A stretch of DNA of 40,381 nt from positions 1 to 40,381 of the forward strand of contig DAIDMD010000033.1 in assembly GCA_027449165.1 (NCBI GenBank), written 5' to 3'. Shown here piece after piece: positions 1 to 40,381 of this stretch (position 1 is the stretch's first letter; each line of letters begins with the position of its first letter). Source of the stretch: Acidiferrobacter sp. GTDB taxonomy: Bacteria; Pseudomonadota; Gammaproteobacteria; Acidiferrobacterales; Acidiferrobacteraceae. Below the pieces are notes generated by a model. That model did no database searches and was not told the DNA's origin. It worked only from the letters and a program-made list of their open reading frames with translations. Position numbers and translations under genes: made by a program.

Positions 1-887
1 CGGTTTCGCATCATCCCCTTTACGTTTAACGTCTCGGCGCAGACCGCTTGGTTTTCGTCAGCCAATTGCCGGGACACCTTGTGCTGCCAGTCTTGCCGCG
101 CGCAGCGCACGTGATCGTGCGCGCGCGCTACTTGTCGCCTATCCTTGGCGATGTTGCTGCCGAAGTAATCACGGAGGTCGGCTATCGGGCGGCCATCGGC
201 CGCGCACCGGGCCTTGGCGGCCTCGATCTTGCGCGAGAGCGACTGTTGCTTGCGCCGGAGGTTTTTCAGGGACCGGCGCAGGAAGCGGGGGTTGGGGGTC
301 TTGACGCCGTCGCTTGTGATGACGGCGTCACTGAGCCCAAGATCAATCCCGGTGACGCGCGTGACATGCCGAACCGGCTCCGGCAGGGTCTGATCGTCCT
401 CGGTCCGCACCGCGGCGTAATACCGCCCGGTCGCAGACCGCGAGACCGTGACGGTCTTGATGAGGCCTGCGATCTCCCGGTGGACCACGGCCTTGACCCA
501 GCCGACCTTGGGGAGAAAGACCTTATCGCCCTCGACCTTCACCCGCTGCGGATAGGCGTAGGCCTGGCGCGATGCATGCTTTTTCTTGAAGCGGGGGAAC
601 CGGGCGCGATGGGCAAAGAAGTTCGTATAGGCCCGATCGAGATGGCGCAGCGTCATCTGTAAGGCCTGGGAGTCGGCCTCCTTGAGCCAGGGGTAGTCTC
701 CGGCCTTCCACACCGGGAGCATCGTGATGAGCGTATGGAGGGAGAGCGACTCATGCCGCTCCGCCCACGCCGCCTTCTTTAAGGAGAGCGCCTTGTTCCA
801 GACAAAGCGCACGCACCCCAATTGTCGCGCGATGATGTCTTGCTGCGCGGCGCTCGGATAGAGGCGAATTTTGGTGGCGCGCTTCAT
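1..887 (-). CDS. tnpB: IS200/IS605-family OrfB / TnpB-like RNA-guided nuclease, 3' part cut by window edge
   Basis: The minus-strand reading frame starts at 887 (MKRATKIRLYPSAAQQDIIARQLGCVRFVWNKAL...) and runs off the left edge, so it is absent from the ORF track. It has the RuvC-I-like motif VTGIDLGLSD and the RuvC-II-like motif CAETLNVKGMM. Confidence 0.88.
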   Translation of the reverse strand, partial: MKRATKIRLYPSAAQQDIIARQLGCVRFVWNKALSLKKAAWAERHESLSLHTLITMLPVWKAGDYPWLKEADSQALQMTLRHLDRAYTNFFAHRARFPRFKKKHASRQAYAYPQRVKVEGDKVFLPKVGWVKAVVHREIAGLIKTVTVSRSATGRYYAAVRTEDDQTLPEPVRHVTRVTGIDLGLSDAVITSDGVKTPNPRFLRRSLKNLRRKQQSLSRKIEAAKARCAADGRPIADLRDYFGSNIAKDRRQVARAHDHVRCARQDWQHKVSRQLADENQAVCAETLNVKGMMRN

Positions 888-963
888 ACTGGTATTTTAT
901 CCAGTCTCCGGGACGATCTCAACAGGGCGCCTTATATCCCCGCCATTGATGGCGGGGTTTTAC
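888..963 (-). mobile_element. Probable TnpB-side terminal region of the IS200/IS605-like element
   Basis: Sits between the tnpB start and the EVE gene stop. Contains the perfect hairpin CCCCGCCA-TTGA-TGGCGGGG (938-957) followed by TTTTAC, and the smaller inverted repeat ACTGG-N8-CCAGT (888-905). Confidence 0.5.
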
Positions 964-982
964 GGCGCTGAGGGATAAAACC

Positions 983-1444
983 TCATGGGGTCCGGGCAAG
1001 CCCCTGAATGACCCGCCACTCGTCTTCGGTCACGGGCAGGACCGACAGCCGGTTGCCGCGGGCCAAGAGGCGCATTCCGGCGAGTGCCGGACAGGCCTTG
1101 AGGCGCGCCAAGGTTACAGGGGCCGGATAGCGCTCGCGAAAGGCCACGTCGACCATCGACCAGAGCGCCGGATTTGCGAGGGCGCGCGGATCGTAGTGGT
1201 GGTCGTTCGGGTCCAGGGCCGTGTCGTCCGGATAATAGGCGCGCACGACCTCGACCTCGCCCACGATCGCCGGTTGCGCGCAACTCGAATGATAAAAAAA
1301 CCCAAGATCCCCCGGCTCCATGGCGCGCAGGAAGTTTCGCGCCTGGAAGTTCCGCACCCCGCTCCACGGCTCGGGGCGGCCGCGCGCCATCAGCTCCTCC
1401 AGAGAAAACGAGCTCGGCTCGCTCTTGAAGAGCCAATAGGCCAT
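983..1444 (-). CDS. EVE domain-containing protein
   Basis: MAYWLFKSEPSSFSLEELMARGRPEPWSGVRNFQARNFLRAMEPGDLGFFYHS... is a typical EVE-family N terminus. Confidence 0.9.
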   Translation of the reverse strand: MAYWLFKSEPSSFSLEELMARGRPEPWSGVRNFQARNFLRAMEPGDLGFFYHSSCAQPAIVGEVEVVRAYYPDDTALDPNDHHYDPRALANPALWSMVDVAFRERYPAPVTLARLKACPALAGMRLLARGNRLSVLPVTEDEWRVIQGLARTP

Positions 1445-2229
1445 CAGTCCTCGCGCACGCTCACGCGCTGGATGCCGCGGCTGCGTCCGGTCCGCGCGTC
1501 GACGTCTATCACGACGCCGCACAAGGTCGCGCGCCCCTCGGCCGCCTCGAGCCGCTCCGGCAGCTTCTGGACCATACGCCTTAGCACCTTGTCCTTGTTC
1601 ATGCCGATCACCGAATCGTAGCAGCCGGTCATGCCCACGTCCGAGATATAGGCCGTGCCGGCCGGCAGGACCCGCTCGTCGGCGGTCGGCACATGGGTGT
1701 GGGTGCCGACGACCGCGCTCGCCTGCCCGTCCAGGAACCAGCCCATCGCCATCTTCTCGCTCGTCGTTTCGGCATGGCAATCCACGAGCACCGTCTTCAC
1801 CGCCTCGGGCTTGGCGGCGAGCGCCGCGGCGGCGCAGGCGAACGGGCAGTCGAGTACCGGGTGCATGAACGCCGTACCCATGACGTTCAGGACCGCGAAC
1901 GGCTCGCCTGCGCGCGTCTGCCCGACGTACCAACCGCTCCCCGGGGTCCCCGCCGGATAGTTGTGGGGCCGAAGCAGCCGCGGCTCGCGAGCCACCAGCT
2001 CCAGCGCCTCGCGCTTGTCGAACACATGGTTTCCGGTGCTCAGCACGTCGATCTTGTGCGCAAGGCATTCGCGCAGGATCTTGTCGGTGACCCCGAACCC
2101 GCCGGCGGCATTCTCGATATTGACGATCGTGAGGTCGATCCGGAGACGCTCCTGGAGCACCGGGAGCCTCTCGAGCAGCACCCGGCGGCCGGAATCGCCC
2201 ACGACATCGCCGATAAACAAGATATTCAT
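1444..2229 (-). CDS. TIGR00282/YmdB-like metallophosphoesterase
   Basis: MNILFIGDVVGDSGRRVLLERLP...NIENAAGGFGVT...STGNHVFDKRE...VVGTHTHVPTADERVLPAGTAYISDVGMTG; start overlaps neighbouring gene. Confidence 0.92.
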   Translation of the reverse strand: MNILFIGDVVGDSGRRVLLERLPVLQERLRIDLTIVNIENAAGGFGVTDKILRECLAHKIDVLSTGNHVFDKREALELVAREPRLLRPHNYPAGTPGSGWYVGQTRAGEPFAVLNVMGTAFMHPVLDCPFACAAAALAAKPEAVKTVLVDCHAETTSEKMAMGWFLDGQASAVVGTHTHVPTADERVLPAGTAYISDVGMTGCYDSVIGMNKDKVLRRMVQKLPERLEAAEGRATLCGVVIDVDARTGRSRGIQRVSVRED

Positions 2230-2807
2230 GCCACCATTCCCCGTGCCCGGTAGAGTCGGCGTTCGGTCAGCACCGCGTGCAGGCGCACGTCGTGCGCCTC
2301 GCGCGGCGCCGAGGCCAGCCGCTGACATTCGTAAGCGAGCCCGATCAGAAGCGGACGCGGCCGGGCCTTGCGCGAAACAAAACCAAAGGTCCGATCGTAA
2401 TAGCCGCCCCCTTGTCCCAGGCGCCACCCCCGGGAATCGAACCCGATCACCGGCACCACGACCGCGTCAAGCCGTCGCGCGATCATCCGGCGGCCCCAGC
2501 GCGGCTCGGGTATGCGCAACGGTCCCGGCGCAAATGGCGGCCGCCAGGGAAGGAAGGCGAGAGGGGATCCTGGTCGTCGGCCCGCGACCGGGAGATAGAC
2601 CACGCGATGCGCGCGCATCAAGGCCCGCGCCAGGGGCCGCGGATCGAACTCCGATCCGATCGGCCAGTAGACCCCGACATGATGCGCGCGGCGCAGGAGC
2701 CGCACACCGCGCCGGGCCGCACTCCGGGCGCTCGATGCGCGCGCGGACGCACCGACCGCCTTGCGGCGCTCGCGCAGACTGCGCCGCAAACCGTGTTTCT
2801 CATGCAT
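2226..2807 (-). CDS. fau: 5-formyltetrahydrofolate cyclo-ligase
   Basis: Start MHEKHGLRRSLRERRKAV; conserved VPVIGFDSRGWRLGQGGGYYDRTF motif; lies next to 6S RNA and zapA as in other gammaproteobacteria (ygfA/fau). Confidence 0.9.
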   Translation of the reverse strand: MHEKHGLRRSLRERRKAVGASARASSARSAARRGVRLLRRAHHVGVYWPIGSEFDPRPLARALMRAHRVVYLPVAGRRPGSPLAFLPWRPPFAPGPLRIPEPRWGRRMIARRLDAVVVPVIGFDSRGWRLGQGGGYYDRTFGFVSRKARPRPLLIGLAYECQRLASAPREAHDVRLHAVLTERRLYRARGMVA

Positions 2808-2828
2808 GGGGCCGGTACTGCAAGATAG

Positions 2829-3016
2829 AGGCGCCCTCCGCCTGTGCCGTAACCAATCTTTGCCTCGAACCAAAGGTTCAAGTGGGACGCGTCCAGGCGC
2901 TTCAGGCTTTCCGCTCGAGACGGACATGCACAACAGCACCCGAGATCGCGGTTCCCGAGGCAAGAGTTATAGGTTCAGGGGCACGGAATGGCTACGAACA
3001 CCGCAGGGGGCGCCAA
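2829..3016 (-). ncRNA. ssrS: 6S RNA
   Basis: Lies between zapA and fau, the conserved gammaproteobacterial ssrS position. The minus strand contains 6S-like blocks CCCCTGAACCTATAACTC, GCATGTCCGTCTCGAGCGGAAAGCCT and CACTTGAACCTTTGGTTCGAGG, and the ends pair (GGCGCCCCCTGC... with ...GGCGGAGGGCGCC). Ends are approximate. Confidence 0.85.
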
Positions 3017-3038
3017 ACCCGTGAACGACTTCGTGATC

Positions 3039-3353
3039 CTAAAGTCGTTCCTTTAACTCGTCTCGTAAAACCTGCTCAACTTTGTCGGCGAGCACCTCGA
3101 CACGCTTTATCCACTCGCCCGACGTCGATACCGACTGCTCCCGCAGCCGCAGAAGCTCGTAAGCCATGTTGAGCGCCGCCATCACGGCATGACGCTCCAT
3201 GGCGATGGTCCGGCCGCCGCGCTGGCCTTCCTGCATGCGCAGATCCACATAGCGCGCCGCCTTGATCAGGGCCTCCCGCTCATCCTCGGGACAGGAGACC
3301 GCGAACTCCTTGCCCAGCACGGAGATATGGATCGTCTCCTTGCTGCCCGTCAT
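3039..3353 (-). CDS. zapA: Cell division protein ZapA
   Basis: KETIHISVLGKEFAVSCPEDEREALIKAARYVDLRMQE...AVMAALNMAYELL; upstream of 6S RNA. Confidence 0.93.
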   Translation of the reverse strand: MTGSKETIHISVLGKEFAVSCPEDEREALIKAARYVDLRMQEGQRGGRTIAMERHAVMAALNMAYELLRLREQSVSTSGEWIKRVEVLADKVEQVLRDELKERL

Positions 3354-3583
3354 CCGCGGTCCTCGCGGGCCAGGGCCGCGACGCGCCCTATCATCTCCTC
3401 GACGCGCACCCGCGCGGCGCGGGTGCGCTCGTTCAATCGCACATACTCCGCCGACAAGGCCTGATGGCGCGCACGCCAGCTGGCATTGTCATCCTGGAGT
3501 CGCCGGCATACCGCGACCAAGTCCTCGACCCGACGCTCCAGGCGGGCCAGCGCATCGGCGTCGCTGGGAGATTCGCCGCTCAT
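3350..3583 (-). CDS. TIGR02449 family (ZapB-like) coiled-coil protein
   Basis: Short coiled coil LARLERRVEDLVAVCRRLQDDNASWRARHQALSAEYVRLNERTRAARVRVEEMIGRV, immediately upstream of zapA with ATGA overlap. Confidence 0.8.
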   Translation of the reverse strand: MSGESPSDADALARLERRVEDLVAVCRRLQDDNASWRARHQALSAEYVRLNERTRAARVRVEEMIGRVAALAREDRG

Positions 3584-3726
3584 GGGACCCACTATAGAAC
3601 TCGCGGGCGCCGGGGTCAACGGCGGCGGGCGCGACGGCCGGCGGTAGGCATCCACGAGCCCCGCACCCGGGAAAATACCCGGTCCGGCGGCGTCGCGCAG
3701 GCCGCTCGATCGGCTAGAATGAGGGC

Positions 3727-4227
3727 ATGCAAGACGACCTCTCCTACGACGCCTGGACGACGATGCTCGGGCAGGCCGGTGTCGCGCTGGGGGCCTCGGA
3801 GGCCCACGGCCTGCTGGCCGGGCTCGCCTGCGCCGGGACCCTGGACTGCGGCGCGGCGATCGCGGCGTTGGGGGCAAGCGAGGACGACGGCGAACTGCGC
3901 GATGCCCTGGAAGGCGTGTGCGAACTCCTCACCCAGGCCCTGGCCGAGACCGGGGTCGGCCTCGAACCCCTGCTGCCGGACGACGGGCTGCCGTCCGTCC
4001 AGCGCAGCCGGGCGCTTACCGAATGGTGCAGCGGCTTCGTGACCGGGTTTCATTGGCATGATCGCGGCCGGGAGGCCAGCGAGTATCCCGAGATCGCGGC
4101 CGAGGCCTTGGCCGATATCGGCGATCTCGCCAAGGCCCGCGGAACGGTCGGGGAAGCGGACCTGACCGAGATCGTGGAGTACCTGCGCGTCGCGGTCCAA
4201 CTCATCTACGAAGAGGTCGCGGACTAA
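3727..4227 (+). CDS. ygfB: UPF0149 family protein YgfB
   Basis: SEAHGLLAGLACAGTLDC... and EWCSGFVTGFHWHD; located upstream of pepP; TAGAAT -10-like element at about 3715. Confidence 0.88.
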   Translation: MQDDLSYDAWTTMLGQAGVALGASEAHGLLAGLACAGTLDCGAAIAALGASEDDGELRDALEGVCELLTQALAETGVGLEPLLPDDGLPSVQRSRALTEWCSGFVTGFHWHDRGREASEYPEIAAEALADIGDLAKARGTVGEADLTEIVEYLRVAVQLIYEEVAD

Positions 4228-4281
4228 GCCGGCGCGCCGCACGGGCGTGGCGCGACCTCCGACTTCGGGCATAATACGCCC

Positions 4282-5589
4282 ATGGACAAAAGCACCTTCA
4301 AGCGCCGCCGCGCCGAATTCATGGGTCTCATGGGCGAGGCGATCGCGATCTTGCCCACGTCGCCGACGCGGATCCGCAACGGGGACGTCGAATATCGCTA
4401 TCGCCCGGACAGCGATTTCTACTACCTCACGCATTTCCCGGAGCCCGAGGCGGTGGCGGTGCTGGTCCCGGGGCGGGCCCAGGGCGAGTTCCTGCTGTTT
4501 TGCCGGGACCGGGACCCGGACAAGGAGCAGTGGCAAGGAAGGCGCGCGGGCCCCGAAGGCGCCGTATCCCGCTATGGGGCCGACGACGCCTTTCCGATAG
4601 ACGACATCGACGATATCCTTCCAGGACTATTGGAAAACCGCCGCCGCGTCTACTACAGCATGGGGCGCCATCCGGAGTTCGACGGCCGCGTCCTCGAGTG
4701 GGTCAACGAGGTTCGCGCCAAGGCACGGTCCGGGGTCACGGCCCCGGAGGAGTTCGTGGATCCCAACCACGTCCTCCACGAGATGCGGCTGGTCAAGGGG
4801 CCGGAGGAGATCGCCCTCATGCGCCGCGCCGCGGCGATAGGGGCGGAGGGCCACAGGCGCGCGATCCGGGCCTGCGCCCCCGGCCGGCATGAGTACGAGC
4901 TCGAGGCCGAGCTTCTCTACGCCTTCCGCAAGGGCGGCTCGTCGTGTCCGTCGTATCCGCCGATCGTGGCCGGCGGGCCCAACGCCTGCATCCTGCACTA
5001 TACGGAAAACGACGCGCCCCTAAAGGACGGCACGCTGGTCCTGATCGATGCGGGCTGCGAGGTGGACGGCTATGCGTCCGATATAACCCGAACATTTCCG
5101 GTAGGATTACGCTTCACGCCCGAACAACGCGCACTCTACGACATCGTGCTCGCGGCGCACGATGCGGCGCTTTCGGCCATCGGCCCGGGCCGGGAATGGC
5201 CGGCGGCCCACGAGGCCGCGGTCAGGGGACTGACCCGGGGACTGGTCGACCTGAAGCTTCTGCAAGGGACCGTCGACGAACTGGTCGAAAACGGCGGCTA
5301 CAAGCGCTTCTACATGCACCGGACCGGACATTGGCTGGGTCTCGACGTGCATGACGTGGGCGACTACAAGGTCGGCGGGGCGCCGCGCATCCTCGAACCG
5401 GGGATGGTCACGACCGTCGAACCGGGGCTTTACGTCCCCGGCGGGGACGATATCCCGCAGGGTTTCCGGAACACCGGGATCCGCATCGAAGACGACGTCC
5501 TGGTGACGAAAGGCGGCTGCGATATCCTGAGCCACGATCTGCCGAGGCGCGCCGAGGACATCGAGGCATTGCGGGCCGAAGGCCTGTGA
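4282..5589 (+). CDS. pepP: Xaa-Pro aminopeptidase
   Basis: RRRAEFMGLMGEAIAILP...YRYRPDSDFYYLTHFPEPEAVAVL...DAGCEVDGYASDITRTFPV...MHRTGHWLGLDVHDVG...EPGLYV. Confidence 0.96.
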   Translation: MDKSTFKRRRAEFMGLMGEAIAILPTSPTRIRNGDVEYRYRPDSDFYYLTHFPEPEAVAVLVPGRAQGEFLLFCRDRDPDKEQWQGRRAGPEGAVSRYGADDAFPIDDIDDILPGLLENRRRVYYSMGRHPEFDGRVLEWVNEVRAKARSGVTAPEEFVDPNHVLHEMRLVKGPEEIALMRRAAAIGAEGHRRAIRACAPGRHEYELEAELLYAFRKGGSSCPSYPPIVAGGPNACILHYTENDAPLKDGTLVLIDAGCEVDGYASDITRTFPVGLRFTPEQRALYDIVLAAHDAALSAIGPGREWPAAHEAAVRGLTRGLVDLKLLQGTVDELVENGGYKRFYMHRTGHWLGLDVHDVGDYKVGGAPRILEPGMVTTVEPGLYVPGGDDIPQGFRNTGIRIEDDVLVTKGGCDILSHDLPRRAEDIEALRAEGL

Positions 5590-6797
5590 GCGCGCAGCGC
5601 CACGACATCGTGATCTGCGGCGGCGGCCTTGTGGGGACGAGCCTTGCGCTTTCGCTCGCGCATCTGCCGCTCGACATATGCCTTCTGGACCCCGCGCCGT
5701 TTCCGCCAAAGCCCCGGGCCGACGACCGCACCTTCACGATCGCCCAGGGCTCGAAACGGGCGCTCGCGGCCCTCGGTGTGTGGTCCCGGCTTGGGCGCGG
5801 CGACTTCCAACCGATTACCGAGATCGAGGTGTCGGACCGTTCCGGGCGGTTCGGGTTTACGCACATCTTCGCCGGGGAGCTGGGTGTGGACGCGCTCGGC
5901 TTCGTGACCGGGAATGCCGCGCTGCTCGCGGCCTTGTACGGGGCGCTCGCCGCCACCCCGGTGACCGTGCGCCAAGGGCGCTTCGGGGGGCTTGCGCGCG
6001 ACGGGGACCGGGCCGTCATCACGGTGGCCGACGCCCCGAACGACGAGCGCATCGCCTGCCGGCTCCTGGTGGGCGCCGATGGGACGCGCTCGGCCGTGCG
6101 CGAAGCCTGCGGCATAGGGGTCGACCGCCACGACTACGGACGCGAGGCGGTGGTCGCCAACTGCCGGGTATCGGCGCCGCGGCCCAAGACCGCGTTCGAG
6201 CGCTTCACTCCCGACGGCCCCATCGCCGCGCTCCCGATCGGCGACGACCGCTACACCTTCGTCATAAGCCGGCGCGACGACCCCGAATGGCAGGCCCTGG
6301 GGGAGGACGCGTTTCTCGGCCGCCTGGCCGGGGCCTTCGGCGACCGGCTCGGCCGACTGCTCGGCGCCGGCGTGCGCCTGCGCTTTCCGCTGATCCGCGA
6401 ACAGGCCCGGGGCTGGGTGGCGCCGCGCGTGGTGCTGATCGGCAACGCCGCCCATACCCTGCACCCGGTCGCGGGACAGGGTTTCAATCTCGGACTGCGG
6501 GACGTCGCGGTGCTCGCCGAGCGCATCGCCGACGCGTGCCGCGCGCAAACCGATTACGGGGAGCGGGCCTGGCTTGGCGACTACGCCCGGGCACGGCAGG
6601 CGGACGTGGCCAACACCACCCTCTTTACCGATGGACTGGTGCGGCTTTTCGCGCCGCGCCTTGGACCTCTTGCGGCGGCGCGCGCCCTGGCCCTGAACCT
6701 GGTCGACGGCCTGCCCGAAGTGAAACGGATGCTGGCGGTGCGCACCATGGGGCTTAAGGGGCCGCTGCCCAAACTCTTTCGGGGGCTTATGCCATGA
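5586..6797 (+). CDS. ubiH: 2-octaprenyl-6-methoxyphenol hydroxylase (UbiH)
   Basis: FAD monooxygenase motifs DIVICGGGLVGTSLALSLA, GADGTRSAVREACGI, LIGNAAHTLHPVAGQGFNLGLRD; directly follows pepP. Confidence 0.92.
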   Translation: MSAQRHDIVICGGGLVGTSLALSLAHLPLDICLLDPAPFPPKPRADDRTFTIAQGSKRALAALGVWSRLGRGDFQPITEIEVSDRSGRFGFTHIFAGELGVDALGFVTGNAALLAALYGALAATPVTVRQGRFGGLARDGDRAVITVADAPNDERIACRLLVGADGTRSAVREACGIGVDRHDYGREAVVANCRVSAPRPKTAFERFTPDGPIAALPIGDDRYTFVISRRDDPEWQALGEDAFLGRLAGAFGDRLGRLLGAGVRLRFPLIREQARGWVAPRVVLIGNAAHTLHPVAGQGFNLGLRDVAVLAERIADACRAQTDYGERAWLGDYARARQADVANTTLFTDGLVRLFAPRLGPLAAARALALNLVDGLPEVKRMLAVRTMGLKGPLPKLFRGLMP

Positions 6798-7999
6798 TCA
6801 GCACGCGGCGCGCCTTGGACATCGTCATTGTCGGGGCCGGGGCGGTGGGCGCGGCGCTCTGCCACGCCCTGGCGGTACGCGGCTTCGAGGTCGGGATCGT
6901 CGATGCCGAAACCGGGGAGGAGCGGGCGTCGGTCCGCACAAGCGCGCTCAGCGGCGCATCCCTGGCGCAACTCTCCGGCCTGGGCCTATGGCCGCTCGAG
7001 GGCGTCGAGGCGGCGCCGTTGCGCGCCTTGCAGGTCCTCGACCGCAGCGGACAGGGGCGGCTTCGCTTCGACAGCGCGGATATCGGCGAGGCGAGCCTCG
7101 GGGCCATCGTCAATCACGGGCTGCTCGAGGCAGCCCTCCGCCGTCGGGCGCGCGCGCTGGGCGTCCCCTGGTACTTCGACCGCGCCGAGGAGGTCGCGAT
7201 CGAGGGCGGCCGGGCCGAGGTCATGTTGCGGGGCGGGGAACGCCTGCGGGCGCCGCTTCTGATCGCGGCCGACGGTGCGCAGTCGACGATTCGGGAACAG
7301 TTGGGCGTTCCGGTCCTCCAGTATCGCTACGGGCAGACCGCGGTGTGCGCCGACATTCGCCTGGGGCGGCCGCACGAGGGGGTCGCATGGCAGCGCTTCC
7401 TGGCCGACGGGCCCTGCGCGCTGTTGCCCCTGCCGGATCCGTGCCGCGCCTCACTGATCTGGTCTACGGCCGATCAGGAGGCGCGGCGCCTGCGCAATCT
7501 CTCCGATCGGGAGTTCTCCGAGGCCTTGCGCGGCGTCTTCGGGGACGCCCTCGGCACCCTCGAGACCGACAGTGAACGTGCCGGATTTCCGCTCGTCGCG
7601 TCCCACGCGCAACGCTACATAGGCGCGCGGTTCGCCTTGGCGGGCGATGCCGCCCATCGCGTGCATCCCCTGGCCGGCCAAGGGGTCAACCTCGGGTTCG
7701 CCGACGCCGGCGCCCTGGTCGCGGCGCTCGAGGCGGCACGCGCCCGGGCAGTCGATCTCGGCTCCCGCCGCGCCCTTCGCCCCTACGAGCGCGCACGCAA
7801 GGTGGAGAACGTCGCGATGCTGATGGCGACCGACCTTCTCAATCGGGCGTTTCGCGACGACCGGGCATGGGTACGCGCCCTGCTGCGCACCGGACTGAAC
7901 GTCACCGACACCTTGCCCTTCCTGAAGACCGTTTTCATGACCGCCTCCGGGGCCCGAGACCCCGGAGGCGCCGCCCATGACGCCCGTCAGGGGCCTTGA
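6794..7999 (+). CDS. ubiI: UbiI/UbiF-type ubiquinone biosynthesis FAD hydroxylase
   Basis: DIVIVGAGAVGAALCHALAVRGFEVGIVD...LAGDAAHRVHPLAGQGVNLGFADA; follows ubiH. Confidence 0.85.
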   Translation: MISTRRALDIVIVGAGAVGAALCHALAVRGFEVGIVDAETGEERASVRTSALSGASLAQLSGLGLWPLEGVEAAPLRALQVLDRSGQGRLRFDSADIGEASLGAIVNHGLLEAALRRRARALGVPWYFDRAEEVAIEGGRAEVMLRGGERLRAPLLIAADGAQSTIREQLGVPVLQYRYGQTAVCADIRLGRPHEGVAWQRFLADGPCALLPLPDPCRASLIWSTADQEARRLRNLSDREFSEALRGVFGDALGTLETDSERAGFPLVASHAQRYIGARFALAGDAAHRVHPLAGQGVNLGFADAGALVAALEAARARAVDLGSRRALRPYERARKVENVAMLMATDLLNRAFRDDRAWVRALLRTGLNVTDTLPFLKTVFMTASGARDPGGAAHDARQGP

Positions 8000-8083
8000 T
8001 ATGATGTCTTCGGGGGCGGGACGGACGAGGACAATGCCACGAACGAAGGGACCGTAGGAAGCCGGGACGAGCGGCTTGCGGCT

Positions 8084-9211
8084 GTGACACGCTTCGAGCC
8101 GGCCGGCTACCGTACGCACAACGACGAACAAGGGCGGGTTATCGTGGTGCTGACCGGACATTGGACGCTACGCGGTATCGAGGGGCGCGCCAGCGCGCTG
8201 TCGTCCCGGCTGCGGGAGTATGCGCGGACCAGCGACAAGGTCGTCTGGGACGGCCGCGAGATACAAAGCCTGGACAACATGGGCGCGCTGGTCCTCTGGC
8301 GCCTGCAGGGGTTCATGCGACCAGGCGCCGTCGAGGTCCGCCCCGAGCACGCCGCGCTCTACGAACGGTGGTCGCGGCACGAGGCGCCCGCGGGCGACGT
8401 GCGCCCGCCCCGCATCGAGCCGCTCCAGGCCCTGTTGTCCATGGCGCGCGGGGTGTGGTCGCATATGCTCGATTTCACGGCCCTCCTCGGCCAAATCGTT
8501 CTCGACAGCGGACGGTTGCTGGGCAGGCCGAGCCGTATCCCCTGGAAGGACATCTCGGCGACGATCTACGAGGCCGGGGTACGCGCGCTCGGCATCACGG
8601 CTTTGGTCGGCGCGCTCGTGGGCATCGTCATGAGCTACCTGTCCGCGCTCGAGCTCCAGGCCTTCGGCGCCCAATCCTTCATCGTCAACATCCTCGGCCT
8701 GAGCGTCCTGCGCGAACTCGGTCCGCTGCTCGCGGCGATCCTGGTGGCCGGCCGCTCCGGGTCGGCAATGGCCGCGGAGCTCGGCGTGATGCGCCTCACG
8801 GAGGAACTCGATGCCCTGTCGGCCATGGGGATCTCGCAGACCGTGCGCCTGATTCTGCCCAAGATCGTGGCGCTCGCGATTGCGCTCCCGCTGCTCGTCG
8901 TATGGACGGACGCCATCGGGCTGCTCGGCGGGATGGTGGCCGCGCACATCACGCTCGGGATCAGCATCCCGAGCTTCATCCATACCATCCCGTCCGTGGT
9001 CCCCGTGGTCAATTTCGTGCTCGGCATCGTAAAGGGCGTGGTCTTCGGGGTCGTCATCGCGCTGATCGCCTGTCACTTCGGGTTGCGTATCAAGCCCAAT
9101 ACCCAGAGCCTCGGGGTGGAGACCACCAATGCCGTGGTCACGGCGATCACCGCCGTCATATTCGTCGACGCCGTGTTCGCGATCGCGTTCCGGGGGGTGG
9201 GCCTGCCATGA
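8084..9211 (+). CDS. MlaE-family lipid ABC transporter permease with N-terminal STAS domain
   Basis: The C-terminal part ELGPLLAAILVAGRSGSAMAAELGVMRLTEELDALSAMGI is MlaE-like. The N-terminal ~100 aa (VLTGHWTLRGIEGR...VVWDGREIQSLDNMGALVLWRL) look STAS/MlaB-like. GTG start. Confidence 0.9.
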   Translation: MTRFEPAGYRTHNDEQGRVIVVLTGHWTLRGIEGRASALSSRLREYARTSDKVVWDGREIQSLDNMGALVLWRLQGFMRPGAVEVRPEHAALYERWSRHEAPAGDVRPPRIEPLQALLSMARGVWSHMLDFTALLGQIVLDSGRLLGRPSRIPWKDISATIYEAGVRALGITALVGALVGIVMSYLSALELQAFGAQSFIVNILGLSVLRELGPLLAAILVAGRSGSAMAAELGVMRLTEELDALSAMGISQTVRLILPKIVALAIALPLLVVWTDAIGLLGGMVAAHITLGISIPSFIHTIPSVVPVVNFVLGIVKGVVFGVVIALIACHFGLRIKPNTQSLGVETTNAVVTAITAVIFVDAVFAIAFRGVGLP

Positions 9212-9981
9212 CCGCGGACACCGTCATCGCCATGGAGCACGTGTCGACCCGGTTCGGGGATCACACCGTCCACGAGGACATCGATCTGCGGGTCGTTCGC
9301 GGCGAGATTCTCGGGCTCGTCGGGGGGTCGGGGAGCGGCAAGACGACCCTCGTGCGCGAGATGATAGGCCTCGATCAACCGAGTGCCGGGCATGTCAGCC
9401 TGTTCGGGGAACCCCTCGACCGGATCGACGCGGAGGCGCTCGCCGCGCTGCGCAACCGCTGCGGCGTGCTGTTCCAGGGCGGCGCACTTTTTAGCGCCTT
9501 GACTGTCTTCGAGAACGTGGCCTTTCCGCTCCAGGAATATCGCGTCATCGAGCACGCGCTGATCCGCGATCTCGTGTATATGAAGCTCAGGCAGGTGGGT
9601 CTCGACCCGGGGGTCGCAACGCGCCTGCCGGCCGAACTTTCCGGGGGCATGGTCAAGCGGGTGGCGCTTGCGCGGGCACTCGCCTTGGAGCCCGAACTCT
9701 TGTTTCTCGACGAACCGACCTCGGGACTCGATCCGGTCACCGCGCAGGCCTTCGTGCACCACCTCCAAGGCCTGCACCGGGAGCTCAGGTTTACCGCGGT
9801 GGTGATCACCCACGACCTCGACCTCATGCACGACCTCTGCACGGCGCTCGCGATCCTTGCCGACCACCGGATCGTGGCCCAAGGGACGCCGGCTGAGGTC
9901 GCTGCCAGCGGTCACCCGTTCGTGACGGCTATGTTCTCGGGCGAGCGGGGCCGTCGGGTGTTCGGGGCGATGGCGCCATGA
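9208..9981 (+). CDS. MlaF-like ABC transporter ATP-binding protein
   Basis: Walker A GGSGSGKTTL, signature LSGGMVKRVALARALA, Walker B LLFLDEPTSGLDP. Confidence 0.93.
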   Translation: MTADTVIAMEHVSTRFGDHTVHEDIDLRVVRGEILGLVGGSGSGKTTLVREMIGLDQPSAGHVSLFGEPLDRIDAEALAALRNRCGVLFQGGALFSALTVFENVAFPLQEYRVIEHALIRDLVYMKLRQVGLDPGVATRLPAELSGGMVKRVALARALALEPELLFLDEPTSGLDPVTAQAFVHHLQGLHRELRFTAVVITHDLDLMHDLCTALAILADHRIVAQGTPAEVAASGHPFVTAMFSGERGRRVFGAMAP

Positions 9982-10874
9982 ACAACCGGGCCTATGCGCT
10001 GCGCGCCGGCGCATTCGTCGTGGTCCTCACCGTGGCGATCGGGCTCGCGGCGTTCTGGATCGGCGGCGGCCACAAGCGCCGACTCCCCTACGTCGTGGTC
10101 ACCCAGGGCAGCGTGTTCGGGCTCAGGGCCCAGTCCACGGTCTTTTACCGGGGTATCGCCGCAGGCATCGTCAAGCACATCACCATGGACCCGCGCGATC
10201 CCCGCAAGATACTGATCGCCGTCGCCATCGATCGGGACATACCGGTCACGCACGGCACCTACGCGCAACTGAAGCTGCAAGGCCTCACCGGCATGTCCGC
10301 GCTCGAATTGAACACGACCGCGGACATGCGCCCGCTTGCGACCTCGGCTAGGCACCCCGGCCGCATCCCGATGCATCCGTCTTTACTGAGCCGCCTTACC
10401 CGCGCCGGCGCCGATACCGCCCAACAGCTCAGCCGACTGAGCCGCGATCTCGATCAGGCCCTGGACAGCGCCAATCGCCGGCACCTGGCGGCGGTGCTCG
10501 CGCACGCGGCGCAGGCGAGCCGCGAATGGACCGTATTGACCGCCCGGCTGAACCAGGCCGCCGCGCGCTTGCCGGACCTCGAAAACAAGACCGATACCGC
10601 GCTTGCGCAGATGGCCGGGCTCGCCGGCCAGGCACGGGCCTTGAGCATCCGCCTGAAACGCCTGAGCGCGACGGCGCAAGGGGCCGGCGACGTCGTCCTG
10701 ACGCGGACGCTGCCCAAGGTCGACCGGGCCCTGGACCGGCTGGCGAGCGCCGCCGCCGACGTCCAGCGCCTCAGCCGGTCGCTGCGCCACCACCCCCGCG
10801 AACTCTTGCTCGGCGCCCGCCCACTTGCGCCCGGACCGGGGGAGAAGGGCTACCAAGGGAGCACGACACCATGA
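9978..10874 (+). CDS. MCE/MlaD-family substrate-binding protein
   Basis: N-terminal TM helix, then YVVVTQGSVFGLRAQSTVFYRGIAAGIVKHITMDPRDPRKILIAVAIDRDIPVTHGTYAQLKLQGLTGMSALEL. Confidence 0.9.
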   Translation: MNNRAYALRAGAFVVVLTVAIGLAAFWIGGGHKRRLPYVVVTQGSVFGLRAQSTVFYRGIAAGIVKHITMDPRDPRKILIAVAIDRDIPVTHGTYAQLKLQGLTGMSALELNTTADMRPLATSARHPGRIPMHPSLLSRLTRAGADTAQQLSRLSRDLDQALDSANRRHLAAVLAHAAQASREWTVLTARLNQAAARLPDLENKTDTALAQMAGLAGQARALSIRLKRLSATAQGAGDVVLTRTLPKVDRALDRLASAAADVQRLSRSLRHHPRELLLGARPLAPGPGEKGYQGSTTP

Positions 10875-11462
10875 CGAAAGGCTCGAGGGCGGCCGCCCTC
10901 ATACTCGCCGCCGCGGGCGTGGCAGGCTGCAGCCTGTTCCCCTCGCGCGCGCCGGAGATGCTGACCGAGCATGACTTCGGACCGTTGCGCGCCCACATCC
11001 GCGCGCACCGCACCCCACCGGTCATCCTGCGCGTCAAGAGCGCGCCTTGGCTGTCCGGCACGGCCATCCATTACCGGCTGCTCTACCGGGACCCCACCGC
11101 GATCCACGTCTACGCGCAAAACCGCTGGGTCGCGCCGCCGCCCGCCCTGCTCAAGGCGCGCGTCCGCTGGCGGCTAGGCGCGGGACCCGTGCCGGGCGCG
11201 CCGGCGCCGGCGCGCATCGATCGCCTGGTCATCGTGCTGACGCGCTTCGACCAGGACTTCACGGCACCCGATCATGCCTTCGTGCGACTCACGGCCACGG
11301 CCCGGCTCTACAATGCGGCCACGGGCCGGCTCGTCGCCCAAAAGACCGTGGACCTAAAGCGCCGTTGCGCGCCCGACGCGCGCGGGGCGGTCATGGGCCT
11401 GAGCCGGCTTGCGCGGAGCGCGAGCGGCGCCTTCGCGCGGCTCGTTACGGGTCGGGCCGGCG

Positions 11463-11482
<20 letters not shown>
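10871..11482 (+). CDS. ABC-type transport auxiliary lipoprotein (PqiC-like)
   Basis: Lipobox AAAGVAGCSLFPS; HYRLLYRDPTAIHVYAQNRWVAPPPALL; last gene of the MCE operon. Confidence 0.78.
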
Positions 11483-12850
<1,368 letters not shown>

Positions 12851-12854
<4 letters not shown>

Positions 12855-13903
12855 AGTTCCGGCCTCAGAGGAAGAAATAACGTAAAGACCGTCCGCGAAG
12901 GACGGCTCGTGTATTCGATAAGTCCGCCATGGCGGCGCGCGATGTCCTGGGCGATCGAAAGCCCGAGCCCGGTGCCCGCGGCGTGCCCTGTGACCATCGG
13001 GTAAAACAGGGTGTCGCGCAGCGCCGGCGGGACGCCCGGCCCGTCGTCTTCCACTTCGGCGCGCAGCACGAGCTTGTGGCGCCGCTGGCCGATGGTGAAC
13101 TGGCGCTCGATACGCGACCGCAGGATGACCGTGCGGCTCGGGGCCTGCACCGCGTTGCGGACGAGATTCAAGGCCGCCTGCACGAGCTGATCCGGATCGC
13201 CCGGAAACTCGGGGATGCTCGGATCGTAGTCGCGCCGTAAGACGATGCCTTCCCCGACCTCGGCCAGGATCAACGACCGCACATGCTCCAGGATCTGGTG
13301 GATATTGACCTGGGCCTGCAGATAGGGGCGGGTCGGACCTGCCAACCGGTCCACGAGCCCCTGCAGCCGGTCCGCCTCGCGGATGATGATGCGGGTGTAC
13401 TCCCGCTCGGTCTCGGACAACTTGCGCTCGAGAAGCTGCGCGGCGCCGCGCAGCCCGCCGAGCGGGTTCTTGATCTCATGCGCCAGACCGCGCACCACCG
13501 CCCGCTGCGCGAGGTGGCGGTCGACGAGCTCCTCCTCCTGGGCTAGGCGGCGCAGCCGGTCGACCTGATTGAGCTCGAGCAGCAACGCCGCGCCACAGGT
13601 CCCGGGCGCACCGGCCAACATCGCGGTGACGGTCATATCCACGATCACCTCGCGTCCGGGCAACGGCAAGGGCAGGCCGCGGCGGGTGAACGAATGGGCG
13701 GTTTGCAGGGTGTCGGCGAACAGGCCGGCGAGCGGCGTGGTCTGGGGCCATAGCCGTTCGAGTTGTTGCCCGACCATCTGCTTGGCGCTCAGCTCGAACA
13801 GCATTTCGCCCGCCGGATTCACAGCCTGCAGGCGCAACGCGGCATCCGCGACAACGACAGCGGTCGTCAAGTTTTCTACGATGCTTTCGGCATGACTCAC
13901 CAC
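12851..13903 (-). CDS. ntrB: Nitrogen regulation sensor kinase NtrB
   Basis: PAS-like N terminus ENLTTAVVVADAALRLQAVNPAGEMLF, H-box AHEIKNPLGGLRGAAQLLE, HATPase motifs; 4-nt overlap with ntrC. Confidence 0.93.
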
Positions 13904-13915
13904 GATCTCCCCACG

Positions 13916-13931
13916 GCAAGATTCGGGCCAA
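13916..13931 (-). promoter_or_regulatory. Candidate sigma54 -24/-12 promoter upstream of ntrB
   Basis: Minus strand reads TTGGCCCGAATCTTGC, close to TTGGCACG-N4-TTGC with the canonical 10-bp GG-to-GC spacing. Confidence 0.5.
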
Positions 13932-13990
13932 TAACGCCTGTACCAAAATACGCCATTAATGCCAAAGCAACCATCCCATAATGGGGCAGG

Positions 13991-14007
13991 TGCACCATAT
14001 TAGTGCA
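13991..14007. promoter_or_regulatory. Candidate NtrC-binding site
   Basis: TGCACCATATTAGTGCA fits TGCAC-N7-GTGCA and matches TGCACCA-N3-TGGTGCA with one mismatch. Confidence 0.65.
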
Positions 14008-14030
14008 AATAAACGGCTCTCTTGCGTTAA

Positions 14031-15332
14031 ATGACAATGAATCTTATTATTGTTACCGGTTATCCAGGTTGCTCGCCTATGCCCTTGCCACGTCGCCGCT
14101 CCGATACATGGCGCAAGCCATGGCGCATGGCATTGGCCGTGCTGGGGCCGGGGTTGGTGGTCATGCTGGCCGATACCGATGCCGGCAGCGTGATTACCGC
14201 GGCGCAGAGCGGCGCCCAGTGGGGCTATAAGCTGTTGCTGCTCCAGGCCGTGCTGATCCCCATCCTCTCTATCGTCCAGGAACTGACCGTGCGCCTTGGG
14301 GTCGCCACCGGCAAGGGCCATGGCGAGCTGATCGCCAAGCGCTTCGGCCGCGGGTGGGCCTGGTTATCGGTCGGGACCCTGGCACTGTCCTGTCTCGGGG
14401 CGCTCCTGACGGAGTTGAGCGGCATGGCCGGCGTCGGCCTGCTGTTCGGCGTCCCGCGATGGATCACCATGGCGGCCCTGGTCGGCGGCCTCATCGTCAT
14501 GGTGTGGACGGCCTCCTATGCCGGCGTCGAGCGCGTGGCGCTGGCGGTCGGCGCCTTCGAACTCGCCTTCCTGGCGGTCGCCTTGCGCACCCACCAGGCC
14601 CTGGGGTCGATCTGGCGTCACAGCCTGCATATCCCGTTTCATGACGGGGGCTATCTCTACCTCGCCGCGGCCAACGTCGGCGCCGTGATCATGCCGTGGA
14701 TGGTGTTTTACCAACAATCGGCGGTGGTCGACAAGAAACTGCGCATAGAGCACCTGAAGATGGCGCGCATCGACACGGCCGTAGGCGCGGTCGTCACCCA
14801 GCTGATCATGGCCTCGGTGCTGATCGCGACCGCCGCCACCATAGGGCAAAGCAACCCGAACGCCCCGCTCGATACCGTCCAGCAGATCGCCGAGGCCTTG
14901 ACGCCCTTTCTGGGGGAACGCACCGGGCGACTGCTCTTCGCCCTGGGGATGAGCGGCGCGGCGGTGGTGGCCACGATCGTGGTCTCGCTCACGGCGGCCC
15001 GCGGGGTGGGCGAGGTCATGGGCTTCAAGCACTCCCTCGAGCACCATCCCCGCGAGGCCCCCTGGTTCTACGGGATCTACACGGTGTTGCTTGTCGCCGG
15101 CGGGGTCCTGGTGGCATCCGACGTGAACCTGGTCTCTCTGGGGGTCGCGATGGAGGTCATGAACGCCATCCTGCTCCCCATCGTCCTGGGCTTCCTGTAT
15201 CTGTTGGCGCGCCACGCCCTGCCGGGCCCCTTGCGCCTCCAAGGGCCTTACGCGCGATTCGTGCTCGCAGTCATCACGATTACCGCGGGGTTTGGTCTCT
15301 ACGCCGCGATCAATGGCATCGCCGTCGCCTGA
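14031..15332 (+). CDS. Divergent NRAMP-family metal ion transporter
   Basis: Multi-TM protein: LGPGLVVMLADTDAGSVITAAQSGAQWGYKLLLLQAVLIPILSIVQELTVRLG...GAVIMPWMVFYQQSAVVDK. Start uncertain (14079 or later possible). Confidence 0.8.
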   Translation: MTMNLIIVTGYPGCSPMPLPRRRSDTWRKPWRMALAVLGPGLVVMLADTDAGSVITAAQSGAQWGYKLLLLQAVLIPILSIVQELTVRLGVATGKGHGELIAKRFGRGWAWLSVGTLALSCLGALLTELSGMAGVGLLFGVPRWITMAALVGGLIVMVWTASYAGVERVALAVGAFELAFLAVALRTHQALGSIWRHSLHIPFHDGGYLYLAAANVGAVIMPWMVFYQQSAVVDKKLRIEHLKMARIDTAVGAVVTQLIMASVLIATAATIGQSNPNAPLDTVQQIAEALTPFLGERTGRLLFALGMSGAAVVATIVVSLTAARGVGEVMGFKHSLEHHPREAPWFYGIYTVLLVAGGVLVASDVNLVSLGVAMEVMNAILLPIVLGFLYLLARHALPGPLRLQGPYARFVLAVITITAGFGLYAAINGIAVA

Positions 15333-15349
15333 CCGGCCGCGCCAAGGAG

Positions 15350-15640
15350 CGCCATGCGAACAACGCAACCCAGGCCTTCCGTCCCCGCCCAGGAAACGGC
15401 CATCGCCCGCGCGGTGGCCTCGGTGAGCGGCAGCGCCTGACCTTGGACATAGGGCCAGGGCCCGGCGCAGGCCGAGATCCGCCGCCGGCCAGACCGACCG
15501 CACCCCGAGGCCCCGCATCAGGACCGAGGCCGCCGTCCATGGCCCGATCCCCGGGAAACGGGTCAACGCGGCCGTGACCTCGGCCGGGGGGAGGGCGGCA
15601 AGCGGCGGGGGCCTGCCCCTGCGCCAATCCCCTAACGCAA
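15350..15640 (-). pseudogene. Remnant of DNA-3-methyladenine glycosylase II (AlkA) C terminus
   Basis: Minus-strand LAALPPAEVTAALTRFPGIGPWTAASVLMRGLGVRSVWPAADLGLRRALAL is an HhH-GPD segment with no N-terminal half. A second AlkA-end-like stretch (KAWVALFAWRSLA) lies in another frame. Confidence 0.65.
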
Positions 15641-16138
15641 GACCGCCACGTCCACGCCCTCGGCGGCGAGCAGCCGGCGTTTCATCGCAGGACCCCCATC
15701 GGAATACTGCCCGAGCCGCCGGCCGGCGCCTACCACCCGGTGGCAGGGGATCAAGAGGGGAAGGGGGTTGGCCGCAAGCGCGCTGCCGACGGCGCGGGCC
15801 GAGCGCGGCCGGCCTATGGCGGCGGCGATCTCGCCATAGGTCCGCGTCTGGCCGCGCCCGATGGCGCGGGTCGCGGCCAGCACGGCGCATTGAAAGGGTG
15901 TCTTGCCTATGAGGCCGACCGGGCCCTCATAGGCCTGCCCGCGATCGACGACCGCGCGCACCGCGGCCTTGAGGGCGCCCGAGGCCTCGGGATCCTGCCG
16001 CAAGGGGCCGGCCGCCACGCTCCGGGCCCAGGCTTGGCATTCCTCGAGGGAACCGAGCGACACGTAGAAGGGGCACAGCGCACGGTAGACGATCCAGATC
16101 ACGCCCAGGCGCCGGGTCTTGACCGAAGACCAACACAT
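15632..16138 (-). CDS. ogt: Methylated-DNA-[protein]-cysteine S-methyltransferase
   Basis: GKTPFQCAVLAATRAIGRGQTRTYGEIAAAIGRPRSARAVGSALAANPLPLLIPCHRVVGAGRRLGQYSDG; PCHRV active site. Confidence 0.93.
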   Translation of the reverse strand: MCWSSVKTRRLGVIWIVYRALCPFYVSLGSLEECQAWARSVAAGPLRQDPEASGALKAAVRAVVDRGQAYEGPVGLIGKTPFQCAVLAATRAIGRGQTRTYGEIAAAIGRPRSARAVGSALAANPLPLLIPCHRVVGAGRRLGQYSDGGPAMKRRLLAAEGVDVAVLR

Positions 16139-16181
16139 CGGCTCCCGCTCAGGGGCAGACCGCCTTCGGACGCCGCGACCG

Positions 16182-17561
16182 TCAATCATCGTCGCGCACG
16201 AATAGCCGTTGCGCCGGCCGCGCCCCGGCGCGACGCTGCCAGGTCCCATAGAGCAACCCGCCGAGCGCGAGATAGACGAGAAAACCGTAAGCCGCCATCA
16301 AGGGAACCCCCTTTGCCCCCCAGAAGTTCTCCGCGAAGACATATACCAGGAGCGGGCCCGCAAGCGCCAGGGCGGCGAGCGCCGGCCGCGACGGGACCAG
16401 GCCGCGACGCCGCCGCAGCACGGGGACTGCGATCATCGCGAAGAGATAGATCAGGATAAACCCGAGGGCGGTAAAGACGCCGAAGAGGTCGACGATGGCA
16501 AGCGGTGACCACGCGAGCGCCCCGGCCAGGACCGCGAATCCGCAAGTCAGGGCGCCGAGCATGTGCAGGGCCGCCGCCGGGGTGCCGTGGCGGCCCACCC
16601 CGCCCAAGGCGGCCGGGAGCACCTCGTGGCGTCCCATCGAGTACAGGAGGCGCCCGAGGCTGTTCATGGTGGCGATGGTGGCGCTGAAGGCGGCGATGGC
16701 CATGGCGGCATCGGAGGCCAGCGCGAACATCGGCAGGCCCTCCTTCAAGGCCAACGCGCTAAGCGGCGCCGCAGTCTGCGCGAGCTCCCGGACGTGGCCG
16801 CCGAACCCGACGACCTCGACGTAGGCCATGAAGACGTAAAACGCCAGACACACCACCACCGCCGCGAAAATGGCCCGGGGGATATCGCGGGCCGGGGCAT
16901 GGGCCTCGCGCCCGAAATTGGCCGCGGTCTCGAATCCGCCGTAGGCGAGGATGCTGAGCGTCATGGCCTGGAAAAACGGCCCGGGCGTGAACCGGCCGCG
17001 CCAATGGCCCAGGGCCGGGCCGGGGGCCTGCCACAAGGTCCAGGCCCCGATCGCCAGGATGATCATCACAGACAGCGCCTCGACGAGCAGGCTGTAGCGC
17101 GCCGCCAGCTCGACGTCGCGGACGGTCAACGCCCAGGCGATGGCGGCGAAGACCGAGGCGGCCCAGGGCCAGGGGAGGGCCACGCCGACGATGGCCAGCG
17201 CCTTCGCGACGAATAGCCCGCCTACGACCGGCGCCGCGAGCAACGCCCCGAGATAGCCCCCGGTCATCGCCCAGCCGCTCAGCACCCCGGCCAGGGGGTG
17301 GAGGCAACGGCTTACCGAGACGAACAGCGACCCGGCGGCGGGTGCCTCATGGGCCAACGTCGCCACTTGCGCGGCCACCAGCAGCATGACGAGGCCCACG
17401 ACCAGATAGACCGCCCAGCTCAAAAGGCCGCCCTGCGCGACCACGAGCGAGATCGTCACGGTGGCCATGGCCGAGGGCGTGATATTGGCGATGGCGTGGC
17501 CGAGGATCTCGACAAACGAGACGCGATCGGCGGCAAGCCGCGGCGAGGCGATTTCGGGCAT
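16182..17561 (-). CDS. APC family permease
   Basis: About 12 TM segments; ILAYGGFETAANFGREAHAPARDIPRAIFAAV is typical of APC amino-acid permeases. Confidence 0.87.
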   Translation of the reverse strand: MPEIASPRLAADRVSFVEILGHAIANITPSAMATVTISLVVAQGGLLSWAVYLVVGLVMLLVAAQVATLAHEAPAAGSLFVSVSRCLHPLAGVLSGWAMTGGYLGALLAAPVVGGLFVAKALAIVGVALPWPWAASVFAAIAWALTVRDVELAARYSLLVEALSVMIILAIGAWTLWQAPGPALGHWRGRFTPGPFFQAMTLSILAYGGFETAANFGREAHAPARDIPRAIFAAVVVCLAFYVFMAYVEVVGFGGHVRELAQTAAPLSALALKEGLPMFALASDAAMAIAAFSATIATMNSLGRLLYSMGRHEVLPAALGGVGRHGTPAAALHMLGALTCGFAVLAGALAWSPLAIVDLFGVFTALGFILIYLFAMIAVPVLRRRRGLVPSRPALAALALAGPLLVYVFAENFWGAKGVPLMAAYGFLVYLALGGLLYGTWQRRAGARPAQRLFVRDDD

Positions 17562-17722
17562 GGGGCATTGTGCCGAGGATCGGCGCCCGGCACCAGGGGC
17601 CGGGGGCGCAGTCCGCCGCCAGGCGCCGGCCCCCGATGACGGGACGGCCAGCCGGGTCGCCGCGCCGGCCGGCCGCGGGTAGCGCCCTTGCCGACAGATT
17701 ACCGGCGGCGCAGAGTACCGGC

Positions 17723-18670
17723 ATGCGTCATGACGTGGTGGTTTATCAGGGCGAGGCCCTGGGGCGTTACGGCTTCGGCGAGGGTCATCCCTTCGGGCCC
17801 AACCGCCTGGCAGCCTTTCTCGCGGGGCTTGCGCACGAAGGCCTCGACCGGGCCGTCACGCCCGGGGCGCCGGTGGCGGCCGATGAGGCGGCCTTGTCGC
17901 TCTTCCATGACGCGGCCTACATCCGGCACGTGCGCCTCCGATCGCTGAGCGGCGGGGGGTTTCTCGACCAGGGAGACACGCCGGCGCCCGCCGGGATCTT
18001 CGATGCCGGCGGGCATGTCGTAGGATCGGTACTGGACGGCGCCGACCGGTTGCTGCGCGGCACGGCGGCACGGGTGTTCGTACCGATCGCGGGTCTCCAT
18101 CACGCCCGGCGCGCCCGGGCCGCCGGCTTTTGCGTCTTCAACGACGCCGGGGTCGCGATCGAATATCTGAAGCGCGCGGGCCTTGTGCGGATCGCCTATG
18201 TGGACATCGACGCCCATCACGGCGACGGCGTCTATTACGAGTTCGAGGACGATCCCTGCGTGTTCGGGGTCGACATCCACGAGGACGGCCGTTTCCTTTA
18301 TCCGGGGACCGGCGGCCGGCAGGAGCGGGGGCTGGGCGCCGCGCACGGCCGCAAACTCAACATCCCGCTCGCGCCGGGGGCGACGGATCGGGATTTCCTC
18401 GCGGCCTGGGACGAGACGGAAGAGTTCCTGCGTGCGGCCCGCCCCGAGATCATCCTCCTGCAGGCGGGGGCCGACAGCATCGCCGGGGATCCCCTGACCC
18501 ATCTCGCCCTGACGCCCGAGGCGCACCGCCACGCCGCCGCGCGCCTCTGCACCCTCGCCGGCGAATACGCAGACGGCCGGGTCCTGGTGATGGGCGGCGG
18601 CGGATATCATCTCGGCAACGTCGCCGCGGCCTGGACGGCGGTGGTGGGCGCGCTCGTCGCCGATCGCTGA
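17723..18670 (+). CDS. Histone deacetylase / AcuC family hydrolase
   Basis: HHARRARAAGFCVFNDAGVAIEYL, YVDIDAHHGDGVYYEF, LLQAGADSIAGDPL, GGGGYH motifs. Confidence 0.92.
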   Translation: MRHDVVVYQGEALGRYGFGEGHPFGPNRLAAFLAGLAHEGLDRAVTPGAPVAADEAALSLFHDAAYIRHVRLRSLSGGGFLDQGDTPAPAGIFDAGGHVVGSVLDGADRLLRGTAARVFVPIAGLHHARRARAAGFCVFNDAGVAIEYLKRAGLVRIAYVDIDAHHGDGVYYEFEDDPCVFGVDIHEDGRFLYPGTGGRQERGLGAAHGRKLNIPLAPGATDRDFLAAWDETEEFLRAARPEIILLQAGADSIAGDPLTHLALTPEAHRHAAARLCTLAGEYADGRVLVMGGGGYHLGNVAAAWTAVVGALVADR

Positions 18671-18775
18671 ACGCCTACCGGCCGGTCGGGCCCGCCGAAA
18701 ACCCCGCGCGGCCGGGGGCGCCAAGGTCCGGACGCAGCCGGAGGCTCGCGGCACGCCCGCCATGGGCCGGCATCT

Positions 18776-19135
18776 TCAGGACTGGGCCTTCACCAAGGCG
18801 GCCAGCGTTTCCTTCATGGCCAATCGTTGGCCCTGCGGCAGCTCCATCCACAACCGCGCCACCGCCACCGCCTCGTCGCTCAAGGCCGGCTCCCCATGGT
18901 AGCGCTCGGGGGTCTCGTGGACCGCCACCTCGAGCGCCCCCTCGCCCAACAACAGCCACTCGGCGTTGACCCCGAGGGCGCGGGCGATTTCCACCACGCT
19001 GCGAGGCCTGCGAACATGGCCGGCCTCGATGAATTGGATGGCCTGCGGCCGCAGCTTCACGCGCCGCGCAAGCTCGGATTGCGAGAGGCCTAGCCGCTCG
19101 CGGGCATAGCGCAGGCGCTTGGCCAGTGTGTCCAT
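18776..19135 (-). CDS. XRE-family transcriptional regulator
   Basis: HTH: LAKRLRYARERLGLSQSELARRVKLRPQAIQFIEAGHVRRPRSVVEIARALGV. Confidence 0.88.
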   Translation of the reverse strand: MDTLAKRLRYARERLGLSQSELARRVKLRPQAIQFIEAGHVRRPRSVVEIARALGVNAEWLLLGEGALEVAVHETPERYHGEPALSDEAVAVARLWMELPQGQRLAMKETLAALVKAQS

Positions 19136-19181
19136 GGCGTGAGTCTACAAAAAGCCGCCGGACCCGACCTTGCCAATGCCC

Positions 19182-19193
19182 TTGTATCTACAA
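19182..19193. promoter_or_regulatory. Candidate operator of the divergent XRE pair
   Basis: Perfect inverted repeat TTGTA-TC-TACAA in the intergenic region; TCTACAA also occurs at 19144-19150. Confidence 0.45.
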
Positions 19194-19206
19194 TACTATT
19201 TGTGGC

Positions 19207-19458
19207 ATGGTGCACAGCCTCGAGCGGGACTATCTCGCCGCCAATCTGAGGCGGGCCAGACAGGCCCGCGGCCTGACGCAAGACGACATCGCCGCCTTAA
19301 GCGGCGTCAACCGTGCCTACGTCAGCGACCTGGAGCGCGGCAAGCGCAATATCGGAATCGACTGTATCGGAAGAATCGCCGCGGCGCTCGAGGTGCCTGC
19401 GGCGTCGTTGCTGCTGCCCGCCGAAAGGACCCGGACGCCCGGCGACCGTTCGGCGTAA
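19207..19458 (+). CDS. XRE-family regulator (controller-protein-like)
   Basis: LAANLRRARQARGLTQDDIAALSGVNRAYVSDLERGKRNIGIDCIGRIAAALEVPAASLL. Confidence 0.88.
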   Translation: MVHSLERDYLAANLRRARQARGLTQDDIAALSGVNRAYVSDLERGKRNIGIDCIGRIAAALEVPAASLLLPAERTRTPGDRSA

Positions 19459-19465
19459 ACCCAAA

Positions 19466-19495
19466 CGGCGGGCGCGCGGCAGACGCGGCCCGCCG
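19466..19495. terminator. GC-rich hairpin between convergent xre and hdrB genes
   Basis: CGGCGGGC...GCCCGCCG 8-bp perfect stem with further inner pairing; no U tract visible. Confidence 0.4.
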
Positions 19496-19504
19496 GGGCC
19501 GGCC

Positions 19505-20419
19505 TTAGCGCGCCCCCTTGGCGGCGATCTCCTCAAGCCTGCGGGCCCGGATGATCTGGCCGTTCAGGCCAGCCTCTTTGGCGCTTCCGCCATAAGCCAC
19601 CGTCATGAGCTGGCTATAGTAAGTCACGGGAATATTGAATTTGGTCCCGTAGCGCTTATTGATCTGGCCCTGGTAGACCTCGACGTTCATCTGACATACC
19701 GGGCAAGGCGTCACGATCATGTCGGCGCCGTGATCGTAGGCCGATTCGATGATTTTCTTAATCTGGGCCTGACTCTTCTCCGGCTCGGAAAACGCCAACG
19801 CCCCGCCGCAGCAGGTGACCTTTTGATCGTATTTCTCGACCGGCTCGCCGCCCACGATCTCGATGAGCCGGTCGAGGTATTTCGGGTTCTCGAACGACTC
19901 CCCGGCGATCCCGAACGGGCGATTCGTCTGGCACCCCACATAACCCGCGAACTTGATGCCCTCCAGGGGCTTGACGACCGGCTTCTTCAGCTCGTCGTAG
20001 CCCAGGTCCTCGATCAGGACCTCCACCATGTGGCGGACCTCCTGCTCGCCCTTGTACTGAAGGTTCATGCCGGCCTCCCGCAGGGCCTCGTTGGTCTCGG
20101 CGAGCAGGTCGGCGTCATGGGCGAGCCGGTCCTTGGTCTCCTTCGCCCCGAGCCAGCAGGCGGCGCAGGTGGCGACCACGTCCTGGCCCTTGTTTGCCTG
20201 TTCGGAGATGGCGAGGTTGCGCGCGTTCATGACGTGGCGCGGCAATTCGCCGCCCTCGGCGTACCCGATGGAGGCGCCGCAGCAGTTCCAATCGGGGATC
20301 TCGTTCAGCTTCACATCGAGCTTCTTGCACATCGCCTCGACCGACACCATGTAATTGGACGCGGATGTCAGCCGCTCGGACGAGCAGCCCGGATAGAAAG
20401 AATATTCTTTTCTGGCCAT
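19505..20419 (-). CDS. hdrB: Heterodisulfide reductase subunit B-like protein, two CCG domains
   Basis: YSFYPGCSSE...DWNCCGASIGY...ATCAACWLG and YVGCQTNRPF...VTCCGGALAF...VTPCPVCQMN. Confidence 0.92.
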   Translation of the reverse strand: MARKEYSFYPGCSSERLTSASNYMVSVEAMCKKLDVKLNEIPDWNCCGASIGYAEGGELPRHVMNARNLAISEQANKGQDVVATCAACWLGAKETKDRLAHDADLLAETNEALREAGMNLQYKGEQEVRHMVEVLIEDLGYDELKKPVVKPLEGIKFAGYVGCQTNRPFGIAGESFENPKYLDRLIEIVGGEPVEKYDQKVTCCGGALAFSEPEKSQAQIKKIIESAYDHGADMIVTPCPVCQMNVEVYQGQINKRYGTKFNIPVTYYSQLMTVAYGGSAKEAGLNGQIIRARRLEEIAAKGAR

Positions 20420-20430
20420 ATCGATACCCC

Positions 20431-21054
20431 TTAGGCGGCAAAGCCCTTGCGTCGATCCTCGATCTCCCGCGCCTTCTTCAGCATCCGATGGATGCCCTTC
20501 TTGTCCTTACAACCCTTGTGGCTCACGAAACCAAAGGGGTTCAGGCGCCGGGTCTTCAGCATCCCGAGCCCGATGTCCTTCATGGCCCACGCCCGGGCGA
20601 TGCCGGTCTTGAACCCGTCCATGAAATAGAGCCCCACCGACAGCTCGATCTCGTTTACGCGCCCGGACTTCGTGAGGTTGTTCCAGAACATCTTCGCGAA
20701 GCGCCTGGTGGGATTCATCTTGGGGGCAAGCCCAAGCCTGTGGGCATAGTTGGCGAGCCCGTGCATGATATGGGTGATCGGCAGCTCGCGCGGACAGCGG
20801 ACGATGCAGTTGTAGCAGGACGTGCACATCCACATCGACTCGCTCTTCAAGACCTCTTCGCGGCGCCCCGCGCGGATCATCATGAAGATCTCCTGCGGCG
20901 GGTGTTCCCAGGCAGGGCCGAGCGGGCAGGAGCCCGAGCACACCCCGCACTGCATGCACATCTTGACCCACTGGCCTTCCTCGACGTTCGCCTCGACCTC
21001 CTTAAGGAAGTTGTTGCGATACTGCTCCGCCATTGCCGTGTTGATATCGCCCAC
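20431..21054 (-). CDS. hdrC: Heterodisulfide reductase subunit C-like 2x[4Fe-4S] protein
   Basis: CMQCGVCSGSCPLGPAW and CTSCYNCIVRCPRELP; no long hydrophobic heme-b domain. Confidence 0.9.
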   Translation of the reverse strand: MGDINTAMAEQYRNNFLKEVEANVEEGQWVKMCMQCGVCSGSCPLGPAWEHPPQEIFMMIRAGRREEVLKSESMWMCTSCYNCIVRCPRELPITHIMHGLANYAHRLGLAPKMNPTRRFAKMFWNNLTKSGRVNEIELSVGLYFMDGFKTGIARAWAMKDIGLGMLKTRRLNPFGFVSHKGCKDKKGIHRMLKKAREIEDRRKGFAA

Positions 21055-21063
21055 TGTGGCCTC

Positions 21064-23301
21064 CTAGAAACCCTTGAACGGACTCATGCCGATTTCCTGG
21101 ATCTTGGCGGCGTAGTCGTTGATGAGCTCCGGGACCCTCGCGATGGCGGCGATGGCCACCTCGAGCAATCGGACCCGATCTTTCTCCAGGTTCAAATTCT
21201 TCAAAGTGTCGTCGATCTTGCTCATACGGTAGTTCGCGAGCTCCGAGCCTTTCACGAAATGGCACTGATACTCGTCGCCGTGCCGGCAACCCATCAGCAT
21301 CACCCCGTCGTAGCCGCTGTTCAAGGCATCCGTGATCCAGATCATGTTCACCGAGCCGAGACAGCGGACCGGCACGGGGCGGATGAACGCGCTCGACGTG
21401 TGCCCGGAGACGCCGGCCATGTCGAGCGCCGGATAGGCGTCGTTCTCGCAGGCCAGCAGCAGGATGCGCGGCTTTTCCGAAAACTCGTCCGGGACATCGA
21501 TGGCCTTGATCTGCGAGCCCACGCTGTCGACCGAGTAGTTCTCGAACGAGATGACGCGCACCGGGCATGCGCCCATGCAGGTCCCGCAGCGGCGGCAGCG
21601 CCCTTCGTTGAACTGCGGATAGCGCTGCTCGTCTTCGTCGATCGCCCCGAACGGGCACTCGACCGTGCAGCGCTTGCACTGCGTGCACCCCTCGCGGCGG
21701 AAGGTGGGGAAGCTCAAATCGCCCGACCGCGGATGGGCGGCGCGCCCGAGACCGGCGTTTTCCACCGCCTGGATGGCCTTCAGGGCCGCCCCGGTCGCAT
21801 CCTCCACGGCCTGGGCGATGTCCATGGGCCGGCGCACGGGGCCCGCCGCATAAATGCCGGTCCGCCGGGTTTCGTACGGGAAGCAGATGAAGTGCGAGTC
21901 CGTAAAGCCATATTTCAGCTGGGGGATGTCCGGGCCCTGGCGGTAGGTGAGATTCAGGACCGACACCGCGTGCTCGCCGGCCTTCACGCCGTCGATGTCC
22001 TGGGCATCGGGCGGAATGTCGATATTGACGCCCGAGTTCGGGACCTGGCCCGTGGCCAGAACGACCAGATCCACGCCGCTCATGGTCGCCGCCTTGTCGT
22101 CTAGGATCAGGTCGTGGAAATGGACGGTCGCCGACCCGTTGCCGCCGACCTCGACCTGGGCGACCTTGCCCTTGGTGAAGATCACGCCCTTTCTTTGGGC
22201 GCTGCGGTAGAAGTCCTCGCCGTTGCCCGGCGTACGCAGGTCGGTGTAGATGATCGCCGTATCGATGTCGGGATTCTGCTCCTTGAAGTACATCGCCTGC
22301 TTCATGCTGGTGTTGCAGCAGTGGCCGGAGCAATACTTGAGATGGGTACCGGTTGCGTCGCGCTGGCCCGCGCACTGGACGAAAACGACGCTCTTGATCT
22401 CTTTGCCGTCCGAGGGGCGGCGCATGGGCTCGCCCCTGGCCGCGGCAGCGCGCGCCAGGGCCTCGAGACCGGCCTGATCGACGACGTTTTGGCTCTTGCC
22501 GTAGCCGAACTCCGGGAGCTTGGTCGCGTCATACGGGGTAAACCCGCTCGCCATGACGATCGCGCCCACGTTCTCGGTCTTTGTGCCGCCGCTTTCGGCG
22601 GTGATATCGACACTGAACCGTCCGGGGGCGCCACTCGTGCGCGTCGTCGTGGAATTGAGAAACACCGTGATGCGCGGATCCTGCGTGACCGCCGCGGCCA
22701 TCGCCTCGACACCCGTCGCCTGCGGATCGGCGAACGGTTCGCGGTACGGAATTCGCTTGTGGAGCTTGGCCATATAGCCGCCGAGCGTCCCGGCCTTCTC
22801 CACCAGCAGCACCTCGTAGCCGGCGCGCGCCGCCTCGAGGGCCGCGGTCATCCCGGTGACGCCGCCGCCCACCACCAGGATGCGCTTGTTGGTCCCATGC
22901 TCAGGGTTGGGCGTCGGCGCGACGATCTTTTTGGCCTCGGCGCAGCCCATGCGCATATAGTCGGCGGCCATCTCCTGGGTCAGTTCGCGCGCCTCTTCAG
23001 CGGCCGGCTGCGACCATATGACCTGCTCGCGCAGGTTCACGCGCGACACCGCCACGTTCTCGAAGTTGAAGGCCTCGGCCTTGGCCCGGCGCGAGCACGC
23101 GCCGATCACCACCCGGTTCACGCCCTCGTCGATGTCCTTCTGGATCATCGCCACGCCCTGGCTGTTGCACAGAAATTCGTGCTCGCGCACCACGTGCGCC
23201 TTGCCCTCCTTCTGCGCGACCAAGGTCAGCGCCTTGGTATCCAGACGCTCCCCAAGGCCGCAGCCCTGGCATACATAGGCGCCGATCTTCATATCCGCCA
23301 T
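21064..23301 (-). CDS. qmoB: QmoB-like protein (HdrA-like flavoprotein, ferredoxin motifs, MvhD-like C terminus)
   Basis: 745 aa: ILVVGGGVTGMTAALEAARAGYEVLLVEK, TQCKRCTVECPFGAID...CRRCGTCMGACPVRVISF, C-terminal ILLLACENDAYPALD...PVRCLGSVNMIWITDALNSGYDGVMLMGCRHGDEYQCHF. Confidence 0.88.
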   Translation of the reverse strand: MADMKIGAYVCQGCGLGERLDTKALTLVAQKEGKAHVVREHEFLCNSQGVAMIQKDIDEGVNRVVIGACSRRAKAEAFNFENVAVSRVNLREQVIWSQPAAEEARELTQEMAADYMRMGCAEAKKIVAPTPNPEHGTNKRILVVGGGVTGMTAALEAARAGYEVLLVEKAGTLGGYMAKLHKRIPYREPFADPQATGVEAMAAAVTQDPRITVFLNSTTTRTSGAPGRFSVDITAESGGTKTENVGAIVMASGFTPYDATKLPEFGYGKSQNVVDQAGLEALARAAAARGEPMRRPSDGKEIKSVVFVQCAGQRDATGTHLKYCSGHCCNTSMKQAMYFKEQNPDIDTAIIYTDLRTPGNGEDFYRSAQRKGVIFTKGKVAQVEVGGNGSATVHFHDLILDDKAATMSGVDLVVLATGQVPNSGVNIDIPPDAQDIDGVKAGEHAVSVLNLTYRQGPDIPQLKYGFTDSHFICFPYETRRTGIYAAGPVRRPMDIAQAVEDATGAALKAIQAVENAGLGRAAHPRSGDLSFPTFRREGCTQCKRCTVECPFGAIDEDEQRYPQFNEGRCRRCGTCMGACPVRVISFENYSVDSVGSQIKAIDVPDEFSEKPRILLLACENDAYPALDMAGVSGHTSSAFIRPVPVRCLGSVNMIWITDALNSGYDGVMLMGCRHGDEYQCHFVKGSELANYRMSKIDDTLKNLNLEKDRVRLLEVAIAAIARVPELINDYAAKIQEIGMSPFKGF

Positions 23302-23304
23302 GTC

Positions 23305-24588
23305 CTAACCCTCCGCCTTCGCCACGCGGTTCACCACCTGCACCGCGCGCAGGACGCTCGCTGTGGCACTCTGCACCGACCGGTTCACGTCGAGCGCGTT
23401 GGCCGCGCATCCGGCGCCGAATATGCCGCCGTCGGTCGGGCCCAACTCGATAAAACCGCTCGCATCGACCGCGACGCCGGCGATCGCCTTCGCGTCCGCA
23501 CTCGGCTCCATGCCGACTGCGAGCACGCACAGGTCGTGGCGATTGTCGTAGCGGTGGTAACCCTCGGTATCGACGCCATGCAGAATGACATCGCCCGTCG
23601 CCTCGTCCTCCGTGATGTTGGCGACCTTGGATTTCACGAAGCGGACCGTGGAATCGGCCTGCACCTTCTGATAGAAGTCCTCGAACCGGTCGATGGCGCG
23701 GATATCGATGTAATAGATGGTCGATTGCGCCTCGTCGCCGAAGCGTTCGCGCATATAGGTCGTCTGCTTGAGCGACGCCATGCAGCAGATACGCGAGCAG
23801 TGCTTGAGATGGTTGCGATCGCGCGACCCGGCGCACTGGATAAAGGCGACGTTCTTGGCCTCCTTGCCGTCCGATGGGCGAACGATGCGGCCCCCCGTGG
23901 GACCGCGCGGGTCCGACAGGCGCTCGAACTCGACGCTCGTGATGACGTTATCGAAGCGATCATAGCCGTAAGGCTGGATCTTGGCGGCATCATAGGGACG
24001 CCACCCGGTCGCCCACACCACCGCGCCGGCGGTCAAGGTGATCGTCTCGGGCTTCATGTCGAGATCGACGGCGCCGTACTTGCACGCCTCCCTGGCCTTC
24101 TCGGCGTCGGGGGTCCCGAGGATGGACGGGTCGATGACGTAGCGCTGCGGATAAGCCATGAGCGACGGCAGATAGGCGGCCTTCATGCGGCTCATGCCGT
24201 AATCGAAGGGGTTGGGGATCTCGGTGGCGACCGCCTCGCCGCAGGCGCCGCAGGCGGTGCAGTGGTCGTTTACGTAGCGCGGGTGGAGGGTGACCGAGAT
24301 CTTGTAGTCGCCGGCGCGGCCCTCCACCTTGAGGACCTCGGCCTGGGTGAGGACCCGGATGCGTTTGTTGCCGCGCAACCGGCGGAGATTGATCTCCATG
24401 CCGCAGGTCGGGTGGCATAGTTTCGGGAAATATTTATAGAGCTGATTGACGCGACCCCCTAGCGAGGGCGCCCGTTCGAGCAGGATGACGTTCTTCCCGG
24501 TCTCGGCGGCCTCGACGGCCGCGGTCATGCCGCTTATGCCGCCGCCGACCACCACGATGGTCTCATGTGTTGCGACTACGTCCGCCAT
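23305..24588 (-). CDS. qmoA: QmoA-like protein (HdrA-like flavoprotein)
   Basis: IVVVGGGISGMTAAVEAAETGKNVILLERAPSLGGRVNQLYKYFPKLCHPTCGMEINLRRL...CTACGACGEAVATEIPNPFDYGMSRMKAAYLP; precedes qmoB. Confidence 0.88.
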   Translation of the reverse strand: MADVVATHETIVVVGGGISGMTAAVEAAETGKNVILLERAPSLGGRVNQLYKYFPKLCHPTCGMEINLRRLRGNKRIRVLTQAEVLKVEGRAGDYKISVTLHPRYVNDHCTACGACGEAVATEIPNPFDYGMSRMKAAYLPSLMAYPQRYVIDPSILGTPDAEKAREACKYGAVDLDMKPETITLTAGAVVWATGWRPYDAAKIQPYGYDRFDNVITSVEFERLSDPRGPTGGRIVRPSDGKEAKNVAFIQCAGSRDRNHLKHCSRICCMASLKQTTYMRERFGDEAQSTIYYIDIRAIDRFEDFYQKVQADSTVRFVKSKVANITEDEATGDVILHGVDTEGYHRYDNRHDLCVLAVGMEPSADAKAIAGVAVDASGFIELGPTDGGIFGAGCAANALDVNRSVQSATASVLRAVQVVNRVAKAEG

Positions 24589-24697
24589 TAAGCGATCTCC
24601 TCAGGGGTGGCGTTCGCCGAAGCCGGCCGCGGCTCGCGCCGCGGGGGGGCCGCCCACGTTATACGCTCAAGGGACCCGCGAAGGCCAGGGCCGTAGT

Positions 24698-24720
24698 TAG
24701 AAACTTTCTATGGCGCCATA
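24698..24720. promoter_or_regulatory. Two abutting palindromes upstream of qmoA
   Basis: TAGAAA-C-TTTCTA (24698-24710) overlapping TATGGCGCCATA (24709-24720); both perfect. Confidence 0.45.
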
Positions 24721-24789
24721 AGAGACCGCATGGACGGAAACCGGGTCGGCCGGCTGTGCGGCCCGCGCGGGAGGGTCCCCCGACGCCCT

Positions 24790-24804
24790 AAATAATCATT
24801 CTCA
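24790..24804. promoter_or_regulatory. Candidate Fur-type site
   Basis: Minus strand TGAGAATGATTATTT matches 11 of 14 informative positions of the 7-1-7 motif TGATAATnATTATCA; AT-rich island in a GC-rich intergenic region. Confidence 0.45.
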
Positions 24805-24896
24805 ATTGTGGAGAGAGACGCCGCGGCCGTCAATCGCTTTTTGGATCATCGGCGGTTTGGCATACTGTAGGGCCTTGCGCGCGGCGAAGAGACGAG

Positions 24897-25715
24897 GTGC
24901 CCGTGAAACCAGGCGTTGTGAGAACCGAGGCGCTCCTCATCACGAAGGAGCCGTATTACGAACCGCAAGGCGACGAGATCCTCTTGTTCGAGAGCGCCTA
25001 CCGCAACCGGATCCCGGTCCTGCTGAAGGGCCCCACGGGCTGCGGAAAGACGCGCTTCATGGAACATATGGCCTGGCGGCTTAGGCGCCCGCTCGTGACC
25101 GTCTCCTGCCACGATGATCTCACCGCCTCCGATCTCGTGGGACGTTATCTGATAACCGCGGGCGACACCGCGTGGGTCGACGGGCCGCTGGCGCACGCGG
25201 TCAGGGTCGGGGGCATCTGCTACCTCGACGAAATCGTCGAGGCCCGCAAGGACACGACGGTGGTAATCCATCCGCTCGCCGACGACCGGCGGGTCTTGCC
25301 CATCGAGAAGACCGGGGAGGTCTTGCGCGCGCCGCCCGAATTCGCGTTGGCGATCTCCTATAATCCCGGCTACCAGAGCGTCCTGAAGGACCTGAAGCAG
25401 AGCACCCGCCAGCGCTTCGTGGCCCTCGAATTCGATTACCCGCCGGCCGACCTCGAGCAACGGATAGTCGACCGCGAAAGCGGGATCGGGGCGGAGACCG
25501 CCGCGAAGCTCGTCCGGTTCGCGGCGATGACGCGCAACCTGAAGGGCAGCGGCCTCGAGGAGGGCGCGAGCACCCGGCTCCTCGTGCACGCCGCCAAGCT
25601 CATGGTCTCGGGCATAAGCCCGGTGGCCGCGTGCCGGGGCGCCGTCGCCCAGGCGCTCACCGACGACCCGGAGATGGTCGCGGCCATCAACGAGCTCAGC
25701 GCCTCGCTCTTTTAG
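24897..25715 (+). CDS. MoxR-type AAA+ ATPase, CbbQ/NirQ/NorQ family
   Basis: [26 protein letters not shown]...[17 protein letters not shown]...[37 protein letters not shown]...[12 protein letters not shown]. Start may be GTG at 24903. Confidence 0.92.
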
Positions 25716-25944
25716 CCTGCGCGAACCGGCGCAGGGCGGCCTCGTCCAAGCGATGACGGCAGATCTCGGCGCCTTCGTGCGCCAACACGGGGATGTCGAG
25801 GCCGTAGCGCTCCTCGAGGACCGGATCGCTTTCGATATCGACCGCGCGCACGGTCATGCCGAGCTCGGCCGCGAGCGGCGCAAGCGCCCGCGCCATATCC
25901 TCGCAGAGGTGGCAGTCGGGACGATGATAAAGGGTGATCTCCAT
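25696..25944 (-). CDS. Glutaredoxin-like (DUF836) protein
   Basis: [58 protein letters not shown]; CxxC motif CHLC. Confidence 0.87.
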
Positions 25945-25968
25945 ACTCCCGAAGGGTAGCAGAAAGGG

Positions 25969-28107
25969 ATGAAGGATGTGACCGAATCGCGGGATGGGTG
26001 GACACGACAGATGACCGACCTTAAGCCCTGGACCGCCCCCGAGTGGGAGGACTGGCTGGACGAGGAGCTCGACGCGGCGCTTTCGCTGCGGCGCACGAGC
26101 CGGCCGGCGGCCATGGCGCTCGCCACGCTCGGCCGCGACCGGCAGGACTTTGCCCGCCACTGGATCGCCATCGTCGCCAAGACCAACCCCGAGCTCGCGT
26201 TTCATTTCGCCAACCGCGCGGCCGAGGGCTTGAGGCGCATGGCCCGGGACGACGCCGAGGCCTGGATCATCCAGGCCATGGACGTCTACGACAAGATGGG
26301 GCTCTACCCGGCGATCGCGGCGTTGGGCGACATCGAGACCTTTGCCGCGGCGCGCGAGCAACGTTCGCGGGCCGCGGCCCTCGAACAAGTCGGCCCGGTT
26401 CTCGAACTCTTCCTGCAAGGGCTTTCCGGAAGGCGGCTTAAACTCGAGGCCGGGGACCGTACGTTCAACGACACCGCGCGCATCCATCTCCCCGCGTCGC
26501 TTGCGCTGCTGCCGACCCGCGAGGCGAACCTGCGTCTTTATAAGGTCACGGCCGCCCATTTGTGGGCGCAGACCCGGTTCGGGACCTTCCCGGGCAACGA
26601 CCCGGAGCGGCTTGTGAATCGCTGCCACGCCTTCCCGGACGCCACCTATGCGTGCGGTCTCTTCCACGCCCTGGAGACCATCCGCCTGGACGCCTGCCTG
26701 GCCCGCGAGCTCCCGGGGCTGCACCGCGAGCTGCGCACCCTCCAGGACCGGCCGCCGGCACCCGCATCGTGGGCACCCTGGGTGGCCCGGCTCGAGGCCG
26801 CGGACGCGACCGTGGACGACTCCTACGAGGCGCTGGCCGCCCTTTACGGCGAGCCCCTCCCGGCACCGCACCTCTATCAAGGAACGCTCGACGCGGCGGC
26901 GGTCGCGGCGGCGCTTAAAAGCCGCCTGGAGGAGGAGCGCACGGCTTTGCAAAACGCGCTCAAGGCGCTCCTGGGCGACAAGCCGCCGCAGACCGCCGCG
27001 CCGGAGGAGCGGCGATTCACGGTCCACGACAAGGATGCCGGCCGCAACGACCCGACCTTGCTGCTCGACGGCCAGCCCCTGGCCGTGCCCCCGGACGTGC
27101 ACGCCCTGATGCGGTCGATTGCGCAGGACCTGGGCGAGATCCCCGACGAATATCTCGTGCCGGCCGGCGACGGGGCCTACGCCGCGGAGAGCGGGAAGAA
27201 GCCCGAGGATGTCTGGAAAGGGACCTACCACGAGGAGGGCGCGTTTCTCTACAACGAGTGGGACTACAAGCGTCAGCATTACCGCAAAGACTGGTGCGTC
27301 CTGCGGGAGCTGGACGTCCATCCCGCAGACGAGCCGTTCGTGGCCGAGACCTTGCGCAAATACGCCGGCCTTGCATCGCGCCTGCGCAAGACCTTCGAGG
27401 CGCTGCGCGGGGAGAACGCGACCCAGAGGCGCCAGAAGCATGGCGATGACGTCGATTTCGACGCGCTGGTCGAAGGCTTCGCGGACCTGCGCTCGGGCCG
27501 CGAGCTGCCCGACGGGCTCTTCCTGCGCAATAGCCGCTTCGCGCGCAATATCGCCGTGATGTTCATGGTCGACATGAGCGGCTCGACCAAGGGCTGGATC
27601 AACGACGCCGAGCGCGAGTCTCTGGTTCTGCTCTGCGAGGCCCTGGAGATCCTCGGCGACCGCTACGCCATTTACGGGTTTTCGGGGATTACGCGCAAGC
27701 GCTGCGAGATGTACCGCGTGAAGCGATTCGAGGACCGCTACGACGACACGGTCCGCGCCCGCATAACCGGCATAAAGCCCCGGGACTATACGCGGATGGG
27801 GGTCGCGATCCGCCACCTCTGCGGCATCCTAAATGGCGTCGAGGCGCGCACCAAGCTGCTCGTGACCTTGTCCGACGGCAAGCCCGACGACTACGACGGC
27901 TACCGGGGCGAGTACGGCATCGAGGACACGCGCCAGGCGCTGCTCGAGGCCAAGCGTGACGGCATCCATGCCTTTTGCATCACGATCGACACCGACGCCC
28001 GCGACTACCTCCCCCACATGTACGGGGCCGTGAACTACGCCCAGATAGACGACGTCCGCAAACTCCCCCTGAAGATCTCGGACATCTACCGCCATCTCAC
28101 CAGTTGA
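25969..28107 (+). CDS. VWA-domain protein, CbbO/NorD family
   Basis: C-terminal VWA with MIDAS FMVDMSGSTKGWINDAERESLVLLCEALEILGDRYAIYGFSG and VTLSDGKPDDYDGYRGEYGIEDTRQALLEAKRDGIHAFCITID. Start may be 26011. Confidence 0.9.
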   Translation: MKDVTESRDGWTRQMTDLKPWTAPEWEDWLDEELDAALSLRRTSRPAAMALATLGRDRQDFARHWIAIVAKTNPELAFHFANRAAEGLRRMARDDAEAWIIQAMDVYDKMGLYPAIAALGDIETFAAAREQRSRAAALEQVGPVLELFLQGLSGRRLKLEAGDRTFNDTARIHLPASLALLPTREANLRLYKVTAAHLWAQTRFGTFPGNDPERLVNRCHAFPDATYACGLFHALETIRLDACLARELPGLHRELRTLQDRPPAPASWAPWVARLEAADATVDDSYEALAALYGEPLPAPHLYQGTLDAAAVAAALKSRLEEERTALQNALKALLGDKPPQTAAPEERRFTVHDKDAGRNDPTLLLDGQPLAVPPDVHALMRSIAQDLGEIPDEYLVPAGDGAYAAESGKKPEDVWKGTYHEEGAFLYNEWDYKRQHYRKDWCVLRELDVHPADEPFVAETLRKYAGLASRLRKTFEALRGENATQRRQKHGDDVDFDALVEGFADLRSGRELPDGLFLRNSRFARNIAVMFMVDMSGSTKGWINDAERESLVLLCEALEILGDRYAIYGFSGITRKRCEMYRVKRFEDRYDDTVRARITGIKPRDYTRMGVAIRHLCGILNGVEARTKLLVTLSDGKPDDYDGYRGEYGIEDTRQALLEAKRDGIHAFCITIDTDARDYLPHMYGAVNYAQIDDVRKLPLKISDIYRHLTS

Positions 28108-28389
28108 GGCGTTCAGCAGTTCCCGATATGGCGATAACCGGGGAGGGCCTGGCCCAAAGGGGCGGTCTCATGCCAGGGAGCAAGAGCAGAGCGCGTTTTG
28201 CCCTGCACGGTGATGTTCAACAAACGCCCATCTCGATATACGAATTTCCAAACTATCTCCGCGATTACAAGCGGTGCCGCCCCTCGCATCGGGGATTGCT
28301 GTGAGGCATTCGGACCGATGGCGCCCGGCCCTCGCGGGGCGTAACATGGTCGGGCATTCCAAATTGTTGTCATGCTGGAGGTGTCGACG

Positions 28390-28716
28390 ATGAGCACGCC
28401 ATCCAAAGTGTCCCGCCGGAATTGGATCAAGGCCGTGGCAACGGCCGTCTCGGGCATAGCCGCGCTACCGCTCCTGGGCCGGACCGCCCGGGCCGCGCCC
28501 GCGAAAGTGACGAAGGCCATTGCCCATTACCAGGACCACCCCGACGGCCCCAAGATGTGCGGCCGGTGCCGATTCTTTATTCCGCCGGGGGGCGAGGCTG
28601 GACACGGCATGATGGGCGGCGCCATGGGCCCCGGCATGATGCACGAAGGACTCTGCCAGGTGGTCCAGGGGCATGTGAGCCCGCGAGGCTATTGCCTCCT
28701 GTATCAACCCATCTGA
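28390..28716 (+). CDS. High-potential iron-sulfur protein (HiPIP) with Met/His-rich insertion
   Basis: Tat-like leader SRRNWIKAVATAVSGIAALPLLGRTARA; AIAHYQDHPDGPKMCGRCRFFIPP...CQVVQGHVSPRGYCLLYQPI; GGAGG upstream of ATG. Confidence 0.87.
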   Translation: MSTPSKVSRRNWIKAVATAVSGIAALPLLGRTARAAPAKVTKAIAHYQDHPDGPKMCGRCRFFIPPGGEAGHGMMGGAMGPGMMHEGLCQVVQGHVSPRGYCLLYQPI

Positions 28717-29248
28717 GCTGGGTCGGCTAGAGGGGCCCGTTGGCAGCCGGGTCGGCGTTCGGGCGGGGCGGCAAGCCCATCGCAGTACGTAAGGTGAGGC
28801 TGCGCGAGGGTCTTAGGGTCTGAGCCGATCGCCCACAGCCATGACCCGCGACACGATCGGCCAGGCCGTGGTGCGCCTGGCCGCCTCGCGCGTGCGGGAA
28901 TCCGCGACGATCGCCCGATGAGGATCAGGCTAGGCCGGATCATGCCGATCCCGTCGGCGGCCCTTGGCGACAGGGAGCAGATGCGCGAGGACATCACGCA
29001 TAGCCGCCATGGACGCCGGAGGCGGTGGGCGGCCGGGGTGCGCGGGGCTTCGGCGATACCGCCGCCGCCCTGCGTTCTGGCTAAGGGCTACCGGGGCGGG
29101 GCGTTCTGGCGGATGGTGCGGTACGAGGTGTGCGGCGCCACAATGGGATCCGCGCCCACAGGTGGCCCTTAGGCCGCGGGCCTCCGACGGGCAAGGCCGC
29201 AGAGGGGGCCTTCGTGGCGGGGAGACGGCCTCCAGGGGGATCACGGTC

Positions 29249-29947
29249 ATGGATGCGGGTTCTTATGACGCTTGGTACGAAAGCCCGCGCGGGCGGTGGG
29301 TGGGCGCTGTCGAGTTTCGCCTTATTGCAGCCCGTCTAGAGGCTCGAACCGGGGAGACGCTGCTCGACGTCGGCTGCGGCACCGGCTGGTTCACACGGCG
29401 CTTCGCCGCGCAGGGGATGATCACCACCGGCCTCGATATCCGGAGCGACTGGTTGGCGTTCGCCCGCGCCAAGGGCGGCCCCGCGCAGCAATGGGTCGCC
29501 GGGGATGCGCAGGCGCTGCCGTTTGCCGACGAAAGTTTCGATGCGGTCGTGTCGGTGGCCGCCTTGTGCTTCATGGAAGACGAGCGCGAGGCGGTGGCCG
29601 AGATCGTGCGGGTCGCCCGGCGGCGCTTTGCCATCGGTTGGTTAAACCGCGCGAGCCTGCTCTACCGGCAGAAGGGGCGCGATGGGGGGCGCGGCGCCTA
29701 CCGCGGCGCCCGATGGCACGACGCGAAAGAGGTCAGGGCGCTCTTTTCGGATAGCTCGGTGCGGGATCTCAGCATCCGGTCTGCGGTATTCCTGCCGTCC
29801 GGCGGCCCCATGGCGCGGCTTGCCGAACATCTGCTCCCGGGCGCGCTGCCCTTGGGGGCCCTGATCGTGGCGACCGGAGAAAAACGCGCCGGAAAGGGCC
29901 TGCCGCCCTCACGGACGTCTGGCTGTCATCTAATCGGGGCGCGATAA
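29249..29947 (+). CDS. Class I SAM-dependent methyltransferase
   Basis: LLDVGCGTGWFTRRFAAQGMITTGLDIRSDWLAFARAKG...GDAQALPFADESFDAVVSVAALCFMED. Confidence 0.9.
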   Translation: MDAGSYDAWYESPRGRWVGAVEFRLIAARLEARTGETLLDVGCGTGWFTRRFAAQGMITTGLDIRSDWLAFARAKGGPAQQWVAGDAQALPFADESFDAVVSVAALCFMEDEREAVAEIVRVARRRFAIGWLNRASLLYRQKGRDGGRGAYRGARWHDAKEVRALFSDSSVRDLSIRSAVFLPSGGPMARLAEHLLPGALPLGALIVATGEKRAGKGLPPSRTSGCHLIGAR

Positions 29948-30230
29948 GGGTAGCATGACCTGCCGGAGGCAAGGCCCGCAACAGCGGCACACAGGCCGCC
30001 CGCCTCCTCATCAAAGCCGCAACCGCGGCTCGCTGACCCTCACGCCCCGGGACCCCGCCCCATACCCTTCCCCTAAGCCTCGAGTATCCCCGGCCGGGCG
30101 CAAGACCCGGCGCCGGCGGAAACGGATTGGCGCCCGCGTCTGGTGCAGCGGTCTTGGAAACTGCGGGCGACCCGCCGCCGCGGTCGCGCGCTGCCGTCTT
30201 CCGGAAACGGCCGCAATGTGACGCCCTGCT

Positions 30231-31385
30231 TCAGGCAGTCGCCGACCCCCGGCCGCGCTCGGCGTAACCGAGAAAGGCGCGGATCGGCCCGGCCTCGCGC
30301 AGGACGTCGGCGTAGCCCAGGGCCATGAGGCGGCGGCAGTAGCCGCGCTCGAACAACAGATAGCTCGCAAGGCCGGGGTCGGGTCGGCCTTGCCGGGCGA
30401 GCGCCCCCAGAAAAAACCGCAGGGCCCGCGGCAAGGTCTCGTAGTAGCCGGTCGCCACGGCCGCCAGATCCCGGCTCGGGCGCAGCGTAAAGCAGGCAAC
30501 CTCGGACAGGCCGGGGACACTCGAGCCGTGCCGGGCCAGCGCCCGCACCGTCTGGTTGACGCGCTCGAGCCGCTCGAGGTCGGCATCGAGGCCTTCCAGA
30601 AAGATGCTGTTTAGCACATGGGCCGCGACCCGCCCCAGGGACGGCGGCCCGGGAGTCCGGGCGGCCTGCGACACCGGACCCTGCGCGGCGATCACGAAGA
30701 GCCGGCGCGCCCCGAGATGCAGGGCGGCACTCAAAGGCGCGGTCTGGCGCATCGAGCCGTCCCCATAATAATCGCCATCCACGACCACCGGCTCGAATAC
30801 GAAGGGGATGGCCGAGGAGGCGAGCAGGTGGGCCGCCGAGAGCCGAGTGGCAACCCCCAGGCGGTCGGCCCGGGTCCACGGCGTCTGCCCGGGAGCCCCT
30901 TCGAAAAAGGTCACCGACCGGCCGGTCGTATAGGAGAAGGTGGTCACGCACGCAGCATGCAGCGAGCGCGCGGCGATATGCGCCCCGATCCGGGCGAAGG
31001 GCAGCTGGGTCACGAGCAGCTCTTCCAGGGGCCCGCGATCCAGGAGCGCAAGCGGCGGCATACGGCCCAGGCGCCCCAATGTGAGCCCGAGGAGCCACCG
31101 GGACGCCGTGGCGGCGAGCGTCCCCCAGTCGGCGACGAACACCTGATCCACGCTGAAGCGGCCCCACATGCGCGTCAGACGCCCCACGCCCTCGCGCAGG
31201 GAGTCGGCGTGCGCGGCGAGGACCATGCCGTTTATGGCGCCGGCCGAGGTCCCGCAGTAGATCCGGAAGGGATTGGGCGCGTGGCGCGGCAGGAGCCGGG
31301 CGATGGCGCGCAAGGCCCCGACCTGATAGGCGGCGTGGGCGCCGCCCCCCGACATGACGAGCGCCAGTTTCGATTCGGTGTCCAC
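30231..31385 (-). CDS. Patatin-like phospholipase
   Basis: LALVMSGGGAHAAYQVGALRAIARLL, GTSAGAINGMVLA, VVDGDYYGDGS. Confidence 0.92.
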   Translation of the reverse strand: MDTESKLALVMSGGGAHAAYQVGALRAIARLLPRHAPNPFRIYCGTSAGAINGMVLAAHADSLREGVGRLTRMWGRFSVDQVFVADWGTLAATASRWLLGLTLGRLGRMPPLALLDRGPLEELLVTQLPFARIGAHIAARSLHAACVTTFSYTTGRSVTFFEGAPGQTPWTRADRLGVATRLSAAHLLASSAIPFVFEPVVVDGDYYGDGSMRQTAPLSAALHLGARRLFVIAAQGPVSQAARTPGPPSLGRVAAHVLNSIFLEGLDADLERLERVNQTVRALARHGSSVPGLSEVACFTLRPSRDLAAVATGYYETLPRALRFFLGALARQGRPDPGLASYLLFERGYCRRLMALGYADVLREAGPIRAFLGYAERGRGSATA

Positions 31386-31482
31386 AAGAGAAAAGTGTAG
31401 CCGCCCAAAACCCGGCGGCCACCGGGGGACGCCCCAAATCCGCGCCCGGACCGGAGCCCCCGGGGCCTTATGGGCGCCGGGC

Positions 31483-32922
31483 CTAAGGGGCCAGGAGCCG
31501 CCTCAAGATCTCGTTGACCTTGGCGGGGTTGGCCTTGCCGCGGCTTGCTTTCATGGTCTGGCCCACGAAAAAGGTGAACACCTTCTCTTCGCCGGCCCGA
31601 TACTGGGCGAGCTGCTTGGGGTTGGCCGCGATCACCTGCCTCACCACCTCCTCGATCGCGGAATCGTCGGAGATCTGGCGCAGGCCGCGCGCGGCGATGA
31701 CCGCATCGGCATCGCCTTCGCCGGCCCACATGGCCTCGAAGACGTCCTTGGCCGCCTTCCCGGACACCGTGCCGTCGGCGACACGGCGCACAAGGCCCGC
31801 CAGGGCCTGCGCCGTCACCCGCGCCCCGCCGATGTCGAGGCCGTCCTCGTTCAGGCGGGCGGCGAGCTCGCCCGTCACCCAGTTGGCGACGAGTTTGGGC
31901 TCGGCGCCCGCCGCCTGGACCGCATCCTCGTAATACCGGGCCAGCTCGCGACTGGCGGTCAGGACCCCGGCGTCGTAGGCCGACAGGCCGTACTGGTCGC
32001 AGAACCGCCGGCGCTTGGCGTCCGGCAGCTCGGGCATCGCGGCCTTCACCTCGGCGAGGAGATCCTCGGTGAGGACGAGCGTCGGCAGATCGGGATCGGG
32101 GAAATACCGGTAATCGTTGGCCTCTTCCTTGCTGCGCATCGAGCGCGTCTCGTCGCGCACCGAATCATAGAGCCGGGTCTCCTGGCGTACCTGCCCGCCC
32201 GAAGACAGCAGGGCGATCTGGCGGCGCACCTCGTAATCGATGGCCCGTTCCACGAACCGGAAGGAGTTGATGTTCTTGATCTCGGCGCGTGTGCCAAGCC
32301 GGGTCTCGCCCAGCGGGCGGACCGAGACGTTGGCGTCGCAGCGGAACGAACCCTCCTGCATATTGCCGTCGCAGATATCGAGATAGCGAACCAGGGTATG
32401 GAGGGTCTTCAGGTAGGCCACCGCCTCGGCCGCCGAGCGCATGTCCGGCTCGGAGACGATCTCCAGAAGCGGCGTGCCGGCCCGATTGAGGTCGATCCCG
32501 GTGAAGCCGCCCAGATCCTCGTGCAGCGACTTCCCGGCGTCCTCCTCCAGGTGCGCCCGGGTGATGCCCACGACCTTCTCGCCAGCCGCAGTCGCGATCA
32601 CGAGCCGCCCGCGCTCGACGATCGGGTGCTCGTACTGGCTGATCTGATAGCCCTTGGGCAGGTCGGGATAAAAATAATTCTTGCGCGCGAAGACCGAGCG
32701 CCTATGTACGGTTGCCCCGACGGCGAGCCCGAACCGCGCGGCCATGCGCACCGCCTCGCCGTTCAAGACCGGCAGGACCCCGGGGAACGCGGCGTCCACG
32801 ACATTGGCCTGGGTGTTGGGCGCGGCGCCATACGCGGTCGGCGCCCCGGAAAAGATCTTGCTCCTCGTCTTCAGCTGGGCGTGCACCTCGAGACCGATGA
32901 CCGTTTCCCACTCCACGGTCAC
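31483..32922 (-). CDS. gatB: Asp-tRNA(Asn)/Glu-tRNA(Gln) amidotransferase subunit B
   Basis: [50 protein letters not shown]...[18 protein letters not shown]. Confidence 0.97.
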
Positions 32923-32925
32923 CCC

Positions 32926-34371
32926 CTAAAGCCCGGCCGGCACGCGGGCGTGCCAGTCGGTGGCCTGTTGGAACCTGTGCGCCACGTTCAGCAGGCGCGC
33001 CTCGTCCAGATAGCGGCCTATGAGCTGCAGGCCGACCGGCAGACCGCCGGCAAACCCGGCGGGCAACGAAAGCGCCGGCAGTCCCGCGAGGTTGACCGGG
33101 ATGGTGAAGATATCGTTTAGGTACATCGACACGGGATCGGTGTTCTTGGCCCCCAGGGCGAAGGCGGTGGATGGCGAGGCCGGGCCGGCCAGGACGTCGC
33201 ACTGCGTGAAGGCGCGGGCGAAATCGTCGGCGATGAGCCGCCTGAGCTTCAGGGCCTTCACATAATAGGCGTCGTAATAGCCGGCCGACAGCGCGTAGGT
33301 CCCTATCATGATACGCCGCTTGACCTCCGGCCCGAACCCCTGGCTGCGGGTCTTCTTGTACATATCCTCGAGATCCTGGTAATCGGGGGCCCGAAACCCG
33401 TAGCGCACACCGTCGTAGCGCGCGAGATTCGAGGAGGCCTCGGCGGGCGCCAGCACATAGTAGCAGGGCACCGCGTGGGCGCTGTTCGGGAGACTCACGT
33501 CAACGAGGCGCGCGCCCAGGCGCTCGTATTCCCGCAAGGCCTCGCGCAAGGCGTCCAAGACCCCGGGCTCGACCCCCTCGGCGAAGTGCTCCTTGACCAC
33601 GCCGATCCGCAGGCCCTTCAGATCTTTCCCGAGCCCCGCCGCGTAGTCCGGGACCGGGACATCGAGCGAGGTCGCGTCGCGCTCGTCGAAGCCGGCCATC
33701 GCCGACAGCAGATGGGCGCAGTCCTCGGCGGTCTGGGCCATGGGGCCGGCCTGGTCGAGCGAGGACGCGAAGGCGATCAGGCCATACCGCGACACCCGGC
33801 CGTAGCTGGGCTTCAGGCCGGTAATGCCGCACAGGGCGGCCGGCTGGCGGATGGACCCGCCGGTATCGGTCCCGGTGGCCGCCGGGACCAGCCGCGCCGC
33901 GACCGCCGCCGCCGACCCCCCGGAGCTGCCGCCGGGCACGCGATCGCGGTCCCAGGGATTGCGGACCGGCCCGAAGTACGAGGTTTCGTTGGACGAACCC
34001 ATGGCGAACTCGTCCATGTTGGTCTTGCCGACCATGACGCAGCCGGCCGCCTTCATCTTGCCGACGACGGTCGCATCGTACGGCGGCACGAAGTCGGCGA
34101 GCATGCGCGAGCCGCAGGTCGTCTTGACGCCCGCGGTGCAGAAGATGTCCTTATGGGCGATCGGCACGCCCGCGAGAACCCCCCCGGCCCCGGCCCGCCG
34201 GGCCCGGTCGGCGGCGTCGGCGTCCCGCCGCGCGGCCTCCGGGTCGACGGTGACAAAGGCGTTCAGCGGCGCCTGGGCGGCGATGCGCGCCAGGGCGTCA
34301 TCCACGAGCTCGCGGCTGGAACAGCGGCCTGCGGCGAGATCCTCGGCAATCTTCGTGATCGTGGGCGTCAA
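32926..34371 (-). CDS. gatA: Asp-tRNA(Asn)/Glu-tRNA(Gln) amidotransferase subunit A
   Basis: [25 protein letters not shown]...[47 protein letters not shown]. Confidence 0.97.
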
Positions 34372-34448
34372 AAGAGGAATCCTTGAGGGTGGTCCTTAAT
34401 GGCTGGCGTTCCGAAAATGAGGGGCCGGCTCAGACGGCCCGCCTCCCG

Positions 34449-34766
34449 TCACTCGATGACCTTGGGCACGAGATAGAGCCCGTCGCGGGTCTTGGGGGCC
34501 ACCGCCAGCAGCCGGTCGCGATCGATCTCGTTGCCGACCGCGTCGTCCCGGAGCCTCAACCCCGCCTCGTCCGGGTGGGTCATGGGCTCCACCCCGTCGG
34601 TCGGGACGGCGTTCATCTGCGAGACGAGGTCGAGTATCCGGGACAGATCCTGCGCGTAGGCATCCCGCTCCGGCCCGCTCAGGCCCAACCGGGCCAGATG
34701 CGCCACTTTTTCGATATCTTCCGCGTTCAAGGACGTCAACCCATGTGGCACGTTGATCCGTTGCAC
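34449..34766 (-). CDS. gatC: Asp-tRNA(Asn)/Glu-tRNA(Gln) amidotransferase subunit C
   Basis: LNAEDIEKVAHLARLGLSGPERDAYAQDLSRILDLVSQMNAVPTDGVEPMTHP. Start may be slightly downstream. Confidence 0.94.
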   Translation of the reverse strand: MQRINVPHGLTSLNAEDIEKVAHLARLGLSGPERDAYAQDLSRILDLVSQMNAVPTDGVEPMTHPDEAGLRLRDDAVGNEIDRDRLLAVAPKTRDGLYLVPKVIE

Positions 34767-34829
34767 GCTACCACATTTCGGTCCCTTGTTGAACCCGCGG
34801 GGGCCGGTTGATACAGTAGCGCGCTTTGA

Positions 34830-35909
<1,080 letters not shown>

Positions 35910-35969
35910 CATCCGCCTGGGCGCCGCCGACACCGGCGGCCGCCTGGTTGCGACACTAGTGGTAAGCGC

Positions 35970-36833
35970 ATGGGCACATTTCTCGGCTGGTCTATCAAGC
36001 GGCCGTCCAATCTTACGAAACTGATCCTGACGGCCGCCGCATCCGTGGCCCTCATGGTGGCCGACGCGCACCACAACGGGGAGGTGCGCGCGGTGCGCGG
36101 GACCATCCTGCGCGCGGATCACCCCCTCCAGGAGCTGGCGGCCCTCCCGTCCTCGCTGGTCCGCGACGCCCAGAGAGACCTGCGCCTGAACGCGCGCCTG
36201 CGCCGCGAGAACGCGCGGCTCAGGGCCCGCGCGCGGCGCCTGGAGGTCAAGGCCTCGCGACTGGCCGCCCTGCGCCTCGAGGTCGCCCACCTGACGGCCC
36301 TGCTCCACGGATCCTCCGTCCCTGGCTACCGCGCCGGTCTCGCGCGCATCCTGGACGTGAGCTCCGGACCCTTCTCGCGGCGGCTTACCCTGAACGAGGG
36401 GCGCAACGATCGCGTGTTCGTCGGGCAGGCCGTGGTCGACGTTCACGGCATCGTGGGCCAGGTAGTATCGGTGAACCGCGACACGAGCAAGGTCATGGTC
36501 GTAACCGACCCCGACAGCGGCGTACCGGTCGTCTCCGAGCGCAACGGCCTGCGCGCCATCGTCTTCGGCACGGGCTCGCCCGACAGCCTGAAGATCCCCT
36601 ACCTGACGGTGACCGCGGACATCCGGACCGGCGACGTTTTTGCAAGCTCGGGGCTCGGCGGTGTCTACCCGCCGGGCTACCCCGTCGCGCGCGTGACCTC
36701 GGTCACGAGCAACCCCAATCTCGCCTTCCTCAAGATTCGTGCGGTTCCGCTCGCGCGCCTGGCCTACCATACGCACGTCCTGCTCTTGTGGCCGCGCAAA
36801 CGCCCGGAGCCGCACGGGGCCGGCCATGGATAA
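35970..36833 (+). CDS. mreC: Rod shape-determining protein MreC
   Basis: Position after mreB; coiled coil then ARILDVSSGPFSRRLTLNEGRNDRVFVGQAVVDVHGIVGQV. Confidence 0.95.
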   Translation: MGTFLGWSIKRPSNLTKLILTAAASVALMVADAHHNGEVRAVRGTILRADHPLQELAALPSSLVRDAQRDLRLNARLRRENARLRARARRLEVKASRLAALRLEVAHLTALLHGSSVPGYRAGLARILDVSSGPFSRRLTLNEGRNDRVFVGQAVVDVHGIVGQVVSVNRDTSKVMVVTDPDSGVPVVSERNGLRAIVFGTGSPDSLKIPYLTVTADIRTGDVFASSGLGGVYPPGYPVARVTSVTSNPNLAFLKIRAVPLARLAYHTHVLLLWPRKRPEPHGAGHG

Positions 36834-37317
36834 CCCGCTGACCCTGAAACAGCGCGCGATCATACTGGCGAGCTTCGTCGCGGCCATGATACTGGCTATA
36901 GTCCCGCTCCCCGGGTCCCTGCAACTGTTGCGGCCCGACTGGGTCGCCCTGGTGCTGGTCTACTGGTGCATGGCGGTGCCCGAGCGCATAGGCATCGGGA
37001 GCGGCTGGGTCGTGGGCCTTTTTCTGGACGTGCTCTACGGTTCGCTTCTCGGGGAACAGGCGCTGGCCAAGGCGCTGCTCGCCTACCTCACCCTGCGCTT
37101 CACGTTGCGGCTGCGCGTGTTCCCGCGCTGGCAACAGGCGCTCGCGGTCGGAACTTTGGTCGCTCTGAGTGACCTTATACTCATCATGATCAAATCGCTG
37201 GTCCGCGGGGCCCCGCCCCTTTGGAGCGACACGGCCCCCATGATCGCCAACGTGATCGTCTGGCCGTTTTTGTTCGCCGTACTCCGGGAGGTGCGCCGGC
37301 GCGCCAAGATCAGCTGA
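36826..37317 (+). CDS. mreD: Rod shape-determining protein MreD
   Basis: Hydrophobic: LQLLRPDWVALVLVYWCMAVPERIGIGSGWVVGLFLDVLYGSLLGEQALAKALLAYL. Confidence 0.93.
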   Translation: MDNPLTLKQRAIILASFVAAMILAIVPLPGSLQLLRPDWVALVLVYWCMAVPERIGIGSGWVVGLFLDVLYGSLLGEQALAKALLAYLTLRFTLRLRVFPRWQQALAVGTLVALSDLILIMIKSLVRGAPPLWSDTAPMIANVIVWPFLFAVLREVRRRAKIS

Positions 37318-37321
37318 AACC

Positions 37322-39202
37322 ATGCGCTACATCCCCCTCAAAAACGACTCCCAGGAAATGCGGCTGTTCGAGTCGCGTATCGTGATCGCCGTAATCCTCG
37401 GGACCTTGCTCGTTCTGGGTCTGGTCGCGCGCCTCGGCTACCTGCAGATCGTCAAGCACCGCTATTATGCGACGCTCGCCCAAAACAATCGGGTGAGTCC
37501 GGTGCCGATCCCTCCGGCCCGCGGCCTCATCCTCGATCGCAACGGCGTCGTCCTCGCCGACGACTTTCCGGTCTTCACGCTTCAAGTGACCCCCGACCGC
37601 GTCCCGAACATGAAACGGCTGCTCGCCAAGCTGCGGCCGCTCGTCGCCCTGAACGCACAGGACATGCACAACTTCCGCAGGCGCCTTGCCCAACACAAGC
37701 CATTCCAGGACGTCACGCTGCGGGCGCACTTAAGCGAGGCCGAGGCCGCGCGCGTGGCCGTGAACCTCACGCGGCTCCAAGGCGCGACGCTGCATGCGCG
37801 GCTGCGCCGCTACTACCCCCTTGGCGGACTCGCGACCGCCGCGATAGGCTACGTAAGCCGCATCACCCAGGGCGAGCTGCAAGGGCGCAAGGCCGAACGC
37901 TATTTCGGCTATCGCCACATCGGTCAACTGGGGGTGGAAAAGAGCTACCAAAAGGAGTTGATGGGACGGATCGGATTCAAGGACGTCGAGATGGATGCCG
38001 AGGGGCGGGCGGTCAAGGTCCTAAAGCGCATACTGCCGCACGCCGGCCACAACCTGTATCTGAACATAGACGCCCAGATGCAGGCGATCGGGGAACAGAT
38101 GCTCGGCCAACGGCCGGGCAGCGTGGTCGCCCTCGACCCCCGGACCGGTGCGGTCCTGACGCTTATCAGCAGCCCCATTTACGACCCCAACCCCTTTGTC
38201 AACGGCATCCGCGAAAAGGCCTACCGGGCGCTCGCCACCAACCCCGACGGCCCGCTCGACAACCGCGCGATCAACGGCCTCTACCCCCCGGGCTCCACCA
38301 TCAAGCCCTTCTACGCCTACGCGGCCCTGCAGACGCGCTGGTTCCATCCGCACCGACGCATCATGTGTCCCGGCTACTATCACCTGCCCCATAGCACGCA
38401 CCTCTTTCATTGCTGGAAACCGCTCGGCATGGGGCGCGTGGACCTGAAGAAAGCCATAGAGGAGTCCTGCGACGTATACTTCTACCGGCTGGCGTTCAAG
38501 CAAGGTATCGACCGCATGACCCGCTATCTCGGCTACTTCGGTTTCGGACACAAGACCGGCATCGACCTCCCCGGCGAATTTCGCGGACTCGTGCCGACCA
38601 AGGCGTGGATCAAGACGAGCGGAAGGCCTTGGTACCCCGGGCAGACGATCATCACCGGCATAGGCCAGGGCCCCCTGCTGGTCACGCCCTTGCAGCTCGC
38701 CGACGCGGTGGCCGCCATCGCCAACCATGGGATCCGCATGCGCCCGGAGGTGGTGCGCGGGATCGTGAACCCGGTCACCCACCACGTGCGCTACCTGAAA
38801 CCGCATGCCTATCCGGCCCTGCCGCGGCGCCGCAAGAACAGTCTGAAGCGGTTGATTCGGGACATGACACAGGTAGTCGAAGGGCCGCACGGGACGGCGC
38901 GGGGCATCGCCTACGACCTCCCGTACAAGGTCGCCGGCAAGACCGGGACCGCCCAGCTCTGGAACGTCGTGCCCGGCTACAAGGGCAAGCACATCCGCTC
39001 CGATGCCCTGTTCATCGCCTTTGCGCCCGCAAACCACCCGCGCATCGCGATCGCGGTGGTCGTGGAGCACGCCGGCTTCGGGGCGCTGGCCGCGGCGCCG
39101 ATCGCGCGCGCCCTCATGAACTTCTACCTCCTGGGCCACGTCCATGTGCGGCCGCAGAACCAGTCGCGGCCGCAGATCGCGCTGGCAAGGACTACGCCGT
39201 GA
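37322..39202 (+). CDS. mrdA: Penicillin-binding protein 2
   Basis: RGLILDRNGVVLADDFPVF; YPPGSTIKPFYAYAAL (SxxK), KTGTAQLW (KTG). Confidence 0.96.
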   Translation: MRYIPLKNDSQEMRLFESRIVIAVILGTLLVLGLVARLGYLQIVKHRYYATLAQNNRVSPVPIPPARGLILDRNGVVLADDFPVFTLQVTPDRVPNMKRLLAKLRPLVALNAQDMHNFRRRLAQHKPFQDVTLRAHLSEAEAARVAVNLTRLQGATLHARLRRYYPLGGLATAAIGYVSRITQGELQGRKAERYFGYRHIGQLGVEKSYQKELMGRIGFKDVEMDAEGRAVKVLKRILPHAGHNLYLNIDAQMQAIGEQMLGQRPGSVVALDPRTGAVLTLISSPIYDPNPFVNGIREKAYRALATNPDGPLDNRAINGLYPPGSTIKPFYAYAALQTRWFHPHRRIMCPGYYHLPHSTHLFHCWKPLGMGRVDLKKAIEESCDVYFYRLAFKQGIDRMTRYLGYFGFGHKTGIDLPGEFRGLVPTKAWIKTSGRPWYPGQTIITGIGQGPLLVTPLQLADAVAAIANHGIRMRPEVVRGIVNPVTHHVRYLKPHAYPALPRRRKNSLKRLIRDMTQVVEGPHGTARGIAYDLPYKVAGKTGTAQLWNVVPGYKGKHIRSDALFIAFAPANHPRIAIAVVVEHAGFGALAAAPIARALMNFYLLGHVHVRPQNQSRPQIALARTTP

Positions 39203-39765
39203 CCCTCTTCGAGCGCTGGCACCTCGACAAACCGCTTTTTGGCGCCCTTGCGCTGCTGGCCGCCATAAGTCTCGTCGTTCTCTACAGCGCGAGCGGCGAA
39301 AGCCTGCACTTTGCGCTGGACGACGCCATACGCCTCCTGATCGGGTTTGCGATCATGATCGGCGTGGCCCAGATCCCCCCCGAGACCTACCAGCGCTGGT
39401 CGGTACCGGCCTTCACCCTCGGCGTATTGGGGCTCGCCGGGGTTTTGGCGATCGGGGTCGTGCGGTTCGGGGCCCGCCGGTGGATCGCCCTGGGACCCCT
39501 GTCGATCCAGCCGTCGGAATTCATGAAGCTTCTCGTGCCCATGGCCCTGTCGTGGTACTTCTCCCGCAGCCACCTTCCGCCGCGCCTCGGGCGCCTCGCG
39601 GGGGCCGCCCTTATCCTGCTCGTGCCCGTGCTCCTGATCGCCAAGGAGCCGGACCTCGGGACCGCGCTTGTCGTGCTGCTCGCCGGCACCATCGTCCTGT
39701 TCCTGGCGGGGATCGGCTGGCGGACGATCCTTTCGGTCGGGCTAACGGCAACTCCCATTCCGTAA
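39199..39765 (+). pseudogene. rodA: RodA, truncated at a junction after ~180 aa
   Basis: RWHLDKPLFGALALLAAISLVVLYSASGE...GARRWIALGPLSIQPSEFMKLLVPMALSWYF...LLIAKEPDLGTALVVLLAGTIVLFLAGIGWRTILSVGL, then non-RodA residues and a stop. The C-terminal half is missing. Confidence 0.88.
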
Positions 39766-40114
39766 TGAGCCGATCGGCCAACTCCGGGTTCCATGTGGGG
39801 TAAAAAGATGCGGTATATTGGATCAGCTCCGCTACACGCATCCATGGATATAATTGAATAACCTGCGGGACATACCCCAGACGGGCCTTTGCTCCGGCGG
39901 AAAGTGACCATGCGGATTCACCCAGAAGTTGACATTCGCCTGATGTGGGACGCAGCAATCCCAGGGCACATTTAATGAGAGTGGTTTTTCCCGCACCGTT
40001 CGCCCCCAGAAGCCCCACAGTGGCTCCGACCGGAATTTCCATATCCACGCCGCGCAGAGCGTCTTTCAGGCCAAAGGTTTTGGTCAAATTCTTAATGCTG
40101 ATGACGTTGGTCAT
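39745..40114 (-). pseudogene. ABC transporter ATP-binding protein, 3' truncated (YtrB-like)
   Basis: MTNVISIKNLTKTFGLKDALRGVDMEIPVGATVGLLGANGAGKTTLIKCALGLLRPTSGE...YPTWNPELADRLITEWELPL, after which the frame enters rodA antisense. Signature and Walker B motifs are missing. Confidence 0.87.
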
Positions 40115-40381
40115 AGTGTGCTCCTTGCTTGATCGTATTTCATCTCGGTGCTCATGGACTCACTGAGCATCTCATGCAACTCCTGCGGTGAAATGTCCAG
40201 TAACCGGGCCTTATGCGCCACTCGGCGGAGTTGCGCCAGCAGGTCCCGGGTTTGTGCTGTTTTATGTCGCTCCGCAACGGTATTGGACCGTACAAATGTG
40301 CCGCTGCCGTGGCGGGTTTCCAGCCAGCCCTCGGTTGTCAGACGTTCATAAACATGCAGAATGGTGTTTTGATTTACGGCC
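40111..40381 (-). CDS. GntR family regulator (YtrA-like), 5' end cut by window edge
   Basis: Minus-strand AVNQNTILHVYERLTTEGWLETRHGSGTFVRSNTVAERHKTAQTRDLL...STL-stop, with ATGA overlap into the ABC ATPase start. Confidence 0.85.
   Translation of the reverse strand, partial: AVNQNTILHVYERLTTEGWLETRHGSGTFVRSNTVAERHKTAQTRDLLAQLRRVAHKARLLDISPQELHEMLSESMSTEMKYDQARSTL

Follow-up and report, generated by a model that had tools for sequence, protein, structure and literature searches.

High-potential iron-sulfur proteins (HiPIPs) are one-electron carriers in respiration and photosynthesis. The classical members (PDB 3H31 and 1ISU; Pfam PF01355) have a four-cysteine [4Fe-4S] pattern. Iro, the iron oxidase of Acidithiobacillus ferrooxidans, is a small HiPIP exported through the Tat pathway in an acidophile host, and its cysteines follow the pattern C-x2-C ... 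C-x12-C. PioC of Rhodopseudomonas palustris (PDB 6XYV) belongs to the pio iron-oxidation operon. In the literature searched, outside of which most subscription journals fall, no HiPIP with a Met-rich loop is described. High-potential iron-sulfur proteins and copper efflux are joined there, in the portions of the texts available, by passing mentions only.

The window is a 40,381-nucleotide stretch of DNA from Acidiferrobacter sp. (assembly GCA_027449165.1, contig DAIDMD010000033.1), and it encodes a HiPIP that resembles these proteins and also differs from them. The likeness to Iro covers size, Tat export, cysteine pattern and acidophile host. PioC is the best solved relative and has in common with the window protein the motif YQ..P.G.K.C..CR.F.P around the first two cysteines. 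The classical HiPIPs align with it by profile across the four-cysteine pattern. All three differ from it in the gap between the second and third cysteines, which is short in Iro and PioC and shorter in the classical proteins than the 28 residues of the window protein. Iro has no Met insert in this gap, and the classical HiPIPs have no Met cluster.

Table 1. Positions of the HiPIP gene, its parts and its upstream neighbors in the window.
Feature	Position	Strand	Basis
cbbQ-type AAA ATPase gene, two genes upstream of the HiPIP gene	24897-25715	+	Pfam CbbQ_C, 5e-30
Presumed cbbO-like gene, directly upstream of the HiPIP gene	25969-28107	+	Position after cbbQ
Ribosome-binding site GGAGG, 8 nt before ATG 28390	28377-28381	+	Sequence
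Met-loop HiPIP gene, 108 amino acids	28390-28716	+	Open reading frame; Iro model, 1.6e-12; PDB PioC and HiPIP matches
Predicted Tat signal peptide, SRRNWIK ... TARA, with a putative cleavage point	28390-28494	+	Sequence; RR invariant in alignment; Tat models
First and second Cys of the cluster site, CGRC (CGMC in most relatives)	28558-28569	+	Invariant in alignment
Inserted Gly/Met/His loop between the second and third Cys, GGEAGHGMMGGAMGPGMMHEG	28588-28650	+	Alignment; gap comparison
Invariant core of the loop, GHGMMGGAMGPGMM	28600-28641	+	Comparison of ten orthologues
Segment from the third to the fourth Cys, CQVVQGHVSPRGYC	28654-28695	+	Both Cys invariant in alignment

An in-frame ATG is also present at position 28372, upstream of the ATG in Table 1, and the placement of the GGAGG sequence makes the latter the likely start. 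The twin arginines of the signal are invariant across the alignment, and Tat models match some of its members. By its sequence, the window protein is a small, Tat-exported protein, and the mature part that follows the signal is APAKVTKAIAHYQDHPDGPKMCGRCRFFIPPGGEAGHGMMGGAMGPGMMHEGLCQVVQGHVSPRGYCLLYQPI. In an alignment with 19 homologues, the cysteines C57, C60, C89 and C102 are invariant, and the aromatic positions close to them are also kept. The spacing given in the first-pass annotation, C-x2-C-x28-C-x12-C, is exact. The four cysteines are predicted to hold a high-potential [4Fe-4S]3+/2+ cluster.

The kinship with HiPIPs is supported by several searches. The NCBIfam Iro model (NF041615) matches all 19 of the diverse members of the alignment and scores the window protein at 47.6 bits. 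This score is under the curated cut-off of 100, and the window protein is therefore not an Iro equivalog. A single-sequence search of the PDB placed PioC first (E 8.6e-5). In a profile search, PioC was matched at about 7e-8 (6.9e-8) and the HiPIPs 3H31 and 1ISU at about 1e-6, with the range extending to 3e-6. The Pfam HIPIP model PF01355 matches 4 of the 19 alignment members and does not match the window protein, in which Pfam also found no multicopper oxidase domain. An AlphaFold2 model built from 7 close sequences, those of the window and six related loci, has a mean pLDDT of 45.6, too low for the model to be of use. The identification as a HiPIP, first proposed from the sequence alone, thus stands, and these matches place the protein, as a remote member, among HiPIPs of the Iro/PioC type.

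The gap between the second and third cysteines had originally been compared to a typical length of about 16 residues. This reference holds for the photosynthetic HiPIPs, whereas the nearest plain relatives have 8 residues (Iro/PioC type) or 14. Relative to these, the 28-residue gap of the window protein has 14-20 residues added. It is outside the usual 8-16 and is a variation in length with no ligand missing. The composition of the inserted loop, with five Met and two His, is as initially described.

No other stretch of the protein is as constrained as the loop. Among ten orthologues with about 70-82% identity to the window protein, the core differs at one residue only, a His that is Arg in one orthologue, and all five Met are invariant. 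The nonsynonymous difference per site (pN) is 0.009 in the insert and 0.132 elsewhere, and the synonymous difference per site (pS) is 0.50 and 0.51, respectively. Because pS is equal inside and outside the insert and pN is low inside, the loop is kept by selection on the protein. In the insert 1 of 14 columns is variable, compared with 25 of the 53 outside it (Fisher p 0.005, a guide only since the rows are non-independent), and every other 14-column window has more than one variable column. Chance low complexity is ruled out by this pN difference at equal pS. The related proposal of a functionless low-complexity expansion that the protein tolerates draws on the repeat-like growth of GMMG units in the longer loops of relatives; given the constraint on the loop and its normal synonymous divergence, it is hardly credible. 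Separately, the first two cysteines lie in a KMCGMC motif in most of the inserted proteins, and the same region is Met-poor in the short-gap ones. These two extra Met at the cluster tend to co-occur with the loop.

The genomes searched for the insert numbered 57 in the order, 369 in the class and 399 in the phylum; with earlier searches added, they yielded 52 distinct HiPIPs of the window kind. The short-gap members, with 8, 9, 11, 12 or 14 residues and 0-1 Met in the gap, occur phylum-wide. The inserted members have gaps of 19, 27-28 or 35-39 residues with 2-9 Met and turned up in just two families of the order (f1 and f5) and in G211, one genome from a different order that comprises two genomes. 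The longer loops (8-9 Met) occur in other genera and in that one other order, and they grow by additional GMMG-like units. In a tree calculated with the loop columns removed, which has few columns and many unresolved forks, the inserted proteins still cluster (93/95; 90% of bootstrap trees). This grouping without loop data fits a single origin with later spread or transfer, and judged from these sequences the insert was probably gained once. Several independent origins are not needed given the loop-less tree, few as its columns are.

Other forms of the inserted gene are also present. A second inserted clade of the same genus (GHSNGLMMGGMKANGTMALGHC and alike; L050-L053 and L059, at about 5.7-6.4 kb) adjoins a TonB-dependent receptor gene and rimP-nusA-infB, an arrangement kept in five genomes. 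From its gene content, this neighborhood could serve iron or copper uptake. In L055 (near 2.0 kb) and L056 (6.2 kb), a shorter insert with a 19-residue gap and the sequence GMGGMC brings a fifth Cys. This insert of the cusF-linked HiPIPs is a possible Met/Cys soft-metal site. Downstream of its intact HiPIP gene, L023 has a second, partial copy of the 3' half (2721-2849), which contains some of the Met loop and resembles a broken duplication.

The gene neighborhoods of the more distant relatives point to soft metals. In L054, cusC-cusB-cusA is followed by the HiPIP gene with about 75 bp between, and the CusA of this locus scores 1104 bits to the solved CusA versus 482 to the Zn pump ZneA. Together, the pumps of L054, L056 and the window genome are CusA-like, with about 1086-1104 bits to CusA and 482-488 to ZneA. 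In L056, the order is cusCBA, cusF, a small gene (c39) and HiPIP, and on contig 16 of G030 a CusF match adjoins the HiPIP gene. L121 is from the different order, and its HiPIP gene has copZ-copA and a CueR/MerR-type gene on one flank and merT-merP-merA on the opposite flank. A mer-type promoter, TTGACTCCGTACCGCAATACGGAAGT, is positioned between HiPIP and merT and is directed toward merT. Mer genes are 4-5 kb from the HiPIP gene in L045, and a gene named from sequence alone as cation diffusion facilitator-like is 4 kb away in L044. L047 has an HME-RND pump about 1 kb from HiPIP whose metal is not assignable (350 versus 338 bits). The linkage to Hg in L121 and L045 and the pump of L047 blur the metal specificity. 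A small conserved, exported-looking protein, MEACFRAHGKLMSKPAV.NIYDCWRAHGYLM, is encoded beside the cus-linked HiPIP in L054 (6573-6767) and L056 (5747-5932), and no family match was found for it.

Counted by distinct contexts, which were grouped by the analyst after seeing the data and are small samples, metal-linked genes occur within 2.5 kb of 4 of 11 inserted contexts, compared with no more than 1 of the 26 short-gap loci (p about 0.02), and within about 6 kb of 6 of 11 versus 4 of 26 (p about 0.02). The longest loops occur in or near Cu/Ag/Hg clusters. These data also bear on the proposal of an antioxidant role, in which the Met would be sacrificed to shield the cluster from the oxidizing, acidic periplasm. 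Met clusters can scavenge oxidants and the habitat is harsh, but a shield leaves both the metal-gene linkage of the relatives and the exact positional invariance of the Met unexplained, and we regard it as very improbable. A metal-sensor role, suggested in the first-pass annotation, gained no particular support: no signaling gene accompanies the HiPIP consistently from locus to locus, and the sensor reading was rejected.

The surroundings of the window gene itself are of another kind. The gene directly upstream, which we take to be cbbO-like from its place behind cbbQ and a general resemblance, encodes a product with no match in Pfam or NCBIfam. Beside the two cbb-type genes, the region 19505-24588 of the window contains heterodisulfide-reductase-like (Hdr) genes, among them an HdrA-type protein that has ferredoxin and FlpD domains on a single chain. 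The linkage to cbbQ and the cbbO-like gene is retained in L001-L004 and L032. Elsewhere, orthologues have as neighbors either PsiE-like, EAL and sulfite reductase genes or those of a peptide ABC transporter. A search upstream of the window gene for inverted repeats with 7-bp arms, the sign of a CueR-type operator, found none. For the window gene and the orthologues closest to it, the context is uninformative on metals. In two loci, nirK, which encodes a copper nitrite reductase, is located between the cbbO-like gene and HiPIP (L043 7232-8101; L048 7263-8132). Going by this arrangement, NirK is a possible electron-transfer partner of the HiPIP in these loci.

Such non-metal contexts in the window and the main clade, the adjoining nirK genes and the occurrence of rusticyanin-like carriers in the genus are consistent with an ordinary respiratory carrier, in which an oxidase, cytochrome or nitrite reductase would dock on the flexible surface of the Gly-Met loop and metals would be irrelevant. 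Against such a carrier, the Met pattern is fixed while the neighbors change from locus to locus, all five positions retain Met and not some other hydrophobic residue, and the longest loops lie at or close to the Cu/Ag/Hg clusters. We consider this explanation unlikely.

The copper handling of the host genomes was also compared. RND pumps matching the CusA/CzcA model are present in all 25 genomes checked, and 20 of them exceed the cut-off. A pump of this family over the cut-off is found in most of the window genus (14 genomes). CusF was detected in 3 of the 25 genomes, all of the f5 genus. None was detected in the 14 genomes of the window genus or in G026, where HiPIP directly follows cusA. A strong match to Cu-oxidase_2, used as a proxy for CueO-type proteins, was obtained in 4 of 25 genomes (G012, G016, G030 and G211) and in 1 of the 14 genomes of the window genus; the rest had weak matches or none. 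The apparent absences of CusF and CueO are based on one Pfam model per family and on incomplete genomes, with the window genome 77% complete. Rusticyanin-like proteins are found in most of the window genus. These gene contents suggest that periplasmic Cu(I) in the window genus would in many cases encounter a Cus-type pump with neither CusF nor CueO present.

This pattern is relevant to a further explanation, in which the protein is a metal sponge or chaperone that is not coupled to electron transfer. Its loop would buffer Cu(I)/Ag(I) and pass it to the Cus pump in place of CusF, with the HiPIP domain as a stable, acid-proof scaffold, or the loop would shield its own cluster. The same metal-gene linkage and the lack of a detected CusF in the genus and in G026 are in keeping with it, as is the sponge-like role reported for the Met domain of CueO (PMC11840665). 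A mere scaffold, however, has no need of the four cluster cysteines and nearby aromatic residues, which are kept, and CusF and HiPIP are both present in L056 and G030. We hold the sponge or chaperone to be rather unlikely.

We give about even chances to the reading that the window protein is a HiPIP that has a docking loop for Cu(I)/Ag(I) next to its cluster and takes part in periplasmic copper handling, perhaps oxidizing Cu(I). The earlier suggestion of a soft-metal-binding loop is strengthened by the invariance of the Met and by the relatives in cus, cop and mer clusters. Cu(I) and Ag(I) are ligated by Met thioethers, which, unlike His and Cys, are unprotonated at low pH. The aqueous Cu(II)/Cu(I) couple is lower than +550 to +633 mV. 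This range is the Em of acidophile HiPIPs (PMC10879576). With the HiPIP potential above that of the couple, an oxidized HiPIP could accept an electron from Cu(I) in the loop. Met-rich sites favor Cu(I), and loss of the Met-rich domain of CueO affects its cuprous oxidase activity (PMC11840665).

The proposed mechanism would begin with an Iro/PioC-type HiPIP, exported through the Tat pathway, that acquired a Gly-Met loop in the gap from the second to the third cluster cysteine. Via its Met thioethers, the loop would bind a soft metal, chiefly Cu(I) or Ag(I). Its closeness to the cluster is argued from the order of the sequence, in which the loop sits between ligands of a high-potential [4Fe-4S] cluster. 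With less certainty, because of this position, loop-held Cu(I) might give its electron to the oxidized cluster and become the less toxic Cu(II), after which the respiratory chain would re-oxidize the carrier. In genomes with a Cus pump and without CusF, the HiPIP could also hand Cu(I) to the pump. The full version of this proposal, a copper-defense redox enzyme in which the grafted Met site oxidizes Cu(I) and sends the electron to respiration in hosts lacking CueO and CusF, is put forward tentatively, as doubtful though possible.

Acid-loving mine bacteria may thus possess an exported HiPIP rebuilt for toxic soft metals. If true, a [4Fe-4S] carrier would be tied to copper, silver or mercury defense. 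It would be an answer to the management of periplasmic Cu(I) at about pH 2 without CusF or CueO, where His and Cys are protonated. The loop is a small, separable module that could be transferred between proteins in vitro.

Two known copper proteins compare with this arrangement. CusF and SilF have an OB fold with a Trp/Met/His site. They are small periplasmic proteins that use Met ligands and are encoded behind cusCBA, as are some of the HiPIP relatives; unlike them, the window protein has no match to the CusF domain (PF11604). CueO is likewise an exported periplasmic protein and has a Met-rich insertion over an electron-accepting metal center (PMC11840665). It is a multicopper oxidase of unrelated fold and cofactor, and the likeness is one of layout and logic only. 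By this analogy, the loop of the window protein would work like the Met-rich arm of CueO over its type 1 copper, on the base of a HiPIP.
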